A program made the position numbers and the translations under genes. The notes beneath the pieces were generated by a model. It was not told the DNA's origin. It saw only the letters and a list, made by a program, of their open reading frames with translations, and made no database searches. Positions 1 to 64,000 of a stretch of 64,000 nt of DNA are shown here, one piece after another; within the stretch, counting starts at the first letter, position 1, and the number at the start of each line of letters is the position of its first letter. Origin of the DNA: Fusobacteria bacterium ZRK30 (GTDB lineage: Bacteria; Fusobacteriota; Fusobacteriia; Fusobacteriales; Fusobacteriaceae); assembly GCA_024628785.1 (NCBI GenBank), contig CP102404.1:496001-560000 (forward strand). Reading direction: 5' to 3'.

Positions 1-752
1 GGATTAAGCCCAATAATTTCCTGTGCAACAGGACTGGAAATTCCAATTGCCATAAGACCGGTAAATGTACCTATAGCGAAACATGTCCATAAAATATAAA
101 ATTTTCTATTAGTCAGGACTTTTTTTAAAGGCAGATCCGAAGAAGTATCTTTATTTCCAACAATATTTTCTTCAACTTCTTCCTCTTTGTTTGGAAATCT
201 TAAAGGAAGTGCAAAAATTAATATTATTACAAAAAAAGCCAGACTTAAGATTTTAAAAGAAGAAAACACTCCAAAATGTTCAATTAGAAGTCTGGATATC
301 GGTGCTGTGACAAAAGGTGATAATCCAAACCCAGAAAGTGTCAGACCTACGGCCATCCCTTTTTTGTTCGGAAACCATTTTGCAGAAACAGCCATAGGGG
401 CACCGTAAACAATACCTACACCTATACCACCAATAATTCCATAAGTTATTGTAAGCATTTCAATGCTGTTTGCTAAACTAGATAAAAACCATCCCAGTGA
501 GACAATTGCTCCACCAAATAAAGTTATATTCCTTGGGCCATATTTTTCAATAAAATTTCCTGCAAGTGGCATTGACAGTGCGTAAAAAATTAAAAATGTC
601 ATATATGGCAGGGAACTCTCTGTAGAACTTATGTTTAAAATTTCTTCCAGAGGTTTTCTGAAAATACTCCAGGAATATACCGACCCCAAACACATATAGA
701 TAATTACCCCTAAAAAAATAAAAATTGTTCTTTGCTTAACCTTTGATATCAT
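1..752 (-). CDS. OFA-family MFS transporter (partial, C-terminus outside window)
   Basis: This is the N-terminal 250 residues of a major facilitator superfamily carrier; the reading frame stays open to the left edge. The start ATG at 752-750 has an AAGGAG site 5-6 bases upstream. Residues 1-200 contain about six hydrophobic helices, and the segment GIGVGIVYGAPMAVSAKWFP is characteristic of the oxalate/formate antiporter (OFA) subfamily, so a small organic anion is the likely substrate; that is inference. It lies directly behind a padR-type gene and an attenuator-like hairpin, so it is probably the target of that regulator. A hydrophilic loop rich in Glu follows helix 6, as is usual for MFS proteins. 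Confidence 0.85.
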   Translation of the reverse strand, partial: MISKVKQRTIFIFLGVIIYMCLGSVYSWSIFRKPLEEILNISSTESSLPYMTFLIFYALSMPLAGNFIEKYGPRNITLFGGAIVSLGWFLSSLANSIEMLTITYGIIGGIGVGIVYGAPMAVSAKWFPNKKGMAVGLTLSGFGLSPFVTAPISRLLIEHFGVFSSFKILSLAFFVIILIFALPLRFPNKEEEVEENIVGNKDTSSDLPLKKVLTNRKFYILWTCFAIGTFTGLMAIGISSPVAQEIIGLN

Positions 753-886
753 ACTTCAACTCCTTGTTTTTCCAAAAAAAGACCAAAAGAGCCCCCTTTG
801 CTTAAAGAGAGCTCTTCTGTCATTTTAAGAAATATTTTTTTTATTAATTTAAGCAGCCTGAGCTGCTTCATCGTCTGTAACTTCAT
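749..886 (-). CDS. Possible 45-residue linker ORF between padR and the MFS gene
   Basis: The ATG at 886-884 follows the padR stop codon by one base, and the GAGGT at the 3' end of padR could serve as ribosome site. The frame ends in TGA that overlaps the ATG of the MFS gene (ATGA). The product is basic and Leu/Lys-rich at the N-terminus, with no recognised domain. Its second half is coded by the attenuator-like hairpin, so its translation could disrupt that hairpin and couple padR to the transporter. It may be only a translational coupler rather than a stable protein. Confidence 0.35.
   Translation of the reverse strand: MKLQTMKQLRLLKLIKKIFLKMTEELSLSKGGSFGLFLEKQGVEV
787..816 (-). terminator. 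Attenuator-like hairpin between padR and the MFS gene
   Basis: On the minus strand AAGAGC-TCTCTTT, loop AAGC, then AAAGGGG-GCTCTT form a 13-bp stem (two G-U pairs), followed by a T-rich run (TTGGTCTTTTTTT). It has the form of an intrinsic terminator. It lies only about 35 bases before the MFS start codon, which leaves no room for a separate promoter, so it should act as a partial terminator or attenuator inside the padR-MFS operon. Confidence 0.6.
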
Positions 887-887
887 T

Positions 888-1199
888 TTATACCTCTTCT
901 AATTCTTTAAAAAGTACCATTGCTTTTTCTTTTGCAATAGTTAAAACATCTATTCCTTCATCAGTGATAAAATAATAATTTCTATTTTTACCATTTGTTA
1001 ATCTTACTTCTTTTTTTAGCAAATTTTCATTTTCCATTTTAGTTAAAAGTGGATAGATAGTGCCGGGACTAATTTGATACCCATAGTTTTTTAATTCTTC
1101 AATCATCCAAAGCCCAAAAAAAGGTTCTTTTTTTGCCTGAATCAATATATGTATCTGCATAAATCCCAGTAAAAGTTTCCTAGGAATTTTATTTTTCAT
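888..1199 (-). CDS. PadR-family transcriptional regulator
   Basis: A 103-residue winged-helix protein of the short PadR type. Residues 8-90 carry the family pattern: a helical start (LLLGFMQIHILIQ), the recognition segment YQISPGTIYPLLTKMENENLL, and the beta-wing KNRNYYFITDEG. PadR proteins usually repress themselves and an adjacent transporter or detoxification gene. Here the OFA transporter follows in the same direction, and an inverted repeat lies just upstream of the start codon. Confidence 0.85.
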   Translation of the reverse strand: MKNKIPRKLLLGFMQIHILIQAKKEPFFGLWMIEELKNYGYQISPGTIYPLLTKMENENLLKKEVRLTNGKNRNYYFITDEGIDVLTIAKEKAMVLFKELEEV

Positions 1200-1215
1200 C
1201 TTGTCACCTCGTTGT

Positions 1216-1236
1216 TATCAAAAATCGATATTGATA
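1216..1236. promoter_or_regulatory. Candidate PadR operator
   Basis: A perfect inverted repeat TATCAA-N9-TTGATA lies 17-37 bases upstream of the padR start. A second related half-site (TTATCATTTATCAA on the minus strand) adjoins it. The size and position match an autoregulatory winged-helix operator; the link to this PadR is inference. Confidence 0.45.
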
Positions 1237-1316
1237 AATGATAATAACATAGATGAGAATAAAAGTCAAGAAAAATGAGTTGTAATGAGAAGCAATGAGA
1301 AGGAAAGACTTTAATT

Positions 1317-1544
1317 TTATTCTTTTTGATAAACCTGCTCCCCGTTTTCATTTTTTTGCAGAACTCTTACACCCTTAGCTTCACCGCTTTCTACTGCATG
1401 GAGAAACATCCTCTCTAAAATTGTGTGTTTCATAATATCTAAACTTTCCCACTCATAGTTTTTAAATAAATCCTGTAATGTAAATTTTTCTTCTGATTTT
1501 AAATGCTTTATCTCTTTTAAAGCTACTGCTAAATATGCTTCCAT
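1317..1544 (-). CDS. Small conserved hypothetical protein, DUF1413-like
   Basis: A 75-residue protein. The frame opens further upstream, but a GGAGG site 8 bases before the ATG at 1544-1542 fixes the start at MEAYLAVALKEIKHL. The segment EEKFTLQDLFKNYEWESL resembles the core of small DUF1413 proteins (F-T-L-x-D-L-F); function is unknown. It is a single gene with its own ribosome site between padR and pirin. The hydrophilic, charged composition suggests a cytoplasmic protein. Confidence 0.65.
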   Translation of the reverse strand: MEAYLAVALKEIKHLKSEEKFTLQDLFKNYEWESLDIMKHTILERMFLHAVESGEAKGVRVLQKNENGEQVYQKE

Positions 1545-1704
1545 GATCTTAACCTCCATCAATAAAAAATATTATTACTCATAAATTATATATTTCCTTG
1601 TTAAATCTGATATCTTCTTTTTACTCCTGAGGAAGTAAAAATCCTTTACTGTTTTTTAGTTTGAGGTGTGTTAAAAAGACCTGGCAAATTCTGTCGAATC
1701 TAAA

Positions 1705-2391
1705 TTATTTATTTGTCTGAAATATTATTATGTGAGCTCTATTATTTACTTTAAGTTGAATGTCCTCCTCCTCAATTTTAAAAGCATCACGGGTTTTAAG
1801 TAGTTCGCCATTTATTTTAGCCTTTCCCTCTATAACTATTCCGTATATCTTTTTACCTTTAGGGATATTATAAAGAGCATCTTTATCAAACTCTCCTACA
1901 AATATATCAGCATCCTGGTTTATCCTTATAAGTGCATCTCCTTTCATTCCAGATACCAGGTGTAAAAAATTATTTTTTCTCTTCTCCACACCATATTCAT
2001 AGTCACCGTATTTAGGTTCATATCCTTTTTTATCTGGTGTGATCCATATCTGTAGGAGTCTCAATTCCTTATCTCCATAATTATGCTCCGAATGATATAC
2101 CCCTGTCCCTGCACTCATATATTGGATAAAGCCTTCACCGATACTTCTTTTATTTTCCATACTGTCTCCGTGGGTAAGTTCTCCCTCTATAATATAAGTG
2201 ATTATTTCCATATCCCTGTGTGGATGGGTTTCAAATCCCATTCCACTTTTTATAATATCATCATTAATTACCCTTATATCTCCAAAATTCATATTGTCAG
2301 GATCATAGTAATCTGCAAAGGAAAAATGATGATAAGTATCCAGCCATCCATAGTTATCATGGTATATATCTTTTCTATCTATCTTTAACAT
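1705..2391 (-). CDS. Pirin family protein
   Basis: A 228-residue bicupin of the pirin/YhhW family. The N-terminal cupin has the metal-binding pattern: HPHRDMEIITYIIEGELTHGD near residues 57-78 and YHSEHN near residue 100. The C-terminal half is a degenerate second cupin. Bacterial pirins can show quercetin 2,3-dioxygenase activity or bind metabolic enzymes; the role here cannot be told from sequence. It starts with MLKIDRKDIY behind a GGAGG-type site and appears monocistronic. Confidence 0.85.
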   Translation of the reverse strand: MLKIDRKDIYHDNYGWLDTYHHFSFADYYDPDNMNFGDIRVINDDIIKSGMGFETHPHRDMEIITYIIEGELTHGDSMENKRSIGEGFIQYMSAGTGVYHSEHNYGDKELRLLQIWITPDKKGYEPKYGDYEYGVEKRKNNFLHLVSGMKGDALIRINQDADIFVGEFDKDALYNIPKGKKIYGIVIEGKAKINGELLKTRDAFKIEEEDIQLKVNNRAHIIIFQTNK

Positions 2392-2508
2392 TTAAACCCT
2401 CCTCTATATTTTTTAAGTTTTAATTATATACGCATTAATTTAAAAATTTCTTCTAAGTGATAGTAGACTTAAATTTTTTTTAGATTAAAGGCAGTAGAAT
2501 ATAAAAAA

Positions 2509-2531
2509 GATCCGGCAAAATAGCCGGATCT
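2509..2531 (-). terminator. Intrinsic terminator of the GNAT gene
   Basis: AGATCCGGC and GCCGGATCT form a 9-bp stem with a 5-base loop, followed in the minus direction by a T-rich run. It lies 12 bases past the stop codon of the acetyltransferase gene. Confidence 0.8.
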
Positions 2532-2542
2532 GAATTTTTTAC

Positions 2543-2971
2543 TTATTTGTTCCACTCCATCAATAACTCAATTTCATTTGTATTTTCATCTAAATTTTCA
2601 GACAAAGCCTGAAAACCATGTTTTTTATAAAAATTAATACTCTTAGAATTTTTTTTATAGACTGCGAGCTGAATAGTATCTTTTTTCTCTTTGATAAAAT
2701 TTAATAGCTTTGTACCTATACCATATCCCTGCATCTTGGTCTGTATAAAAATTGCAGCAAGGTAGTTGTCCACTGTACTTATGAAACCGATAATATCTTC
2801 CTCTTCAACTGCCAAATATGTTTCTGAATCCGGCAGATATACTGTGGCCATAGCTTCCATATTAGCCTTCCAATAATCCGGGGAAATAAAATTATGTGCT
2901 TGAATACACGTTTCATACCAAAGTTCCACAACTTCTGGTATATCATCGTTCTCTAGTTTTCTGATTTTCAT
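2543..2971 (-). CDS. GNAT-family N-acetyltransferase
   Basis: A 142-residue single-domain GNAT protein. The acetyl-CoA pyrophosphate-binding loop (motif A, Q-x-x-G-x-G) is seen as MQGYGIGTKLL near residue 80, and SINFYKKHGF near residue 110 is the usual motif B. It resembles small YiaC-type acetyltransferases, but the acceptor is unknown. The gene sits 29 bases downstream of rsgA in the same direction and may be co-transcribed with it. Confidence 0.85.
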   Translation of the reverse strand: MKIRKLENDDIPEVVELWYETCIQAHNFISPDYWKANMEAMATVYLPDSETYLAVEEEDIIGFISTVDNYLAAIFIQTKMQGYGIGTKLLNFIKEKKDTIQLAVYKKNSKSINFYKKHGFQALSENLDENTNEIELLMEWNK

Positions 2972-3000
2972 ATAAACAATCTCCTTATACAGATATAGAT

Positions 3001-3963
3001 TTATCTATTTTTCATTTTTTTTCTTTTATCCAGTGAACCCATCATATTTTTTATCTTCTCTTTCTCAGCAAATTTATGACCATGATTTATCTTATTTTCC
3101 ATATTTTTTATCTCTCTTTTTAATTTTAAATAACTGGTTAATCTTTCTTCCTTTAGATCCCCGGTTTCTATAGCTTTCTTTACTGCACATCCAGGTTCAT
3201 TCCCATGGGTACAGTTAGAAAATTTGCACTGGCTGAGTAGCCCTTCTATATCTTCAAAGGAACTGCTGGTATCACCGCTCCACATCTGGATCTCTCTCAT
3301 ACCGGGAGTATCTATAATATATCCATCTTCTACTCTGAACATCTCCCTCCTTGTGGTAGTGTGCTTACCCTTGTCGTCGATAGTTCTTATTTCCTTGGTT
3401 TTTATTATCTCATTTCCAAGGAGTTTATTGATAAGAGTTGATTTTCCTACTCCAGAAGACCCGATAAGACCTATTGTTTTTTCATCATTTAAATAACCTC
3501 TGATTTCATCTATCCCTCTGTCTTCATATGAAGATATTACGTGGATAGGGATTCCAAAAGCTATCTCCTCTAAACTGGTAACTTTTTCTTCTACTTCATC
3601 ATCTAAATCTGCTTTGGTCAATATAAAGCAAGGGGTTGCTCCTGATTCATATACCATTGTCAGATATCTTTCCAGCCTGGCCAGGTTAAAATCTTTATTT
3701 AAAGAAGTAACTATAAAGATAAAGTCTACATTACTTACTATGGGTTGTTCTTTTATCTCTTTTCCTGCTGCTTTCCTGGATAGGATAGTTTTTCTGGGAT
3801 AGATTTCAATTATCTGCCCCTCATGGCTAATTTCTACATAGTCACCAACTACTGGGAAGTCACTACCCTTTATCATGTTTCCTGTTATTGGTGCATTGAT
3901 CTCTTTATCTTCTATTGAGACCCTGTATAAATTTTTAAATACTGATATAATTCTGCCTTTCAT
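3001..3963 (-). CDS. rsgA: Ribosome small subunit-dependent GTPase RsgA
   Basis: A 320-residue circularly permuted GTPase that acts late in 30S subunit maturation. The order seen is an N-terminal OB-fold (about 1-75), G4 motif TKAD near 115, Walker A GSSGVGKSTLIN near 168, G3 DTPG near 220, then the zinc knuckle C-x5-C-x-H-x5-C (CKFSNCTHGNEPGC). Length and order match the family. A GGAGG site precedes the ATG. An 11-codon reading frame and a hairpin lie between the probable promoter and the start (see separate entries). Confidence 0.96.
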   Translation of the reverse strand: MKGRIISVFKNLYRVSIEDKEINAPITGNMIKGSDFPVVGDYVEISHEGQIIEIYPRKTILSRKAAGKEIKEQPIVSNVDFIFIVTSLNKDFNLARLERYLTMVYESGATPCFILTKADLDDEVEEKVTSLEEIAFGIPIHVISSYEDRGIDEIRGYLNDEKTIGLIGSSGVGKSTLINKLLGNEIIKTKEIRTIDDKGKHTTTRREMFRVEDGYIIDTPGMREIQMWSGDTSSSFEDIEGLLSQCKFSNCTHGNEPGCAVKKAIETGDLKEERLTSYLKLKREIKNMENKINHGHKFAEKEKIKNMMGSLDKRKKMKNR

Positions 3964-3996
3964 TTTTTCCTCCTAATTATCATGAAAATTATTAAC

Positions 3997-4026
3997 GGAG
4001 GACCTTTTTTAGTTTAGGTTTCCTCC
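3997..4026 (-). promoter_or_regulatory. Leader hairpin upstream of rsgA
   Basis: On the minus strand GGAGGAAACC pairs with GGTCCTCC around a 12-base A-rich loop. The hairpin begins inside the 11-codon leader frame and ends about 33 bases before the rsgA start. Translation of the leader would open the 5' arm, so the pair has the layout of a translation-responsive leader. Confidence 0.4.
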
Positions 4027-4044
4027 AAAATTTGCTACTATCAT
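4009..4044 (-). CDS. 11-codon leader peptide upstream of rsgA
   Basis: ATG at 4044-4042 has an AAGGAG site 6-7 bases upstream and encodes MIVANFGGNLN before TAA. It is too short for a domain. The well-spaced ribosome site and the overlap with the hairpin suggest a regulatory leader rather than a functional peptide. Not recognised as a known family. Confidence 0.4.
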   Translation of the reverse strand: MIVANFGGNLN

Positions 4045-4131
4045 AATTCATCTCCTTTTATTTTTATTGTATAACTAATTTATTATAACCTAAGTTTGTA
4101 ATATTTCATATAAAAAAAAGAAAAAAGTAAT

Positions 4132-4150
4132 GTGACGCTGGATCCAGGCA
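4132..4150 (-). repeat. Dispersed intergenic repeat, copy 1
   Basis: The minus strand reads TGCCTGGATCCAGCGTCAC, matching the core of the repeats at 6680-6706 and 29628-29654 with a four-base gap. It lies between rsgA and lgt, in a 222-base stretch that otherwise holds only the lgt terminator. Confidence 0.5.
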
Positions 4151-4223
4151 AGAAAAATTTAGATTTTAAATTTTTAGATACTTTGGTGAGACCCCCTTGC
4201 GAGTATAATTTCCTATATAATAA

Positions 4224-4261
4224 AAATAAGTAAAACCAAGGATTCTTGATTTTACTTATTT
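4224..4261 (-). terminator. Intrinsic terminator of lgt
   Basis: A 12-bp stem (AAATAAGTAAAA with TTTTACTTATTT) extends through a CC/GA mismatch into AAG-GATT-CTT. It lies 6 bases past the lgt stop codon. The A/T-rich arms could work in both directions. Confidence 0.7.
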
Positions 4262-4266
4262 AAAAA

Positions 4267-5142
4267 TTATTTGTTAGAGACTACTTTTTTCCTGTTAAAG
4301 TATTTGATCATGAGTACTGACCAGATAACTAAAATTACACTGATAACATGGGGAGCACGGAACCCGTAAAACATCAGATCTTCACTTCTAAAGAAACTGA
4401 CGAAAGTTCTGATAAGGCTGTACTCTATTATATAGATAAACCAGACTGTTCCAGCTTTATAATTTTTATGTTTGAAAAAAAACCAAATAGACAAAAAAGC
4501 TATAAAGTTTAATATCAGTTCATATAACATAGCCGGATGTAAAGCTAACCCTGGAAACTCTGTTCCTGCCGGAGATGGATCTGGGAATACAATTCCCCAA
4601 GGAACTAATTCCTTGAACTTCATCTGGGCAGTTAAACTCAAAGAATTGTAGGTATCGAACCACTCTACAAATTTTGGTTTAATAGAAAATATAACACTGA
4701 ACGGGGTAAATGTAGGAACACCATGAACTTCTCCATTCATAAAATTACCTATTCTCCCAATGGCCTGACCTAAGATAAATGGTGCAGCAGCAATATCTCC
4801 TAAACTCCACATAGATATCTTATGCTTCTTAGCAAAGAAATATGTACCGACTATTCCTCCTAAAATTCCTCCATGGATGGCCATTCCGCCCTTCCAGACT
4901 GCCAATATATCTCCCGGATGACTGAAGTAGTAGGTAGGATTAAACAACACATAATAAAGTCTCCCTCCCAATAAACCAGAGATCATAGCTATAAAGGCAA
5001 AATTTTCCATGAGGGCAGGGTTAAACCCCTTTCTCTTTCCTTCTATCTTAACCAGTTCAATTCCTAATAAAAATGCAATGGCATACATAAGACCGTAGTA
5101 ATGTACTTCAAAACTTCCAATGGTAAAAAACACCGGATCCAT
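4267..5142 (-). CDS. lgt: Prolipoprotein diacylglyceryl transferase
   Basis: A 291-residue integral membrane enzyme that transfers diacylglycerol from phosphatidylglycerol to the lipobox cysteine of prolipoproteins. The start at 5142-5140 (MDPVFFTIGSFEVHYYGLMY) is chosen because AGGAGG lies 7 bases before it; the nine codons upstream are probably not translated. Seven hydrophobic segments, the HGGILGG loop near residue 95 and the family signature GRIGNFMNGEVHG near 132 are visible. At least two lipoproteins it would modify are encoded in this window (17.5 and 42.5 kb). Confidence 0.96.
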   Translation of the reverse strand: MDPVFFTIGSFEVHYYGLMYAIAFLLGIELVKIEGKRKGFNPALMENFAFIAMISGLLGGRLYYVLFNPTYYFSHPGDILAVWKGGMAIHGGILGGIVGTYFFAKKHKISMWSLGDIAAAPFILGQAIGRIGNFMNGEVHGVPTFTPFSVIFSIKPKFVEWFDTYNSLSLTAQMKFKELVPWGIVFPDPSPAGTEFPGLALHPAMLYELILNFIAFLSIWFFFKHKNYKAGTVWFIYIIEYSLIRTFVSFFRSEDLMFYGFRAPHVISVILVIWSVLMIKYFNRKKVVSNK

Positions 5143-5364
5143 AAAATAACCTCCTAAAATTATTGACATCTTTAGAATTATACCATAAACTTGAATTAGA
5201 ATAGAAAATTATAAATATATTATTTTTTTCACTTGTTTGGAAGTAGAATATTTGTTATTATATAACAAGGTTAAAATTATAATTGTTCAAATTTAAAGGA
5301 AGAAATTACTTAAAAAGATAAATATAATGAACGTTTAGATTAAAATTATTGAGGAGGAGTTAGA

Positions 5365-6585
5365 ATGCATAACATTGAAAAAATAAGTGAAGATATTTTT
5401 TGGGTAGGGGTAAACGATAGAAAAACTCAAAGATTTGAGAACTATCTACCATTAGATAAGGGAGTTTCTTATAACTCATACCTTATTTTGGATGAAAAGG
5501 TGGCACTTATCGATACAGTAGAGATTGGAACCAGTGAAAACTTTATAGAGAAAATAGAGGGTGTATTACAAGGGAGAAAGATAGATTATTTAATAATAAA
5601 CCATATGGAACCAGACCATGCAGGAGCTATAAAGGATGTAATCAGACTATATCCTGATATTACTCTAGTAGGAAATGTAAAGACTTTTCCAATGTTAGAT
5701 GCATTTTATGACTGCTCAAAGGAACGTTGTGAAAAGAACAGATTGGTAGTTAAGGAAGGGGATACCTTAGAATTAGGTAAACATACCCTTACATTTGCTA
5801 TGGTACCGATGGTACATTGGCCGGAATCTATGGTTTCATTTGAATCTACTACAGGAACATTATTTTCAAATGATGCATTTGGAAGTTTTGGTTCATTAGA
5901 CGGTGGGATCTTTGATGACCAGTTAAACCTTAGTTTCTATGAGGATGAGATGAGAAGATATTATTCAAATATCGTAGGTAAGTATGGAGCTCCTACACAG
6001 GCTGCTATAAAAAAATTAGGAGGATTGGATATCAAGTGTATCGCTCCTTGTCACGGTCCGGTGTGGAGATCAGATATACCTAGAGTATTAGGTCACTACG
6101 ATGCATGGTCTAAGATGGAACCTGAAGCAGAAGGAGTAGTAATAGTTTATGGTTCAATGTATGGAAATACAGAAAAGATGGCAAATGCAATTGCAAGACA
6201 GCTGTCTAAAGAGGGAATCATCGATATAAAGTTATATGATGCATCTAAAACAGATCACTCATATATAATCAGTGATATATGGAAATATCAAGGATTAATT
6301 ATAGGATCTTGTTCACATAACAATGCAGTTTATCCAAAAGTTCAACCACTTTTATCTAAACTGCAAAACTACGGATTAAAAAACAGATATTTAGGTATCT
6401 TTGGAAATATGATGTGGAGTGGAGGAGGAGTAAAAGGAATACAAGCTTTTGCTGACTCACTTAGAGGAATAGAGGTTGTAGGAGAATCTGTAGAAGTAAA
6501 AGGAACTCCAAGATCGGAAGATTATACAAAGTTAGAAGCTATTGCAACTGCTATGGCAGATAAGTTAAAAGAAGCAAGAAAATAA
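5365..6585 (+). CDS. fprA: Flavodiiron protein (A-type, FprA)
   Basis: A 406-residue cytoplasmic enzyme that reduces O2 and/or NO to protect anaerobes. The N-terminal beta-lactamase-like domain has the di-iron ligand pattern H80-x-E82-x-D84-H85 (NHMEPDHAG), His151 (MVHWPES) and Asp170 (FSNDAFG), with a further His in CIAPCHGPVW. The C-terminal flavodoxin-like domain starts near 255 with the FMN loop YGSMYGNTEKMA. No rubredoxin domain is fused, so an external rubredoxin or NADH donor is expected. GAGGAGG precedes the ATG; monocistronic with its own terminator. Confidence 0.95.
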   Translation: MHNIEKISEDIFWVGVNDRKTQRFENYLPLDKGVSYNSYLILDEKVALIDTVEIGTSENFIEKIEGVLQGRKIDYLIINHMEPDHAGAIKDVIRLYPDITLVGNVKTFPMLDAFYDCSKERCEKNRLVVKEGDTLELGKHTLTFAMVPMVHWPESMVSFESTTGTLFSNDAFGSFGSLDGGIFDDQLNLSFYEDEMRRYYSNIVGKYGAPTQAAIKKLGGLDIKCIAPCHGPVWRSDIPRVLGHYDAWSKMEPEAEGVVIVYGSMYGNTEKMANAIARQLSKEGIIDIKLYDASKTDHSYIISDIWKYQGLIIGSCSHNNAVYPKVQPLLSKLQNYGLKNRYLGIFGNMMWSGGGVKGIQAFADSLRGIEVVGESVEVKGTPRSEDYTKLEAIATAMADKLKEARK

Positions 6586-6599
6586 AATTATTTATATAA

Positions 6600-6640
6600 A
6601 AAAAGCTAGAGTGAACATAATGTTCTCTCTAGCTTTTTTA
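6600..6640 (+). terminator. Terminator of the flavodiiron gene
   Basis: AAAAGCTAGAG pairs with CTCTAGCTTTT, and the inner GAAC and GTTC extend the stem; a T6 run follows. It is the last clearly host-type feature before the accessory element. Confidence 0.85.
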
Positions 6641-6679
6641 TGTTTAAGAAATTATCGTTAAAAATTATAAAATTCTAGA

Positions 6680-6706
6680 TTATGCCTATCTGGATGCAGC
6701 GTCACG
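6680..6706 (+). repeat. Dispersed intergenic repeat, copy 2
   Basis: This 27-base stretch matches 29628-29654 in 23 positions, and weaker similarity continues about 30 bases further left (TTAAAA, TATAAAA and CTAG blocks). Its 3' end (GCAGCGTCACG, 6696-6706) is also the outer arm of the left inverted repeat of the accessory element. Confidence 0.5.
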
Positions 6707-6732
6707 AAGATATAGTAGAATTTTAGTGTCAA
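6696..6732 (+). repeat. Left terminal inverted repeat of the element
   Basis: Two blocks, GCAGCGTCACG and TTTAGTGTCAA, are separated by 15 bases. The complement of 15384-15420 has GCAGCGTGACG, 15 bases, and TTTAGTGTCAA: 21 of 22 block positions match with identical spacing. The equal spacing makes chance unlikely. No target duplication is visible outside. Confidence 0.55.
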
Positions 6733-6746
6733 GGAATTGACATTAA
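6723..6746 (+). promoter_or_regulatory. 10-bp hairpin at the left end of the element
   Basis: TTAGTGTCAA, loop GGAA, then TTGACATTAA: ten pairs with one G-T. A T9 run follows 11 bases later. It includes the inner arm of the left inverted repeat. It could be a terminator, a Rep- or transposase-binding site, or part of a replication origin. Confidence 0.45.
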
Positions 6747-6839
6747 GATTTTACTATTTTTTTTTATGAATTTATAGTAAATATTTGTGGGATAGTTACT
6801 CACCATCTTCTTAATTAAAATATTTTGGAGGTGTTTGAT

Positions 6840-6995
6840 ATGAAATATAAATCTAAAATTGTGTATTCTGAGGAACATTTAAAAGAAGAAATGGAAAAAT
6901 GTGAAAAACTTGGTCTTACTTTTTTGATTTTTAAAGGGATTGGAGCGGGAAAAGGAGCTTATAAAATAACAACTTCTGAATTTAGGGAAGATTAA
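6840..6995 (+). CDS. Small element protein, 51 residues
   Basis: ATG at 6840 lies 8 bases after GGAGGTG and encodes a 51-residue soluble protein with a charged N-terminal helix (EEHLKEEMEKCEKLG) followed by a beta-prone segment TFLIFKGIGAGKGAYKITT. No family recognised. As first gene of the element, ahead of the hairpin region and Rep, it might be a regulator of replication or an early protein. That is a guess from position only. Confidence 0.6.
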   Translation: MKYKSKIVYSEEHLKEEMEKCEKLGLTFLIFKGIGAGKGAYKITTSEFRED

Positions 6996-7033
6996 AGTAG
7001 TTTGGGGAATTATAAAAGTTATGAGAGGAACTC

Positions 7034-7133
7034 AAGGCAGCACTCATTAAAAAAGCTGTCTTCGTAATATTAAATTTTTAAAGGTTTGGAAAATAGTAAT
7101 TTCCCACCTTTTTTTTTAACCTCGAAAGAGGTT
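7034..7133 (+). promoter_or_regulatory. Three-hairpin intergenic region upstream of rep (origin candidate)
   Basis: Three consecutive hairpins fill this gap. (1) 7034-7062: AAGGCAGC with GCTGTCTT. (2) 7080-7111: AAAGGTTTGGAAA with TTTCCCACCTTT, followed by a T run, which is a plausible terminator. (3) 7118-7133: AACCTC-GAAA-GAGGTT. Stacked hairpins next to an HUH Rep gene are the usual place for a double-strand origin or packaging signal in ssDNA phages. The nick site cannot be identified by eye. Confidence 0.45.
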
Positions 7134-7203
7134 TAAAGGCTTTCCTTGTCTCAACGTATTAATTCAGAGAAAGTCTTATTTAATAATAAAAAAGGGTGAT
7201 TCT

Positions 7204-8469
7204 ATGTCAGATATTGCTATTATTACTGGAAAAATTAAAAAAACAGGAAATGTATTTCAATATTCAAACTATGATACTGGAGTAGTTACAGGGGAAAAAA
7301 AGTATGACTATAAAGAAGATGGGAAATATTGGAAAAAAAAGCATATTATGGGTTCTCTTCCAATCTATGAAGAAGTCAAAGTGGGTCGTGGAGAAAAAAA
7401 AGATCTGTCACAATTACAAAAAGGAGAGCTATATTCATATTTAAATAATAAATCCATTAACATCAGGAGAAAGATAGCAGAATTTAAAGATTTATACTTA
7501 TGTAATATTTTAAAATATCAAGATCATAAAGGGCAGGCTTGTTTACCAAAGATGATAACTATTACCTTTAAAAATGATATTAAAGATTATGAAGTGGCAG
7601 TTTTAGAAATGGATAAAACAATTAAAAGGATTCAATATTTTGTCCAGACAAGAATTGATAAAAATTTTAAATTAAGAGCTGTAGGAGTAAGAGAAGTTCA
7701 TAAAGAGAAAAGAGAGGGATATCACTTTCATTTTATAGCATTTAATTTACCATACATAGATCAAGATAAATTTAAAACATTTGGTGAAAAAGAATCGAAT
7801 AACCGTGGAAGGATTGAAATATCTGTATTAAAGCAATTTAAAAATAAATATATTGATTATAGTACAGATGGAGTAGAAGAAAAAATAAGTTTTATTAAAG
7901 ATCCAATTTCATATCTTTCTAAGGCTCTATTTTATTTATCTAAGGAATTAGATGATCTATATAAAATAGATTACTCAATGGATCTTCGAGAAGATAAAGA
8001 ATTAATGGCAAAATTAAAAAATGAACTTAACAGAAAAATATTATTCAAAGTTGGGAAATTAATTAAACCGGAAGTCATTAATCTGTACTCAAATAAAGAG
8101 TTTGAATATGAATTAAATAAGGCATTTGATAACTATAAATTTAAAGATCATTTCAGTTTCAATACTGAATTTCTCGGATGGATAGATTTATATAAATTTG
8201 TAGATCATAGAGGTAAAAGTGATCTTGTGGATATTGTACTGGATACTCTGGGCTTTAGTTATGAATATATAGAAGAAAATGAAAATATATATAAATTAAA
8301 ACATTATGAAATAAATAAATTTTTTATAAATTATAAAGAAAATAAATTAATGTATATTGATAACAATAATTTTATAGAAATAGATAAAAATCTATTTAAT
8401 CATATTTTAGATATCAATAATTTAAGTAATGAAATAAAAGAATTTATAATAAAAAATAAGGGGGAATAA
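7204..8469 (+). CDS. HUH-type rolling-circle replication initiator
   Basis: A 421-residue protein with all three signatures of an HUH endonuclease: motif 1 PKMITITFKND (115-125), motif 2 YHFHFIAF with His174-x-His176, and motif 3 SYLSKALFYLSKE with Tyr237-xxx-Lys240 and Tyr244-xxx-Lys247. It should nick one strand at the origin through a tyrosine and start rolling-circle synthesis. No helicase motifs follow; the C-terminal 170 residues are Asn/Lys/Ile-rich and not recognised. A GGGTG ribosome site lies 7 bases before the ATG. The hairpin cluster immediately upstream is the expected origin. Confidence 0.85.
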   Translation: MSDIAIITGKIKKTGNVFQYSNYDTGVVTGEKKYDYKEDGKYWKKKHIMGSLPIYEEVKVGRGEKKDLSQLQKGELYSYLNNKSINIRRKIAEFKDLYLCNILKYQDHKGQACLPKMITITFKNDIKDYEVAVLEMDKTIKRIQYFVQTRIDKNFKLRAVGVREVHKEKREGYHFHFIAFNLPYIDQDKFKTFGEKESNNRGRIEISVLKQFKNKYIDYSTDGVEEKISFIKDPISYLSKALFYLSKELDDLYKIDYSMDLREDKELMAKLKNELNRKILFKVGKLIKPEVINLYSNKEFEYELNKAFDNYKFKDHFSFNTEFLGWIDLYKFVDHRGKSDLVDIVLDTLGFSYEYIEENENIYKLKHYEINKFFINYKENKLMYIDNNNFIEIDKNLFNHILDINNLSNEIKEFIIKNKGE

Positions 8470-8471
8470 AA

Positions 8472-8729
8472 ATGAAAATGTTTTTACAAGGTGCAACGGT
8501 TAAGGAGTTAAAAATTAGTGAATGGGAAGGAAAAGAATATTTTTCAATTTTATTAAATGGTGGTCTTGTATCTCCAAAAGTAAAATTAACACATGAGCAA
8601 TTTAAAAAGTTAAAAAAAGATGGTATTGGTCATAACTCAGTATTAAACATAGAATTTGATGTTCAATATTCAGATAAAACAAAATGTGTTCACAATGGTA
8701 ATAAATTAGTATCTTATGAATTAGTGTAA
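8472..8729 (+). CDS. Small beta-rich protein, candidate ssDNA-binding protein
   Basis: An 85-residue protein starting two bases after the rep stop codon; its GGGGG ribosome site lies within the end of rep. Predicted strands alternate (TVKELKISEW, YFSILLNGG, VLNIEFDVQY, KLVSYELV), consistent with a small OB-like fold. Size and position right after Rep match the helix-destabilising ssDNA-binding proteins of filamentous phages (85-90 residues), but no sequence motif proves this. A ten-residue basic helix (EQFKKLKKDG) is present. Confidence 0.7.
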   Translation: MKMFLQGATVKELKISEWEGKEYFSILLNGGLVSPKVKLTHEQFKKLKKDGIGHNSVLNIEFDVQYSDKTKCVHNGNKLVSYELV

Positions 8730-8785
8730 TGAAAATAGAAAATAGATTATAGGGGTGTTGGTTTTTATGGATTTTGGGTTTATTT

Positions 8786-8974
8786 ATGAATGAATTTGAA
8801 AAAGAATTTTTGAAAAAATTTGAAAAAGAAAATCCTAAAATTTTTGAGATGGCAACATTTTTAATTTACAAAATGAATAGATTTAACAGGGATTTAAAAA
8901 TTTTGATTAATTTATTAATTGGTTTAATTGTTCCAATTTATTTATTAATTTTAAATTTTATATTAAAAAAGTAA
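8786..8974 (+). CDS. Small single-span membrane protein of the element
   Basis: A 62-residue protein: charged N-terminal half (MNEFEKEFLKKFEKENPK) and one long hydrophobic stretch at the C-terminus (ILINLLIGLIVPIYLLILNF) ending in KK. The start is uncertain. The GGGGTG site at 8752 fits better to an ATG at 8767 that opens an 8-codon frame (MDFGFIYE) ending in TGA across the next ATG; 8786 would then be reached by translational coupling. It could be a minor coat or membrane protein, or a holin for the endolysin. Neither is proven. Confidence 0.6.
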   Translation: MNEFEKEFLKKFEKENPKIFEMATFLIYKMNRFNRDLKILINLLIGLIVPIYLLILNFILKK

Positions 8975-8986
8975 TGTGTAGAGGAG

Positions 8987-11059
8987 GTGTTTAAATCGGC
9001 TAATTATGTGGGTTATCAATATACTTTTAATGCTACTAGTTCCGAAATGTCGGCTTGGTCTTCTTCTCATTATGTTACTGCTTTAAATGAGGCTTTTGAG
9101 GCGCTTCATGTTGCTTTGAGAAAAAAATATGCTGATAGAACTGGTATTTATACAGATGGTAACAAAAAATTTTATCGTAATTATAATTATAATAGTATTA
9201 CTTCTTATGATAGATGGATTGTTATGGATCAAAATAATTCTTATTTAGAGGATATTTCTTTAATTTTTAAAACTTCTGATGGTGCTACGCAGTGGTACTG
9301 TCCAAATAGTTTTGGAAACGTTTATCCCCCTAAAATAAATGAAACATTTGAGTTTACTCCTGATACTGGTGGTGGTCTTCCGGGAGAACCTTTTACCCCT
9401 CCTATACCTAGTAATTCTGAAAAAATAGAAGATATCCCTTTTTATGAAAATTTATTGAAGAATGGTGAAATTGGCTCTTTTGATGATCTTACTCAAGCTG
9501 AATTTGATTATTTACAAGATGAGGTCCAAAAAGGAGAAGTTGGTTTATTTGATACTTTAGTCAATGTAGCAAAAGATTTTTTCATGGGAAATTCTGACTC
9601 CGATGCATTCAGAGATGTAAATATTTCTTATGATGGTGATAACCCAGACATAGTAGCATATTATGCAGATAATGGACTGGATACTTCAAAATCATATAAT
9701 ATTAATATGGATGGGATAAGAGTAGGTTATGATACTGGAGATGGTTTTGTTCCTATTCTTGAAAATAGTGGTATAAGTAAAAATGGTTCTTATTCTGTTT
9801 CAAAGGAAAGTAAAAATAATTTCCTTTCGAATGGTGATATATTTGCACTTCATACTGTAAATGGAACTCTTGGAAATCTCGGGAACCCTGTTCCTGGGGC
9901 AATTGCAGTTTCGGCAGCAGTTGTTGCAAATGATTATTTAAATAAAATTTTAGACCCAGTACAACAAAATCAATTAGATTTATTAAAAAGTGGTTATAGT
10001 TATGTTGTTAATAAGGCTCAAAATTTATTTAATGGTTTTACCAGTACAGGAGATCGATCAAAAGATTTATTCAATCATGCTGTTCAGAGTGAAGCTTATA
10101 CAAAGGGTATTACTAATGTTGTTCAAGGGGGTGCTAGTATGTCAAGTATTGGTGTTGATTTAAAAGGTCAAAGTATTCCTATTGAATTACCAACATCTGG
10201 TATTGCTTTAACTATTCCAACAACTGGGGTTGCTCTTAATGTACCAACTACTGGAGTTAATTTAAATATTCCAACTGCAACTAACATTCCTCTAGGTATT
10301 CCGACAACTGGAGTGGATCTAAAAGTACCTACAACTGGAGTTAGCTTAGATATGGATGGGAAAAGTATTCCTATTTCAACTGGTGGAGAGGTCGCTTTAA
10401 AAGTAGCTGATACAACAAAAATAAAACTTGATACAACAGAATCAACTTTAAAATTGGAAGGATTAAATAATGATTGGTTAGCATTATTAAAATTATTAGT
10501 AACTCGATTTACTCATATTAATACTTTAAACCCTGATGAAGCATTAGATTTAAAAAACAAATTAGAAATTTATCAAAAAGAGTATGCATATGAATCTAGT
10601 GCTAGAGTTTTAGAGGGAAATGTAGCAAGGTGGCGACAAAAAGAATATGAAACAACTATAACAGATAATAATATTCCTCTAGACAAAATTAATAGAGATG
10701 TAAAAGCTTGGCAAGGTATGCACTCTCTTAATCCTGCAGGAACTATAACAGATACAATAGGCAATGATATTCCAATATTTAAAGGAATAATACCAGCTAT
10801 TCAAGGTGTTGGTATGTTAGATGCAATAAGGGAAACTCTTATTGACAGAGGGAATGAAAATGTTTTAGCTAGGGCAAAGGCAAAATCTAAAACAAAAGAT
10901 GATGAGGATGAAAAAAAACTTGTAGATAATTTATTTTCTATACTTGGAGTTAAATTAAATGCACCTATTCCAACTGCTGAGGATTTAAGAAAATCTCCGG
11001 GATTAGCTGCTATTTATAATGCTATTTCTAATTTATCAATTTCAAATACTGATAATTAA
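8987..11059 (+). CDS. Large element protein with nonapeptide-repeat shaft
   Basis: A 690-residue protein, not recognised. Visible parts: an aromatic, T-rich-coded N-terminal domain (1-120), a Gly/Pro hinge TGGGLPGEPFTPPIP near 130, a mixed middle, six tandem nine-residue units of consensus [IV]-P-T-T-G-V-x-L-x near 400-460, and a helical charged C-terminal third. The repeats should form a narrow beta-solenoid or spiral, as in virus fibres or spikes, so host attachment is a reasonable guess. The start is odd: the only in-frame GTG at 8987 overlaps the GAGGAGG site itself, and the codon at proper spacing is AAA or TCG. Other genes of the element begin ATG-TCG, so the start may be mutated. Confidence 0.7.
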   Translation: MFKSANYVGYQYTFNATSSEMSAWSSSHYVTALNEAFEALHVALRKKYADRTGIYTDGNKKFYRNYNYNSITSYDRWIVMDQNNSYLEDISLIFKTSDGATQWYCPNSFGNVYPPKINETFEFTPDTGGGLPGEPFTPPIPSNSEKIEDIPFYENLLKNGEIGSFDDLTQAEFDYLQDEVQKGEVGLFDTLVNVAKDFFMGNSDSDAFRDVNISYDGDNPDIVAYYADNGLDTSKSYNINMDGIRVGYDTGDGFVPILENSGISKNGSYSVSKESKNNFLSNGDIFALHTVNGTLGNLGNPVPGAIAVSAAVVANDYLNKILDPVQQNQLDLLKSGYSYVVNKAQNLFNGFTSTGDRSKDLFNHAVQSEAYTKGITNVVQGGASMSSIGVDLKGQSIPIELPTSGIALTIPTTGVALNVPTTGVNLNIPTATNIPLGIPTTGVDLKVPTTGVSLDMDGKSIPISTGGEVALKVADTTKIKLDTTESTLKLEGLNNDWLALLKLLVTRFTHINTLNPDEALDLKNKLEIYQKEYAYESSARVLEGNVARWRQKEYETTITDNNIPLDKINRDVKAWQGMHSLNPAGTITDTIGNDIPIFKGIIPAIQGVGMLDAIRETLIDRGNENVLARAKAKSKTKDDEDEKKLVDNLFSILGVKLNAPIPTAEDLRKSPGLAAIYNAISNLSISNTDN

Positions 11060-11073
11060 ACGGGGGGGATTTT

Positions 11074-11667
11074 ATGTCGGGGTCGGTAGGTGATTTTGGA
11101 AAAAAGTTATTACTTATGTCATTGATTGATAATACTATGGATACTACGGGGGATTTTACATCACAAAAGATAAGAGAATTTATTAGGGAAAAAACAGGGG
11201 TAGAAATAGAAAATGAGTTTGTAGAAGATTGGTTAGCAGGATTTAATGCGATTACCTCTATGATGGTTACATCAGCTGTTATTGCTAGTACAACTGCTGT
11301 TTCAGGATTTTTAATTGATAAAGCTACATTATCTAATTTTAAAAACCTTTTATTTAATTTACAAAATTTTGCGTCTACTGTTAGTGGTATGGCTTCTGGA
11401 GGTTCTCATATAAATACTGAAATAATTCTAGGGAAATCACAAGGTTCATTGTCAGATCAAAAATTAGCTCATTATACATATATGAATACAGCAATTCAAG
11501 CAAGAGGAGCTGTTTTACATAATGGTTCTATGGTTACACAATCTATGACGGCAGGAATGAATTATGAGACTGTTCGTTCGAATAATGAAAAAGTTACAAT
11601 TCCACAAGGTCAAAAGCTTATGATGGTAATGGAAGAATTAAAAAACATGGCAAGGCAGGGGATATAA
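11074..11667 (+). CDS. Unrecognised element protein with hydrophobic middle, 197 residues
   Basis: It follows the 690-residue gene by 14 bases with a GGGGGGG site before ATG. A soluble N-terminal part (1-70, helical, charged) precedes a long apolar segment (AITSMMVTSAVIASTTAVSGFLI, about 75-97), then a Ser/Gly/Thr-rich polar half. The single hydrophobic stretch could span a membrane or be buried in a virion. No Walker A motif, so it is not the inovirus assembly ATPase. Function unknown; probably part of the virion or of its assembly. Confidence 0.65.
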   Translation: MSGSVGDFGKKLLLMSLIDNTMDTTGDFTSQKIREFIREKTGVEIENEFVEDWLAGFNAITSMMVTSAVIASTTAVSGFLIDKATLSNFKNLLFNLQNFASTVSGMASGGSHINTEIILGKSQGSLSDQKLAHYTYMNTAIQARGAVLHNGSMVTQSMTAGMNYETVRSNNEKVTIPQGQKLMMVMEELKNMARQGI

Positions 11668-12063
11668 ATGGGTGCTATCGTTACTAGTGATAAAATAGAG
11701 GGTATTATTTATGAAATAGGTTTATTGACCAAAGAAGACAGTAGAAATTATAATATTAAATTTTTAACTAATCAGATCTTAACTGATTTAGATATAAAAA
11801 CAAAATTAGAAACAATAACGGGATGTTATGTTGAAAGTATAAAAAGAGTTACCAAATATAAAAGAATTAAAACTCAAAGTAATACAGTACCTAAAGGTAT
11901 AAAAATTACAGGTAGATATATTTTGAATGGGTTACAGGTAAGAACAGATAGTTTATTCTTTCCTTTGGTTTTAAAAGCATATCAGGAACCGCAACAATTA
12001 GAAAATCAATTGAAGGAGTTTTTTGGTAATGATTTTCAGGTAGTCGCTTATACACAGTATTAA
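11668..12063 (+). CDS. Unrecognised element protein, 131 residues
   Basis: Its ATG directly follows the previous stop codon (TAA-ATG), so the two are translationally coupled. The product is a soluble alpha/beta protein with a basic middle (ESIKRVTKYKRIKTQS) and no hydrophobic span. No known domain seen. The position among presumed structural genes suggests a virion or connector role. Confidence 0.6.
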   Translation: MGAIVTSDKIEGIIYEIGLLTKEDSRNYNIKFLTNQILTDLDIKTKLETITGCYVESIKRVTKYKRIKTQSNTVPKGIKITGRYILNGLQVRTDSLFFPLVLKAYQEPQQLENQLKEFFGNDFQVVAYTQY

Positions 12064-12099
12064 TACTGTTATAAAATAAATTTAACGGGGGTAAAAAAC

Positions 12100-12501
12100 A
12101 TGTCGATTGTAGAAACAGGTGCAAGTTTTCAAATGAAACAAGGGTCTATGGTAGATTCAATATTTGTTCCAAAGGTACAAACTGGAGAGATATCTTCTAT
12201 TTTAGGAGCATTGGAAAAAACGGCTCTTATGAAATGTAAGGGATATACACAAACTTTTGAGAATGATACCTATACAGGTAATTATTTTTATGCTTTACCT
12301 ACTCCACCTGCACAGATATTCAGAAGAAAAATTGTTACTTTTAAATTAACAAATGCAGCAGGACAGAATATTTTTGTAAGAGGAGATCTTCCTTATAATA
12401 TAGTTGATACAGGTAATTATCAAACTATGGCAGATGCTTTTGTAACTAAAACATTGAGTTTTGGAAAAGTAGAATCTTGTACTTGGGATATTAACGGGTA
12501 A
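12100..12501 (+). CDS. Unrecognised beta-rich element protein, 133 residues (capsid candidate)
   Basis: An ACGGGGGT site lies 8 bases upstream of ATG. The sequence is dominated by predicted beta strands with Thr, Gly, Phe and Tyr (YTQTFENDTYTGNYFYAL, RKIVTFKLTN, NIFVRGDLPYNIVDTG) and few charged helices, the composition of a small structural protein. It is followed by a gene of similar size and style with the same type of ribosome site. The pair are the best candidates for coat proteins, but no fold can be assigned by eye. Confidence 0.6.
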   Translation: MSIVETGASFQMKQGSMVDSIFVPKVQTGEISSILGALEKTALMKCKGYTQTFENDTYTGNYFYALPTPPAQIFRRKIVTFKLTNAAGQNIFVRGDLPYNIVDTGNYQTMADAFVTKTLSFGKVESCTWDING

Positions 12502-12531
12502 TAAAAAAATAATTTAAATGGGGGTAAAAAG

Positions 12532-12954
12532 ATGGCGAAATTTGTTTTAAATAATTTAGATGTTAAAGTCGTAGATTTTTCAGATACTAAAAGTTCGTTT
12601 TCAGTGTTTGGACAAGTTCAGCAGGTAGATTTTAATGAGATAGAAGAAGTAATAACAGCTCAATCGGCTTGGACTGGAATGGCTGTAATTGGGAAAAATG
12701 AAAGATATGTTTATGATGATTTAGACTCTATAATTGTAGAACCTAGTGCAAGCAAGAAGTTAGTATCTGGTGAGTTACTGGTAGAAAGAGAAAATGCAGG
12801 ATTTGTTTATATCAGTGGGAAGTTCCCGGCAGATTCAGCGGACCTTAATTTGATTTTAGATGATATGCTTACAGGAACTAAAACTATAGGTGGTGCGGTG
12901 ATTAATTCTATTCGACCCCAACTTAGAGCTAACAATATTAGAACAAGATCTTAA
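12532..12954 (+). CDS. Unrecognised beta-rich element protein, 140 residues (capsid candidate)
   Basis: Starts behind ATGGGGGT and ends the main rightward gene block; a strong terminator follows. Residues 1-60 are beta-rich (VKVVDFSDTKSSFSVFGQVQ), 60-120 mix strands and short helices, and the tail is basic (RPQLRANNIRTRS), which could contact DNA inside a particle. It may be a paired coat or minor structural protein with its upstream neighbour. No family recognised. Confidence 0.6.
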   Translation: MAKFVLNNLDVKVVDFSDTKSSFSVFGQVQQVDFNEIEEVITAQSAWTGMAVIGKNERYVYDDLDSIIVEPSASKKLVSGELLVERENAGFVYISGKFPADSADLNLILDDMLTGTKTIGGAVINSIRPQLRANNIRTRS

Positions 12955-13013
12955 TCAAATTCAGATTAAAGAGCTTTGCATCGATTGGTGTTTGAAATAG
13001 CGTAAAAAAATAA

Positions 13014-13042
13014 CCCTCTCGCCTGTGGCGAGGGGATTTTTA
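13014..13042 (+). terminator. Terminator of the structural gene block
   Basis: CCCTCTCGCC, TGT, GGCGAGGGG gives a GC-rich stem followed by ATTTTTATTT. It ends the transcript that starts upstream of rep and separates it from the endolysin gene. Confidence 0.8.
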
Positions 13043-13069
13043 TTTGGAGCTATATTTCTTATGGTAATT

Positions 13070-13198
13070 TTATTTTTTAGGTTTTTTAGGACTAAAAAAT
13101 AGTCTTAATATGATGTAAAAAATTATTACTCCTATTAACACTGGAGTTAGTCCATTATATTTTATTGATAAATAAAAACTTTTAAAAAAATCAAACAT
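13070..13198 (-). CDS. 42-residue single-span membrane peptide on the opposite strand
   Basis: ATG at 13198-13196 lies 6 bases after AGAGGTGATT on the minus strand. The peptide has an aromatic N-terminus (MFDFFKSFYLS), one membrane span (TPVLIGVIIFYIILRLFF) and a basic tail SPKKPKK. It is the only leftward gene in the element and is divergent from the endolysin. The size and topology suit a small holin-like, antiholin or toxin-type peptide, but nothing proves a role. Confidence 0.5.
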   Translation of the reverse strand: MFDFFKSFYLSIKYNGLTPVLIGVIIFYIILRLFFSPKKPKK

Positions 13199-13283
13199 TT
13201 CAATCACCTCTGGAATTTAATTGTTTTATATCTTAATTATAATCTATTTTTATTTATTGTCAAAAATTTAATAGGAGGTCAAT

Positions 13284-13670
13284 ATGAAAAAAGTATCTAA
13301 AAGAACATTAAAAAATTTATCAGGAGTTAATTCAAAACTTGCTTTAATTGTAGGTATGGTACTAGCGAGGGGTAAAGTTGATTTAACTGTTATTAGTGGA
13401 CTTAGAACTGCTCAGAAACAAAATAAAATATTTTTAGATGGGAGATCTCAATTAGATGGATATAATAAGATCTCATATCATCAAACAGGGAATGCAATTG
13501 ATTTTATTCCCTATCCATTTGTGATTAATGATTGGAGAGACGTAAATAGATTTGTGTTGATAGGTCAGGAGTTAAAGTTAGCAGCTAAACATCTAGGATT
13601 TAATTATTCCTATGGTGGAGATTGGAAAACCTTTAAGGACTACGGACATTTTGAACTTCATGAAAAATAA
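13284..13670 (+). CDS. M15 peptidase endolysin
   Basis: A 128-residue zinc peptidase of the VanY/CwlK type. The metal triad is seen as His66-x6-Asp73 (SYHQTGNAIDF) and His122 (YGHFEL), and ISGLRTAQKQNKIF matches the upstream conserved block (S-G-x-R-T-x-x-x-Q). Phage members cut the L-Ala-D-Glu or D-Ala bond of the cell-wall peptide. There is no signal peptide or wall-binding domain, so it would need a holin. AGGAGG precedes the ATG, with a TATAAT box at 13238-13243. A lysis gene argues against a filamentous, extruded virion. Confidence 0.88.
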   Translation: MKKVSKRTLKNLSGVNSKLALIVGMVLARGKVDLTVISGLRTAQKQNKIFLDGRSQLDGYNKISYHQTGNAIDFIPYPFVINDWRDVNRFVLIGQELKLAAKHLGFNYSYGGDWKTFKDYGHFELHEK

Positions 13671-13679
13671 ATTGAGTAA

Positions 13680-13870
13680 CGACCAGTGGACAGGAGTTTG
13701 TCTTTGATGCATAGGCAAAATAATGACCGTAGGGAATAGCACCCGCAGGGGAAACCTTCAGCAATGAAATTCTAGACCAATTAAAATGGAATGTTATAGT
13801 TAAAATTTGCCATAGTAGACCCGTAAGGGCGAGATGATAAGAAAGGAATAAAATTGAATGAACCTTTATA
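13680..13870 (+). ncRNA. Structured, GC-richer segment upstream of the transposase
   Basis: This stretch is visibly richer in G and C than its surroundings and has no reading frame. Seen: CCC-GTAA-GGG (GNRA tetraloop, near 13825), CC-GTAG-GG and CCC-GCA-GGG mini-hairpins, and a distant GGCAAA/TTTGCC pairing that would close a multibranch structure. It could be a remnant of a self-splicing intron, an untranslated RNA of the insertion sequence, or the phage packaging/origin region. No intron domain V or reverse transcriptase was found, so the class is open. Confidence 0.35.
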
Positions 13871-13977
13871 ATTGGATTAATTGTAAATACTACCATTAGG
13901 GAGAGATATAATCTTAAAAATATGATATAAAGAAATTTATAGAAAAAAATAAATAATAGCTAAGGAGGATATTTATT

Positions 13978-15108
13978 ATGAATACTTCTGATATTAAATT
14001 ATTTGAGGTAGCTATAAGAGCTATGGAGAGGGTTGTAAATGAAATATTGTATTATGAGAGAGAAGAGTTCCTATATGAGCAGAGAGAGGTTTATATCGAG
14101 AATAGGGGAAATGGATTTAATGATAGAGATTTTAAATTAAGTAATAGTATGGTATTAAGTATAAAGGTTCCTAAAGTTCGTAAAAACTCTAGGGACCTTA
14201 TTTATTCTATTTTTGAAAAATATAAAAGAAATAGCAATGAATTTGAGATTAATTTAGAAACTTTTTATTCATCTCGGATGTATGAGAAAGATATAGTCAA
14301 AATGTTAGGGATTTCTAAAATATCTCAATGTAGAAAAGACAAGATTTTAGAAAAATATATTCAAAAATATGAGGATTTCTTGGCTAAAACTAAAAAAAAG
14401 AATTATGACATAATTAAGTTAGATTCAACTTTTAAAGGTAAAATGAGGAATAAAACTAAATATAATATATACTTTGCCTGGGGATTCTATACAGAAAATA
14501 ATATAGTAAAAAAAGAGTGCTTATATTTCCATATTGACCAGAAAAATGAGAATAAGAAGGAATGGGAAAAGGTCATAAATTATCTAATTAGTAATGTTAA
14601 TTTAAAAAATACAAAACTACTTATCAGTGATATGTTTAACTCATTAAAAACTTCTTTACATGATATTAAAAAATATACTCCTGAACTAAAAAATATATTG
14701 TTTCAAAATTGTATCTGGCATAGACTGCACTCTATTTTTAATGTGTCTATTTTACCCATGAAAATAAAACGACCTTTATTCAGTACATTTTATTCGCAAT
14801 TTAAAGAAGTAAAAGATATAGAACTTCTAAAAGAATCACTTGATCTATTTAAAAAAATGGAGTTTAAAAAAAATAAAGATATAAATGGAATGTTAAATGT
14901 GCACTATGAAGATAATTTTAATTATCTAAGGGTATACTATGATCTAAAACAAAAAGGATACACAATAAAAAATCTTATGCAAAATATGGATATTGAAAGT
15001 TTCCATGCAGATCTAAAATATTATTTAAATAAAACAGTAAATTATACGAATTCAAATATCTTAAAAATGCGAATAATGATGTTTTTAGAGCAAAAACAAT
15101 ATATTTAG
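13978..15108 (+). CDS. IS256/Mutator-like DDE transposase
   Basis: A 376-residue protein. The order of features matches the Mutator superfamily: RGNGFNDRDFKL..VLSIKVPKVR near 43-68, catalytic Asp149 (IIKLDSTF), Asp218 (LLISDMFNSL), the C-x2-H motif Cys245/His248 (QNCIWHRLHSI), and Glu340 (DIESFHADL). It is diverged from typical IS256 members but all catalytic positions are present. AAGGAGG precedes the ATG. No inverted repeats close to this gene alone were found; the nearest matching pair encloses the whole 8.7 kb element, so it may mobilise the phage genome. Confidence 0.8.
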   Translation: MNTSDIKLFEVAIRAMERVVNEILYYEREEFLYEQREVYIENRGNGFNDRDFKLSNSMVLSIKVPKVRKNSRDLIYSIFEKYKRNSNEFEINLETFYSSRMYEKDIVKMLGISKISQCRKDKILEKYIQKYEDFLAKTKKKNYDIIKLDSTFKGKMRNKTKYNIYFAWGFYTENNIVKKECLYFHIDQKNENKKEWEKVINYLISNVNLKNTKLLISDMFNSLKTSLHDIKKYTPELKNILFQNCIWHRLHSIFNVSILPMKIKRPLFSTFYSQFKEVKDIELLKESLDLFKKMEFKKNKDINGMLNVHYEDNFNYLRVYYDLKQKGYTIKNLMQNMDIESFHADLKYYLNKTVNYTNSNILKMRIMMFLEQKQYI

Positions 15109-15344
15109 AAAAAAGCTATTTATATAAAATTTTAGAGTTTATCTATACTATACAATTTTTAGTTTGCCTGGTCTCTCGATCTATCTCTAAAATAGTCTGT
15201 TTGAATAGAAAAAGACTGATTTAGAAAAAATAGTGTTTACAATGACTTAACAACGTCTATTTAAAAATTCATAAAATAAGTGTGTTTTAGGGATGGTCAT
15301 CTATAAAATTAATAATGTACATTCATATTTTGAATAATTAAAAA

Positions 15345-15377
15345 AAGCATAGAAAAACCAAGGGGTTTCTATACTTT
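15345..15377. terminator. Bidirectional terminator between transposase and htpG
   Basis: AGCATAGAAAAACC, loop AAGG, GGTTTCTATACT, with A7 on the left and T-rich sequence on the right. In the minus direction it ends in T7 and would stop htpG; in the plus direction it would stop the transposase. The rest of 15109-15422 is AT-rich and holds nothing else but the right inverted repeat. Confidence 0.65.
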
Positions 15378-15383
15378 TAATTT

Positions 15384-15420
15384 TTGACACTAAATTTAGG
15401 TATTGCATACGTCACGCTGC
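15384..15420 (-). repeat. Right terminal inverted repeat of the element
   Basis: TTGACACTAAA, 15 bases, CGTCACGCTGC: the inverted counterpart of 6696-6732. Its outer end is two bases from the htpG stop codon, so insertion happened right behind that gene. Because the likely htpG terminator lies inside the repeat, the true boundary might be further left. Confidence 0.5.
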
Positions 15421-15422
15421 TT

Positions 15423-17348
15423 TTAGTTTTTAGATGCCTTTATTAACAGATCTGTCATATTGTTGGCAAATTCTATAGGATCTTCTAATTGGAATCCTTC
15501 TATAAGTAAAGCTTGAGAATACAATACTTCTGCATACTTATTTAAGTTTTCTGGATGTATTTCATTGACCTTAATCAGGGCCTTAAATAATTCATGGTTG
15601 GAATTTATCTCTAAAATCCTCTCTGCTTTGATAGTTCCCATAGGATTTTCTCCAGGCATCTCAGCCATTAATTTTTCCATCTCAAATGAGATCCCGTCTG
15701 TACCGCTTACAAGGCAGACAGCACTGGATTTAAGTCTTGTAGTAGGTCTGACCTTTGAAACTTTATCTCCTAAAGCTTCCTTAATCTTAGCAAATAGATC
15801 AGAATTATCCTTTTCTACCTCATCTAACATCTTCTTGTCGTCGTCACTGGAAAGCTCTTCATTGGCTTCGTGGATAGATTTAAATGTAATATCTTCAAAG
15901 TTTCCTAAAGATTTGATGGCAAATTCATCGATCTTGTCGGTAAAGTATAAAACTTCCCACCCTTTGGCTTTAATCCCCTCTAATTGAGGCATTTTTTCCA
16001 GACTTTTGATATTATCCCCGGAAACATAGTAGATATGTTTTTGATCTTCAGGCATTCTCTCCTTATATTCTGTCAGAGTAGTCATATTCTCATCATTTGT
16101 AGTGTTAAAGATCAAAAGATTTTTTAATGTATCTTTATATCTGCCAAAATTTTCATAGATTCCGCCTTTGATATTTATACCGAATTCATTCCAGAATTTA
16201 ATATATTCATCTCTGTCAGTTTTTAACATCTTCTCTAATTCCCTCTGGATCTTTTTCTCCAGATTTTTAGCAATTATTCCTAACTGCCTGTTTTGCTGTA
16301 AGATCTCACGGGATATATTCAGAGAAAGATCCGGTGAATCTACCAGTCCCTTGATAAATCTAAAGTGATCTGGGATCAATTCTTTGCACTTTTCCATGAT
16401 AAATACATTTTTACTATATAACTGAAGTCCTTTTTCAAACTCTTTAGAATAAAAATCCATAGGAGTTTTAGACGGGATATACAGGAGTGCCGAATAATCT
16501 AAATTTCCTTCTACCTTAAAATGGATAGTTTTTAAAGGGTTTGTCCAGTCGTGGAATTTTCCCTGATAAAATTCATTGTATTCCTCTTCTGTGATCTCAG
16601 TTTTAGATTTTTTCCATAGAGGAGTCTGGGAATTTATCTTTTCCTGTTCTACTGTTTCTATCTTTTCCTTAGTTTCTTCGTCTTCAACAGTTTTAGTTAC
16701 TTCAAGGAGGATTGGATATCTTACATAGTCAGAATATTTTTGGATCAACTCTTTGATCTTGTACTCCTCTAAATACTCTGCATTGGAATCCTCTTTATTC
16801 TCTTCCTCTCTCAGGTGAAGGATGATCTCAGTTCCTCTGTGAGATTTTTTAGTATCCTCTATAGTAAAGCTGCCTTCTCCTGTAGATACCCATTTAACTC
16901 CTGTCTCAGAATCGGGACTTTTAGTCTTAAGAGTTATCTTGTTGGCTATCATAAATGATGAATAGAAACCTACTCCGAATTGTCCGATGATAGACAGGTC
17001 ATCTTTGTTATTTTTGGCTTCTTTCATAGCCTCTGTAAATGCACGGGACCCTGATTTTGCAATGGTACCGATATTTGAGATAACCTCTTCATGGGTCATC
17101 CCGATACCATTATCCTTGATAGTAATGGTATTTTTTTCTTTATTTATAAATATCTCTATCTTAAATTCATTGTCATCTTTTAATATATTTTGATCTGTAA
17201 GGGCTTTAAATTTTAGTTTGTCCAGGGCATCACTGGCATTAGAGATTAATTCTCTTAAAAAAATTTCTTTATGTGTGTAGATAGAATGGATCATCAGGTT
17301 CAACAGTTCTTTAGTTTCAGTTTGAAAATTTAATGTTTCTTTATGCAT
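15423..17348 (-). CDS. htpG: Molecular chaperone HtpG (Hsp90)
   Basis: A 641-residue Hsp90. The N-terminal GHKL ATP-binding domain shows LRELISNASDALDKL (catalytic Glu, Asn), DNGIGMTHEEV and GQFGVGFYSSFM; the middle domain carries the arginine-containing segment SLNISREILQQNRQL; the C-terminal dimerisation domain is complete. AGGAGG precedes ATG. The promoter and a CIRCE operator directly upstream indicate HrcA-controlled heat-shock expression, unusual for htpG in many Firmicutes. It is intact despite the insertion just behind its stop codon. Confidence 0.97.
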   Translation of the reverse strand: MHKETLNFQTETKELLNLMIHSIYTHKEIFLRELISNASDALDKLKFKALTDQNILKDDNEFKIEIFINKEKNTITIKDNGIGMTHEEVISNIGTIAKSGSRAFTEAMKEAKNNKDDLSIIGQFGVGFYSSFMIANKITLKTKSPDSETGVKWVSTGEGSFTIEDTKKSHRGTEIILHLREEENKEDSNAEYLEEYKIKELIQKYSDYVRYPILLEVTKTVEDEETKEKIETVEQEKINSQTPLWKKSKTEITEEEYNEFYQGKFHDWTNPLKTIHFKVEGNLDYSALLYIPSKTPMDFYSKEFEKGLQLYSKNVFIMEKCKELIPDHFRFIKGLVDSPDLSLNISREILQQNRQLGIIAKNLEKKIQRELEKMLKTDRDEYIKFWNEFGINIKGGIYENFGRYKDTLKNLLIFNTTNDENMTTLTEYKERMPEDQKHIYYVSGDNIKSLEKMPQLEGIKAKGWEVLYFTDKIDEFAIKSLGNFEDITFKSIHEANEELSSDDDKKMLDEVEKDNSDLFAKIKEALGDKVSKVRPTTRLKSSAVCLVSGTDGISFEMEKLMAEMPGENPMGTIKAERILEINSNHELFKALIKVNEIHPENLNKYAEVLYSQALLIEGFQLEDPIEFANNMTDLLIKASKN

Positions 17349-17369
17349 AGTAAATCCTCCTAAAAATTT

Positions 17370-17396
17370 TTAGCACTCGTTGTTCTAGTATGCTAA
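17370..17396 (-). promoter_or_regulatory. CIRCE operator upstream of htpG
   Basis: On the minus strand TTAGCATAC-N9-GAGTGCTAA. The consensus HrcA operator is TTAGCACTC-N9-GAGTGCTAA, so one half is perfect and the other differs at three positions. It lies 22 bases upstream of the start codon, right behind the -10 box. Confidence 0.8.
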
Positions 17397-17401
17397 TTAG
17401 T

Positions 17402-17430
17402 TTTTAACACATTTTCAGTGCACTTGTCAA
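17402..17430 (-). promoter_or_regulatory. htpG promoter
   Basis: TTGACA (17430-17425), a 17-base spacer and TTAAAA (17407-17402) on the minus strand, directly before the CIRCE operator. A perfect -35 and a 4-of-6 -10 match. Confidence 0.6.
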
Positions 17431-17486
17431 TCTCTCTCTAAAAGAATGAGCCTGTTTATATAAACTCTAGTATACTCTTGAAAATA

Positions 17487-17529
17487 AAAAGATCTTCCAC
17501 CTGTGAATATAACAGCTAGAAGATCTTTT
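17487..17529 (-). terminator. Terminator of the oligopeptide-binding protein gene
   Basis: AAAAAGATCTTC pairs with GAAGATCTTTT around a 20-base loop. It lies 15 bases past the stop codon of the binding protein gene, between it and the htpG promoter. Confidence 0.75.
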
Positions 17530-17543
17530 CTCTATAGGATCTA

Positions 17544-19046
17544 TTATTTTTTAAAACTTAACTTATAAAAATAGGGATAGTTTGCCGATGTCTGAACATA
17601 CCCTGCAACATCTTTACTCAATCCTGCATTTGATAACTGATAGTAGATGGGTAAAAATGCAGCATCTGTATTGATAATCTTCTGAGCTTCCTTATAGAGA
17701 GCCAGTCTTTTTTCTGTATCCAATTCTTCCTTTGCATCATCCAAAATTTTATCTAAATTTTTATTTTCATAGAAGCTTCTATTTCCTCCGCTTCCCTTGT
17801 TGCTGCTATGGGTATTAGGAACTAAACCGTAATCAGCATCCCCTGTAGAAGGAGACCATCCTAGCATATATAGCTCTGCCTTTCCTGTAGAAGTATCGGA
17901 CAAAAATGCTCCCCATTCTACAACTTCTATATTTAGTGTAATTCCGACCTCTTTTAATTGAGCCTGAATTACTTCGCAAATTTGTGCTCTGGTAGTGTTA
18001 TTACTGGTAAGAACCGTAAGTTCAATATCTTTATATCCAGACTGGGTTATGAGTTTTTTTGCTTCCTCAGGGTTATATTGATATGTATTTACATCTTTTG
18101 AATATCCGAATACCCCAGGTGCAAGAAAACTGTTTGCATCCTTTACAGCTCCCATTAGGATAGTATCGATAATAGTTTTTTTGTCGATAGCCATAGCTAT
18201 GGCTTTTCTGACCTTAATATCCTTTAAAAAAGGTTTGTCTACGTTCATTCCAAGAAATTGGACACTGAATGAGTTAGTTTCTGCTAAGGTTAAATCAGGA
18301 TTTTCAAGGACTGTATTTCTAGACATAGATTCTAAATCGGCTGCTATATCTATCTCCCCGGTTTCAAGACCAATAACTTTACTATTTTCTTCTGGGATAC
18401 TCCTAATTTTTATGTATTTAATACTTGGTTCACCTTTAAAGTAGTCAGGATTCTTTTCTAAAAGGATATAGTCTCCTATATTCCAAGAATCTAAAAAATA
18501 TCCTCCAGTACCATCGGCCTCTTGGTTGAGGTCGTGAGTTTTTGCAAATTCTGCATTCAGAATAGAAGCTGATTTATGGGATAAGTGGTACAGTAAAGGA
18601 CCAAATGGTTTTTTAGTGGTAATGGACACAGTATTTTCATCGATAATATCAACCTTGTCGAACAGGGAGTATAAACTTCCTAATTTAGGAGATTTCATGG
18701 CTCTCTCTAAAGAAAACTTTACATCTTCTGCTGTAACTTTTTTCCCACTACGAAAGTGGACACCTTTCTTCAAGTGAAATACAGTTGTAAGGGGATCTAT
18801 ATTTTCCCAAAACTCAGCCAGGCTGGGAACAACTTTCATATTTTCATCTACCTCTACCAATCTGTCATATATATTGGCTATAACTCTTTGAGAATATTGG
18901 TCGGTAACAGCATGAGGGTCCAAACTCTTGGATTCACTCAGTTGAGCATAGACCAGGGTGTCTTTTACTTCAGTTTTACTTTCCTCACTTTTTCCGCATG
19001 AAACAATCCACAGGCCTATAACTATTAAAAAAATAACTTTTTTCAT
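17544..19046 (-). CDS. Family 5 extracellular peptide-binding lipoprotein
   Basis: A 500-residue solute-binding protein of the DppA/OppA family. The signal peptide MKKVIFLIVIGLWIVSCG ends in the lipobox IVSC (Cys17). Conserved family blocks follow: LDPHAVTDQYSQRVIANIYDRL (about 42-63), HFRSGKKVTAEDVKFSLERA (about 97-116), and a C-terminal AAFLPIYYQL. It is anchored in the inner membrane and delivers di- or oligopeptides to an ABC permease. No permease or ATPase genes adjoin it. It is 10 bases upstream-linked to a PuuD-like gene in the same direction. It has a paralogue at 42508-44010. Confidence 0.92.
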   Translation of the reverse strand: MKKVIFLIVIGLWIVSCGKSEESKTEVKDTLVYAQLSESKSLDPHAVTDQYSQRVIANIYDRLVEVDENMKVVPSLAEFWENIDPLTTVFHLKKGVHFRSGKKVTAEDVKFSLERAMKSPKLGSLYSLFDKVDIIDENTVSITTKKPFGPLLYHLSHKSASILNAEFAKTHDLNQEADGTGGYFLDSWNIGDYILLEKNPDYFKGEPSIKYIKIRSIPEENSKVIGLETGEIDIAADLESMSRNTVLENPDLTLAETNSFSVQFLGMNVDKPFLKDIKVRKAIAMAIDKKTIIDTILMGAVKDANSFLAPGVFGYSKDVNTYQYNPEEAKKLITQSGYKDIELTVLTSNNTTRAQICEVIQAQLKEVGITLNIEVVEWGAFLSDTSTGKAELYMLGWSPSTGDADYGLVPNTHSSNKGSGGNRSFYENKNLDKILDDAKEELDTEKRLALYKEAQKIINTDAAFLPIYYQLSNAGLSKDVAGYVQTSANYPYFYKLSFKK

Positions 19047-19056
19047 ATGATTCCTC

Positions 19057-19803
19057 CTAAATTTTATTTAATTTTTTTTGCTTTAATCGATCCATAAAAT
19101 ATTGAAATAATTTTTTCATATCCCCGTTATCCCCTTGGGAATACATCATCTCAGGGTGCCATTGAACTCCTAATATAAAGTGATTATCATCAATATATTC
19201 AATGGCTTCGATAACATTATCGCTAGATTTGGCAGATACTTTTAAGCTATCTCCTACCTCCTTGATACTCTGGTGATGAAAGGAGTTAACCCATAGATCA
19301 TCGGTAAAGAGCTTATCTAAAAATGAATCTTCAACGGGAATAACCTTGTGTACAGGGATATGAGGGCTGCTCTCACCCTGAAGGTGTTTTAGATAGACCT
19401 CTTTATTGTATTTTAAATCTTGATAGAGGGATCCTCCAAAATATATATTTAAAAGCTGCATCCCTCGGCAGACTCCCAAGATGGGGATATTTTTCTGGAT
19501 GGCATATTTTATAAGAAGCATATCAAAAGAATCTCTTTTAGGATCTGGAATCTGAGTTTCCGGGAGGGACTCCTCCTGGAATAATTGGGGATTAACATCG
19601 TCTCCTCCGGTTAAAATTAAACCATCTATGAGATCTATATATTTAGAGATGGTCTCTTCATCATCGGCTAAGGGTAAAATAATAGGAGTTCCCCCAATCT
19701 TTATTATAGAGTCGGGATAATGTTTATTTACATAATCCCTGATAAATCCTGTATTATCAAAATCACGTTGAGAGCCACTGAGGCCTACTATCATATTTTT
19801 CAT
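19057..19803 (-). CDS. Gamma-glutamyl-GABA hydrolase-like class I amidotransferase
   Basis: A 248-residue PuuD-type peptidase C26. The nucleophile elbow GVCRGMQLLN (Cys near 117) and the catalytic QWHPEMM (His/Glu near 220) are present, as is TGGDDVNPQLF near 65. The family cleaves gamma-glutamyl amide bonds in glutamyl-GABA or related compounds in the cytoplasm. It is first in a two-gene operon with the peptide-binding protein, so it may process an imported gamma-glutamyl compound. AAGGAGG lies 6 bases before the ATG. Confidence 0.9.
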   Translation of the reverse strand: MKNMIVGLSGSQRDFDNTGFIRDYVNKHYPDSIIKIGGTPIILPLADDEETISKYIDLIDGLILTGGDDVNPQLFQEESLPETQIPDPKRDSFDMLLIKYAIQKNIPILGVCRGMQLLNIYFGGSLYQDLKYNKEVYLKHLQGESSPHIPVHKVIPVEDSFLDKLFTDDLWVNSFHHQSIKEVGDSLKVSAKSSDNVIEAIEYIDDNHFILGVQWHPEMMYSQGDNGDMKKLFQYFMDRLKQKKLNKI

Positions 19804-19959
19804 AAAATCCTCCTTAAATCTAAATAAACTTAGTATTTATATATACTATGGAAAGGGAAAGATGTCAATTGTGTCATAGGAGAAAAGTACTATTAAAATT
19901 GACAAGGGTAATAAAAAAAACTATATACTATACTGAGATATCTATAAAGGAGGACGATC

Positions 19960-21027
19960 ATGAGGTTAGATTCGGTAAAGCTTATTGAAAAATTATCAAA
20001 TGCTTATGGAGTATCGGGATTTGAAGATGATGTAGTAGAGATTATAAAGGATAAATTTGGAGATATTTTTGAAATTCAGGAAGATTTTATGAGAAATCTG
20101 GTGATATACAGAAAGGGTCACAAGGGGGATAAACCCATAGTTATGTTAGATGGTCATTCAGATGAGGTGGGATTTATCATCCAGAGTATCAAAGCCAATG
20201 GTACTATGAGGTTTTTACCCTTGGGAGGATGGATGGCACAAAACATACCAGGACATAAGGTAAGGGTGAAGAATTCCAAAGGAAAGTATATAGAAGGGGT
20301 GGTAGCCACAAAACCGCCACACTTTATGAAAGGGCCTATTACCCTCCAGCCTATCCATGAGATGGTGATAGATGTAGGAGCGACGAGTTATGAGGAAATT
20401 ATAGAGGTATTTCAGATTGAACCAGGAGCACCGGTTATTCCTGATGTTAAATTTTCCATGGATCAGAAGACAGGTGTAATGCTGGGAAAAGCTTTTGATA
20501 ACAGGTTAGGATGTGCAGCTGTTTTAGAAACCATGCTGACATTGGAAGGAGCTGATTTAGATGTAGATGTGGTAGGTTCTATATCAGTTCAAGAGGAGGT
20601 AGGGTGCAGAGGAGCAAAGGTTAATGCAAATACTGTAAAACCGGATTTAGCTGTTGTCTTTGAAGGGTCTCCTGCAGATGATACATTTATGGATAGTTAT
20701 GATTCTCAAGGGGCACTAAAAAAAGGAACACAGATAAGACATTTTGATATGAGACTCATTGCAAACCATAGATTGATCTCATTTAGTAAATCGGTGGCAA
20801 GGGAAAATAAGATACCATTTCAATGTGCAGTCCGAAGTGGAGGAGGGACAGATGCAGGACCTATCCATATGGAGAATAAAGCTGTTCCCAGCCTTATATT
20901 GGGGATGCCTGTAAGATATGCTCATACACACTATGGATTTTCAGCATTGGAAGATTATAGAGCTACTGTGGACCTTACAGTGGAGATTTTAAAAAGGTTA
21001 AACTCAGATCAATTACAAAAATTTTAA
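19960..21027 (+). CDS. M42 family aminopeptidase
   Basis: A 355-residue dinuclear metalloaminopeptidase of the M42 (FrvX/YsdC, TET) family. Metal and catalytic residues are seen in MLDGHSDEVGF (His/Asp near 70), KAFDNRLGCAA (Asp near 185), VQEEVGCRGA (Glu-Glu near 215), FEGSPADDT (near 237) and the final His in AHTHYGFS near 325. It releases N-terminal amino acids from peptides as a large cytoplasmic oligomer. It is divergent from the PuuD/binding-protein operon, and its job fits imported peptides. AAAGGAGG precedes ATG. Confidence 0.93.
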   Translation: MRLDSVKLIEKLSNAYGVSGFEDDVVEIIKDKFGDIFEIQEDFMRNLVIYRKGHKGDKPIVMLDGHSDEVGFIIQSIKANGTMRFLPLGGWMAQNIPGHKVRVKNSKGKYIEGVVATKPPHFMKGPITLQPIHEMVIDVGATSYEEIIEVFQIEPGAPVIPDVKFSMDQKTGVMLGKAFDNRLGCAAVLETMLTLEGADLDVDVVGSISVQEEVGCRGAKVNANTVKPDLAVVFEGSPADDTFMDSYDSQGALKKGTQIRHFDMRLIANHRLISFSKSVARENKIPFQCAVRSGGGTDAGPIHMENKAVPSLILGMPVRYAHTHYGFSALEDYRATVDLTVEILKRLNSDQLQKF

Positions 21028-21036
21028 TTAAAAAAG

Positions 21037-21059
21037 AGGAGAGCCTATTTGGCTCTCCT
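21037..21059. terminator. Bidirectional terminator between M42 peptidase and pnuC
   Basis: AGGAGAGCC, loop TATTT, GGCTCTCCT; A-rich on the left and T-containing on the right. It serves two convergent genes. Confidence 0.75.
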
Positions 21060-21077
21060 TCTGAATAAGGTTATAAT

Positions 21078-21779
21078 TTATGCATAATTTGGAACAGCTT
21101 TTGATTTTAATTTGCATTGTTTTTTCCAATTAATAGTTCCAAAAATAGAGTTTAATAAAAATACAATCCACATCAATAATGTTGCAACTGTTTCAGAGCT
21201 TATATTTCCTACTTTCAGCCATAATAGTACAGAGATAGCATTTACTAAGATCCACAGATACCAGTTTTCTGTATATCTTTTTGACATTAAAAATAAAGCA
21301 ACGATTCCTAATATTGTTGTTGTTGCATCTAAAATAATATTATTTCCATGGATTAAATGTAGGATACCGGCAAGTGTTCCTATAGCAATTATAACTCCTA
21401 TTACGCCTAGGATCCTTTGTTTAGTTGTTAATACCCTGAACTCTACATCATCATCTGCCTTTACTTTATTTTTTTTCCATGTAATATAACCAAATATTCC
21501 CATAGGTATATTGTAGACAACTCTCATAATAGCGTCACCATATATAGCATTGGAATAAGTTATATATCCATATAATATACTCCCTATTATAGAAAATATA
21601 AAGTTTGAAACTTTTCCCTTTGCTAATAATACTACACAGATTATGTTGATTATCATAGCTATAATCGACATACCTCCTGCCTTTAAGTAGAGTGAAGCTG
21701 ACACCGTTGTTAATAGTGAGACCCCTAACCATAAATACTCACCTTTTCTCCATCCTTTAAAATCACTTGCTAAGATCAT
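21078..21779 (-). CDS. pnuC: Nicotinamide riboside transporter PnuC
   Basis: A 233-residue membrane protein with seven hydrophobic segments and the PnuC signature near the C-terminal half (ENWYLWILVNAISVLLWLKVG); GYITYSNAIYGDAIMRVVYN is the internal conserved loop. The family imports nicotinamide riboside by facilitated diffusion, trapped by an intracellular kinase, for NAD synthesis. A GGGGG-type site precedes ATG. It is a single gene, and no riboswitch was recognised in the 180-base upstream region. Confidence 0.9.
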   Translation of the reverse strand: MILASDFKGWRKGEYLWLGVSLLTTVSASLYLKAGGMSIIAMIINIICVVLLAKGKVSNFIFSIIGSILYGYITYSNAIYGDAIMRVVYNIPMGIFGYITWKKNKVKADDDVEFRVLTTKQRILGVIGVIIAIGTLAGILHLIHGNNIILDATTTILGIVALFLMSKRYTENWYLWILVNAISVLLWLKVGNISSETVATLLMWIVFLLNSIFGTINWKKQCKLKSKAVPNYA

Positions 21780-21962
21780 TTTTTTGTACCCCCTTAGTTG
21801 TTTACTTGCTGATTTAACAAAGGAATTATAAATGTAAAAACTATAAATAAATAGGACGAAAGTCTTTTTTTAGGTCAAAAAACAATCGAAAATAAGATTG
21901 AAAAAAATCAAGGAATATGATAAATTTATTCGAATATAAATTATTAGGAGAGTGAAAATAAG

Positions 21963-22592
21963 ATGGATTATGTAATTCAGATATTTATCAATGCCATGAC
22001 AATGATTGCCATATTGAACCCATTCGGGAATGTGCCATTGTTTATAGGATTGACAGAGGATATGGGGAAAATTACCAGAAAAAAGTTATTTAAAGTTATA
22101 GTTATTACAGGTTTTGCCATAATGGCGGCATTTGCCCTTGTAGGATCATTTATGATGCACAATTTTTTCAGGGTAGAAATGAAAGAAGTCAGAATAGCAG
22201 GAGGAATAATCTTAGTTATTGTAGCTCTAAAGAATCTATTGTTTCCAAAGAAAAATAAAAAGAAAGATGAACCACAGGAAGAATTGACAGAGGAGGAGGA
22301 AATTAAACAAGGAATAATACCTATGGCTTTCCCTATGTTGGTTGGACCAGGTTCACTGGCAGGTGTACTTCTTATAAGGCAGGAAGCGGGGATAATTTCC
22401 AGTACCCTTTCCTGTGTAGTGGTATTTGTAATCATCCATCTTATGTTTTCTGCAGCGGATATTATAGAAAAGATATTTGGGGAATTGGTTTTGTTTGTAC
22501 TGTCCAGGGTAATGCAGTTATTTATAATGGCTGTAGGAATAAAAACTATTATCAGTGGTGTAACTATGGTTGTTCAGGGGATAGGAGGTTAA
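21963..22592 (+). CDS. MarC family integral membrane protein
   Basis: A 209-residue protein with six hydrophobic segments; ILNPFGNVPLFIGLT near the N-terminus and IPMAFPMLVGPGSLAGVLL near 117 are the two signature loops of the MarC/YchE/YhgN family. Between them is a highly charged stretch (KKNKKKDEPQEELTEEEE). The function of the family is unsettled; a link to amino acid export has been proposed. The downstream DJ-1 gene starts one base after its stop codon, so the two are an operon. Confidence 0.9.
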   Translation: MDYVIQIFINAMTMIAILNPFGNVPLFIGLTEDMGKITRKKLFKVIVITGFAIMAAFALVGSFMMHNFFRVEMKEVRIAGGIILVIVALKNLLFPKKNKKKDEPQEELTEEEEIKQGIIPMAFPMLVGPGSLAGVLLIRQEAGIISSTLSCVVVFVIIHLMFSAADIIEKIFGELVLFVLSRVMQLFIMAVGIKTIISGVTMVVQGIGG

Positions 22593-22593
22593 G

Positions 22594-23142
22594 ATGAAAA
22601 AGGTAGTATTATATTTAGCTGAAGGATTTGAGGAAATAGAGGCACTGACTACAGCTGATATTTTGAGAAGAGCAGGGATTGAAGTGGATTTAGTTGCTGT
22701 AGGAAGTAAAAAAGAGGTATCAGGAGCTCACAAGATAAGGGTAGTAGCAGATACCCTTATAGAGGACCTAAGTCATGAAAAATATGATATGATGATCTTG
22801 CCGGGAGGGATGCCAGGAACGTTAAACTTAGATTCATCGAAGATATTAAAGAAGCAGATTATAGATTTTGATTTAGAGAGTAAATTTATAGGAGCTATTT
22901 GTGCTGCTCCCCTTGTGATTGGAAAGATGGGTTTTTTAGAGGACAGACAGGCTACTTGTTATCCAGGTGTGGAATCACAACTATTTGGAGCTACCTACAG
23001 AGAGGATTTAGATGTGGTAGTAGATGGAAATTTTATAACATCTAGAGGGCCTGGAACAGCTATACCATTTGCATTGAAATTGGTGGAACTTTTAAAGGGA
23101 GAAGAAATAAGTAAAAATTTAGCTTCTGATCTTTTAGTTTAA
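22594..23142 (+). CDS. DJ-1/PfpI family protein
   Basis: A 182-residue YajL/ThiJ-like protein with the nucleophile elbow IGAICAAPLVIG (Cys near 102) and the conserved Glu near 15 (EGFEEIEALT) that polarises it. ITSRGPGTAIPFALKLVE near the C-terminus is typical of the DJ-1 branch. Members act as chaperones or glyoxalase/deglycase-like enzymes; which applies here is not clear. Coupled to the marC-type gene by a one-base gap, with its ribosome site in GGAGG at the end of that gene. Confidence 0.92.
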   Translation: MKKVVLYLAEGFEEIEALTTADILRRAGIEVDLVAVGSKKEVSGAHKIRVVADTLIEDLSHEKYDMMILPGGMPGTLNLDSSKILKKQIIDFDLESKFIGAICAAPLVIGKMGFLEDRQATCYPGVESQLFGATYREDLDVVVDGNFITSRGPGTAIPFALKLVELLKGEEISKNLASDLLV

Positions 23143-23272
23143 GTACTGAATAAATGGTTAGATATTACGTCTTTATGAGTAAAGTTTAAAACTTTTTAAT
23201 CTTTAAAAAATAATAGAGATATAGTATAATTATCGTGATGAGGAAGATTTATATTAGTAGGAGGATTTTAAA

Positions 23273-23767
23273 ATGGGATTATTTGATTTTTTTAAAAAAA
23301 ATAAAGAGGAAAATTATATTGAAATATACTCACCATTAAATGGTAGAGTTATAGACTTATCAGAGGTACCTGATGAAGCGTTTGCTCAAAAAATGATAGG
23401 GGATGGGTGTGCTATAGAGCCTGCAGAAGGATCTGTTCATGCTATAGCTGATGCTGAGATCGATATCTTTGATACTAATCACGCAGTTAGTTTTGATCTT
23501 GAATGTGGATTAGAGATGATAGTACATTTTGGAATTGATACAGTAAAATTAGACGGACAAGGATTTGAAAGATTAGTTACTCCTGGAGATGTAAAAGCTG
23601 GAGACGAATTAGTAAAATACAACCTTGAATATATTACAAAAAATGCAAAATCTACAAGAACTCCAATAATCATATCTAATATGGATGAAGTTGCTGAATT
23701 AAAAGTAGTAGCTACAGGAGATGTAAAAGTCGGAGATCTATTAATGAAGGTAAAATTAAATAAGTAA
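23273..23767 (+). CDS. crr: PTS glucose-family EIIA component
   Basis: A 164-residue soluble EIIA(Glc). The active-site pair His70 (DTNHAVSF) and His85 (EMIVHFGIDTVKL) is conserved, with His85 as phosphate acceptor from HPr. It supplies phosphate to sugar permeases and can regulate other transporters. No membrane IIBC gene is nearby, so it acts in trans. Own promoter region and AGGAGG site; terminator follows. Confidence 0.93.
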   Translation: MGLFDFFKKNKEENYIEIYSPLNGRVIDLSEVPDEAFAQKMIGDGCAIEPAEGSVHAIADAEIDIFDTNHAVSFDLECGLEMIVHFGIDTVKLDGQGFERLVTPGDVKAGDELVKYNLEYITKNAKSTRTPIIISNMDEVAELKVVATGDVKVGDLLMKVKLNK

Positions 23768-23777
23768 TGAATTTTAA

Positions 23778-23806
23778 GGGATGAGAGATCATCCCTGTTT
23801 TTTTAT
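23778..23806 (+). terminator. Terminator of crr
   Basis: GGGATGA, loop GAGA, TCATCCC, then TGTTTTTTT. Confidence 0.85.
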
Positions 23807-23856
23807 AAAAAAATAGAAGTTTAATAGATTTTCCATTAAACTCCCAATAAATTTTT

Positions 23857-24924
23857 TTACATATGTTTTTTAAATACTTCCTTTAATTTTATAACTCCGT
23901 CTTCAATACTCTCAATCATAACTTCTTCATGGTAGCTATGTCTGTTTAAACTTTTATTATACATAGGATCATAGTATTCTATCATCATTTGACGAGCAGC
24001 TTCCCTAATCTCACCTTTTTCTACCAGATCGATAAATTTAGTGTGGGCACTGCCATCCATATATCTTTTTAATTTTTCTGCCACTTCCAATAAATTCTTT
24101 TTTAATTCATTGATTCCAGTGTAATCATCCATGATGATGTCTAATCTCATCTCTATGGGAGCTTCTACTAGAATTTTTATTCCCTTCTTCATTGTATTCC
24201 AAAATGGATCTGGGATATGAATAGGGCCTATCTTTCTGCTTTCCCCTTCGATCACTATTACATTATTTTTTCTATGCTTAAGAGCATTATATAATAGAGA
24301 TTCAAAAGTCTTTTGGCTTCTGTCCTGAGGTATCCCTATATGACCAAAGTGAGATCCTCTATTTTTTGCCATTCCTTCCAGGTCTATAGTTTCAACACCG
24401 TTTTTGTGTAGTTCATTCAAAATTTTTGTTTTTCCTGTACCTGTTTTCCCATGAAGAGTTATCAGTGTTACTCCCTGGACTATATTTTCAAGATCCTCTA
24501 TGATAAAAGCTCTATAAGATTTATATCCTCCACTGAGCCTTGCAGTTTTATATCCCATAGATTTAAAGAATGAAGTCATAGACCCGCTTCTCATCCCGCC
24601 TCTGGCACAGAAGAATACGATATTGCCGTACTCCTTTGAAAGTTCACTGATTTGTTTGGTGATATCTCCCAATCTTTTAGAGATAGCTTCTATACCCAGC
24701 TGCTTAGCCTTTTCTTGAGATTCTTTTTTATATGCAGTTCCCACCATTACTCTCTCTTCATCTAATAATACAGGTATGTTGATGGCCCCTGGAATAGTTG
24801 ATTCCTGGTATTCCTTGGGAGTTCTTACATCTATTAAGATATAGTTATCTTTTTCTAATAATTCCTTATAACTTATTTCGTTTTTATTCATATCATCGTA
24901 TATATTGGTTTTCAAAAAATTCAC
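23857..24924 (-). CDS. mnmH: tRNA 2-selenouridine synthase MnmH (SelU)
   Basis: A 355-residue two-domain protein. The N-terminal rhodanese domain (15-130) has the catalytic loop FFCARGGMRSGSM with Cys106; the C-terminal P-loop domain starts with LHGKTGTGKTKIL near 160. The enzyme replaces sulfur of the wobble 2-thiouridine in tRNA(Lys/Glu/Gln) by selenium using selenophosphate. Its presence implies that this organism makes selenophosphate. It is followed upstream by cysE/cysK, in the same direction but with a 72-base gap. AAGGTGA precedes ATG. Confidence 0.93.
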   Translation of the reverse strand: MNFLKTNIYDDMNKNEISYKELLEKDNYILIDVRTPKEYQESTIPGAINIPVLLDEERVMVGTAYKKESQEKAKQLGIEAISKRLGDITKQISELSKEYGNIVFFCARGGMRSGSMTSFFKSMGYKTARLSGGYKSYRAFIIEDLENIVQGVTLITLHGKTGTGKTKILNELHKNGVETIDLEGMAKNRGSHFGHIGIPQDRSQKTFESLLYNALKHRKNNVIVIEGESRKIGPIHIPDPFWNTMKKGIKILVEAPIEMRLDIIMDDYTGINELKKNLLEVAEKLKRYMDGSAHTKFIDLVEKGEIREAARQMMIEYYDPMYNKSLNRHSYHEEVMIESIEDGVIKLKEVFKKHM

Positions 24925-24996
24925 CTTCCTTCCCCTTATTATAACATAGTAGAGGTTAAAAGTTGATATGAAATAATTGCAATATACAAAATAATT

Positions 24997-25557
24997 TTAA
25001 TTTTTCTCTTCCTTTATACCACATTGAGATAAATTAAAGGCTTTTCCATTACATTTCATAGTTCCGGCCACTCCTACAACTGTAGAGTTTTCATAACTAT
25101 CCTTTAAAACTACTGTATTTCCCCCGATCTTAGTTCCCTTGGCAATGGTAATATTTCCTAGAACCTTTGCTCCTGCACCAATTATCACATCATCTTCAAT
25201 GGTAGGATGTCTTTTTCCGGAATCTTTACCTGTTCCCCCTAGGGTAACCTGGTGATAGATAGTTACATTATTCCCGATTATAGCTGTCTCTCCTATAACT
25301 ACACCCATTCCATGGTCTATAAAAAGTCCCTTACCTATAGTTGCTCCAGGATGAATCTCTATCCCTGTAAAGAATCTGCTTATTTGAGATAGTAATCTGG
25401 CTAAAAAGAAAAATTTTCTCTTAAATAATCCATTGGCTATCCTATACATAAAGATAGCATGAATAGATGGGTAGAGTAGGAGAACCTCTACATTTGATCT
25501 TGCAGCGGGGTCGATACTTCTTATATTTTTTATATCATACTTTAAATTTTTAAACAT
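24997..25557 (-). CDS. cysE: Serine O-acetyltransferase CysE
   Basis: A 186-residue left-handed beta-helix acetyltransferase. The N-terminal helical part contains [12 protein letters not shown]; the hexapeptide repeats run from about 75 ([20 protein letters not shown]) and include the active-site His-Asp region and [18 protein letters not shown]. It makes O-acetylserine for the cysteine synthase encoded just upstream. Short relative to E. coli CysE, as in Gram-positive and fusobacterial forms. A GGAGG site precedes ATG. Confidence 0.95.
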
Positions 25558-25645
25558 TATTCCTCCAGATGCTATATAATTATTTGCTTATATACTAATG
25601 TATTTCTGTTGAGATGTCAAGAGAAATAAGCTAGGGGTTACTTTT

Positions 25646-26557
25646 CTATACTGTTTTCGTAAATACTCCTGTGGAGATGTACTTTTCCCCGCCATCTGGA
25701 GCTACTGTTACCACAATTTTTCCCTCTCCTAATTTCTTAGCTAATATTTTAGCTGCAGCGATATTTGACCCGCTGGAGATTCCTAGATACAGTCCATCAG
25801 TGTCCAGTACGCTTCTAGTCATCTCATAAGCTGTTTCATCATCTATAGTAATAACTTCATCGATGATAGATGTGTCTAGTATTTGAGGGATAAATCCTGC
25901 TCCAATTCCTTGAATCTTATGAGCACCACCACTGCCGCCAGATAAAACCGGAGATTTAGACGGCTCTACTGCTACAATTTTTATATTTTTGTCACGTTCT
26001 TTCAAATATTTACCTGTTCCCCCAAGGGTTCCCCCAGTACCTACTCCTGCTACAAAACCATCTATTCCTGGAAGTTTATCATATATCTCTATTCCGGTAG
26101 AAATATAGTGTGCTTTTATATTAGATTTATTTTCAAATTGATTCGGGATATAGTATCTGCTGTCAGCCTCTGCCATCTCATAGGCTTTATTGATAGCTCC
26201 TGTCATACCCTTAGTTGGATCAGTCAATACCAAATTTGCCCCATAAGAGCTTATTATATCCTTTCTCTCCTGACTCATACTGGAAGGCATAACCAAAGTT
26301 ACTTCATATCCCATGGCTTTTCCAATCATGGCTAAAGCTACTCCTGTATTCCCGCTGGTAGGTTCTAAAATAATATCTCCCTGCTTTAATTTACCATCTG
26401 TCTCGGCATCTACGATCATTTGGTATGCTGCTCTATCCTTAATAGACCCGCTGGGGTTAAATTTTTCTAATTTTACATATATATCAGCTAGTCCTTTTTC
26501 TTTTTTTAATTTAACCATTGGAGTGTTACCTATTAATTCAACGATATTTTTATACAT
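25646..26557 (-). CDS. cysK: Cysteine synthase A (O-acetylserine sulfhydrylase)
   Basis: A 303-residue PLP enzyme. Lys40 in PSGSIKDRAA is the cofactor lysine, TSGNTG near 66 binds the substrate, and GVGTGGTLGG near 173 holds the phosphate. It condenses O-acetylserine with sulfide to give cysteine. It forms an operon with cysE (88-base gap) and perhaps mnmH. Promoter-like boxes are seen at 26610-26639. Confidence 0.95.
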   Translation of the reverse strand: MYKNIVELIGNTPMVKLKKEKGLADIYVKLEKFNPSGSIKDRAAYQMIVDAETDGKLKQGDIILEPTSGNTGVALAMIGKAMGYEVTLVMPSSMSQERKDIISSYGANLVLTDPTKGMTGAINKAYEMAEADSRYYIPNQFENKSNIKAHYISTGIEIYDKLPGIDGFVAGVGTGGTLGGTGKYLKERDKNIKIVAVEPSKSPVLSGGSGGAHKIQGIGAGFIPQILDTSIIDEVITIDDETAYEMTRSVLDTDGLYLGISSGSNIAAAKILAKKLGEGKIVVTVAPDGGEKYISTGVFTKTV

Positions 26558-26609
26558 CTGACTACCTCCTATTTTCCTAATAAATGCGTTAAATATTTTA
26601 TCTAAAATA

Positions 26610-26639
26610 ATCTTATCATTAACCTAGTCTAGTAGTCAA
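26610..26639 (-). promoter_or_regulatory. Probable cysK promoter
   Basis: TTGACT, an 18-base spacer, then TAAGAT on the minus strand, about 50 bases before the cysK start. No T-box or SAM-type leader was recognised. Confidence 0.4.
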
Positions 26640-26696
26640 GAATTGTACAGGTTAATTTTTTTTAATTCTATTGACTTGAAGAGTATAGAATATAGA

Positions 26697-26825
26697 GGCA
26701 GAAGCAGATTTTAACAATTTGTCTGAAGAATGAACCCGTCTTCCATAATGGAATGGAGAAAGACGTATTCGTAGAAGAAAACTAAAATAAAATCCCCTCT
26801 AGAATATTCTAGAGGGGATTTGTTA
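26697..26825 (+). ncRNA. Candidate small RNA ending at a strong terminator
   Basis: No gene occupies this gap between divergent-upstream cysK and the class V aminotransferase. On the plus strand a TTGACT/TATAGA pair precedes a stretch in which CGTCTT pairs with AAGACG and GAAT with ATTC around CCATAATGG. It ends at the hairpin 26790-26821 (AATCCCCTCTAGA/TCTAGAGGGGATT). The spacing of the promoter boxes is short (14 bases), so the call is weak. The same hairpin ends the leftward aminotransferase gene. Confidence 0.3.
26790..26821. terminator. Bidirectional terminator
   Basis: AAATCCCCTCTAGAA and TTCTAGAGGGGATTT form a long perfect stem; it lies 16 bases past the stop codon of the class V aminotransferase gene. 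Confidence 0.8.
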
Positions 26826-26836
26826 TTTGTTATATA

Positions 26837-27979
26837 TTAGATGGATTCAGAGAGGGTCTTTAAAATTTCAATTGTTTTTAAGATCTCTTCCATTGTATTA
26901 TAGTGGGAAAAACTAAATCTTACCATCCCGTTTTCATTGGTTTTAAAATCGTTGTGCATCAATGGAGCACAATGAATTCCGGATCTTGTGGCTATTCCAT
27001 AGTCATATGATAAAACTTCTGAAAGATCACTGGATGGAACTCCTTCTAAGTTTATAGTAACAATTGGAGAACGATAAAAACTATTGAAATCTCCATATAT
27101 TTTTACTTTTGGCAGATCTTTTATTCCTTCGTAAAAAGTCTTAGCCAGGGAGAGTTCCTTTTCACGGATTGTATCTACTCCTGTGTTAAAGATATATTTT
27201 AAACTGGCATTTAGTCCGGCTATTCCATGGATATTCGGTGTACCAGCTTCTAATTTATCGGGCATGGTTTTAGGGTGCTCCTCTGAAAATGAGTGAGAGC
27301 CGCTTCCTCCTACAAGGTATGGATTTAGATCTACTTTAGGAGATACATATATTCCTCCTACCCCTGTAGGCCCCATAAGTCCCTTATGTCCGGTGAAGCA
27401 TAGGATATCGATATTATTTTTGACCACATCTACAGGGAATACCCCCAGACTCTGTGATCCGTCCACAATAAATATAAGGTTATTCCTATGAGCTGCCTTT
27501 CCTATTCTATCTATGTCCACCAGGTTTCCTGTTAAATTAGATGCATGAGTGGCTATAATGGCCTTGGTGTTTTCTCCGATACTTGCTTCTAATTCATCAT
27601 AGTTTATATTTCCAATCCTGTCTGAGCCAATAAATTTTACCTTAACACCATTTTTTTTCAACTTATATATTGGACGCAGTACTGAGTTATGCTCTAGAGT
27701 TGTAGTGATTATCTCGTCGCCCTCTTTGAGCCCTAATCCTAATATTGCTATATTCAGAGACATAGTCGAGTTCCCAGTAAATGCTATATTTAATGGATCT
27801 TCCACACCTATGAGTTTGGCCAGTAATTCTCTTGTTTCATAGAGAACCCTGGATGAACGAAGAGAATACTCGTGTCCTCCCCTGCTTGGATTCCCAAAAC
27901 TATTCAGCGCCTCTACCATGGCTTCCCCAACGGCTTTTGGTTTGGGTAGTGTAGTTGCAGCGTTATCAAAATAAATCAT
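26837..27979 (-). CDS. Class V aminotransferase, cysteine desulfurase-like
   Basis: A 380-residue PLP enzyme of the NifS/SufS fold. The start MIYFDNAATT is chosen because AAGGTGG lies 9 bases upstream. Seen: His97 (LEHNSVLRP), THASNLTG, PLP lysine Lys199 in FTGHKGLMGPTG, and a candidate catalytic Cys in SGIHCAPLMH. The GHKGLMGPTGVGGIYV segment points to the subfamily often called EGGT-type cysteine desulfurase, whose members occur near selenium genes. It may supply sulfur or selenium for the mnmH step; that is inference. Confidence 0.9.
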   Translation of the reverse strand: MIYFDNAATTLPKPKAVGEAMVEALNSFGNPSRGGHEYSLRSSRVLYETRELLAKLIGVEDPLNIAFTGNSTMSLNIAILGLGLKEGDEIITTTLEHNSVLRPIYKLKKNGVKVKFIGSDRIGNINYDELEASIGENTKAIIATHASNLTGNLVDIDRIGKAAHRNNLIFIVDGSQSLGVFPVDVVKNNIDILCFTGHKGLMGPTGVGGIYVSPKVDLNPYLVGGSGSHSFSEEHPKTMPDKLEAGTPNIHGIAGLNASLKYIFNTGVDTIREKELSLAKTFYEGIKDLPKVKIYGDFNSFYRSPIVTINLEGVPSSDLSEVLSYDYGIATRSGIHCAPLMHNDFKTNENGMVRFSFSHYNTMEEILKTIEILKTLSESI

Positions 27980-28185
27980 AATTCTTTCCCACCTTTTCAT
28001 TTTCATTTAATTTGTAATCTAGGTTCATTCTATCTTATTTTTATTTAAAGGTACAATATTAATTTTATTTTTTTTTTAATATAAAAGAATTATATGTTTT
28101 ATGAAATTTCAATGATTGTAATAAATATACGTTTATATTTATTTTCAAATATTAAATAAAATTTCAAAAATAGATAATTCTTTTT

Positions 28186-28586
28186 TTATACAAAACGTTT
28201 CATTAAGTTATTTAACCGATGATTTTAAAACTAAATTTAATTATATTTTAGAAGGTCATTTCAATGATTAAAATACAGGGATATAAGGTTTCGATCTACC
28301 TCCATTATAGATTCATACAATAAATGAATAACTTATATTTTGTATATTTTTTGTATTTAAGTTCTAAGTAGACTATGTGGTATAACTTCATTGTAATAAA
28401 TTAAATATAGGTTATTTAATTATTTTTTTTAGAAGAAAACGGAGGAAAAAAATGAAAGAATCAATGGAAAAATTTAAGAGTGATTTTGGTAAATTAAGGG
28501 TAAGAGCAAAGGCATCAATTATAGGAGGAGCTTTAACAATGACCCTTGTTGGGCTGGTTAATTTATCTTTTCGTTTACAGGTATAG
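28186..28586 (+). repeat. Direct duplication, copy A (promoter region plus small gene)
   Basis: This unit matches 35864-36257. Shared blocks include the ACAAAA-GTTTCATTAA region at its left end, ATAAATGAATA, TTGTATATTTTTTGTATTTAA, GGTATAACTTCATTGTAATA followed by AATTAAATATAG, the AGGAGG site and the whole 44-codon gene. The extended -10 box TGGTATAAC is conserved. Everything between 27980 and the small gene is therefore upstream region of this unit. Confidence 0.8.
28452..28586 (+). CDS. 44-residue small membrane-peptide-like protein, copy A
   Basis: ATG at 28452 follows GGAGG by 8 bases. The product has a charged amphipathic N-terminal half (MKESMEKFKSDFGKLRVRAK) and a hydrophobic segment (IIGGALTMTLVGLVNLSF), ending RLQV. 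34 of 44 residues are the same in the copy at 36123-36257. No family recognised; the shape suits a membrane-associated or stress peptide. Conservation at the protein level, ribosome site and promoter shows that it is a real gene. Confidence 0.75.
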   Translation: MKESMEKFKSDFGKLRVRAKASIIGGALTMTLVGLVNLSFRLQV

Positions 28587-28625
28587 AAATAATTAAATAA
28601 TTTAAGAGTGATATATGAGAAGTAA

Positions 28626-28651
28626 AAAAAGAGACGTCTAAGTCTCTTTTT
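28626..28651. terminator. Terminator after small gene A
   Basis: A-rich run, GAGAC, loop GTCTAA, GTCTC and T7. Also suits the leftward 70-residue gene that ends at 28662. Confidence 0.75.
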
Positions 28652-28661
28652 TTATTGCTTT

Positions 28662-28874
28662 TTAAAAATGTTGAATAAATTTTTCAATGTATTGAATTGA
28701 ATTTGTCGAAAGAATAATATTTGTATTTTCTGGAGTTTCCAGAACGATAAATCGTTCATTGGAAGAAATAATCTTCACATCTTCGTATTCGATGCCATAC
28801 TCTTTAGAACAGTTCATAATATTCGTTTTAATATTCACTCTATCAAAACCGATTGATTTACTCAAATCTAACAT
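28662..28874 (-). CDS. Hypothetical protein, 70 residues
   Basis: AAGGGGG lies 6 bases before the ATG. A small soluble alpha/beta protein with strands VKIISSNERFIVLET and NIILSTNSIQYIEKF; no signal peptide or span. No family recognised. It stands alone between the duplicated small gene and a stretch of decayed sequence. Confidence 0.6.
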   Translation of the reverse strand: MLDLSKSIGFDRVNIKTNIMNCSKEYGIEYEDVKIISSNERFIVLETPENTNIILSTNSIQYIEKFIQHF

Positions 28875-29279
28875 AAGTGACCCCCTTTAAATTCTGAATG
28901 GTGTGATTCAAGACAATAAAAATATCTTAATTAGACATTCTTGAACTGCACTATTTAGACTTTACCTGAATGTTGATTCATATCTGGATGTAGTCTATTA
29001 AAGGTCATAAAATTCGAGATTTAAAAAATAGTTAGTATATGGTTAATTTTTTATTAAATTATACTATCTGTTGTAAAAATTTTCAACAAAAAAAATAATC
29101 TTAATAATGTTTTCTTGTAAAAATTTGGACATATTTAGTTTAATGTATTTATAACTTGGTATTTTTTTAACTATAAGGGGATTTTAATAAATTAATATTT
29201 AAAATGATATTGACATTTTCTTCAGATGTGCTGTAAGATAAGACAAAATTAACTAATAAAATACAATTTAGGAGGAAAC

Positions 29280-29355
29280 ATGAAATTTTTTCAATGAAAG
29301 TGACAATTGGTTAAAACTTCCGGTGGAAGTTATGGGATCTATTGCAGAGGGATAA
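29280..29355 (+). pseudogene. Frameshifted small gene fragment
   Basis: GGAGGAAAC precedes ATG-AAA-TTTTTT-CAATGA, which stops after four codons. Removing one T from the T6 run opens a 24-codon frame reading MKFF, then NESDNWLKLPVEVMGSIAEG and TAA. A one-base slip in a homopolymer is the simplest reading. The original product is not recognised. Sequence error in the run would be an alternative cause. Confidence 0.4.
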
Positions 29356-29479
29356 CATGAATAAAACTAGTTTAGATAAATTAATATCTTTCTTTTCCTG
29401 TAGTTTTATAACTACACCTATTCATTCTTTTTTTTGTACAGATCATTTTTTACATTTTTAAATAAATTCAACTTTTTAA

Positions 29480-29581
29480 GAACTAAATCCCAAAGGGATC
29501 CACATTTTAACGCCACTAGTTATGGGGGCTTTTTTAGATGAAAAATTATCAATTATAGAGACAAAGAACCTTCTTTTGTGA
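29480..29581 (+). pseudogene. C-terminal gene remnant
   Basis: An open stretch without start codon reads ELNPKGIHILTPLVMGAFLD and ends KNLLL before TGA; it has protein-like composition but is preceded by stops. It and the fragment at 29280 are all that can be read in the 880-base gap 28875-29755, apart from a dispersed repeat. The source gene was not recognised. Confidence 0.3.
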
Positions 29582-29627
29582 TCTAAGAAATAATTTATTG
29601 ATCTATTAAAATGTGTAAAAGCTTAGG

Positions 29628-29654
29628 TTATGCCTAATTGGATGGAACGTCACG
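29628..29654 (+). repeat. Dispersed intergenic repeat, copy 3
   Basis: It differs from 6680-6706 at 4 of 27 positions, and the weaker similarity continues upstream. Here the 3' end is the palindrome GGAACGT-C-ACGTTCC. Confidence 0.5.
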
Positions 29655-29755
29655 TTCCTTTTTGTTGTGCCGTTTTTTAAAATTATAAGAAAATTAAATA
29701 ATATCAGGAGCTAAAAATTATTGTAAAACTAAAAAAATATAAGGAGTATTGAACA

Positions 29756-30700
29756 ATGATTAGATACATAATGAAAAGGTTATTCATGCTTATACCGGTA
29801 ATAGCTGTGGTAATGATTCTATCTTTTTTGATTACCCATATAATGCCTGGAGATCCTGTCAGAATGATGATGGGTGACTTTGCAACGGAAAAACAGGTAT
29901 CTGCAATGAAGCATCATCTTGGATATGATAAGCCGTTTTTTACACAATTTGGAGAGTGGTTTTCGAGAATAATAAGGGGAGATCTGGGAGAATCTTTATT
30001 TTTACATGAAAAAGTGTCAACGGCTATTTTTTCAAGGCTGGAACCGACATTTATGCTGGCTCTTGTGGGAGAGAGCATAGGATTGCTGATAGGAATACCC
30101 CTTGGAGTAATAGCAGCAGTTAAACATAGAAGCTGGATGGATCAGTCAGCCATAGGAATATCTCTAGCAGGAGTTTCAATACCTAGCTTTTGGCTCTCTA
30201 TCATGCTTATATATTTATTTTCTGTGAAACTTCACTGGTTTCCTGTACAGGGGTATGTTCCTATGGAAGAATCGGGGATAGGAGTCATAAAATATCTTGT
30301 TCTGCCGGGATTAACCCTTGGATTTATGCAGGGGGGAATAATAGCCAGGATGACAAGGAGTGCAATGTTAGATGTACTCAGACAAGATTATATAAGAACC
30401 GCCATGGCAAAGGGAGTAGCGGAAAAATTTGTGATTATAAGACATGCTTTAAAAAATGCCATGATACCAGTTGTGACAGTTATAGGATTTAGCATGGCTG
30501 TACTTTTAGGAGGAACATGGGTTGTAGAAACTGTTTTTAACATACCGGGAACAGGGAGTCTGGCTGTTAATTCTATAATGAAGAGGGATTATCCAGTAAT
30601 ACAGGGTAGTATGATATTTACGGCTTTGGTATATGTGGTTATAAATATAGTCGTAGATGTGAGTTATGCATTTTTAAATCCAAAGATTAAATATAAATAA
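29756..30700 (+). CDS. dppB: Dipeptide/oligopeptide ABC transporter permease (DppB type)
   Basis: A 314-residue inner-membrane permease with six hydrophobic spans. The EAA loop RQDYIRTAMAKGVAE near 208 binds the ATPase, and the N-terminal MIRYIMKRLFMLIPVIAVV plus the end VDVSYAFLNPKIKY are typical of DppB/OppB. First gene of an operon with dppC, a 55-residue protein and dppD. AAGGAG precedes ATG. The rest of the operon is damaged (see 32781-34079). Confidence 0.92.
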   Translation: MIRYIMKRLFMLIPVIAVVMILSFLITHIMPGDPVRMMMGDFATEKQVSAMKHHLGYDKPFFTQFGEWFSRIIRGDLGESLFLHEKVSTAIFSRLEPTFMLALVGESIGLLIGIPLGVIAAVKHRSWMDQSAIGISLAGVSIPSFWLSIMLIYLFSVKLHWFPVQGYVPMEESGIGVIKYLVLPGLTLGFMQGGIIARMTRSAMLDVLRQDYIRTAMAKGVAEKFVIIRHALKNAMIPVVTVIGFSMAVLLGGTWVVETVFNIPGTGSLAVNSIMKRDYPVIQGSMIFTALVYVVINIVVDVSYAFLNPKIKYK

Positions 30701-30714
30701 GAGGAGTGTTAACA

Positions 30715-31554
30715 GTGGGTAAAGACATAAAACAAATGATTTTGGAAATAAAAAAACATCCTTATATAGCCATAGGAGGAGTAGTTATAGCATTAGTTTT
30801 TTTTACTGCTGTGGCAGCGCCCCTCCTGACTAAATTTAATCCTTTGGAAGTGAACGGAAAGGATAGACTTTTGCCACCTTCATTGATCCATCCTATGGGA
30901 ACCGATCATTTTGGGAGAGATGTTATGAGCCGGTTGGTTTATGGAGCAAGAATATCTATGCAGATTGGGATTTCAGTAGTAGTACTCAGTACACTTATGG
31001 GTGGATTAATAGGATTAGTAGCGGGATATTATCATAAATTCGATAATTTTATTATGAGAATTTTAGATGGATTCATGGCATTTCCAGGAATAATAATAGC
31101 AATAATTTTAGCCGCTGTCTGGGGAGCCGGAAAATTAAATATAATTTTGGCACTATCATTTGCATATTTTCCTCAGATGGCAAGGGTTGTAAGAGGCTGT
31201 GTTCTAACTGGAAAGGAATGGGAGTGCGTTGAATCTGCCAAATCTTCAGGGGCTAGAGATGGGCATATACTTTTTAGGTATATACTCCTCAATTCGTTGT
31301 CACCAATAATAGTGCAGGCTACATTTACTTTTGCTGTAGCAATATTAGATGAAGCAGCCTTAAGTTTTTTAGGGATGGGAATAGAACCACCACATCCTAG
31401 CTGGGGTGGGATGATTACCGAAGGCAGATCATTTATGAGTATAGCTCCCTGGGAGATGATATTCCCTGGAGCAGCGATAATGGTTACAGTTTTAGGACTT
31501 AACCTTTTAGGAGACGGACTTAGAGATTATTTGGATCCTAGGCTCAAGGTATAG
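30715..31554 (+). CDS. dppC: Dipeptide/oligopeptide ABC transporter permease (DppC type)
   Basis: The GTG at 30715, 8 bases after GAGGAG, is preferred over the GTG at 30706 that overlaps that site; product 279 residues. The N-terminal OppC_N region, the PMGTDHFGRDVMSRLVYGAR block near 60 and the EAA loop WECVESAKSSGARDGHILFR near 165 are present; it ends with DGLRDYLDPRLKV. Heterodimer partner of the DppB protein. Intact. Confidence 0.92.
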   Translation: MGKDIKQMILEIKKHPYIAIGGVVIALVFFTAVAAPLLTKFNPLEVNGKDRLLPPSLIHPMGTDHFGRDVMSRLVYGARISMQIGISVVVLSTLMGGLIGLVAGYYHKFDNFIMRILDGFMAFPGIIIAIILAAVWGAGKLNIILALSFAYFPQMARVVRGCVLTGKEWECVESAKSSGARDGHILFRYILLNSLSPIIVQATFTFAVAILDEAALSFLGMGIEPPHPSWGGMITEGRSFMSIAPWEMIFPGAAIMVTVLGLNLLGDGLRDYLDPRLKV

Positions 31555-31597
31555 GTCTATGGAATATCTATGATTAAAAATAAGAGGGGGGAGAAAT

Positions 31598-31765
31598 ATG
31601 AAAGATGAGACTGAAACTTTAAATAACAGAAAAGATAAAAATAATGCAGAGATGAAGGATGTTGTCGTCCTTGCAGCAGCGGCATTTTCAATAATAGCTC
31701 CCATTGTTATTTGCTCTATGTTAGGAATAATGGCAGTTTTTATGCTGTTAAGTATTTTATTTTAA
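31598..31765 (+). CDS. 55-residue membrane protein within the dpp operon
   Basis: AGGGGGGAG lies 5 bases before ATG at 31598. The N-terminal half is charged (MKDETETLNNRKDKNNAEMK); the C-terminal half is one or two tight spans (VVVLAAAAFSIIAPIVICS and MLGIMAVFMLLSILF). No family recognised. Its place between dppC and dppD suggests an accessory subunit of the transporter. Confidence 0.6.
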   Translation: MKDETETLNNRKDKNNAEMKDVVVLAAAAFSIIAPIVICSMLGIMAVFMLLSILF

Positions 31766-31795
31766 GAAAATGCTATAAAAATTAAAGGAGAAAAA

Positions 31796-32797
31796 ATGGA
31801 CAAGTTGTTGGAAGTAAAAAATTTAAAAACCTATTTTTATAAAAATAAAGAGGTAATACCTGCAGTAGATGGGATCAGTTTTTGTGTGAAGAAAGGAGAA
31901 ACCGTTGCAATAGTAGGAGAATCAGGGAGTGGGAAAAGTATCACTGCTCTCAGTATCTTAGGGTGTATTCCATCTCCAGCAGGTAAGATAGAAGGCGGGA
32001 AAATAATATTTGAAGGAAATAATTTATTTGAAAAATCTAAAAAAGAAATGAGAAATATAAGGGGGAATGAGATATCCATGATATTTCAAGAGCCCATGAC
32101 ATCTTTAAATCCAGTATACACAATTGGCAGACAGCTCAGTGAGGTATTTGAACTTCATCAGGGGATGAAAAGAAAAGAAGGACTTGAAAAAGCAGTTGAA
32201 TTACTCCGAATAGTCGGCATACCTTCTCCAAAAGAGAGAGCAAAGCAATATCCCCATCAAATGTCTGGGGGGATGAGACAGAGAGTAATCATAGCAATGG
32301 CTTTGGCTTGCAGACCTAAATTGATAATTGCAGATGAACCAACTACAGCCTTGGATGTGACTGTACAGGCACAAATTCTCGATCTTATAAAAAATCTAAA
32401 AGAGGATATTGGAACATCGATGCTTTTGATAACTCATGATTTAGGAGTAGTCGCTGAAATGGCTGAAAAAGTTATAGTTATGTATGCAGGTAAGGTAGTG
32501 GAATCGGCAGGAGTTCAGGATATTTTTAAATATCCTAAGCATCCCTATACCAAAGGGTTGCTTTCATCTATGCCATCGCTAAATAATGCAAATAAAAGAT
32601 TAAATACAATAGAGGGGGCAGTACCGAAACCTACAGAATTTCCTGTGGGATGCCGGTTTAGTCCAAGGTGTGAATTTGCAAAAAAAATATGTGGGAACTC
32701 AGAACCGCCTCTTTGGAATGCAGGGGATCGATCTCTAAGTTGCTGGATGGAGACACAGGAATATATTGAGGAGGTCAACGATGAATACTCTGCTTAA
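31796..32797 (+). CDS. dppD: Dipeptide/oligopeptide ABC transporter ATPase (DppD type)
   Basis: A 333-residue ATPase with Walker A GESGSGKS near 42, ABC signature MSGGMRQR near 160, Walker [10 protein letters not shown] near 182 and the C-terminal oligopeptide-transporter motif with three Cys ([15 protein letters not shown]) that binds an iron-sulfur cluster in DppD homologues. Intact. It overlaps the start of the next gene by 17 bases, the usual dppD-dppF coupling. Its normal partner DppF is missing, so it would have to work as a homodimer or with a distant ATPase. Confidence 0.93.
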
Positions 32798-34079
32798 GAT
32801 AGAAAATATTTCTAAATGTTTTTCAGCCTCAGAAGATGTGTCAGCTTCATTCAATAGATGGCTAAAAAATAATGACGCAGGTAATATGATTGCTCCTTAT
32901 TTTGACAAATTGGAAATAGCTGGCCCGTATGAACTTACATTTATATTTAAGAGAGCTTACGCTCCCTTCATCAGTATTTTAGGATCACATGTTTCAAATC
33001 AAAAACTTGTTATAAGGCCAAAGGAACTTGTAGAAAAATACGGTGATAATATAATGAGGGAACACATAGGAACAGGGCCTTATAAATTTATAAAGTGGAT
33101 TCCAGACCAAGAGGTTAGATTAGAAAGGTTTGATGAGTATGTTCCAAGTAATAAACCGGCATCAGGTCTTGCAGGTAAAAGGATAGCCTATGCAGATAAA
33201 ATAATAATAAAATCAGTTTCTGAGCAGGCTACAAGAATCGCCGGGGTTCAAACTGGAGAATTTCAATTTGCGGAAGAAGCTCCCCAGGATCAATATAAAA
33301 TACTTGTAGATGATCCTAGTGTAGAGCCTGTAATAGTTAAACCAGACGGGATGGAAATGCTGATAATAAATTGCGGTACTCCTCCTTTCAACAACATATA
33401 TGCGAGGAGAGCTCTTGCAGCAGCAATAGACATGGAAGAACTTGGAAGGACGATGATTGGTGATGAAAACTTTTGGAATGTAGATGGGAGTATATATCCT
33501 AAAGGGACAGTATGGTATGAAGAAAATTCAGGAGCAGGGGTATATAACAACCATGATCCTGAAAAGGCTAAAGATCTTCTAAAAAAAGCAGGTTATGACG
33601 GTACACCTATAGTGATAGTAAGCGGACAGGATGACAAGGTTGAAAAATATGGAGCAATAGCCCTAAAAGAACAGCTTGAAAAAGCCGGATTTAATGTTAA
33701 AATAGAGCTTTTCGACAGGCCTACAGTTGTTGAAAGACGTTCAAAGAAAGAGGGGTGGAATTTACATCTTTCCTATTTTTATATGGCTTGCCCAGACCCT
33801 CAGGTTGAAGGAGCATGGACAGGAACAAATGCATGGATTTCAAATTGGGATGACGATGATTCCCGTGCTATGGATAAAATATTTGAAAGAATGATGATGG
33901 AAACAGATAAGAAAAAAAGATTTGAGATAGTAAAAGAATTTTATAATAAAACGTGGGAAACATTACCATATATAAAAACTGTTGAATACAGCAGGATGCA
34001 TATAGCAAATAGTTCACTCAAAGGATACGCTAACTCTTGTCAGCCATTCTTTTGGAATACGTGGATAGAGAAAAAATAG
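32781..34079 (+). pseudogene. In-frame chimera of dppF start and dppA body
   Basis: The ATG at 32781 has GAGGAGG 7 bases upstream and begins [14 protein letters not shown], the normal start of a DppF/OppF ATPase. From about codon 16 it continues as a family 5 peptide-binding protein joined inside its N-terminal lobe (EDVSASFNRWLKNNDAGN..., compare the AEDVKFSLERA block of the paralogues) and runs to the normal C-terminus WNTWIEKK. Lost are the whole nucleotide-binding domain of DppF, and the signal peptide, lipobox and roughly the first 90 residues of the binding protein. The fused 432-residue product has no export signal, so neither function is expected. The junction is near 32817-32830. Confidence 0.85.
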
Positions 34080-34177
34080 GGTTTTATCTAAGGGGACAGC
34101 CAACAGAGCAGTTCCTTTAAAATTTGTTTGAAAAGATCTATACAAAGTCTTTCATTTATTAGAGGAGAGTTGGTTTT

Positions 34178-35002
34178 ATGGAAAAAAAGAAATATATAGA
34201 TGCAGTAAAAAAAATTAATTGTGTTTTAGATTTAAAAAGAAAAGTAGTTGGAGTCAGGTTTTTGTTTACAAAAGAGGAGTTTGAGAAAGCCTGTGCAGAA
34301 AAACCAAAAGGACGGATGCCTTACTGTAAGATGATTAATCGTGCAATGAATGGTCATAAGCTCAAGGTGGATTTTGACAATTTTGGATGTTTTGCTGCTG
34401 CCAGAGTTCTTGGGGTTGTAGATATGGATGACTGGTACACCTCAGGTCATTATTATGGGGAATGCGGGTTGTATCAGGATATGCCAACAGCAAAGGAAAT
34501 TACTGACAGCATTTCAAAATGTAATCACAAATCTTATGGTGTGGAAATAATGCCTTTAGAAGAATTTGATACAGAACCCCATGTAGTGGTTATTGCTACA
34601 AATACGTTTAATACTATGAGGTTTATCCAGGGGCATGCCTACAAATATGGGACACATAAAGGGTATAAGTTTATAGGGAGCCAGGCCATGTGTGCTGAGT
34701 GTACAGCACATCCATATGCTGAAAATGATATTAATATTTCACTCCTTTGTGTAGGGACCCGTAGAAGTGGTTTTAATGAAGGTGAAGTTGGAATTGGGAT
34801 ACCTCTAAGAAAATTTTTGGAAGTCGTTGACGGACTCTGTAAAACAGTTACACCAGCAGAGCCTAATATAAGAAAAAAAGTGATAGAAGATAAACTCAAT
34901 GAAAATGGGGTCTCTGATGTTGAAATCATATACAATAAAAATTATGGAGATAATATGCACAAACATGATTTTGCACATTTTAAAAGAAGAGATGAACGGT
35001 AA
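34178..35002 (+). CDS. DUF169 family protein
   Basis: A 274-residue cytoplasmic protein of the DUF169 family, recognised by VVGVRFLFTKEEF near 23 and PYCKMINRAMNGHKLKV near 47, a Cys-containing middle (FGCFAAARVLG) and the conserved GSQAMCAECTAHPYAENDIN near 172. Function of the family is unknown; the conserved cysteines hint at metal binding. AGAGGAG precedes ATG. It is intact between two damaged genes. A possible metal-related role with the dpp-type transporter (nickel or metallophore import) is only a suggestion. Confidence 0.8.
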   Translation: MEKKKYIDAVKKINCVLDLKRKVVGVRFLFTKEEFEKACAEKPKGRMPYCKMINRAMNGHKLKVDFDNFGCFAAARVLGVVDMDDWYTSGHYYGECGLYQDMPTAKEITDSISKCNHKSYGVEIMPLEEFDTEPHVVVIATNTFNTMRFIQGHAYKYGTHKGYKFIGSQAMCAECTAHPYAENDINISLLCVGTRRSGFNEGEVGIGIPLRKFLEVVDGLCKTVTPAEPNIRKKVIEDKLNENGVSDVEIIYNKNYGDNMHKHDFAHFKRRDER

Positions 35003-35085
35003 ATTGCCTGTCCACATCCTCAATGAAAAAGAAAATTATAAAGATAAATTAAAATATAAAGGTTTAATATGAAGGGAAGGGAAGA

Positions 35086-35709
35086 ATGAAAAATATTATA
35101 AGAGAGTTAGTAATTCTAATTTTAGCAGCATTTTTACTTGCAGCAGGAGTATATTATTTCTTAGCTCCAAACGAAATAGCAGCAGGAGGAACTACAGGAA
35201 TAGCCATAATAGTAATGAATTATTTTCCAGATATAAATATAGGATTTTTAATGATGATTATGGATATAGTGTTATATATAGTAGGTTTTTTTATGATAGG
35301 GCCTGTATTTGGAATTAAGACTATATTTTGCAGCTTTACAACTTCATTTTTTATATCCATAATGCAGATATATTTTCCAATATCAGGACCTATGAGTCAT
35401 GATATATTGATCCAGCTGATCTTTGGGATATTGATGTGTGGAGCCGGTATGGCAATTGCATTTTCCCATGAAGCATCTACAGGAGGGCTAGACATAGCAG
35501 TAAAGATAACAAATATATTTGGGGGTAAAATCTCTATATATTATGCAAAAGACGGATCTTCTGAGTTTGATAATGCCATAATAATGACTGTTTTAAAAAA
35601 AAGAGAATTTTTTGAATTGAAAAAATATGTAGATTCTATAGATCAAAATTCATTTATAACTGCACATGATATCAATGAGATCCATGGAAATGCTTATATA
35701 ACAAAGTAA
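35086..35709 (+). pseudogene. YitT family membrane protein with internal in-frame deletion
   Basis: A 207-residue frame with the YitT start (AAGVYYFLAPNEIAAGGTTGIAIIV) and four to five spans through ASTGGLDIAVKITNIFGGKISIYY. It then jumps directly to the end of the C-terminal DUF2179 domain (NAIIMTVLKKREFFELKKYV..DQNSFITA). The intact homologue at 48712-49575 has 287 residues and about 75-80 more residues at this point, covering the last spans and the start of DUF2179. The frame is kept, so a stable product is possible, but probably without function. Confidence 0.7.
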
Positions 35710-35863
35710 AATGATAAAAAAAATAAAATTTATCCAATCAATCATAGTATTTAGTATAAAATTTTTATATGTTGTATTAAACTTTGATGATTAAAATGAA
35801 TGCAGTGTTAGATGTGATTTTAAGAGTGTAAATGATTTATTAATATGCTTCTTATTTTTCCAT

Positions 35864-36257
35864 ACAAAATGTTTCATTAAACTATTTAATATATGTTTTT
35901 GAAACTCCACTAGATATTCCTCTAAATTACACAGTCTGTGATTAAAATATCATAATGTAAGATTTGAATCGAAGGATAATATAGATTTATTTGATAAATG
36001 AATAGTTTATGTCTTGTATATTTTTTGTATTTAAATTTTAATTGTATTATATGGTATAACTTCATTGTAATAAATTAAATATAGACAATTTTTATGATTT
36101 TTAATGAAAGATGGAGGAAAAAATGAAAGAAGCAATGGAAAAATTTAAAAGTGATTTCGGTAAATTAAGAGTAAGGGCAAAAGCTGCAATTATAGGATGG
36201 GCCCTAACAATGAGCTTTATTAGTCTGGTTGATTTATCTTTTCGTTTACATGCATAG
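35864..36257 (+). repeat. Direct duplication, copy B (promoter region plus small gene)
   Basis: Counterpart of 28186-28586, same orientation, about 7.7 kb away. Upstream and coding blocks are both conserved with scattered substitutions. The two copies enclose the damaged dpp/DUF169/yitT island. Confidence 0.8.
36123..36257 (+). CDS. 44-residue small membrane-peptide-like protein, copy B
   Basis: GGAGG is 6 bases before ATG. It begins MKEAMEKFKSDFGKLRVRAK, continues IIGWALTMSFISLVDLSF and ends RLHA. Ten of 44 residues differ from copy A, most of them in the hydrophobic half, while the basic half is nearly unchanged. A terminator follows at 36308. Function unknown; retained duplication suggests selection or recent origin. 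Confidence 0.75.
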   Translation: MKEAMEKFKSDFGKLRVRAKAAIIGWALTMSFISLVDLSFRLHA

Positions 36258-36307
36258 TAATAAAATATTAATTTAATTTTATAAAATTATATCAATAAAA
36301 TAAAGGG

Positions 36308-36340
36308 TAAGCGTAGAATTGAATCTACGCTTATTTTTTT
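36308..36340 (+). terminator. Terminator after small gene B
   Basis: TAAGCGTAGA, loop ATTGAA, TCTACGCTTA and T7. The following 36341-36733 is AT-rich and holds only the upstream region of the alcohol dehydrogenase gene. Confidence 0.85.
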
Positions 36341-36733
36341 ATTGTCTAGGAGATTTTAAAAATTACTGAATAATTAAAAGGTTATAAAAATACAGAATAT
36401 TTCTGTTTGAATCGAAGGTCATGTTGCTTTTTTTATTACACTTTTAATATATTTATATTATGTCTAAAGAAATAAAAAAAGAAGTATAGAAAATATTTTA
36501 AAATGTATATTTCTCGATTTTTTACTATGGTTGTACTTTAAAATCAGCTTAAATTTGTACTTTTAAATATAAGGTTAAATTAATTTTAAAAAAACGATTG
36601 TTATTTTTGGAACAAAGTTTAAAATGTGGTATAGTTGAATTATGAAGGAGAATGTTAAATTATTCTCAATAAAAAATTAAGTCAGATGTAATTATTTATT
36701 TGATTTTATAAAATGAAGAGGAGATGGTTAATC

Positions 36734-37891
36734 ATGGATTTAAAATGGTTTAGAGTTCCAAAGGATATTGTATTTGGAGAGGGAACACTAGGATATTTAT
36801 CGACTATTAGTGGTAAAAAGGCAGTGCTTGTAACTGGTGGTAATTCTATGAAAAGATTTGGTTTCTTAAATCAGGCCAAGGAGGAACTTGAAAAAGGAGG
36901 AATGGAAGTGATGACAATAGATGGTGTAGAACCAAATCCATCTATAGATACTGTTATTGACGGTGGAAGAAAGATGGCTGAATTTAATCCTGATTGGATC
37001 ATAGCAATTGGAGGAGGATCTGCACTGGATGCTGCTAAGATCATGTGGGTATACTATGAAAATCCAGAAACTAAATTTGAAGACCTTGTAGCCGGTAAAT
37101 TCCCAACATTAAGAAAGAAAGCTAAATTTATAGCTATCCCTTCTACAAGTGGGACTGCTTCAGAGATAACTGCATTTTCTGTAATAACAGACACTGTAAA
37201 TAAAATTAAATATCCATTGGTATCTTATGAGATTACACCGGATATCGCGATTTTGGACCCGGTTATTCCTTCTAAAACTCCGGCTCACATTACTGCGAAT
37301 ACAGGGATGGATGTAATGACTCATGCCATTGAATCATATACTTCTAATGCTGCTACTTGTTACACTAAGCCACTATCGATGGAATCAATTAAGATGGTAT
37401 TTGAAAGTCTTACATCTGCTTATAAAGATGGAGATGACATAAAGGCAAGAGAGGACATGCATAATGCATCTACACTTTCAGGAATGGCTTTTACAAGTGC
37501 TTCTTTAGGAATAGTACATAGTATGGCGCATAAGATTGGTGGAGAATTAGGAATAACTCATGGACTTGCAAATGCGGTATTATTACCATATGTTATAGAA
37601 TATAATAGAAAATCTACAGATGGATTTAATGAGATAGAAAAAATGCTAGAAGTAGATGATATTGTGACTACTGTTAAAGAATTGAATCAAAAAGTAGGAA
37701 TCCCTCTATCTTTAAAGGAGATAGATGAGGTTGATGTTTCAGAAGAAAAATTTAAAGGTATACTGGAAAGAATGAGTGTAAATGCATTTAATGACCCTTG
37801 TACCCTAACAAATCCAAGAAAAACATCTTCAGAAGATATTAAAGAGATCTATCTGGCAGCATATTACGGAACTACAGCCAAAAATATATAG
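36734..37891 (+). CDS. Iron-containing alcohol dehydrogenase
   Basis: A 385-residue group III dehydrogenase. The start MDLKWFRVPKDIVFGEG is chosen from GAGGAG 10 bases upstream; seven further codons upstream are probably untranslated. NAD(P)-binding GGGSALDAAK near 95 and the metal-binding region HAIESYTSN near 195 and HSMAHKIGGELGITHG near 262 (three His of the iron site) are visible. It interconverts an aldehyde or ketone and an alcohol in fermentation; the butanol/1,3-propanediol-type substrate is not certain. Single gene with strong terminator. Confidence 0.93.
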   Translation: MDLKWFRVPKDIVFGEGTLGYLSTISGKKAVLVTGGNSMKRFGFLNQAKEELEKGGMEVMTIDGVEPNPSIDTVIDGGRKMAEFNPDWIIAIGGGSALDAAKIMWVYYENPETKFEDLVAGKFPTLRKKAKFIAIPSTSGTASEITAFSVITDTVNKIKYPLVSYEITPDIAILDPVIPSKTPAHITANTGMDVMTHAIESYTSNAATCYTKPLSMESIKMVFESLTSAYKDGDDIKAREDMHNASTLSGMAFTSASLGIVHSMAHKIGGELGITHGLANAVLLPYVIEYNRKSTDGFNEIEKMLEVDDIVTTVKELNQKVGIPLSLKEIDEVDVSEEKFKGILERMSVNAFNDPCTLTNPRKTSSEDIKEIYLAAYYGTTAKNI

Positions 37892-37935
37892 AAGAAATCT
37901 TTTTCAGATATTTTAATCTCAAAATGGTTTTAAAT

Positions 37936-37976
37936 AAGAAAGGCTCTCAGATTTATTCTGGGAGCCTTTCTTTGTT
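37936..37976 (+). terminator. Terminator of the alcohol dehydrogenase gene
   Basis: AAGAAAGGCTCTCAGA and TCTGGGAGCCTTTCTT form a long stem with a 5-base loop, then TTGTTTT. Confidence 0.85.
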
Positions 37977-38043
37977 TTATAATTATCTAGTAAGTTTAAT
38001 CTTATAAAATTTTTGATTATCACTAATCAGATCTAAGATCACA

Positions 38044-38955
38044 TTATTTTTTTATTAGATTTCCAATGGTTTCTAACATATTGGCATTTTCTTCTAAAAA
38101 ATATGGAACAGAAATAAGGTTTTTTTCTTTAAAATCTTGAAAGATCAGGTCGACAAACATATTCTCCTTATCTTTTCTGCCCTGCCAAAATGGATCGGAA
38201 GAATTTGGGAGGAGTCTGTTGATAATAATTTTATCGATATTAATTCCATACTCATCCAAAGTTTTTACCGCTCTTTTTGTCTCTAAGAAAGATAATTTTT
38301 CAGCATTCATGACAAAGTTAAAGGAAACTCTGGAAGGGTCCATGAGAACCTTGCTGATATCAGATATCCAGCTATGCCTGGATTCCAAAATATTTAAAAC
38401 ACTGTCATGGGAAAATTTATTTTTCTTGTTAAATTTCATATTTTTTAACATGAGAATTTTTTTTCTTTTTTTTATGAGGCTTTCCATCCATGTATTCATA
38501 GATGTAGGAAATGTAATCAGCCTTAAGGTATGTCCTGTAGGAGCAGTATCAAAAACTATATAATCATACTCTGTATTCTTCAGGATCAGCTGGCTCATTT
38601 TTTCAAAGATGGCAGATTCATAAGCTCCAGGAGATATACTTGCTGTGTCTAATTGTTTTTCCACCTCACATAAAATAACCGGGCTCAGCATCTCACAACA
38701 TTGTTTTTTTATCCTAGAGATGTATATATCGGATTCCTTTTCTCCATCGATCTCTAAAATGTGTAAATTTTCAGAATAGATGTAAAAATCTTCATCCCTT
38801 TTAGGAGAAATATTAAATAGATCCCTGGTTGAATGTGCCGGGTCTGTGGAAACCAATAAAACTTTATGTTTTTTAGAATATTTCCATGCCAGGGAGGAGG
38901 CACAGGTAGTTTTTCCAACTCCTCCCTTTCCCCCTACAAAAATTATCTTGCTCAT
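38044..38955 (-). CDS. ArsA/Get3-type ATPase
   Basis: A 303-residue deviant Walker A ATPase. Start MSKIIFVGGKGGVGKTTCASS is fixed by GGGAGGTG 6 bases upstream. Switch motifs STDPAHSTRDLF near 40 and DTAPTGHTLRLI near 145 mark the ArsA/Get3/TRC40 family. A single domain without the arsenite-binding cysteine triad is not obvious, and no arsB or arsR lies next to it, so arsenic export is doubtful. A role in protein targeting or maturation is as likely. Follows a 95-residue gene and cstA in the same direction. Confidence 0.85.
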   Translation of the reverse strand: MSKIIFVGGKGGVGKTTCASSLAWKYSKKHKVLLVSTDPAHSTRDLFNISPKRDEDFYIYSENLHILEIDGEKESDIYISRIKKQCCEMLSPVILCEVEKQLDTASISPGAYESAIFEKMSQLILKNTEYDYIVFDTAPTGHTLRLITFPTSMNTWMESLIKKRKKILMLKNMKFNKKNKFSHDSVLNILESRHSWISDISKVLMDPSRVSFNFVMNAEKLSFLETKRAVKTLDEYGINIDKIIINRLLPNSSDPFWQGRKDKENMFVDLIFQDFKEKNLISVPYFLEENANMLETIGNLIKK

Positions 38956-38983
38956 TATTTCACCTCCCGGTTTTTTAGAATAA

Positions 38984-39271
38984 TTATAGTGGACACTCTG
39001 TAACTTTTTCTTCCCAAACACTTTTTCTGTCGATCATTTTTTCTTCCCAAAGACCTAATTCTTCCCCTAAATATGGTAGTAATTCCAAGGTATAATAGTT
39101 AATCGGAAGTTCAATCCCTAAGTTTTCAGAAAAACAAATAAATAAAAATTCATCAATTTCATATGTTAAAGCTTCTTCAATCTTATTTGTAGACATATGT
39201 TTATAGTTAAAGGCTCCCTGAAAAAATAATTTTATATCTTTTATTAATTTCATTTTATTTTTTATATCCAT
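38984..39271 (-). CDS. Hypothetical protein, 95 residues
   Basis: AAGGATG lies 5-6 bases before ATG. A small acidic helical protein with segments FFQGAFNYKHMSTNKIEEAL and YYTLELLPYLGEELGLWEEK. It lies between cstA (36-base gap) and the ArsA-type gene (28-base gap) in one operon-like row. No family recognised; an accessory role with either neighbour is possible. Confidence 0.6.
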   Translation of the reverse strand: MDIKNKMKLIKDIKLFFQGAFNYKHMSTNKIEEALTYEIDEFLFICFSENLGIELPINYYTLELLPYLGEELGLWEEKMIDRKSVWEEKVTECPL

Positions 39272-39307
39272 TTTTACATCCTTTTTAATCTCTAATTAAC
39301 ACCTTTA

Positions 39308-40924
39308 CTATTCGCTGTCACTTTCTATATCCAGAATTTCAGTTTTATCGGCAAAAGCTTTTTTAGCTTCCACAATAAGAATGATTGCCAGAATAAATAG
39401 AGCTACTGCAAACCCCAAGAGGATATAGTTATTTAAGTTAGCTTTAATAATAAGAGTTAATGCACTTAATGTAACAGCAAACATAAAGATCATAGGAAAT
39501 AGTGCCATTTTGTATTCTTTACCCATTTTTTTCAACCATACAGCTATTGCTAAAAGAGCCAGAGCTGAAAGTAATTGATTTGCTGCTCCAAAAATTGGCC
39601 ATATAGTTGTCCAACCGTTAAATCCTAGAAAACCACTTATTAAAACAGTTATAAGTGTAGCTGTATATTTATTGGTCAATGGATTGTCCTGGGATTTTAT
39701 ATCAGCTGCCATCTCTTGGAAGATAAAACGAGCTAGCCTTGTAGCTGTGTCTAGAGATGTCAAAGCAAATGCTGAAATAGCCAGAGCGGTAAAACTTTTT
39801 CCTATACTATAATCTACTCCAAAAGAAGTCATAAAAGTACCTAAACCATCAGAGAAAACATTGATAGGACCTCCTGCTCCTAAAAGGCTAGTGAATTTAC
39901 CTTTAGACAGATAAGCCACTGTTATTATAGCAATAACTGCTAATACTCCCTCAATCAGCATAGAACCATAACCAACAACTTTAATATCTTTTTCACTGTC
40001 TAATTGTTTAGATGTTGTTCCTGAACCTACAAGGGAATGGAAACCAGAAACTGCACCACAAGCTACAGTAACAAATAACATTGGAAATAAAAGTTTTCCA
40101 TTTATATTAAATGAAGTAACAGCAGCCAGCTTGATAGTTGGTCTCATAATTAATATACCTACAAATCCACCGATTAACATTCCATAGAGTAAGAATGAAT
40201 TTAAGTAATCTCTAGGCTGTAATAAGATCCATACAGGAGTAACGGAAGCTATAAAAATATATCCAAGTAAGATGATCATCCAGACATTTTTACTCAAACT
40301 GATAGGGAAAACATTACCTAAAAATATACAGCCTATAAGAGCAATTACACCGATTACACTACCAGCAGCCAGACTAAAACCCTTTCTGTATACAAAGAAA
40401 CCAAACCCAATAGCTAAAATTATAAACAAAAGAGATGCAGTGGCAGCCTGGGGAACAGCGACAAATGTATTCGCAACGATATTAGTAAATGCAGCTACAA
40501 CCAGGATAAGGGTAAGCCATGCAAATATTGCAAATAATTTTTTTCCTCTGGATCCCATTGAGATTCCGATAACTTCTCCCAGAGATTTACCTTTATTTCT
40601 GATGGAAGCAAATAATGATCCCATATCATGTACTCCTCCAAAGAAAATACTTCCAACTATGATCCAGAGTAAAACTGGAACCCATCCGAATATAGCTGCG
40701 GCTATAGGACCTACAATTGGACCGGCACCGGCAATGGAAGAGAAGTGATGTCCAAGTAAAACCGGAGCCTTGGCTGGAACATAGTCTACACCATCACGCA
40801 TAGTGTGAGCAGGGGTTTTTCTAGATGGATCGATTCCCCATTTTTTATAAAGATAATTTCCATAGACAGTATAAGCTACAATAAAAATAAGAATTGTAAC
40901 AACTAATAACCATACAGAATTCAT
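39308..40924 (-). CDS. cstA: Carbon starvation protein CstA
   Basis: A 538-residue membrane transporter of the CstA family, with the signature GHHFSSIAGAGPIVGPIAA near 58 and FHSLVGSGTTSKQL near 297, and about 14-16 hydrophobic spans. Family members import pyruvate or peptides. The gene order peptide-binding protein, M42 peptidase, 168-residue protein, CstA points to peptide or amino acid use here. GGAGG precedes ATG. Confidence 0.94.
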   Translation of the reverse strand: MNSVWLLVVTILIFIVAYTVYGNYLYKKWGIDPSRKTPAHTMRDGVDYVPAKAPVLLGHHFSSIAGAGPIVGPIAAAIFGWVPVLLWIIVGSIFFGGVHDMGSLFASIRNKGKSLGEVIGISMGSRGKKLFAIFAWLTLILVVAAFTNIVANTFVAVPQAATASLLFIILAIGFGFFVYRKGFSLAAGSVIGVIALIGCIFLGNVFPISLSKNVWMIILLGYIFIASVTPVWILLQPRDYLNSFLLYGMLIGGFVGILIMRPTIKLAAVTSFNINGKLLFPMLFVTVACGAVSGFHSLVGSGTTSKQLDSEKDIKVVGYGSMLIEGVLAVIAIITVAYLSKGKFTSLLGAGGPINVFSDGLGTFMTSFGVDYSIGKSFTALAISAFALTSLDTATRLARFIFQEMAADIKSQDNPLTNKYTATLITVLISGFLGFNGWTTIWPIFGAANQLLSALALLAIAVWLKKMGKEYKMALFPMIFMFAVTLSALTLIIKANLNNYILLGFAVALFILAIILIVEAKKAFADKTEILDIESDSE

Positions 40925-40936
40925 AAATTTCCTCCT

Positions 40937-41443
40937 TTAATCATCAAAAAAACTGTTAAAAAATACCATATCTTTTTTTCCCATCCTGTTTGTAATAACC
41001 TCTTTATTTGTTATATCTATATAGATTATTTTTGTATTGATCCAGCCCTTTATTCCAAATAAAAAACTTTTATGAAATTTAAATTTTTTTATACTATCCC
41101 TATCTGTATCTGAAAGAGGACCTCCTATATAAATAAATGAGATCATACTACTCATTTGGTTTTCTTTTTTTCCCTTAAAAAAATTCAAATTTTTCATTAG
41201 ATATGTTTCTAAAGTATCGATATCCATTGAAAATTCATGGTCTGCAAATGTCTTGCAGAGAACGGTTTCATTGCTTGAAAAGGAATCATAGACCAATTCC
41301 TTTGAAAGGATGTATTTAGTGGTCTCCTCTGTATAAATACCTGAAAAATCATATTGGATTCCATCTAATATATCATTTTTTTTTATATCAAAATTAGAGG
41401 AAAGTTTATCGATAATTCTTTCTGTTAAATTCTGGATTTTCAA
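40937..41443 (-). CDS. Hypothetical protein, 168 residues
   Basis: It lies 12 bases upstream of cstA and 18 bases downstream of the M42 peptidase gene, AGGAGG before ATG. A soluble alpha/beta protein; two beta-rich stretches (MSSMISFIYIGGPLS and FGIKGWINTKIIYIDI) with a long helical, Ser/Thr-rich start. No domain recognised. The tight spacing indicates translation from a common operon mRNA with cstA. Confidence 0.65.
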   Translation of the reverse strand: MKIQNLTERIIDKLSSNFDIKKNDILDGIQYDFSGIYTEETTKYILSKELVYDSFSSNETVLCKTFADHEFSMDIDTLETYLMKNLNFFKGKKENQMSSMISFIYIGGPLSDTDRDSIKKFKFHKSFLFGIKGWINTKIIYIDITNKEVITNRMGKKDMVFFNSFFDD

Positions 41444-41461
41444 ATACCAACCTCCTAAAAA

Positions 41462-42493
41462 TTATAGAACAGCTATTAAAAGTCTGACCGTTTCGATGAT
41501 CCCGTCTTTATGGGTTCTTTCATAGTGGTGACTGGAATCGACACTGGGACCTATACATGAAAAATTCACATCAAATCCCTGGGTAACTGAGATAGATGCA
41601 TCTGAACCATACCGGTTGTGAACATCTACAGTGTACTTTATCTGATTTTCTTCACAGAGATCCACCAATTTTTGTCTAAGTTTAAAATCATAGGGTGTTC
41701 TGCTGTCTTTAGCGATAATATTAACTTTTCTTTCATCCCCGTTGGAATAGTCAGAAACCAAGCCTATATCCAGAGCAATAAACTGGTCTACATCCTCTGG
41801 GATTATAGATACACCATGGCCTAATTCTTCATAGTTTGAAATATAAAAATAGACCTTATTTTTAGGTTTGATATTATTGTCTTTGAGGTATTTAATATAA
41901 CCGAATAACTGGGCAATACATACTTTGTCATCTATATAACGAGATTTTAAAAACCCATTGTAGGTAAATATAGTTCTTGTATCAAATGAAACAAAATCTC
42001 CTATGGATATTCCTAAATCTTCTGTTTCCTTTTTAGAAGTTGTAAATTCATCGATCCTTACCTCTACATTTTCCTGCTCCCGGACTAAGGTAGTAACTTC
42101 TTCACCATATGTGTGTCTGGAAGATTTTATAGGGAGGAGAGATCCGGTGTAGGTTCCCATTTTAGAAGTATGGATAGTAAGATTTTCTCCCTCGACACTG
42201 TTCCATGAAAACCCTCCGATATTGTTGATAATTAATTTACCGTTAGACTTGATCTGCTTTACCATAGCTCCTAAAGTATCTATATGAGCTGATATCATGG
42301 TAACTTCTCCTTTTTCCTCTCCATCCATTTGAGCGATTAAGGCTCCTTTTTTAGTGAAACAAGGAGTAAGACCGAATTTTTTAAATTCCTCTTTACACCT
42401 TTCTATCCCATCATAAGTAAGCCCCCCAGGACTTGGAATCTCCATAAGTTCTGTTGTTAATTGCATAATATAATCCCAGTCAATTTTAATCAT
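41462..42493 (-). CDS. M42 family aminopeptidase
   Basis: A 343-residue paralogue of the peptidase at 19960-21027. Metal and catalytic residues appear in ISAHIDTLGAM near 70, KSRYIDDKVC near 178, NYEELGHGVS near 207 (Glu pair in YEE), DIGLVSD near 231 and the final His in HHYERTHKDG near 325. It follows the peptide-binding protein gene by 14 bases, so it should act on the peptides that protein captures. AGGAGG precedes ATG. Confidence 0.9.
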   Translation of the reverse strand: MIKIDWDYIMQLTTELMEIPSPGGLTYDGIERCKEEFKKFGLTPCFTKKGALIAQMDGEEKGEVTMISAHIDTLGAMVKQIKSNGKLIINNIGGFSWNSVEGENLTIHTSKMGTYTGSLLPIKSSRHTYGEEVTTLVREQENVEVRIDEFTTSKKETEDLGISIGDFVSFDTRTIFTYNGFLKSRYIDDKVCIAQLFGYIKYLKDNNIKPKNKVYFYISNYEELGHGVSIIPEDVDQFIALDIGLVSDYSNGDERKVNIIAKDSRTPYDFKLRQKLVDLCEENQIKYTVDVHNRYGSDASISVTQGFDVNFSCIGPSVDSSHHYERTHKDGIIETVRLLIAVL

Positions 42494-42507
42494 TGTATCC
42501 TCCTAAT

Positions 42508-44010
42508 TTAATTTTTTAATTTTTTTATATCTTTTAAGATGTGGTGTCCGCTGCCTTTAACCACAAAGTTTTTTATGTTTTTATCGATTCCTACAATATT
42601 ATTTTTATAAAAAAGAGGTATTATAGGAGCATCTTCCATAATGATAGTTTGAGCTTTCATGAGAAGGTTTTTTCTTTCATCTCCTGTTTTTATTCTAGAG
42701 GTTTCTATAAGGTTGTCGACTTTTTTATTTGCATAAAAAGACCTGTTACCTGCTCCTCCCTTAGATGCCGAATGAAATAAAGGGTAAAGAGCATTGTCTG
42801 CATCTCCTGTACCTGCATTCCATCCAATGATCATTAATTGGTGTTCTCCGTTTCCAGTTTTTTGAATATATGTTCCCCATTCGAGAATATCTATACTGGC
42901 ATCAATTCCAATTTCTTTTAGGTTTGATTGAATGATTTGAGCCGATTGAGTTCTAAGTGGATTTTCATTCACCCAAATATTAATCTTAGTACCTGGAGCT
43001 ATTCCCGCTTCTTTAAGAAGTTGTTTTGCTTTTTTAGGGTTAAAATTATAGTTGTGAATATCTTGATTACTCCCATATACATTGGGGCTGACAAAGGTAT
43101 CTGCGACTATTCCTTTACCATAGAGGGTTACATCGACAATATCATTTTTATTGATGGCATAGCCTATGGCTTCTCTAACTCTTTTATCTGTAAATGGTTC
43201 TTTTTCAACGTTTATTCCAATGTATTCAGTAGATAAACTTGGAGTAACTATCAATTTTAGATTTTTATTATTTTCAACGGTAGTCATATCCACAGGAGCT
43301 ATCCCATATGCAATATCTATTTCTCCTGTTTCTAAACCAATAACTCTATTAGTATTTTCTGGAATAGACCTGAAAATAACTTTCTCTATAGAAGGAGCTC
43401 CTTCAAAATAATCTTTGAATCCAGCAAGAGTAATAAAATCACCCTTACTCCAATTTACAAATTTAAATGGACCAGTTCCTATAGGATTTTGACCAAAGTC
43501 TTTACCTAATTCTAAGGTATATTCTTTATTTAGGATGGAACACAGAGGATGAGTTAAATTAAATAAAAAAGGAGAAAAACTATTATTCATAAAAACTTTT
43601 ACAGTGTACTTATCTACGACCTTTACCTCATTGACTGCTGCTATCATCATCTTACTAGAGGGCATTTTTAACATTCTTTCTAAGCTGAATTTAACATCTT
43701 CAGCAGTCATCTCTGCTCCATTATGGAATTTTATACCCTTACGCAGATAAAATACCCATTCAGTTTCTGTAATTTGTTCCCAAGATTCAGCAAGGGAAGG
43801 AATAATTTCGTTGTATTCATTTGTAGTAACCAGTGTAGAATAAATCTGTTTTGCGACTGCAAGGGAAGGGACATCGTTATAAACTTCAGGATCTAAAGTT
43901 TTGGGGTCAGCACCTTGTGCAACTATTAAAGTAGAAATGTCGGATTCACTTTTATTACCACACCCTACAAGTATAAATAAACCAATTAAACAAAATAAAA
44001 TTTTTTTCAT
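42508..44010 (-). CDS. Family 5 extracellular peptide-binding lipoprotein
   Basis: A 500-residue DppA/OppA-type protein with signal peptide MKKILFCLIGLFILVGCG and lipobox LVGC (Cys17). Family blocks TLDPEVYNDVPSLAVAKQIY, KFHNGAEMTAEDVKFSLERM and a C-terminal DAPIIPLFYKN are present. First gene of the operon with M42 peptidase, the 168-residue protein and cstA; no ABC permease adjoins. Clearly paralogous to 17544-19046 (same length and layout). 44011-44401 upstream is AT-rich and holds only divergent promoter regions. Confidence 0.92.
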   Translation of the reverse strand: MKKILFCLIGLFILVGCGNKSESDISTLIVAQGADPKTLDPEVYNDVPSLAVAKQIYSTLVTTNEYNEIIPSLAESWEQITETEWVFYLRKGIKFHNGAEMTAEDVKFSLERMLKMPSSKMMIAAVNEVKVVDKYTVKVFMNNSFSPFLFNLTHPLCSILNKEYTLELGKDFGQNPIGTGPFKFVNWSKGDFITLAGFKDYFEGAPSIEKVIFRSIPENTNRVIGLETGEIDIAYGIAPVDMTTVENNKNLKLIVTPSLSTEYIGINVEKEPFTDKRVREAIGYAINKNDIVDVTLYGKGIVADTFVSPNVYGSNQDIHNYNFNPKKAKQLLKEAGIAPGTKINIWVNENPLRTQSAQIIQSNLKEIGIDASIDILEWGTYIQKTGNGEHQLMIIGWNAGTGDADNALYPLFHSASKGGAGNRSFYANKKVDNLIETSRIKTGDERKNLLMKAQTIIMEDAPIIPLFYKNNIVGIDKNIKNFVVKGSGHHILKDIKKLKN

Positions 44011-44401
44011 GAGTTATCACATCCTTAAAATAAAATAAATTATTTTATCATATTTTTAAGTTAAGTGCAATTTATTGTTACAAAAGTTTATTTTTTTAGG
44101 ATTTAAAGGAGTGAAAATGTTATATAAAGAATATTTTATTGAGTTTTATTTAATAAAAAAGTATTTCCTCTACTTTAATACCACATTTTTTGTAGTTTAG
44201 ACAATTTTTTCGTGGGAGGGGGTTCAAATTTTTAATAGGTATATTTTAATGGATTTTATTTAAATTGAGTTTTAGAGGCTTTTATTGAAAAAATAAGATA
44301 ATTGATCTATAATGAATATTATTGACTTAAAGTAAGGAATTATAGATTCTTTAAAACTTTATCTTAAAAATATATCCGGCTAGATAAAGGAGGTTTTTTA
44401 T

Positions 44402-45166
44402 TTGTTAGCTGAAGAACGTAAAGAAAAAATAATCCAGATGCTCGAAAAAAACGGGAATATAAAGGTCTCAGATCTGACCAGACTTTTTAATGTTTCCTTA
44501 CAGACAATCAGGAGAGACTTGGAGGTTTTGGAATCAGAGGGCCTCATAAAAAAAGTTTATGGAGGAGCTATCCTGAAAAAAAATAAGATTCAGGATGTCA
44601 CTCACTCTGCTAGAGAAAAAAAATCATTGGCAGAAAAAGATGAGATTGCAGAAATAACTTTAAAACTTATAGAGGAAGGAGATTCTATAGCATTTAATGA
44701 CAGTACCACTAACCTTGCCATAGCAAGAAAAATAAAGGAAAAATTTAAACACCTGACTATTATCTCAAATTCCTTGCTTATTGTAAGTGAACTTTCAAAT
44801 GTAGAAGGATTTAATGTTATCCTTGCGGGAGGAATCTTAAATGCAAAAGAACAGGCATTTTTTGGAGAGATAACTGAAAGAATTCTGGATGAATTTATAA
44901 TAGATAAGGCTTTTATAAGTGTCAGTGGTTTTTCATTGCAAACTGGGGTTACAGATTATCCCTTGGAAGAGGTTCAACTCCAAAAAAAACTTCTGAAAAT
45001 AAGTCAAAAGAGTATTATTATTGCTGACAGCAGTAAGTTGGAATCTACATCTCTTATCAAAGTAAGGGATGCTATAGATGTAGACCTTTTGGTCACCGAC
45101 TCAAATATTGATTCTGAGATTAAGAGTCGTTATGAGAAGGCAGGAATCTCTGTAATCAATCAATAG
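44402..45166 (+). CDS. DeoR-family regulator (paralogue 1)
   Basis: A 254-residue protein with an N-terminal winged helix (VSDLTRLFNVSLQTIRRDLEVLE near 22-44) and a DeoR C-terminal sensor domain of the sugar-phosphate isomerase fold (GDSIAFNDSTTNLAIA near 92). The start is TTG at 44402, 8 bases after AAAGGAGG. About four residues in five are shared with the regulator at 54009, which also has a non-ATG start. The next gene is convergent, so its target is not obvious; it may control both flanking transporter clusters. Confidence 0.9.
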   Translation: MLAEERKEKIIQMLEKNGNIKVSDLTRLFNVSLQTIRRDLEVLESEGLIKKVYGGAILKKNKIQDVTHSAREKKSLAEKDEIAEITLKLIEEGDSIAFNDSTTNLAIARKIKEKFKHLTIISNSLLIVSELSNVEGFNVILAGGILNAKEQAFFGEITERILDEFIIDKAFISVSGFSLQTGVTDYPLEEVQLQKKLLKISQKSIIIADSSKLESTSLIKVRDAIDVDLLVTDSNIDSEIKSRYEKAGISVINQ

Positions 45167-45178
45167 AGTTATTTTATA

Positions 45179-45211
45179 AAAAAAACAGGCTGTATATAAC
45201 AGCCTGTTTTT
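45179..45211. terminator. Bidirectional terminator between DeoR and the ion transporter
   Basis: AAAACAGGCTGT, loop ATATA, ACAGCCTGTTTTT. Confidence 0.85.
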
Positions 45212-45229
45212 ATCTTTGTGATTTATCCT

Positions 45230-46504
45230 TTAGAAATATTTAACGAATAGATAGATATTTGCTATGATTAAGGTCTGAACAGCTATGACTATACCGAACT
45301 TCATAAATTTACCGAAGCTTATCTTACATCCTGCCTTATTGGCTGAATTTATAGCTACGACATTGGTTGCCGATGCTAAGATGGTGATATTTCCTCCTAA
45401 GAGTGATCCCATAGACAGTGCCCACCAAAGAGACATAGTATTTCCCCCTGAAAAAGTAGGGAGCATAAAATGGATGATCTTAGAAACCATAGCTGCATTG
45501 GCTACATTCCCTATAACAGATGTAAAAGCGGCGGAAACCCAAAGCACCATAGCTGCTGCATAGTGCAGGTGACCATCAGCTAACTCTAAAACTTTATCTC
45601 CTACAAGATCTACAATTCCTGTAGCTTCTATCCCCTGTATCAACATGAATAATCCCATAAAGAAAAATAGTGTATCCCATTCTACATGTTTAAAAACTTC
45701 TATAGGTTCCCTTTTGGTTATCAGGATCAATACTACTGCACCAGTAAGAGCCATGATCGCTAATCCCTTGTCGATGAAGTTATTCATCAAAAATCCAAAG
45801 ATTACCAGAGCGAATATAGTAGCAGATTCCTGGAGTAATTTCATGTCCTTTAGGGATCTAGAGGCATCGAGTTCCATTACTCTGGCTTTTAAGTCCCTAG
45901 AGACTATCATCTTTCTACCATACATAAAATAAACTGTGATAAGAAGCACAACCAGTGAAATGATAGCTACCGGAGCTGTATTAATCAGGAAATCATTGAA
46001 ACCAAGTTTACCCTCTGCTCCTATGATAAGCTGGGTAGGGTCACCGATCAATGTAGCTAATCCACCTATATTGGCTGACATTATAAGGGTCATAATATAT
46101 ACAAAGGGGTCTACCTTTAGTTGGTTTGCCAGTAAGATAGATACCGGTGCCATGAGTAAGATAGTAGTTACATTATCCAAAAATGCTGAACATACAGCTG
46201 TAATTACTGCAAGGAGCACAAGTAATGGGAAAGGTTCCCCCTTAACTAGTTGCGCTACCTTTACTGCTAAATATTGAAATACCCCTGTCTCTGAGATGAA
46301 ATGAACTATTATCATCATCCCTACCAGCAGGAGGATGATCTCCAATCTTGAACCAATAGCATGGAGTGCTTCATGCTCATTTATAATTCCTACAAGTGCC
46401 ATGGAAAGACCACCTAAAAGAGTGGCTATGGGACCTGGAACTTTCTCTGTTATTATTAAATAAAATGTTGCTATAAATATAATTAAACCTATTGCTAACT
46501 GCAT
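45230..46504 (-). CDS. ArsB/NhaD-type (ion transporter superfamily) permease
   Basis: A 424-residue membrane protein with about 11-12 spans. FLDNVTTILLMAPVSI near 110 and the matching second-half segment SVIGNVANAAMVSKII near 335 are the two inverted-repeat loops of the ArsB/NhaD/CitM superfamily; MSANIGGLATLIGDPTQLIIG near 142 is highly conserved there. The substrate could be Na+/H+, arsenite or a di/tricarboxylate. It is 19 bases downstream of a PTS-EIIA/CBS protein gene, which suggests control of its activity. Confidence 0.88.
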   Translation of the reverse strand: MQLAIGLIIFIATFYLIITEKVPGPIATLLGGLSMALVGIINEHEALHAIGSRLEIILLLVGMMIIVHFISETGVFQYLAVKVAQLVKGEPFPLLVLLAVITAVCSAFLDNVTTILLMAPVSILLANQLKVDPFVYIMTLIMSANIGGLATLIGDPTQLIIGAEGKLGFNDFLINTAPVAIISLVVLLITVYFMYGRKMIVSRDLKARVMELDASRSLKDMKLLQESATIFALVIFGFLMNNFIDKGLAIMALTGAVVLILITKREPIEVFKHVEWDTLFFFMGLFMLIQGIEATGIVDLVGDKVLELADGHLHYAAAMVLWVSAAFTSVIGNVANAAMVSKIIHFMLPTFSGGNTMSLWWALSMGSLLGGNITILASATNVVAINSANKAGCKISFGKFMKFGIVIAVQTLIIANIYLFVKYF

Positions 46505-46523
46505 CTTTACTTTCCTCCTAAAC

Positions 46524-47447
46524 TTATATATGTAAAACTTTTTTGATTATATGTGATCTTAAAATTGTTCCGTAATATTTTCCCTTTTCAACCACATATA
46601 TTCTGGTAAAGCCTTTATTTACCATGAGCAGGCATATTTCCATTATAGGAGTTTTTCTGTCTACAACTATTGTTTTTTTTCTGTAAATTTCATCGATTGT
46701 GGCTGTTTTTTCATTTTTTAAATATTCCTCGAAGGGTTCCCCTATGGTGAAGAAATCTAAGTCATCCATTACCGATGTATAGTCGGGCATACCATAGGAA
46801 ATTAACTCCCTTTCAGTCATCTCCCCCAAGAAATTTCTATTGTCATCTACTACAGGAAATCCCGGTTTCTCCTCTGTGATAAGCCTTCTTGCTATATTAT
46901 CTAAGGTATCGTCCGGACTCACTGGTTTTATTGTAGGATCCATAACATCTTCAGCAGTGATCTTATTTTCCACCTTTACATCGATATGACTTAAAAGATC
47001 ATATACCTCAGCTTCTGTCTTGGCGTTTTTCAATTTGTCTAAGAGGACCTTATCTTTAACAGCTATCTTGGTGATAGAAGACATGATCTTTAAGATAACT
47101 TTACTCTTTAGAGTTTCGGCTGTGATCATAAAGAAGATCTTTACCTGATCTTTATTTCTCATATCTGCCATCTCACATTCAATAGGTTCTTTCATTATAC
47201 CTATAGAGATAAGGATATCATCATATCCATCCACTCTGGCATGAGGAATAGCTATTCCGCTCCCCATTGCAGTAGAGACCTCGGCCTCTCTGGCAAAAAC
47301 AGATTTTCTTATGAGATCTACAGATTCATTGAATATTTTGTCATTTTTAGCAGTGTTGTCGATCATTTGACCGATAATATCTTCCTTGGTATCTCCCTCT
47401 AAATTTAAGTAGATACACCTAGGATTCAGATAACTTGATAATTTCAT
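46524..47447 (-). CDS. PTS fructose-type EIIA fused to a CBS-domain pair
   Basis: A 307-residue protein. Residues 1-150 form an EIIA(Fru/Ntr) domain with phosphorylatable His69 in AMGSGIAIPHARVD. Residues 166-305 carry two CBS repeats (AEDVMDPTIKPVSPDDTLDNIA.. and KKTIVVDRKTPIMEICLLMVNKGFTRIYVVEKG), which usually bind adenine nucleotides. There is no EIIB or EIIC nearby, and the following gene is an ion transporter. So the protein probably senses PTS phosphorylation and adenylate level and adjusts that transporter; this is inference. Confidence 0.85.
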   Translation of the reverse strand: MKLSSYLNPRCIYLNLEGDTKEDIIGQMIDNTAKNDKIFNESVDLIRKSVFAREAEVSTAMGSGIAIPHARVDGYDDILISIGIMKEPIECEMADMRNKDQVKIFFMITAETLKSKVILKIMSSITKIAVKDKVLLDKLKNAKTEAEVYDLLSHIDVKVENKITAEDVMDPTIKPVSPDDTLDNIARRLITEEKPGFPVVDDNRNFLGEMTERELISYGMPDYTSVMDDLDFFTIGEPFEEYLKNEKTATIDEIYRKKTIVVDRKTPIMEICLLMVNKGFTRIYVVEKGKYYGTILRSHIIKKVLHI

Positions 47448-47561
47448 TTTTTACCTCCAAAATTATTATTCAATATAAATATAATGTTAACATTACTGTA
47501 AATATTTAAACTATGTCAATTATCATAGTGAAAAAATAACTTAAAAATTTTTCACATAAAA

Positions 47562-47604
47562 ACCCCCCCTTAAGGACATATTTACCATGTCTACTTAAAG
47601 GGGG
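47562..47604 (-). terminator. Terminator of the isomerase-like gene
   Basis: AACCCCCCCTTAAGGACA and TGTCTACTTAAAGGGGG form an interrupted stem; in the minus direction GGGG is followed by TTTTTATG. It lies about 33 bases past the stop of the leftward gene. Confidence 0.6.
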
Positions 47605-47636
47605 ATTAAATTAAAAGTGTAAATTAATTTTTTTGA

Positions 47637-48611
47637 TTATCTGCAATATTTATCTCTAAGAGATTTTAAATATTCCGCACTCTTTTTTGCTCCTTCAAAC
47701 TGATCAGCCATCATTTTTTCGATAACTGCATCATCTACAACTTTGTGTGGGAAATAGTAGTCCAATGGTTTGATAAGGTTTCTATCATATGGTGCCTCTC
47801 CTAATTTAAATGCTCCCTCTCCAACTTTATAAATTCCACCTGCTCCAGGCTCTCTTTTAAAGTCTGTACAATATGGGAAACACATCTCCATATTGATTCT
47901 TTTTAATGGAGATTTTTCTACCATTATTTTAAATGCCTTATCTAAGTCGATATTTCCTGTTCCTGCCGGAACACCACAAACTAAATAATCATATTTAGCA
48001 TCTTCATCCTTTACGATTATATGATCCTTAAAATGAGTAGTATATGTATAAGGAGCCATCTTTTCAGCAGCCTCAATAGGATCTTCCCATGCCATCATAG
48101 CATTACCGAAGTCATAGTGAAGTCCTACCCAGTGAGAGTTTACTTCTTTTACGATCTTAATAAGCTCATCAGCAGTTTCATACTCATGATTTTCAAGACC
48201 TACTTGTATTCTGTACTTTTCTAAAACTGGTACTATATCCTTTAAATCTTGAGTAGTTTGCTCATATGCAGCAGCATCAAACTCATCAAATTTGATATAA
48301 GTCCTGATAACGTCTGCTCCGATATGATGAGCTACTCTTACAGCCTTACTAAGTTCTTCATGACTAGTTCCATTACAGTCGATCTCAGCATAAAGGTTAT
48401 ACTTATCGATCTCGGCTCTTACCTTGTCTAAATGCTCTTTATTGTCGTCTCCTAATTGACCTAACTCAGAATCTATTCCCCAGCCTGGAATCATGTTAAG
48501 TTCTACACCTTCAAATCCCATCTCTGCTGCCTTTCTTATAAAATCAAATACATCCATCTTTCCATATTGGAAATACAGGTGAAAACTTTCTGTTTCAATA
48601 CCAATTTTCAT
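47637..48611 (-). CDS. Sugar phosphate isomerase/epimerase-like TIM barrel
   Basis: A 324-residue AP-endonuclease-2 type TIM barrel. The start MKIGIETESFHLYFQ is fixed by AGGAGG 7 bases upstream; 12 more codons upstream are probably not translated. Metal-binding positions expected from the family are seen: Glu in GLENHEYE near 150, Asp-His region HYDFGNAMMAW near 178, HFKDHI near 208 and Glu in NMEMCFPYC near 252. It should isomerise or epimerise a sugar or inositol derivative. A divergent MFS transporter 1.1 kb away may import the substrate. Confidence 0.85.
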   Translation of the reverse strand: MKIGIETESFHLYFQYGKMDVFDFIRKAAEMGFEGVELNMIPGWGIDSELGQLGDDNKEHLDKVRAEIDKYNLYAEIDCNGTSHEELSKAVRVAHHIGADVIRTYIKFDEFDAAAYEQTTQDLKDIVPVLEKYRIQVGLENHEYETADELIKIVKEVNSHWVGLHYDFGNAMMAWEDPIEAAEKMAPYTYTTHFKDHIIVKDEDAKYDYLVCGVPAGTGNIDLDKAFKIMVEKSPLKRINMEMCFPYCTDFKREPGAGGIYKVGEGAFKLGEAPYDRNLIKPLDYYFPHKVVDDAVIEKMMADQFEGAKKSAEYLKSLRDKYCR

Positions 48612-48711
48612 ATTTTTTCCTCCTAAATAATTATTAACTAAAAACAATTTATCATACTTTTACATTTTATTCAACACTTTTTCGTTTCTTTTTGTTACAT
48701 TGTGTTGCTTT

Positions 48712-49575
48712 CTATTGTTTAAGTGGTTCGAAGCCATCCCCTTTTCCCCATACTGAAATAACTGGAGCCATATTAATAAAGGCGTCCTTGTCCATTCTAG
48801 CTACATATTCTTTGATGGCATAAGCTTCCTTTGTAGAACATATAGATATTAATTTAAGCTGGAGAGAATTCGAGTCATTGGAGTTATTCCCGACACTCAC
48901 ACCACGGTGTAAAACTTCTTTAATATATATTTTTACTTCCTCGGTTCTAGACGTTATTATTATAACTTTTACCAATTGTGCCCTCATTCCCATGAGAACA
49001 GAATCTAAGGTTTTCATATAGATAGCCTGCATAACCAAGGCATAGAGGATAGAGTTTAGACCAAAGACGCTTCCGCAGATTATAAGAACCGTTACATCTA
49101 TAACAAAAAGAATCTTTGCTATACTTATATGGGGCAGCAGTAATGTGTTGGTTATCCTGGCCAGGGTATCTGAGCTGCCCTGGGAAAATCCCTCCCTTAA
49201 GACCAGACCGGATCCTATTCCTGTTAAGACTCCATAATAGATACAAACCAGCAGTTTATCTTCTAATATAATGGTGAAAAGATTAAAGAAATCAAAAACC
49301 ATCAAAATTAAAGGGTATGTAAGGGATAGTAAGATTATCTTTAATCCTGCTTTTTTACCTAAAAATTTAAACGCTAAGATAAGGGTAATAAGACATAAAA
49401 GATAATAGATCAAACTATATCTAACCCCTATAATATTTTCTAATGCCAATGAAAGACCGGTAAATCCTCCTACAGTAAGATTATTAGGTTTCAGAATCAC
49501 ATTTACTGAAAAAGCCTGGATAATACAACCTACATAGACAAAAAAATAACTCTTTAAATTATTATTATTTTTCAT
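48712..49575 (-). CDS. YitT family membrane protein (intact)
   Basis: A 287-residue protein with six spans, the N-terminal repeat CIIQAFSVNVILKPNNLTVGGFTGLSLAL, the second repeat REGFSQGSSDTLARITN, and a C-terminal DUF2179 domain (VKVIIITSRTEEVKIYIKEVLHRGVSV...). Function of the family is unknown. It provides the intact reference for the shortened homologue at 35086. Upstream of the isomerase gene in the same direction. Confidence 0.88.
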   Translation of the reverse strand: MKNNNNLKSYFFVYVGCIIQAFSVNVILKPNNLTVGGFTGLSLALENIIGVRYSLIYYLLCLITLILAFKFLGKKAGLKIILLSLTYPLILMVFDFFNLFTIILEDKLLVCIYYGVLTGIGSGLVLREGFSQGSSDTLARITNTLLLPHISIAKILFVIDVTVLIICGSVFGLNSILYALVMQAIYMKTLDSVLMGMRAQLVKVIIITSRTEEVKIYIKEVLHRGVSVGNNSNDSNSLQLKLISICSTKEAYAIKEYVARMDKDAFINMAPVISVWGKGDGFEPLKQ

Positions 49576-49737
49576 TTTTACCTCCTTTTAGATTATAGTT
49601 TCTACATTGCTAACTATATCACCACACAACATTAAATGCAACTTAAAACAACTAAAAATAATAAAAAGCTTTACAAAAACAACATAAACGGTTATAATCC
49701 AATCAAATCGTTTTAAAAAAGTTTTTGGAGGTTAATA

Positions 49738-51012
49738 ATGGAAAGAAAGAGTAATTTTAAAAAATGGTTCACTTTTATTGTTTTAATTATAGGGGGAGGG
49801 TCGATCTATAAATTGTCATCCCTTAAAGATGCATTTTATATCCCAATGCAAGAACATTTTGGTCTCACACACGGACAAATAGGAAATGCCTTATCAATTT
49901 ATTCTACTGTAGCTACTTTTGGTTTTTTATTTGCAATCTATTTCGCAGATAAATTTTCAAAGAAAATAGCCCTGCCTGCATCACTTATTGCAACTGGAAT
50001 TTTAGGAATATATCTGTCAACTTTTCCGGGATACCATGGTATTTTATTAGTTTGGGCATTATTCGGGATCACATGTGATATGATGTACTGGCCTATACTT
50101 CTAAAATCAGTAAAATCCTTGGGAACAGATAAAGAGCAGGGAAGATTATTTGGATTTTTAGAAGCAGGAAGAGGTGTAGTAGATACAATCATCGCTTTTA
50201 CAGCACTGGCAATATTTGCATGGCTTGGAAAAGGAGCTTTTGGTTTGAGAGGGGCTATACTATTCTTCTCAGGAGCTACTATAGTAATAGGAATTATTTC
50301 TTACTTCTGTCTTGAACATGATGCACCGGTAGAGAAGAAAGAGAGTGGACTAAAGGGAGAGTTCCAAGGAGTTATAAAGGCTGTTAAATGTAAGGAAATT
50401 TGGGTTGTATCATTTACAATATTTTCTGTTTATGCGGTATATTGTGGACTTACATACTTCATTCCATTTTTAAAAGATATATATGGATTACCTGTAACAC
50501 TAATAGGAGCTTATGGTATAATAAATCAATATGGATTAAAGATGATCGGAGGTCCAATCGGTGGATTCTTAGCAGACAAGAAGTTTAAATCTCCAAGTAA
50601 GTATTTAAGATTCTCGTTCCTTCTTTCAATAGCAGCTATGATCATATTTATCTTGCTGCCGCATAAATCTATGAATGTATATTTAGGAATGGTATTCACA
50701 CTTGGTTTTGGAACTATTATATTTTCACAAAGAGCTATTTTCTTTGCTCCCATGGGAGAGATCAATATATCTGAGGATATTTCAGGATCAGCAATGGCTA
50801 TCGGAAGTTTTATAGGATACGCTCCTGCAATGTTTACATACTCTATCTATGGAAGTATCTTAGACAAATTTCCTGGCTTTACAGGATATAGAATAGTATT
50901 TTTAATGATGGCAGGTTTTGCTCTCTTAGGATTTATCGTAAGTAGCTATTTGGTAAAATTAATTAATAAAAATTCAAAAACAGCAAAAGAAACAGCAACT
51001 ATATCAAATTAG
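49738..51012 (+). CDS. MFS transporter
   Basis: A 424-residue carrier with 12 predicted spans and a central charged loop (EHDAPVEKKESGLKGEFQ). The conserved MFS loop 2-3 is AIYFADKFSKKIALPASL. Divergent from yitT and the isomerase-like gene, whose promoters share the 160-base gap. A carbohydrate or organic-acid substrate is likely from context, but not identifiable. TTTGGAGG precedes ATG, and an intrinsic terminator follows. Confidence 0.85.
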   Translation: MERKSNFKKWFTFIVLIIGGGSIYKLSSLKDAFYIPMQEHFGLTHGQIGNALSIYSTVATFGFLFAIYFADKFSKKIALPASLIATGILGIYLSTFPGYHGILLVWALFGITCDMMYWPILLKSVKSLGTDKEQGRLFGFLEAGRGVVDTIIAFTALAIFAWLGKGAFGLRGAILFFSGATIVIGIISYFCLEHDAPVEKKESGLKGEFQGVIKAVKCKEIWVVSFTIFSVYAVYCGLTYFIPFLKDIYGLPVTLIGAYGIINQYGLKMIGGPIGGFLADKKFKSPSKYLRFSFLLSIAAMIIFILLPHKSMNVYLGMVFTLGFGTIIFSQRAIFFAPMGEINISEDISGSAMAIGSFIGYAPAMFTYSIYGSILDKFPGFTGYRIVFLMMAGFALLGFIVSSYLVKLINKNSKTAKETATISN

Positions 51013-51015
51013 TTT

Positions 51016-51045
51016 AGAAGCCTGCGGATGTTCTGCAGGCTTTTA
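51016..51045 (+). terminator. Terminator of the MFS gene
   Basis: AAGCCTGC, 9-base loop, GCAGGCTTTTATT. Confidence 0.8.
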
Positions 51046-51196
51046 TTGCCAAAATAGAATATTTAATTTATAATGAACTTTATTAGTTTGAAAAGACTAA
51101 CTATATGAAGTCAAGTAAAAATAGTTAATATATTTTTTAATTGGAATCCTAAAAAATTGCATTACAAAAAAAGTGAGACATTTTAATTTTTTTAAG

Positions 51197-52366
51197 TTAA
51201 CTACAGATGAACTTTTCGCCTGTTTTTAATAAATGAAATATCACTCTTAATAATTTTTTAGCTGTATGACTCATGGCTACTAAGTAATGTTTTCCTTGAG
51301 ATTTTTTTAAATATAAGTATTCTTTAAAAACAGGAACTCTTATACTAACTGTCCTAGCTGCTTGTAATAGTGCCCAACGAAGATATTTAGAGCCTCTTTT
51401 AACCATTCTAGCCATAGTTGCAGTATAATTGCCTGATTGATGAGTTGAAGGGTCTAATCCCGCGAAAGCTAATAATTTTCCAGAATTTGAAAAGTTTTTA
51501 ACATTTCCAATTTCAGATAGAATAATGCTAGCTAAAACATAGGATATTCCTGGAATTGTTAATAATGGTGTTTTAGTTGCTATGACAGCTTCTTTTATTT
51601 TTTTATCTAAAAGATCTATTTCATATTGGATGTTTTGGATTAGCCTTATGCTTTGTTGTAATTCAAAACCAATTGACCATTCGCTTGTACCGATAGAATT
51701 AGTTGCAAGGATTTTAATTTCTTTAGCTTTTTCTTTACCATAGCGCCCATGAGAATTTTTAGATAAGATATTTGTTACCTTTGTTAAATGACCTTTTGAA
51801 AGATCTTTTACTGTAGGAAATTCTAATAATAAAGCATAAGAAGATTTTTGATGTATTGACCAAACTACATTACTTAGCTCAGGGAAAGCAAGATCTAATA
51901 TCCTTGTTACAGATATTTTTAACTTCCCGCGATGATTTACCAACCTATATCTATGTCTTGCTAGTGATTTTAACTCATTTATGTTGTAATCTATAGGTAG
52001 GTAGGAATTAGAATCATCGCTGAAAAGCATTTGAGCTATAATTTGAGCGTCAATTTTATCGGTTTTAGTCTTTCGAAGTGTCATAGCTTTACGATAAAGG
52101 TTTACAGCAAGCGGGTTAAATATTTTTAACTCCAGACTGTTTTTGCGAATGAAATTGATAATATTATTGCCATAATGCCCAGTTGATTCTATTCCTACTT
52201 TTATATTGGAAAAATCATCAGAATATGAAGATAAAACATTTTTAAAAGTTGTAAACCCTTCAAAAGAATTTAGAAAAGAAAATTTTGTTTCAACTATTTC
52301 TTTTGAAGAGTCAAAAATATAGCAATCATGTTTATTTTTAGCAACATCGATACCAACAAAAATCAT
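51197..52366 (-). CDS. IS110-family transposase (DEDD/serine recombinase)
   Basis: A 389-residue protein; start MIFVGIDVAKNKHDCYIF with AAGGAG 7-8 bases upstream. The N-terminal RuvC-like DEDD domain shows Asp in GIDVAKNKHD, Glu in GIESTGHYG and Asp pairs in KTDKIDAQIIAQ. The C-terminal Transposase_20 domain holds PGISYVLASIILSEIG and the catalytic Ser in GLDPSTHQSG. All expected residues are present, so it looks active. Such enzymes use a bridge RNA from the noncoding end. Confidence 0.93.
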   Translation of the reverse strand: MIFVGIDVAKNKHDCYIFDSSKEIVETKFSFLNSFEGFTTFKNVLSSYSDDFSNIKVGIESTGHYGNNIINFIRKNSLELKIFNPLAVNLYRKAMTLRKTKTDKIDAQIIAQMLFSDDSNSYLPIDYNINELKSLARHRYRLVNHRGKLKISVTRILDLAFPELSNVVWSIHQKSSYALLLEFPTVKDLSKGHLTKVTNILSKNSHGRYGKEKAKEIKILATNSIGTSEWSIGFELQQSIRLIQNIQYEIDLLDKKIKEAVIATKTPLLTIPGISYVLASIILSEIGNVKNFSNSGKLLAFAGLDPSTHQSGNYTATMARMVKRGSKYLRWALLQAARTVSIRVPVFKEYLYLKKSQGKHYLVAMSHTAKKLLRVIFHLLKTGEKFICS

Positions 52367-52379
52367 AGTTACCACTCCT

Positions 52380-52560
52380 TAAATAATTTATTTGACGTTG
52401 TGCTCCATAAAAACTATGTTAACGTATCCTTGCTACATATAAAACATCGAGTGTTATCTAACTAATTAACAATTGAACATAGAACTATGGTTAGAGCCTT
52501 AATGAAATAGTCTAAGCTATAGGAGGAAGAACTAATCCACAGCGTCTATGTTAATTATAT
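52380..52560 (-). ncRNA. Putative IS110 bridge RNA region
   Basis: The noncoding stretch upstream of the transposase is where IS110 elements encode their bridge RNA. On the minus strand CTATAGCTTAGA pairs with TCTAACCATAG around a 15-base open loop (52496-52510), as expected for a target- or donor-binding loop. CATAGTTCTATG and a further TTAACATAG repeat lie nearby. Loop specificity could not be read because the element ends are not known. Confidence 0.4.
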
Positions 52561-52625
52561 ATTAAAAATTAAATAAACTAGAAATAGTGCTTATACAGTT
52601 CTATTTCATTATACAAGGAGGAACT

Positions 52626-53996
52626 ATGAATTCTTTAGAAATTTATTTTAAAAATCTATCCAACATAATATGGGGGAACTGGCTTATTATTACCCTGGTT
52701 TTAGTGGGATTATTTTTTACTATAACTCTGAGATTTCTTCAATTGAGACATTTTCATACAGCTATCAAGGAAACTATAATAGATCCCTTGATTAAGAAAA
52801 AGAAGATTGAGGGGGAGGGAAGTATATCTCCTTTTCAAGCACTAACAACAGCCCTTGGGAGCTGCGTAGGAAACGGAAATATTATAGGTGTAGCTACAGC
52901 AATAGTAGGAGGAGGTCCGGGAGCACTATTCTGGATGTGGCTTGCTGGATTTTTAGGTATGGCAACTAAATACGCTGAAATTGTATTGGGAGTACATTTT
53001 AGAGGAAAAGGAGAAACAGGATCTTATACAGGAGGACCCATGTACTATATCTCCAAGGGGTTAAACCTGCCCTTTCTTGGATTTATCTATGCGGCACTTT
53101 TATTTCTTCAAAATTCTGGAGGAACCCTCATACAATCCAATGCAGTCAGGGAAGTTATAGTGAATCTATTTAATTTAAAACCAATAGCGGCCTCTATACT
53201 GCTGGTTATTCCGGTTTTTTTAATTATAAATGGAGGGATAAAAAGGCTGGGAAGTGTGACGGAAAAGCTCATACCCTTTATGACTGCATTTTACCTTTTG
53301 GGAGGTCTTATAATTATAGCGGTAAATATAGACCAATTAATACCAGCTATAAAACTTATAATTTCTTCTGCTTTTAATCCTCAATCAGGAGCAGCAGGAG
53401 TAGCAGGATATTCTATGAAAAGAGCAATGAGGTATGGAGTAGCCAGAGGACTTTATTCAAATGAGGCGGGAGAGGGGACCGCTGCAGTAATTCATTCTAC
53501 AGCTATTACAGATCATCCTGCCAGACAGGGAATGTTTGGGATCATAGAAGTTTTAGTGGACACCATCCTAATCTGTTCTGTGACTGGTCTGGTTATAGTT
53601 ATATCTGGGGTAAATAGTTTAGATATATCTCCTGCTATGATGATGAGTACAGCTTTTTCAGAGATCCACTGGTCTTTTAAATATGTAATAGGAATAAGTA
53701 TGATTCTTTTTGGATTCTCATCTGTACTTGCACAGTGGTATTTTGGAAATGCTACACTAAATTATCTTGTAGGGGAAAAAAGTCGGTCTTTCTGTAAATA
53801 TTTATTTCTTTTATTAGTTTTTTTAGGTCCGTTTTTATCTTTGGATTTAGTCTGGTATATACAGGATGTTTTTCTGGGATTACTTATTATACCGAACCTT
53901 ATTGGTATAGTTTTACTGAGTCCTCTGGTAAAGAGTTTAACATTGGATTTTTTAGGAAAAGAAGATAGGAATAAAGAAGTATATAGATCTGAATAA
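52626..53996 (+). CDS. Sodium:alanine symporter (AGCS family)
   Basis: A 456-residue transporter with about 11 spans; start at MNSLEIYFKN, 5 bases after AAGGAGG, so 13 further upstream codons are not used. The AGCS signatures are visible: SPFQALTTALGSCVGNGNIIG near 62, GETGSYTGGPMYYISKGL near 127 and RGLYSNEAGEGTAAVIHS near 280. It imports Ala or Gly with Na+. It forms an operon with the following DeoR regulator (12-base gap). The IS110 element upstream may have displaced its original promoter. Confidence 0.93.
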   Translation: MNSLEIYFKNLSNIIWGNWLIITLVLVGLFFTITLRFLQLRHFHTAIKETIIDPLIKKKKIEGEGSISPFQALTTALGSCVGNGNIIGVATAIVGGGPGALFWMWLAGFLGMATKYAEIVLGVHFRGKGETGSYTGGPMYYISKGLNLPFLGFIYAALLFLQNSGGTLIQSNAVREVIVNLFNLKPIAASILLVIPVFLIINGGIKRLGSVTEKLIPFMTAFYLLGGLIIIAVNIDQLIPAIKLIISSAFNPQSGAAGVAGYSMKRAMRYGVARGLYSNEAGEGTAAVIHSTAITDHPARQGMFGIIEVLVDTILICSVTGLVIVISGVNSLDISPAMMMSTAFSEIHWSFKYVIGISMILFGFSSVLAQWYFGNATLNYLVGEKSRSFCKYLFLLLVFLGPFLSLDLVWYIQDVFLGLLIIPNLIGIVLLSPLVKSLTLDFLGKEDRNKEVYRSE

Positions 53997-54008
53997 AGGA
54001 GGTTTCGT

Positions 54009-54773
54009 GTGTTAGTTGAAGAACGTAAGGAAAAGATAATACAAATACTAGAAAAAGATGGAAACATAAAGGTCTCTCATCTGACCAAACTTTTTAATGT
54101 TTCCTTGCAGACAATTAGAAGAGATTTAGAGACTTTAGAAGCTGATGATATCATAAAAAAAGTTTATGGAGGAGCTATCTTGAATAAAGACAAGATTCAG
54201 GAGATTGCTCACTCTACCAGAGAAAAACAATCTTTAATGGAAAAAGAAGAGATTGCTGAAATCGCTGTAAAATTAATAGAGGAAGGGGATTCCATAGCTT
54301 TAAATGATAGTACCACCAACCTTGCAATAGCAAAAAAGTTAAAAGGGAAGTTTAAAAAATTAACTATTATCTCAAATTCTCTGCTCATTATTACCGAACT
54401 TTCCAGTGTAGAAGGATTTAATGTTATCCTGCCTGGGGGAATATTAAACATAAAAGAACAGGCATTTTTTGGAGATATAACAAAAAAAATACTGGATGAA
54501 TTTATAATAGATAAGGCTTTTATCAGTGTAAGTGGTTTTTCTCTGCGAACTGGTATAACAGATTATCCCTTGGAAGAAGTTCAGATTCAGAAAAAACTTC
54601 TAGAGATAAGCCAGAAATCTATTATTCTTGCTGACAGCAGTAAGTTAGAGTCCACATCCCTTATTAAGGTGAGAGACATCTCAGATGTGGATATTCTGGT
54701 GACTGACTCAAATATTTCTTCTGAAATCAAGAATATTTATGAGAAGGCAGGGATCGGCATAATAAGTCAATAG
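54009..54773 (+). CDS. DeoR-family regulator (paralogue 2)
   Basis: A 254-residue close relative of the protein at 44402: same length, same helix-turn-helix (LTKLFNVSLQTIRRDLETLE), same sensor region (NDSTTNLAIA). The start is GTG at 54009, 7 bases after AAAGGAGG; using another initiation codon than its twin. Probable role: regulation of the upstream alanine symporter gene with which it is co-transcribed. Confidence 0.9.
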   Translation: MLVEERKEKIIQILEKDGNIKVSHLTKLFNVSLQTIRRDLETLEADDIIKKVYGGAILNKDKIQEIAHSTREKQSLMEKEEIAEIAVKLIEEGDSIALNDSTTNLAIAKKLKGKFKKLTIISNSLLIITELSSVEGFNVILPGGILNIKEQAFFGDITKKILDEFIIDKAFISVSGFSLRTGITDYPLEEVQIQKKLLEISQKSIILADSSKLESTSLIKVRDISDVDILVTDSNISSEIKNIYEKAGIGIISQ

Positions 54774-54795
54774 AACTATATAATTAGGATAAATT

Positions 54796-54846
54796 AAGCT
54801 GTTGTAGCATTGAGGAATATCGATGTTGTAACAGCTTATTTTTTTT
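54796..54846 (+). terminator. Terminator of the symporter-DeoR operon
   Basis: AAGCTGTTGTA with the later TGTAACAGCTTA forms a long interrupted stem, followed by T9. Confidence 0.75.
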
Positions 54847-54849
54847 AAT

Positions 54850-54871
54850 AAAAAAAGCCCCAACAGGGGCT
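54850..54871 (-). terminator. Terminator of the CDF gene
   Basis: In the minus direction AGCCCC-TGTT-GGGGCT followed by T7; about 19 bases past the CDF stop codon. Confidence 0.85.
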
Positions 54872-54889
54872 AAGGGGGTAAAATAAAGT

Positions 54890-55804
54890 TTACTCCTTTA
54901 ATTCACAATTAATTTTATGTTTTATGTGGATGTCTGTGTCTACCTGGATCAGTATGTGATTAAAATCATATTTTTTTAAGTTGTGTTTAATCTTACCAGT
55001 GATCTCCTCTATTTCCTTTAAAATTAAATTATTATTTTTTAAAACTATATGAAATGAGATAAAATTATATCTTGAGCTGGGTTTATAGATATGTAAATCA
55101 TGATATTCGATGATGTTATCATCAATTTTAATGACTTTATCCAGTTCATCTGGAGAGATATCTATAATATTTGTATCCATGAGGGATAAAAAACTTTTCT
55201 TTAATAATGGGTAGGAGTGACGCAGGATGTAGAGTGAAAAAATAATAGTCAAGATAGAGTCAATATAGTAGATCTTAAAAAAATAAATAAAAACACCGGC
55301 TGTTACAACTCCTACTGAGATGAGAGCGTCACTGAGCATGTGTAGATAAGCTGACTTAATATTTGCATCTCCATGTTCGTGATGATGTTCATGATGAGCA
55401 TGGGTAGAGATCTTCATGGTATTTAGAAGATAAGCACTGATACCATTTGCAATTACTGCAATGGTTCCCACAATTATCATATAGAGAGGTTCTATGATTT
55501 CCGGATTAAAAAACCTGTAGATTGCCTGATAGATCATATAGATCATCGTTATAGATAAAAACAGGGTATTTACAAAGGCTGCCATCATCTCAGATCGTAA
55601 AAATCCAAAAGTATACTTAAAGGTGGTCTGTTTTGTACCTAATTTTAACGCAATATAAGTGATCACTATGGCAATAACATCTCCGGCATTATGAAGTGCA
55701 TCTGCTATCAATGCAAATGAATTTGAGATTATTCCGAATAAGATCTCGGAAAATATAATTATTAAGTTAAAGATTATGATCCAAAGTATTTTTTTCTCTC
55801 TCAT
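54890..55804 (-). CDS. Cation diffusion facilitator family metal exporter
   Basis: A 304-residue membrane protein with six spans; start MREKKILWIII behind AAGGGGG. The zinc-site residues are seen in span 2 (ALIADALHNAGDVIA: His-x3-Asp) and span 5 (HMLSDALISVGV). A His-rich loop HAHHEHHHEHGD near 140 lies between spans 4 and 5, as in CzcD/ZitB zinc exporters. A C-terminal cytoplasmic ferredoxin-like domain follows. Zn2+ efflux coupled to protons is the likely role. Confidence 0.93.
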   Translation of the reverse strand: MREKKILWIIIFNLIIIFSEILFGIISNSFALIADALHNAGDVIAIVITYIALKLGTKQTTFKYTFGFLRSEMMAAFVNTLFLSITMIYMIYQAIYRFFNPEIIEPLYMIIVGTIAVIANGISAYLLNTMKISTHAHHEHHHEHGDANIKSAYLHMLSDALISVGVVTAGVFIYFFKIYYIDSILTIIFSLYILRHSYPLLKKSFLSLMDTNIIDISPDELDKVIKIDDNIIEYHDLHIYKPSSRYNFISFHIVLKNNNLILKEIEEITGKIKHNLKKYDFNHILIQVDTDIHIKHKINCELKE

Positions 55805-55998
55805 TTTATCCCCCTTCAAAACGGATTTAACTTCTCTATTGAAATATACATAGAAAAAGAGTTATAACCTTTTAAATATATTGAGATATTCAGAATGAAC
55901 TTCCTATGAAAAATTAATATTTTCTAAATACGTATATTTCTATGATATAATGTATGAGATAACCATTAAAAACTAAGAGTTGATAGGAGAGATATAAT

Positions 55999-56883
55999 AT
56001 GAAGTTAGATAAGATTGAATATATAGATAGAAAAACAAATAAAATATTGGTTGAAAATGTCCCGGGAGAAAGTTTTTTAAAATTTTTATACCATAATCCA
56101 TTTGGGAAATTACCTTTGGAGTTACTGGTGAAGAGAAAATGCCTGTCTTCTTTTTATGGAAAATTGATGGATCAAAAAACTTCAATCAATAAGATAGAAG
56201 ATTTTGTAAGGGATAACCATATAGATATGAGTGAATCTCAAAAAAAAGTAGGAGAATTTATTTCATTTAATGATTTTTTCTACAGAAAGTTAAAGTCCAA
56301 TGCAAGAAAGATAGAGGATGGGTTGGTATCTCCTGCTGATGGAAAGGCAATAGGATTTCAAGAGATCAATGATTGGGATAAATTTTTTGTAAAAGGAACT
56401 GAGTTTTGTTTAGAAAAATATCTGAACAATAAAGAGCTGTGGGAGAAATATAAAGGTGGAAGTATGGTTGTCGTAAGGTTAGCTCCTGCGGATTACCATA
56501 GATACCATTTTCCTGCTGATGGAAAAATCGGCAGTAGAAATAAGATAGATGGATATTATTATTCTGTATCACCCTATGCAATAAAAGATAATTTCAGGGT
56601 ATTCTGTGAAAATAAGAGGGAATTAACTACACTGGAAACCAGTGAATACGGGGATATTTTGATCTCAGAGATAGGAGCTACCATGGTAGGAGGGATTGAG
56701 CAGACCTATACTCCTAATACCGATGTTAAAAAGGGAGAGGAAAAGGGGTACTTTACCTTTGGTGGATCTTCGGTGCTGTTATTGTTTGAAAAAGGTAAGG
56801 TTAGGATAGATGCTGATATTTTAAAGAATACAAAAAATGGCTATGAAACTAAGGTTTATATGGGTGAAAAAATAGGAGAATAA
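55999..56883 (+). CDS. psd: Phosphatidylserine decarboxylase
   Basis: A 294-residue proenzyme of the type found in clostridia and fusobacteria. The autocleavage motif is TFGGSSVLLLF near 255, where Ser becomes the pyruvoyl group. VSPADGKAIGF near 110 holds the catalytic Asp, and APADYHRYHFPADGKI near 157 the catalytic His. Membrane-bound; makes phosphatidylethanolamine. GGAGAG precedes ATG. The next gene starts two bases after its stop. Confidence 0.95.
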   Translation: MKLDKIEYIDRKTNKILVENVPGESFLKFLYHNPFGKLPLELLVKRKCLSSFYGKLMDQKTSINKIEDFVRDNHIDMSESQKKVGEFISFNDFFYRKLKSNARKIEDGLVSPADGKAIGFQEINDWDKFFVKGTEFCLEKYLNNKELWEKYKGGSMVVVRLAPADYHRYHFPADGKIGSRNKIDGYYYSVSPYAIKDNFRVFCENKRELTTLETSEYGDILISEIGATMVGGIEQTYTPNTDVKKGEEKGYFTFGGSSVLLLFEKGKVRIDADILKNTKNGYETKVYMGEKIGE

Positions 56884-56885
56884 GG

Positions 56886-57260
56886 ATGTATTTTAAAAAA
56901 GGAGACCTGATAATCTATGGATTGATCATAGGTATTTTTTTGACTTTAGGTATGAATGTCCACAAAATTAAGGAAACTAAGGCAGAGAGAGCTGAAATAT
57001 ATGTAAATAATCAATTAAAATATACATACAAACTTCAAAAAGCAGAGAAAGAATTCTATGTTGATACAGATATTGGAGGAGTAGGAATAAAGTTAAAAGA
57101 TAATAAAATAAGGGTAATTTCTTCATATTCTCCCAGAAAATTATGTGTTAAACAGGGGTGGATAGAGAGATCGGGACAGACCATTATAGGAGTTCCAGAT
57201 AAACTTTTAATAAAGATAGTGGGAAAAGAAGAGGATGAGGTGGACTTTATCCTGCGATAG
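56886..57260 (+). CDS. NusG domain II-containing (DUF1312) membrane protein
   Basis: A 124-residue protein with one N-terminal span (IYGLIIGIFLTLGMNV) and an extracytoplasmic NusG_II domain (AEIYVNNQLKYTYKLQKAEKEF..GVGIKLKDNKIRVISSYSPRKLCVKQGWIERSGQTIIGVPDKLLIKIV). The Cys in KLCVKQGWI is a conserved family feature. Function unknown; often next to lipid or quinone genes. Coupled to psd by a two-base gap. Confidence 0.88.
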   Translation: MYFKKGDLIIYGLIIGIFLTLGMNVHKIKETKAERAEIYVNNQLKYTYKLQKAEKEFYVDTDIGGVGIKLKDNKIRVISSYSPRKLCVKQGWIERSGQTIIGVPDKLLIKIVGKEEDEVDFILR

Positions 57261-57287
57261 AGACTGTTTGAAAATATAATGAAAAGA

Positions 57288-57321
57288 ATGAGCTCTATAA
57301 AATATAGAACTCATTTTTTAT
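57288..57321 (+). terminator. Terminator of the psd operon
   Basis: ATGAGCTCTAT, loop AAAAT, ATAGAACTCAT followed by T6. It separates psd from the riboswitch-controlled operon. Confidence 0.75.
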
Positions 57322-57407
57322 TTCTAAATAATCGATATATTTTTCATAAAAATCTTGAAAATATATGTAGAAAATGTTATCCTACTAGGTGGAAAAATAA
57401 AAAATAT

Positions 57408-57501
57408 CATTTTTGGCAAAGCAGAGGAAACTCTGTGACGCAAAACTAAAGGGCCTTTAAAATGGCAGCCAGTTGCAGATCTTACGAGATCTGCATTTTT
57501 T
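57408..57501 (+). promoter_or_regulatory. c-di-GMP-I (GEMM-I) riboswitch 1 with terminator
   Basis: The aptamer reads GGCAAAGCAGAGGAAACTCTG, then TGACGCAAAACTAAAGGGCC, then GGCAGCCAGTTGC, matching the GEMM-I consensus (GGCAAA...GAAA...GACGCAAA-C...GGGCC...GGCAGCCAGUU). The first hairpin is AGAG-GAAA-CTCT with the conserved GAAA tetraloop. It runs straight into the terminator GCAGATCT-TACG-AGATCTGC plus T7 (57475-57501), which shares bases with the 3' end of the aptamer. Confidence 0.92.
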
Positions 57502-57574
57502 TATGAAAAAAAAAGTTGTTAGCTTATTTTTAGGTTGTGTTAAGCTATTTTTAATTTTTATGGATAAAAATATA

Positions 57575-57668
57575 ATTTTTGGCAAAGCAGGAGAAATCCT
57601 GTGACGCAAAACTAAAGGGCCTTTAAAATGGCAGCCAGTTGCAGATCTTACGAGATCTGTATTTTTTT
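57575..57668 (+). promoter_or_regulatory. c-di-GMP-I (GEMM-I) riboswitch 2 with terminator
   Basis: A second complete unit 166 bases after the first. The aptamer core from TGACGCAAAACTAAAGGGCC to the terminator is almost the same as in copy 1. The first hairpin has changed to CAGGA-GAAA-TCCTG, a compensatory difference that keeps pairing. The terminator is GCAGATCT-TACG-AGATCTGT plus T7. The gene start is 122 bases downstream. Confidence 0.92.
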
Positions 57669-57789
57669 ATATAAAATAACGGTTGTTAGTTTATTTTTTA
57701 GGGTATATTAAGGAATTTTTAATCTTCGGAATTATGAATTTAAAATAGATATAGAATAAAATATTAAGTTTACTAGGGGAGAAGGAAAG

Positions 57790-60700
57790 ATGAAGAAAAT
57801 AGTTTTATTGTTTTTGTTAGTTATATCAATGCAGTTATGGGGAAAGGAATTTAATGGAACCTATAGTAACTTTTTGTACTATAAAGATGCTATGAAAAGT
57901 GGAAGTGAGGTAAGAATAACTCCCAATGAAGGGGACAAGAAAGGGGCAGTTTGGTCACGAGACACATTTGATTTAAACCAAAAATTTCATTTTGAATATG
58001 AGATATATTTAGGAGATAGAAAAACTCAGGATCTTGAAACTTATCTTAAGGAGAATCCTGGTAAAAGTATATCTCCTGAATACGTTGATGTTAATGGAAA
58101 TATTGATATAGGAGCAGATGGGATGGCTTTCATTTTTAAATCGTCAGCTTATAAAAATGATAACTATGGAAATGCAGGACAAGATATTGGTTATGGTGGA
58201 GGTAATTTTCCCCTTTCCTTTGGAGTTAAATTTGATACCTATACAAACCCTTACTATGATCCAGAATCTACTAGAGATTCAAATGGTATATGGAAGATGG
58301 GAGATATAAGAAAAGACCATATTGCTTTTATAGCCAAGGCAAAAATTGCAACAAATAAATCTTATTCAGGTATTATAGGTGGAAAATCTCAGCCTCTTGA
58401 AGTAAATGAAATGGAAGATGGAATGTGGCACAAAGTTAAGTTTGAGTGGGATCCAGGAATTGTTGACAGTTCTGGAAAGAGGAGTGGAAGTAAGTTCACA
58501 TATACTTTTGATGGTTATAGTAAAACTTATTATGGAGATATAGTAGCTGATTATTTGGGTGGAGATAATAATGTTTATTTTGGGTTTACTTCGTCAACGG
58601 GGCAGTGGATGAATGAACATAAATTTCGTGACCCTAAGATTATCGGGAAAGTAGATAATAAATTAGAGGTAAAGAAAAGGGTTATCGGCAAAGAACTTTA
58701 TGAATTAGGGGAGATTATTAAATATGAAATAACGATAGCGAACACAGGAGAAGGGGTCCTTACTGATGTTATATTAAAAGATGGTAAGGAAGTTAATTCA
58801 GAAACTCAATCAGATGTTAACCTTGATAAGGTTCACTGGGATCAGCTTTTAAAAGGTCAGGTTGTAACGACATATGGATATAAAACTGTTAAACAAGAGG
58901 ACATAGATGAAGGCAGTGTCGTGAGAACAGCAACTGGAGAAGCCAAAACAACTAATGGAGAAATATTATATGGAGCTGCAGAAGCAACTGTAAAGACAGC
59001 AAGAAATGAAATAGAAGTAAGTAAAGTGATCCAAAGTGGAAATGGTTATACAAAAAAAGGTGATAAGATAACTTATGACTTTATTGTGAAAAATACAGGG
59101 AATACAACTTTAAATACTGTTGCTGTATCAGATCCTAAGATTTTGTCAGGAATTGTACTGAATAAAACTACCTTAGCTTCAGGAGAAATGGCAACTGGTA
59201 GCGGAGAATATACAGTAACTCAGCCCGATGTAGATGCAGGGCAGATAGAAAATACAGCTACATTTACAGGAATAAATCCTAATAATAAAATTATAAGCGA
59301 AACTTCAACAGTGACAGCGTATGCAACTAAATTAGATATAACTAAAAAAGTAACAGATACAGATTTAGGAGGAAAAGACACAGCAGCATATGGCGAAGAA
59401 TTAACATATGTAATAGAAGTAACGAATAATTCAAATATAGATGTAATAGGTGCACAAGTATTAGATGATCTTAACACAGATTACTTTGGAACAGACATAC
59501 CGACATCATTAACAGTAGACGGTAAAGCACCGGTAGGAGATTTTAAAACAGGAATTACACTACCGACAATGAAACCAAATCAAAAAGTGTTAGTAGAATT
59601 TAAAGTAAATGCAAACTATAGTTCTAGTATGTTACCAGGAGCATTAATAAAAAATACAGCAAGAGTAGGTTATGGAGGGACGGAAAACCCTTCAAATGAA
59701 GCCAAGCTTCCTATTCAAAATTTTACCGCTACAGATCTGGATATAAAACTTCAGGTTGAGGATCTAGGAGGAGATGGATTTGAAAAAGGTGACGGAATAG
59801 TAGATGATGGAGAGGAAGCTGAATATACTATTTCCATAACTAATCCGACATCGGTAAATGCCGTAAATGTATTGGTATCTGATGATTATAATGATTTATA
59901 CCTATATAAAAATGATTCGTATAAATACGTTTCATCTGATGCAAAAAAATTAACTGGGGAAGATTTAAAAGAGGGAATAATTTTACCTGAAATAAAGGCA
60001 GGAGAAACGATAAAATTAAAATTTATGGTGGGATTCAGCTATGAAGGAAAAAATGTAGACCAGGATGACACAATTCCAAATGAAGCATATCTTTCGCTCC
60101 AGGAAACTTCACCTCTTAAAAAGTTGAGGAGATCAATTGCTCCTATAAATAAAAGTTCCAATAAAGTTGTATTGAAAGTTGCTAAACCTACATATACTCT
60201 TTCAAAGGAGATCAGGAATAAGAATGATGAATTTTATCCGGGAGATGTAGTAGTTTATGATATTACTCTAGAGAATACTTCTTCAGTTGTTGGAAAAAAT
60301 ATAAAAATCGAGGATAAAGTCAGTGAAATAAAGGCTTTTGAAAATTGGACATGGGAATCAGGAGTATTAAAAACACCTGAATCACTTCTTAAAACCGGCT
60401 TGAGAAAAGATCTTTCGGAGAATGGAATAGAACTATTGGCAGGAGAAATTAAAAGATATACAGTAGTTGGAAGGCTTAAAGACAGTCTTTCAAAGGGAGA
60501 GGTAAAAAATACAGTAAAGGCAGGAGAAAATTTAGAACTGCAGGCTGAAGCTACCCTTAAAGTGGAAGATGCTCAGATAAAGGTAACTAAAACAGCTAAG
60601 AAAAAATGGGTTTCCATAGGAGACCTGATCAGTTATAAGATAACTGTTCAAAACCTTTCAGGGAATAAGGGAACGGTGCTTAAAAATTTAAGTTTAAAAG

Positions 60701-62412
60701 ATATGATGCCTCCTGGATTTAAATATGCTGAAGGATCTGGAAAAGTAGATGGAAATGATGCTGATGAAGATCTTAGAGGGAGAACTATTTATTTCAATAA
60801 TTTAGAGCTTGTAGGAGATAAAAAAATTGAAATAACTTATATTTTGAGGGTTGGAACTGGAGTTAAACCTGGCTCTTATAAAAATAAAGCATGGATAGAA
60901 AATACTTCTGGAAAGAACCTGTCTAACATCGGGGAAGCCAGTGTGGAAGTTATAAATGATCCATTATTTAATAGTACAGTAATAATAGGAAAAGTTTTCC
61001 ATGACAGAGACAATGATGGTTGGCAGGACGATGCCAATGCTTATGATATCAGAGTGCAGACCCTTTCTTCTCAAAACAACTACTTAGATGGTTTTGTAAA
61101 AAAAGGGGATGAAGAATGGAGAATCTCTTCAGAGTCTAAAGAATTACTCTTAGGAAACCTTGATGGAAGGGGAGATGAGAGTGAAAGATCTCAAAAGGTG
61201 ATTTTAAGAAGAAGAATAAAAGATCCTAAAAAAATAGGAGATATCCTGATTAAATCCAAAGAAGGATCAAATATCACTTTAAAATCTACAGGTGAAATTC
61301 TAAGAAACCATAGTGGAAATAGAAATCTGACAGGGGTTGATTTAAAAGTAGTCAGAAGAGTAATAAAAGATCCTAAATACAGGGAAGAACTAAAGAATGT
61401 TAAGAGTTTAAAAAAAGTAAGGATAGAGAACTTTATAGAGCCTATATATTTTGATTCAGCGTATGCCAATATCAGAGATGGTGAAAATGAAAAATTAAAA
61501 CAGTATCTGGAAAAATTGAGGGATAAAAAAAATCTTAAATTAGTAATTGTAGGTTATACAGACTCTCAAAGACCTTCTAAAAAAGCAAAGTTTAAAAATA
61601 ACCATGAATTGTCCATTGCAAGAGCTAATACTTTAAAAGACTACCTTTCAATGAAGTTAGATCTTTCAGAAGAGATGTTTGTTATAGATGGAAAGGGACC
61701 TAAAAATCCTAAAGGAAGCAATAGAACAAGTACTGGAAGACAGCTTAATAGAAGAACAGAGATAGTTATAGAGTATGATGAGGAAGTTATGAAAAAAATA
61801 CCTTTAAAGGTAGATGAAAGTGACTACTTTGAAGAGATAGAGATAAGAAATGACGGAATTTCAGAAGAGGGAATCCCAGGAGTAAGACTTGCTACAGTAG
61901 AAGGACTAGTAATTGAAACTGACCAATTTGGAAGATATCATGTGGACGGTATAGATGATATACCGGACAGAGGTAAAAACTTTATTATTAAAGTAGACAA
62001 GGTTACTCTTCCTTCAGGGACAGAGTTTACTACAGAAAATCCGAGGGTAAAAACTCTTACTAAGGTCATGGAAAAATTTAACTTTGGGGTAAAAATTCCA
62101 AAGGCAAAGAAAAGAGTTAAAGAAAAAGAGATAAAAGTAAGAGTTGGAAGTGTATTCTTCCTAACAGATAAATGGAATGTAAGAGAGGATCAGATAGATA
62201 ACCTTAAGAAGATATCGAAGCTCCTTACTGAGTATAGGGGTGGAGTTATTGTGGTAGAAGGAAATGCTGACAGCCGGGCATCGAATAAATATAATGAGAT
62301 TTTGGCATTAAAAAGAGCAAAATCTATAGGGAAAGAGTTGGAAAAAATAATGGGGAAAGATATGATTTCTAATGTAAAAATTGTTACAGACCTCTCTGGA
62401 GGTGAAAGATAA
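57790..62412 (+). CDS. Giant lectin/DUF11/OmpA surface protein
   Basis: A 1540-residue exported protein. Signal peptide about 1-19 (MKKIVLLFLLVISMQLWG). Residues 20-285 are an L-type (legume-like) lectin domain with the metal-site segments IGADGMAFIFK and FGVKFDTYTNPYYD. About six DUF11 repeats (290-1060) follow, each with the N-T-G or N-x-S strand pattern. Then come an SdrB-like segment (KVFHDRDNDGWQDD) and two OmpA-like peptidoglycan-binding domains (about 1220-1345 with YFDSAYANI..VGYTDSQ..RANTLKDYL; about 1455-1540 with VRVGSVFFLTDKWNV..VVEGNADSR). It probably links the outer surface to the cell wall and binds carbohydrate. It is preceded by the two riboswitches and overlaps the next gene by one base. 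Confidence 0.9.
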   Translation: MKKIVLLFLLVISMQLWGKEFNGTYSNFLYYKDAMKSGSEVRITPNEGDKKGAVWSRDTFDLNQKFHFEYEIYLGDRKTQDLETYLKENPGKSISPEYVDVNGNIDIGADGMAFIFKSSAYKNDNYGNAGQDIGYGGGNFPLSFGVKFDTYTNPYYDPESTRDSNGIWKMGDIRKDHIAFIAKAKIATNKSYSGIIGGKSQPLEVNEMEDGMWHKVKFEWDPGIVDSSGKRSGSKFTYTFDGYSKTYYGDIVADYLGGDNNVYFGFTSSTGQWMNEHKFRDPKIIGKVDNKLEVKKRVIGKELYELGEIIKYEITIANTGEGVLTDVILKDGKEVNSETQSDVNLDKVHWDQLLKGQVVTTYGYKTVKQEDIDEGSVVRTATGEAKTTNGEILYGAAEATVKTARNEIEVSKVIQSGNGYTKKGDKITYDFIVKNTGNTTLNTVAVSDPKILSGIVLNKTTLASGEMATGSGEYTVTQPDVDAGQIENTATFTGINPNNKIISETSTVTAYATKLDITKKVTDTDLGGKDTAAYGEELTYVIEVTNNSNIDVIGAQVLDDLNTDYFGTDIPTSLTVDGKAPVGDFKTGITLPTMKPNQKVLVEFKVNANYSSSMLPGALIKNTARVGYGGTENPSNEAKLPIQNFTATDLDIKLQVEDLGGDGFEKGDGIVDDGEEAEYTISITNPTSVNAVNVLVSDDYNDLYLYKNDSYKYVSSDAKKLTGEDLKEGIILPEIKAGETIKLKFMVGFSYEGKNVDQDDTIPNEAYLSLQETSPLKKLRRSIAPINKSSNKVVLKVAKPTYTLSKEIRNKNDEFYPGDVVVYDITLENTSSVVGKNIKIEDKVSEIKAFENWTWESGVLKTPESLLKTGLRKDLSENGIELLAGEIKRYTVVGRLKDSLSKGEVKNTVKAGENLELQAEATLKVEDAQIKVTKTAKKKWVSIGDLISYKITVQNLSGNKGTVLKNLSLKDMMPPGFKYAEGSGKVDGNDADEDLRGRTIYFNNLELVGDKKIEITYILRVGTGVKPGSYKNKAWIENTSGKNLSNIGEASVEVINDPLFNSTVIIGKVFHDRDNDGWQDDANAYDIRVQTLSSQNNYLDGFVKKGDEEWRISSESKELLLGNLDGRGDESERSQKVILRRRIKDPKKIGDILIKSKEGSNITLKSTGEILRNHSGNRNLTGVDLKVVRRVIKDPKYREELKNVKSLKKVRIENFIEPIYFDSAYANIRDGENEKLKQYLEKLRDKKNLKLVIVGYTDSQRPSKKAKFKNNHELSIARANTLKDYLSMKLDLSEEMFVIDGKGPKNPKGSNRTSTGRQLNRRTEIVIEYDEEVMKKIPLKVDESDYFEEIEIRNDGISEEGIPGVRLATVEGLVIETDQFGRYHVDGIDDIPDRGKNFIIKVDKVTLPSGTEFTTENPRVKTLTKVMEKFNFGVKIPKAKKRVKEKEIKVRVGSVFFLTDKWNVREDQIDNLKKISKLLTEYRGGVIVVEGNADSRASNKYNEILALKRAKSIGKELEKIMGKDMISNVKIVTDLSGGER

Positions 62413-64000
62413 TGAGTAAAAATAGAATATTTATGACTATTATCTTTCTTATGTTATTGGGAGTAGATGCTTTAGGTGAAAAAGTTGTTTCTACACAGGG
62501 AGATTTTGAGGAATCTCCCGCTGAAAAACAACAGCCATATAGTGTGGAATTAATCTCAAATGGTGAGGAAAAGCCATTGGTTGAAAACAATACTTTTGAA
62601 GGTATGAAGCAGAACAGAAGAACAGATGTGATATACAGAAACAGGATAAAGCTTGAAAATAATAAGGGGCTTTTATGGGCTGTTGTAGATCCGGTGACAA
62701 TATCTCCTAAGCTGAATATTACTTCTGAAAGGGGAGAAATAGTTCCGGGGATGGAAAGCTGGTTTAAAATTTATACTAACTATAGTGAATTTATAAAAAA
62801 ATGGGAAATAGAGATATATAAAAGAGGTGAAGATACACCCTTTGTAAATCTTAATGGAACAGATATTGATTTTTCTAAAAAAATCTTATGGACTCCTCCT
62901 AAGGAATTTTTTCCCGGGGATGAGATCGAATACAGGGTTAAAGTCTGGGATGGTCAGGGTAATTTTGATGAGACTTCATTGAAATCTATGGAAGTTGTTA
63001 CAAAAGAAAGATGGGAAAAGAATACTCCAACAGATGAAAAAGGGAAGAGGAAGAAAGAGGGAGGAGAAATTTATGGTAGAAGTTCCCTCCTCATTCATAA
63101 TATTCCTCTAGATGCTGCCAAGGTAAGGTTTTATGGTCGTGATTTTGATGAAGATATGAAACTTTACTTGGGGAAAAAAGAGATTCCTGTTGATAAATAT
63201 GGGAAATTTGCCTTTGAAGAACATTTTTCACCGGGAACTCATATATTGGATCTTAGAATTATAGAAAAAAAAGAAGTATTTAACTATCCATTGGAAATAG
63301 AGGTCCCTGATAAATATAATTTTATTGTGGGAATTGCCGATGTAAAGAGTGGGAAATATGATGTTTCCGGAAACGATGAGATCCTTTCAAAGGATTATCA
63401 TTACGATGAATCTTTTTATACAGACGGTAGGGTAGCTTTTTATTCTAAAAACAGATATAAAAAGTATCTCCTTACTGCCCATATGGATACCAGAGAGGAA
63501 GAACTGAAAAATATATTCAGCAATTTGGATGAAAGGGATAATAGAAGTGTCTTCAGGGATATGCAGAGGGATATGTATTATACAACTTATGGGGATGAAT
63601 CTACAACTTATAGTGATGTAAATACACAGGGGAAACTTTATTTAAAGTTAGAGTGGGATAAAAATAACTTTATATGGGGGAACTATAATACCGGATTTAC
63701 GGGAACCGAATTTGCCAACTATAATAGAAGTCTTTATGGGGCAAAATTAGATTTGAGAAGCAGAAAAAGTACTTCATGGGGAGAGGATAAAAACAGTTTA
63801 AAAGCCTTTATCTCTCAGCCTGGGACAATATTTGCCCATGATTCATTTTTAGGAACTGGGGGAAGTCTTTACTACCTGAAACATACAGATATGGTAGTAG
63901 GAAGTGAAAAAGTCTGGGTGGAGATAAAAGATAAAAAGACCGGATTAGTAGTGGAAAACCTATACCTTACAGGGGGAGAAGACTATGAAATAGAATATTT
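62412..64000 (+). CDS. Outer-membrane partner protein (partial, runs off the window)
   Basis: The ATG overlaps the previous stop (TAATG), so translation is coupled. At least 529 residues are visible. A signal peptide (MSKNRIFMTIIFLMLLGVDALG) is followed by beta-rich repeats with DUF11/SdrB-like features (PFVNLNGTDIDFSKKILWTP, YRVKVWDGQGNF). From about 330 onward aromatic alternating strands typical of an outer-membrane barrel or surface scaffold appear (FIWGNYNTGFTGTEFANYNR, SLYYLKHTDMVVGSEKVWVE). The last segment is like the repeats that precede barrels in large OmpA-linked surface proteins. Exact family not certain. Confidence 0.8.
   Translation, partial: MSKNRIFMTIIFLMLLGVDALGEKVVSTQGDFEESPAEKQQPYSVELISNGEEKPLVENNTFEGMKQNRRTDVIYRNRIKLENNKGLLWAVVDPVTISPKLNITSERGEIVPGMESWFKIYTNYSEFIKKWEIEIYKRGEDTPFVNLNGTDIDFSKKILWTPPKEFFPGDEIEYRVKVWDGQGNFDETSLKSMEVVTKERWEKNTPTDEKGKRKKEGGEIYGRSSLLIHNIPLDAAKVRFYGRDFDEDMKLYLGKKEIPVDKYGKFAFEEHFSPGTHILDLRIIEKKEVFNYPLEIEVPDKYNFIVGIADVKSGKYDVSGNDEILSKDYHYDESFYTDGRVAFYSKNRYKKYLLTAHMDTREEELKNIFSNLDERDNRSVFRDMQRDMYYTTYGDESTTYSDVNTQGKLYLKLEWDKNNFIWGNYNTGFTGTEFANYNRSLYGAKLDLRSRKSTSWGEDKNSLKAFISQPGTIFAHDSFLGTGGSLYYLKHTDMVVGSEKVWVEIKDKKTGLVVENLYLTGGEDYEIEY

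Follow-up and report, generated by a model that had tools for sequence, protein, structure and literature searches.

The genome of Fusobacteria bacterium ZRK30 carries, in the window analysed here (64,000 nucleotides of contig CP102404.1), a run of genes on one strand, several of which match no recognisable family, and the question that they raise is whether they form one mobile genome and, if so, whether that genome is a virus. A first-pass annotation had read the genes as a prophage from a so far undescribed group of small, lytic ssDNA phages. A check of the open reading frames (ORFs) confirms them at the positions given there, all on the forward strand, and we observe that they belong to an undescribed, coherent and mobile element that is probably viral, as judged from integrated copies, a circular relative, lysis genes and CRISPR spacers. 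On balance we favour a new phage group, temperate and lytic and probably with ssDNA genomes, whose members integrate by transposition, a reading that we hold to be fairly likely. Two parts were missing from the text of the annotation, namely a transposase (13978-15108, inside its coordinates) and the precise boundaries of the element (Table 1).

Table 1. Features of the element and of its insertion site, by position in the window (L006, L007, L063 and L076 are related elements; G006 is a congener)
Feature	Position	Strand	Evidence or remark
Host REP-like repeat, left part, interrupted by element	6679..6706	+	Repeat matches in own genome
Left 7-bp direct repeat CGTCACG (target duplication)	6700..6706	.	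Outside inverted repeats
Whole element	6707..15409	+	8,703 bp; junctions compared with L006 and with element-free congener loci
Left terminal inverted repeat (..TTTTAGTGTCAA)	6707..6733	+	Comparison with right end
Candidate rolling-circle origin: hairpin CCTCGAAAGAGG, then conserved AGGCTTTCCTTGTC	7115..7160	+	Putative function
HUH-type replication initiator (Rep), 421 aa	7204..8469	+	PF23343, 3.8e-07; homologues in L006, L007
Protospacer in Rep gene	7501..7535	-	G006 spacer, 31/35
Small protein, 85 aa, in ssDNA-binding protein (SSB) position	8472..8729	+	Homologues in L006, L063; putative function, from position and size
One-helix membrane protein, 66 aa from TTG (ATG at 8786)	8774..8974	+	Likely holin; coat in the inovirus alternative
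690-aa protein, GTG start, TTG-type repeats	8987..11059	+	Likely receptor-binding fibre or spike (putative role)
197-aa protein, hydrophobic stretch	11074..11667	+	Candidate minor virion or pilot-like protein
131-aa protein	11668..12063	+	Candidate coat-module protein; positional match to L007 132 aa
133-aa protein	12100..12501	+	Candidate coat protein; positional match to L007 141 aa
140-aa protein	12532..12954	+	Candidate coat protein; L007 130 aa, E 8.5e-08
M15 peptidase, endolysin, 128 aa	13284..13670	+	PF13539, 2.7e-11; phrog_465 endolysin, 1.7e-34
Conserved non-coding stretch, candidate cis element	13693..13760	+	Shared with L006, L007, L076
Divergent IS256-family DDE transposase, 376 aa, proposed integrase	13978..15108	+	NCBIfam transpos_IS256; phrog_2331
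Right terminal inverted repeat (..CTAAATTTAGTGTCAA)	15383..15409	-	Comparison with left end
Right 7-bp direct repeat CGTCACG	15410..15416	.	Outside inverted repeats

Ends, target site and transposase

The element is one transposon, with terminal inverted repeats, 7-bp direct repeats and an internal divergent IS256-type transposase. Its inverted repeats are imperfect, with 16 of 30 end positions identical and a core of 11 bases without mismatch (16 matches are reached in 137 of 20,000 shuffles), and those of L006, in a congener, match at 19 of 30. The distance between the repeats is 8.7 kb in the window and 9.7 kb in L006; the transposase gene is not separately flanked, and with no close inner copy inside the element the repeats flank the whole of it. 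The insertion point is the centre of the palindrome of a host intergenic REP-like repeat, the left half of which has 41 matches in the window genome (at most three mismatches, window site included) and 39 in that of L006, with none in the controls (for the window, the reversed sequence). L006 shows the same kind of ends, the same 7-bp CGTCACG and the same target palindrome at a different locus and repeat copy, and both loci are element-free in other congeners. Inverted repeats with a target duplication (CGTCACG at both ends, in two copies of the element) are found here as in IS256 transposons, whose target duplications of 8-9 bp differ from the 7 bp of the window and L006. The REP target is seen in two of the four transposase-bearing elements (window and L006); at L063, which has its own 38-bp inverted repeats enclosing the whole element (74%, E 4e-5), the nearest repeat copy lies about 70 bp away, and at the L077 insertion no REP-like repeat copy was seen. 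Two candidates were dropped along the way: GCAGCGT.ACG as the terminal inverted repeat, which is host palindrome because it is present at element-free loci, and L060 (G004 C318) as a possible second element, where there is only a repeat copy.

The window transposase matches NCBIfam transpos_IS256 at 2.3e-18 (66 bits, below the curated cut-off of 150) and the transposase family phrog_2331 at 2.2e-09, has no Pfam match of its own and can be aligned with three relatives. The L006 and L063 proteins likewise match NCBIfam IS256 below the curated cut-off (1e-18 and 7e-22), L006 alone matches PF00872 (1.6e-16), and the L077 protein, from an ORF of 292 aa that lacks the first ~75 residues, matches no family; these below-cut-off scores, with none for L077, point to a DDE transposase of the IS256 family. 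Among phage records, tblastn returned five from Staphylococcus phages (24% identity, best E 9e-6). Judging from the arrangement of the genes and repeats, the transposase seems to move and integrate the whole element. The proposal of a lytic phage found by chance in the prophage state needs amending in one respect: the element has its own IS256-type transposase, and because this lies between the terminal repeats, the element appears built to integrate.

It could be argued that an IS256-type insertion sequence of the ordinary kind merely lies next to an unrelated phage remnant here, all the more as selfish and virus-domesticated transposases are, by one account, indistinguishable by sequence alone (PMC6813254). 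This is the least probable of the readings that we weighed and a very improbable one, since the inverted repeats of the window element and L006 enclose the element and not the transposase gene, related transposases occupy the same place in four of the six elements (spread over three genera and two families; L007 and L076 lack a transposase), and no second copy of the transposase was found in the own genome either in a DNA search (E <= 0.001, with 40 out of 240 candidates scored) or in a protein search (E <= 1e-10).

Related elements and replication genes

Besides the window element there are five related ones (one partial), in two congeners, in a different genus and in a different family, so that the group has at least six members. 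Their common order is Rep or a protein in its position, an SSB-like protein, a small membrane protein with a DUF1353 or M15 lysin, a large protein (473-718 aa), one of ~200 aa and two or three of 124-173 aa, with the related transposase, where present, at the end of the element. Four complete and one partial further elements share the gene order, which shows that the ORFs were not strung together by chance. A profile of the 204-aa family matched 10 of 98 genomes, the window genome not among them; three were taken in (four places, E <= 2.3e-18), and the other seven (E 0.0017-0.0094) were set aside as presumed chance coiled-coil matches. L007 is a contig of 8,973 bp whose two ends repeat the same 141 bp exactly, which gives a circle of 8,832 bp; its title reads 'k141 ... 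cov_49'. In L011 (G001), a contig of 3.2 kb has a Rep-like ORF, and no other gene of the group was recognised there. Searches of 50,697 phage records found no relative of the Rep, the 690-aa protein, the 211-aa protein or the L063 Rep-position protein, the IMG/VR scans found no relative, and among the papers listed in literature searches none showed a small phage like these in Fusobacteriota.

With respect to replication, the HUH Rep of the first-pass annotation is borne out by its match to PF23343 (REP_ORF2-G2P; 30.7 bits, cut-off 27.8) and by an HFH motif at residues 174-176, with YLSK at 237 and 244. The protein is 92% identical to that of L006 and 57% to that of L007, and in L063 and L076 the protein in the Rep position has no match to a known family. 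A rolling-circle Rep and a circular form, as in temperate ssDNA phages, are both represented in the group, by this HUH Rep and by L007. The candidate origin is kept upstream of Rep in the window, L006 and L007. The conserved non-coding stretch near the M15 gene is 83% identical over 65 bp to L007 (E 4e-11) and is kept in L007 and L076, both of which have no transposase; Rfam gave chance-level matches only. A small gene does lie where an SSB-like protein had been proposed, and the label itself goes without family support (best match PC4, E 0.07, below cut-off).

Lysis genes and candidate virion proteins

The M15 endolysin, also proposed earlier, is matched by both a Pfam and a PHROGs family. 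The 66-aa membrane protein (KD 2.50 over 19 residues) is likely a holin, with homologues in L006, L007 and L076 whose genes overlap the end of a DUF1353 gene; in L063 an unrelated-looking TM gene overlaps the M15 gene. The DUF1353 protein is likely a phospholipase A2, and that of L006 matches phrog_1158 (labelled tail assembly chaperone; 2.3e-21); a 376-aa protein of L063 reached a baseplate family at 0.0076, below the cut-off.

A protein of 30-90 aa with one TMD is found in each of five elements, its gene adjoining the lysin genes. The order Rep-SSB-small TM protein-large attachment-like protein of the filamentous phages is resembled here, which would suit a divergent inovirus without recognisable pI/Zot, with the 61-75 aa membrane protein as major coat and the 690-aa protein as pIII. 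One-TMD structural proteins of 30-90 aa are a feature of inoviruses (PMC6813254), some of whose genomes, in the same account, contain transposases. We regard a divergent inovirus of this kind as highly unlikely: the endolysin and DUF1353 genes indicate lysis, with the TM gene paired to them, and no pI/Zot ATPase (FtsK-HerA) of the Inoviridae was found in the window element by Pfam or PHROGs, nor a Walker A motif in any six-frame ORF of this element with at least 60 codons. The scanned proteins of the relatives are likewise without Walker A, save for GVNTEGKS within the repeat region of the 718-aa protein of L007. The pI gene is, as that account has it, the sole gene conserved across 56 known inovirus genomes (PMC6813254). 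The annotation's statement that the element has neither a Zot/pI ATPase nor a known capsid agrees with our searches at sequence level.

The 690-, 197-, 131-, 133- and 140-aa proteins have no significant Pfam or PHROGs match, in keeping with their earlier description as a block without recognisable family. The 690-aa protein matches the L007 718-aa protein (E 3.6e-49), and by hhalign its C-terminal region has homologues in the 629/473-aa proteins (prob 96.4, E 1.3e-09). For the 197-aa protein, hhalign links the 197/203-aa profile to the family of 202-217 aa (prob 75.8, E 2.3e-05); there is no direct blastp match at E 0.05, the profile search with that family missed it, and among 100 genomes it matched nothing beyond its own. 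Among the small proteins of the window, the 140-aa one alone has a significant L007 match; the 131- and 133-aa proteins are 25% and 26% identical to their positional counterparts in global alignments, and blastp matched neither of them to L007 at E 0.05. The 133-aa protein and the 140-aa one are not supported as paralogues (hhalign prob 0.2), the neighbouring 144- and 134-aa proteins of L077 are paralogous (E 3.6e-07), and no homology could be demonstrated between either of the former and the 147-aa family, or between the small proteins of the two sub-types; MAFFT alignments that force the 133-, 140- and 147-aa proteins together were excluded as evidence. The 147-aa and 204-aa families matched nothing below E 0.15 among sequences of solved structures, and tblastn of the 147-aa protein against phages gave partial matches only (E 0.6). 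Models of the 133-aa protein (with L012 141 aa) and the 140-aa protein (with L012 130 aa) are of low confidence, with mean pLDDT 35.3 and 43.8, and a fold search with the latter, a poor model, returned 255 matches at E <= 10, of which not one reached E <= 0.001. The two models share a beta-beta-helix-beta ending, an observation not used as evidence. No known capsid was found and structure prediction failed for both coat candidates, so that the virion is inferred; its ssDNA content, the roles of these family-less proteins and the activity of the transposase are likewise inferred.

Two further readings are a non-viral element and a phage satellite. A non-viral integrative element or rolling-circle plasmid, replicated by its Rep and SSB-like genes and inserted by the transposase, its family-less proteins serving surface or maintenance functions, would suit models that show no virion fold, the existence of a circular relative without a transposase (L007), and the sole database matches of the Rep, which are weak ones to the Reps of two Fusobacterium plasmids (NC_003091.1 and NZ_CP077109.1; 29.6% identity over residues 59-211, E 8e-3 and 1e-2), although these are ~5 kb against 8,703 bp and the comparison concerns Rep alone. 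We consider it unlikely, given an endolysin with a holin-like partner and a one-direction gene block whose order is kept across two bacterial families. Furthermore, the scanned proteins include no relaxase, mobilisation, toxin-antitoxin or maintenance family; matches of the unknown proteins to plasmid-maintenance or conjugation families, named in advance by the annotation as evidence against a phage, are absent for those scanned against Pfam, PHROGs and NCBIfam. A phage satellite with replication and movement of its own, dependent on a helper phage for packaging, would fit the small size, the lack of a recognisable capsid and lysins shared with other elements, as suggested by M15-like DNA stretches (67-68% identical) at two other places in the own genome. 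Such a satellite is nonetheless improbable, since the element has lysis genes of its own and several family-less genes that would exceed the needs of helper packaging, and no terminase subunit, capsid-size redirector, tyrosine integrase or repressor family occurs in the window element; terminase, portal, HK97 capsid and packaging redirector, which would mark a tailed phage or satellite, gave nothing in the Pfam, PHROGs and NCBIfam scans.

Spacers, proposed life cycle and known systems

A CRISPR array of the congener G006 (17 spacers, Cas1 encoded on the same contig) holds two spacers against the group and perhaps a third, one matching L076 at 35 of 37 positions and another the window Rep gene (Table 1). 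The best shuffled matches had 10-14 mismatches, and the best in 40 kb of host DNA had 12. The third match (8 mismatches) is weak, because one AT-rich spacer (at 389) reached 7 in a shuffled control, and 14 of the 17 spacers match the six elements no better than chance. The array came from nine places chosen by eye for short, high-identity DNA matches, one of which had a CRISPR array in a crude 20-mer test; the others were taken as AT-rich chance matches. Since plasmids are also targeted, the spacers do not separate phage from plasmid. Third codon positions are T-rich (pooled T3 0.456 versus a host mean of 0.349, sd 0.037, n = 40), in line with a virion that contains ssDNA.

Gene order, ends, direct repeats, the repeat-family target (two cases), element-free loci, the circular-looking relative and the spacers are read directly from the sequence. 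For the phage that we favour, the HUH Rep would start rolling-circle replication of the circular form and the SSB-like protein would hold the single strand. The virion would be assembled without a packaging ATPase from the ~690-aa fibre-like protein, the helical one of ~200 aa and the two or three small ones (124-173 aa), and the holin-like one-helix protein, with the M15 hydrolase or DUF1353 protein, would open the cell. The element's own IS256-type DDE transposase would act on both terminal inverted repeats, replacing XerCD/dif, and in the window and L006 the element would have entered a repetitive palindrome of the host at its centre and so made the 7-bp duplication. More tentatively, and with slightly less than even confidence, we suggest a new family-level lineage of small lytic ssDNA phages in Fusobacteriota, with a coat of two or three 124-173 aa proteins, of a fold new to viruses, that lysogenises by transposition, at least partly into REP palindromes; a 'transposing ssDNA phage', with Mu-like integration and rolling-circle replication, belongs to this same tentative reading. 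If true, a small-phage group would be added to Fusobacteriota, with capsid candidates without known relative and a self-transposing integration route that in two cases leads to intergenic repeats, where harm should be little; how an ssDNA phage becomes a prophage without XerCD/dif would become a testable question.

Among known systems, PhiCjT23/FLiP (Finnlakeviridae or related) and phi18:4/Omtje (Obscuriviridae), described as ssDNA phages of 6.5-9.2 kb, resemble the element in having a Rep and mostly family-less genes, phi18:4 also in its one-direction genes and peptidoglycan hydrolase, and PhiCjT23 in being temperate with prophage relatives (PMC9719478, PMC11946311). Their double jelly-roll capsid has no PHROG match here, where the fold models are of low confidence, and tblastn of the Rep, 690-aa and 211-aa proteins found no match in the phage collection. 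PhiCjT23-like prophages, as described there, use XerC/XerD at dif, whereas the present group has its own transposase. The BMVs, Microviridae proviruses of Bacteroidetes, are likewise small integrated ssDNA phages of anaerobes, most likely at dif sites and, in that report, with no recognisable recombinase (PMC3091885), which again differs from an element with its own transposase; the Microviridae capsid VP1/F has no Pfam or PHROG match among the window element proteins. With respect to the target, ISRm5 (IS256 family, and so with a transposase of the type found here), IS1397 and IS621 are reported as associated with or inserted into dispersed extragenic palindromes (PMC1525189). These are bare insertion sequences, whereas here the transposase seems to move a whole phage-like genome.

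Gene content and relatives of the element

The genes named by the first-pass annotation were found in place by an ORF check, all on one strand. The HUH Rep is matched by PF23343 above the cut-off (E = 3.8e-07), with HFH at residues 174-176 and YLSK at 237 and 244, and the M15 endolysin is a 128-aa protein recognized by Pfam and PHROGs. A small protein of 85 aa does occupy the place of the proposed ssDNA-binding protein (SSB-like), the functional label having been taken from size and position alone. Neither Pfam nor PHROGs gave a significant family for the 690-, 197-, 131-, 133- and 140-aa proteins, as had been claimed, and NCBIfam gave none for the 197-, 133- and 140-aa proteins. The last gene of the interval had been overlooked: its product is a transposase of the IS256 family, though a divergent one (66 bits and E = 2.3e-18 in NCBIfam, where the curated cut-off is 150), with no Pfam match.

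Of 99 other genomes, two hold strong relatives of Rep; a further, weak match (G001) came from a profile search that covered 98 genomes of the phylum. The transposase search had matches in 3 of 61 genomes, its own included, and with a profile of the 204-211 aa protein, three of 98 genomes gave four strong matches between them. We observe six elements in total: that of the window; L006 and L076, both in one congener (G007); L007 from a second congener (G004), identical to DAOUPY010000037.1, a Fusobacteriaceae MAG; L063 from another genus (G011); and L077 from another family (G097), which ends at a contig edge and is thus partial.

Gene order begins with Rep (window, L006, L007) or a 488-492-aa protein (L063, L076), followed by the SSB-like protein, DUF1353 (L006, L007, L076) or M15 (L063) with a one-helix membrane protein of 61-75 aa, one to four larger proteins (the last of 473-718 aa), then proteins of 197-217 aa, 124-139 aa and one or two of 130-173 aa, and ends with the transposase (window, L006, L063, L077). 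The 488-492-aa proteins are related to each other, match no known family and are "Rep" by position only. The L077 transposase ORF, missing about 75 N-terminal residues, matches no family alone and is 37% identical to that of the window (E = 2.6e-44). Downstream of their Rep-position genes, which differ, L006 and L076 have 6.4 kb in common (84% DNA identity), and modules have therefore been exchanged.

Both sub-types have the C-terminal region of the large protein in common (hhalign E = 1.3e-09), with a weaker link for the ~200-aa protein (probability 75.8, E = 2.3e-05), and no relation was found between the small proteins of the two sub-types. Small proteins are clearly related among L006, L076, L063 and L077, and two adjacent ones of L077 are paralogues (E = 3.6e-07). 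When the window is compared with L007, a relation is seen for the 140/130-aa pair alone (E = 8.5e-08); the 131/132, 133/141 and 197/203 pairs agree in position and size, with 21-26% identity in global alignments and no blastp match at E 0.05. For the 133- and 140-aa proteins, previously the favored coat candidates, AlphaFold2 with two-sequence alignments gave mean pLDDT values of 35 and 44, and the fold search was uninformative.

Several elements carry further genes. The three in L063 between the Rep-position and SSB-like genes are apparently cargo; three in L007 (88, 152 and 105 aa) occupy the place of the M15 lysin or transposase in other elements. An opposite-strand gene inside the structural block, conserved in three elements, encodes 51-64 aa with a hydrophobic start and two cysteine pairs, zinc-ribbon-like by eye. 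L076 has no transposase; adjoining it is a gene for a 324-aa XerD/XerA-like tyrosine recombinase, which may be a replacement integration module or a host gene. L011 (G001:C186), a 3.2-kb contig, probably represents a small plasmid from the same genus: one of its ORFs, Rep-like and 239 aa long, is related to the window Rep (E = 1e-7), and another, of 330 aa, resembles a second replication gene.

Coordinates of features in the window and in related loci
Feature	Location	Remark
Phage-like unit	6707-15409	+ strand
Rep gene	7204-8469	
133- and 140-aa protein genes	12100-12954	
Conserved non-coding stretch	13693-13760	
Transposase gene	13978-15108	
Direct repeats CGTCACG (7 bp)	6700-6706; 15410-15416	outside inverted repeats
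REP-like repeat	6679-6706	
REP-like repeat	29640	diverged core
Perfect palindrome core	L063:17038	
L076 element	L076:6422-7396; 8154-16384	
Three small genes	L063:6662-7677	opposite strand
51-64 aa gene	L006:15198-15383; L076:9848-10042; L063:13162-13317	opposite strand
Three extra genes	L007:5250-6278	
M15-like stretches	G000:C1:125888-126243; G000:C2:1489318-1489554	own genome

Element ends and the host repeat

Imperfect inverted repeats lie at the element ends, matching at 16 of 30 end positions in the window (attained by 137 of 20,000 shuffles) and 19 of 30 in L006, around a core of 11 identical bases, TTTAGTGTCAA. Allowing up to two mismatches, a single additional and poorer match to this core occurs within the window element, 18 bases inward from the left end, with none nearby on the transposase's left side. 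Because the inverted repeats are terminal and no core match lies near the transposase, the whole 8,703-bp element is the repeat-bounded unit.

The element is flanked by a repeat of the host. With up to 3 mismatches, and counting the occupied copies, a 22-base pattern taken from the left half of this repeat occurs 41 times in the own genome and 39 times in G007, against 0 for the reversed control. The palindrome GCAACGT-C-ACGTTGC (up to 2 mismatches) follows in 26 of 30 inspected copies (15 per genome), and one of the other four is the window's occupied copy. The window and L006 elements sit at the center of two different copies, with CGTCACG doubled in both. The gene adjoining the window's copy we take to be htpG, and that adjoining L006's copy is presumably cdsA. 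No element was found at these loci in the other congeners compared. At cdsA the palindrome is intact in G002 and near-intact in G003 and the own genome; at htpG it is near-intact in G004, with the left half alone in G007. No such repeat was found at htpG in G002, G003, G005 and G006, nor at cdsA in G001, and the G006 cdsA locus is masked by N. L063 lies outside the palindrome, with a perfect core about 70 bp past its right end, and no core was seen in L076 or L077. At the sequence level, the host-repeat target is shown for two of the four transposase-bearing elements, since L063 is not in the palindrome and none was seen in L077. REP palindromes are described as targets of known insertion sequences, IS256-family ISRm5 being listed as associated (PMC1525189).

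The dispersed intergenic REP-like repeat reads ATTATGCCTATCTGGATGCAACGTCACGTTGC, often followed by a T-run (own genome, 41 matches). At the own genome's cdsA locus (L022), the sequence of the empty copy is GGATGCATACGTCACGTTGC; it exceeds the other empty copies by one base and resembles the window element's right junction, GCATACGTCACG, which may reflect an excision footprint or mere coincidence.

Putative lysis genes, a probable circular form and ssDNA-like traits

A membrane-protein gene overlaps the M15 gene in L063, and another family of such genes overlaps the DUF1353 gene end in L006, L007 and L076; the window carries this second family without DUF1353. One DUF1353 protein, TtaP, is reported to act as a phospholipase A2, an activity that the authors also expect for other such proteins (PMC11525133). 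We read these gene pairs as a putative lysis cassette with exchangeable lysins. The PHROGs label "tail assembly chaperone" for the family of the L006 DUF1353 protein (2.3e-21) was discounted. Elsewhere in the own genome, two M15-like stretches have 67-68% DNA identity to the endolysin gene.

L007 is a complete contig with an exact 141-bp terminal repeat (record title with k141 and cov_49), as expected of a circular 8,832-bp molecule. Directly upstream of Rep in the window, L006 and L007 is a hairpin followed by AGGCTTTCCTTGTC, together a likely nick site. The conserved non-coding stretch is common to the window, L006, L007 and L076, the last two of which have no transposase, and may serve as a packaging signal or as an origin for the second strand.

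T-rich third codon positions are a trait of ssDNA phages. Third-position T reaches 0.456 in the pooled element genes without the transposase versus a mean of 0.349 (SD 0.037) in 40 host ORFs of the window; none of these 40 reaches the value of the 690- or the 133-aa gene, and nine exceed the 85-aa gene.

A CRISPR array of congener G006 (L107, G006:C4; repeat GTTTCAATCCTTATTATATTGGATTATGTATTTTGAT), with Cas1 on the same contig (PF01867, 2e-32), has 17 readable spacers, which were compared with these elements only. One agrees with the DUF1353 gene of L076 at 35 of 37 positions, and a second with the Rep gene at 31 of 35 (window) and 30 of 35 (L006); their best control matches had 10 to 14 mismatches in 20 shuffles of each of the six elements and 12 mismatches in 40 kb of host DNA. 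For a third spacer, 27 of 35 positions agree with L006 (controls: 12 to 14 in shuffles, 14 in host DNA), a weak match because another, AT-rich spacer reached 7 mismatches in a shuffled control.

Comparison with known phages

Among 50,697 phage records no relative of the Rep, 690-aa, 211-aa or L063 Rep-position proteins was found. Plasmids gave none of the 211-aa protein and weak matches of Rep to two Fusobacterium plasmids, and IMG/VR scans, which depend on short peptide patterns, found no relative. In listings and abstract openings on ssDNA phages of Fusobacterium or Fusobacteriota, with few subscription journals among them, this group was not found described, nor did we find literature linking ssDNA phages with an IS256 transposase, or ssDNA viruses with a DDE transposase and XerC. 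All virion proteins proposed for the element are, from sequence, candidates only. The element had been read as a new group of small lytic ssDNA phages in Fusobacteriota, caught as a prophage; its lineage, gene set and integration route were not found described in the literature searched, and there is a real chance that it is more than a form of an already known kind of phage. Transposases are already reported in inoviruses (PMC6813254). Temperate non-filamentous ssDNA phages have been described (PMC9719478, PMC3091885), so the kind itself is known.

Follow-up and report, generated by a model that had tools for sequence, protein, structure and literature searches.

Tandem c-di-GMP-I riboswitches with separate terminators, predicted to act as serial ON gates, precede a lectin/OmpA surface operon in Fusobacteriaceae

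The leader described here lies on the + strand of a 64-kb window (the whole stretch of DNA analysed, 64,000 nucleotides), ahead of a gene for a secreted or surface protein of 1540 aa (57790-62412, + strand). The N-terminus of this protein is signal-like, and its domains comprise an L-type lectin, DUF7507/DUF11 repeats and two OmpA stretches (Pfam; NCBIfam B_ant_repeat). An earlier note on this DNA had named a giant lectin/OmpA protein as the target; Pfam bears out the domains, and the description can be refined to a 1540-aa protein heading an operon. The stop of this gene is overlapped by the start of a second gene on the same strand (62412-64000 in the window, which it runs off), encoding a protein of 1176 aa in total with no Pfam or NCBIfam match. 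Judged by its domains, the lectin/OmpA protein may mediate adhesion. Elsewhere in the window, an IS110-family transposase (DEDD_Tnp_IS110 and Transposase_20) is found on the - strand at 51197-52375.

A probable promoter, TTGAAA-17-TATCCT with TG before the second hexamer, lies at 57355-57383 on the + strand (9/12 in a consensus scan). It is likely the single start for the whole leader, with RNA beginning near 57390, and the stretch 57340-57390 is 96-98% identical in two relatives, G054 and G060. No ORF of at least 60 aa is present between 57260 and 57790. The two riboswitch units are separated by an AT-rich spacer (57503-57570, + strand), a diverged copy of the spacer behind the second unit; the latter, together with a ribosome-binding region (GGGGAGAAGGAAAG) ahead of the ATG, occupies 57669-57789 on the + strand and is conserved in G054 and G060. 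A hairpin in the first spacer (TTAGCTTA/TAAGCTA) was ruled out as a third terminator because copy 2, G054 and G060 do not keep it. A perfect TATAAT at 57571-57576 opens the second aptamer (TATCAT in copy 1) and is kept in three species. No -35-like hexamer was found for it, and it is probably a chance occurrence in AT-rich DNA; it could mark a weak second promoter, but transcription initiated from it would begin within aptamer 2.

The only Rfam matches in the window are two full-length c-di-GMP-I aptamers (RF01051) on the + strand, aptamer 1 at 57405-57480 (59.6 bits) and aptamer 2 at 57571-57646 (59.5 bits). Both cover model positions 1-87 of 87 and score above the gathering score of 35, with E ~4e-9 each for the window; the start of aptamer 1, previously put at 57408, is thereby corrected to 57405. 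On the basis of the Rfam alignment and of what is generally known about the structure of the Vc2 aptamer, we take 57415 and 57581 to be the equivalents of G20, and 57476 and 57642 those of C92. The ligand-contact words GGCAAA and GUUGC are present in both aptamers, as in each copy of the G054 and G060 doublets, and the G (not A) at the position-20 equivalent of both copies suggests that c-di-GMP would be preferred over c-GAMP. The two units form a 166-nt repeat, of which 114 nt are 92% identical, and the similarity runs on, diverged, into the spacers; Tandem Repeats Finder reports no array at the locus, since the sequence beyond the aptamer has diverged too far. The copies differ in the P2 arms by two both-sided changes (CAGAG..CTCTG and CAGGA..TCCTG) that persist in relatives, so the compensatory changes claimed earlier for the first hairpin are real.

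Each aptamer owns an intrinsic terminator. The terminator scan identified TGCAGATCTTACGAGATCTGCA with T7 at 57474-57495 (terminator 1, spanning 57474-57502) and TGCAGATCTTACGAGATCTGTA with T7 at 57640-57661 (terminator 2, spanning 57640-57668), and these were its only + strand hits in the stretch scanned. Both hairpins have 9 bp and a UACG loop. One G-C pair of terminator 1 is a G-U in terminator 2, which makes the second hairpin the weaker of the two (-9.8 against -11.8 kcal/mol). The claim of two complete aptamers with their own TACG-loop terminators is thus upheld. With two aptamers and separate terminators in one leader, ahead of one gene, the locus belongs with tandems that have multiple expression platforms; it is not a cooperative dual aptamer of the glycine type, in which one expression platform is shared.

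The terminators had been described as following the aptamers. There is indeed one per aptamer, but each overlaps the aptamer 3′ end rather than merely following it: the terminator 5′ arm, UGCAGAUCU, starts inside the aptamer match, at 57474 and 57640, so that 57474-57480 and 57640-57646 are shared. This arm holds the base of the last P3 pair, the equivalents of G91 and of the ligand-contacting C92, and the P1 3′ strand. Since the terminator uses G91, C92 and the P1 3′ strand, the bound aptamer and the terminator are expected to be mutually exclusive, and each unit is therefore predicted to be an ON switch, with the pair forming an AND gate for one ligand. The earlier note gave no switching direction; the prediction of ON comes from this overlap of the terminator 5′ arm with the ligand junction and P1 strand, a layout found in both units. 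When successive transcript lengths were folded, the terminator took over once its 3′ arm had been made, and the outer P3 pairs of the aptamer weakened.

The same construction is widespread in the family. Among 62 loci drawn from genomes G000-G060 (G000 carries this locus), 36 have an arm before a T tract that can pair with at least 7 of the 8 bases beginning at G91, against 12% on average, and 26% at the highest, when arms were swapped between loci. A terminator built from the aptamer 3′ end is therefore the rule in the family, realised with many different arm sequences. The terminator alone shows no two-sided covariation within the genus, because its 5′ arm is invariant, and the covariation case for it accordingly rests on the family-wide comparison.

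Across the 61 family genomes, RF01051 pairs ~170 nt apart occur at only three loci, this one and those in G054 and G060, all in one genus and each directly upstream of the orthologue of the lectin protein. (A scan of GTDB contigs at the protein level recovered a single relative, whose contig lacks the leader.) Aptamer pairs within 1 kb on one strand in G035 and G053 were not counted as tandems, as each gap is ~500-700 bases; that in G035 reads as a short protein gene and that in G053 looks like a short coding sequence. Whole-unit trees sort the G000 and G054 sequences by position, each copy lying beside the corresponding copy of the other species; the first copy of G060 falls with the other first copies, though bootstrap support for this is low (52). 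The copies also share marks by position, TATC or TATA before the aptamer and ATGAAAA or ATATAAAA after the terminator. The duplication is thus most likely older than the divergence of these species.

Both units appear to have been maintained since. Compared with G060, 185/196 positions of aptamer plus terminator are identical (94%) versus 130/170 in the spacers (76%; Fisher p 7e-7); compared with G054, the counts are 193/196 and 159/170 (Fisher p 0.025). In a 12-sequence alignment, 97% of cells hold standard pairs, and 7 cells in P2 and P3 carry two-sided, pair-preserving changes, a number reached by 0/500 shuffles. The proposal that both units are under selection is thus a fair one, given their conservation in three species, but the P2 difference on which it leaned appears to be a single event, common to copy 1 of G000 and G054 only.

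We read the leader as a tandem of complete c-di-GMP-I riboswitches acting at transcription as two ON gates in series, and give this reading a probability of about 0.88. RNA polymerase starting near 57390 would make aptamer 1 first. Without ligand, UGCAGAUCU would pair with AGAUCUGCA and transcription would terminate before the T tract. When c-di-GMP is present, it would be held by G20 and C92 while the short P1 keeps UGCAGAUCU from the terminator, allowing read-through. With only 3 pairs in P1 (UUU/AGA), one of them G-U, it is uncertain how tightly the bound ligand would shut out the terminator. Unit 2 would then repeat the decision of unit 1, so that only transcripts passing both gates would reach the lectin/OmpA operon, and basal expression would approximate the product of two leaks. 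The genome has ten RF01051 matches and 28 GGDEF matches over cut-off, making c-di-GMP signalling plausible in this organism.

The series arrangement had been credited with both lower leakage and a sharper response. Lower leakage has a direct experimental precedent in a Bacillus triple riboswitch, where one unit allowed 74% reporter expression at low c-di-GMP, two units 25% and three units 8% (PMC4759541). In a simple model of independent gates, a second gate moves the mid-point to a 1.7- to 2.4-fold higher c-di-GMP concentration and narrows the 10-90% range from 81-fold to ~40-fold, or to 48- to 64-fold with a 10-30% leak per gate. The modelled response does narrow, but its sharpening was overstated; on this model, the main gain of series gates would be lower basal expression, with modest steepening.

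It is also conceivable, if unlikely, that both aptamers are present and only one gate matters, the other being a redundant duplicate or a weak binder kept by chance or by recent gene conversion. A single unit suffices ahead of the matching gene in G055, of the same genus, and in G053 and G012, of other genera. G060 offers further points in this direction: its copy 2 (L072:1259-1334) has CACGC replacing the conserved GACGC, which may weaken that gate, and its two copies share spacer changes (ACACTAGTTAG), which suggests occasional homogenisation. Against this, three species retain both units, in which aptamer and terminator have diverged less than the spacers and pair-preserving changes occur, and in Bacillus the background fell with each added unit (PMC4759541).

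A paralogous operon in the same genome encodes a DUF11 protein of 3024 aa together with a partner that shares 39% identity with the 1176-aa protein. Ahead of this operon stands just one c-di-GMP-I aptamer, of more divergent sequence (42.9 bits; G000 contig C1:788022-788097, equivalent to L010:1501-1576, also L112), with an A at the G20 position and GGCGC replacing GACGC. Variants that sense c-GAMP typically have an A at position 20. At G054 C3:703027, a similar aptamer with a terminator of the same kind has G there instead. These features allow a more specific account of the doublet, to which we give little credence: a lineage-specific rheostat, in which an old duplication was kept only for the lectin operon, with the stronger first and weaker second terminator setting different leaks, while the single gate of the paralogous operon drifted to A20 and may answer c-GAMP. 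If so, each of the two paralogous surface systems would answer to a different cyclic dinucleotide.

An aptamer ahead of a lectin-like gene in G012 (L074:1377-1452) has a C at the G20 position (CGCAAA), as do aptamers at G003 C2:13825 and G006 C49:55326. At G000 C2:1723226 (L007:1501-1700), a well-conserved c-di-GMP-I aptamer and terminator are followed by no obvious protein gene for several hundred bases, a layout repeated at G054 C2:1332129, G055 C9:41769 and G055 C26:16693; position 20 is G in the G000 copy and A in that of G054. Rfam found nothing else in the DNA downstream of these aptamers, which is poorly conserved. Two further G000 loci, C2:1557197 (L002) and C1:450330 (L005), have longer c-di-GMP-I aptamers and a separate terminator ~25-70 nt downstream, a platform unlike that of the tandem. 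L005 precedes a solute-binding/HD-GYP-type protein (HD_5), a possible feedback on c-di-GMP.

Could c-di-GMP instead turn the operon off by promoting termination, as with Cd1 of Clostridioides difficile? The same aptamer class does yield OFF switches elsewhere (PMC9262584). However, the Cd1 aptamer and terminator can coexist, the competition being with an antiterminator (PMC9262584), whereas the terminators here consume C92 and the P1 3′ strand, so that bound aptamer and terminator cannot coexist, and the predicted folds show no separate antiterminator strand. We consider an OFF switch very improbable. Least credible of all is that the terminated leaders are end products in their own right, two sizes of short aptamer RNA that would bind c-di-GMP or act on targets in trans: attenuators of the ON type necessarily release RNAs, here of ~110 nt and ~280 nt, at low c-di-GMP, and the literature mentions riboswitches acting in trans, but no target or specific feature was found and control in cis explains the conservation.

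Series gating for one ligand is an established principle, and nothing tested here departs from the known tandem class. Among the same-class tandems reported, those of c-di-GMP-I are the most numerous, at 347 doublets and 12 triplets (PMC9481103), and a later survey found c-di-GMP riboswitches to be enriched for tandem arrangement (PMC12452182). The locus adds a clean tandem c-di-GMP-I example for Fusobacteriaceae, in which single-unit orthologues of the same gene provide natural controls, and would connect this signal with a lectin/OmpA surface operon in bacteria for which few c-di-GMP targets have been described.

The closest known system is Bc3-5 of Bacillus thuringiensis (PMC4759541), which likewise consists of serial complete c-di-GMP-I units with their own terminators, each terminator and ligand-bound aptamer excluding one another through the ligand-contacting C, P1 and part of P3. 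ON switching was both predicted and measured for Bc3-5 and is predicted here. Bc3-5 has three units ahead of cspABCDE, whereas the present leader has two, in a Gram-negative host of the Fusobacteriaceae and ahead of a lectin/OmpA surface operon. Like the c-di-GMP-I doublets of PMC9481103, it pairs two riboswitches for the same ligand with separate expression platforms, the 'pseudo-cooperative' class. The pilM GEMM-I riboswitch of Geobacter metallireducens is also an ON switch that works through terminator-aptamer exclusion, with one strand serving both structures, but it is a single unit and senses c-GAMP (PMC9262584), while both copies here keep G at the c-di-GMP-selecting position. Tandem c-di-GMP control of a surface protein has a parallel in Paraclostridium, where tandem c-di-GMP-II aptamers precede surface anchor protein genes (PMC9481103), although those aptamers belong to class II and are unrelated to the class I aptamers of this leader.
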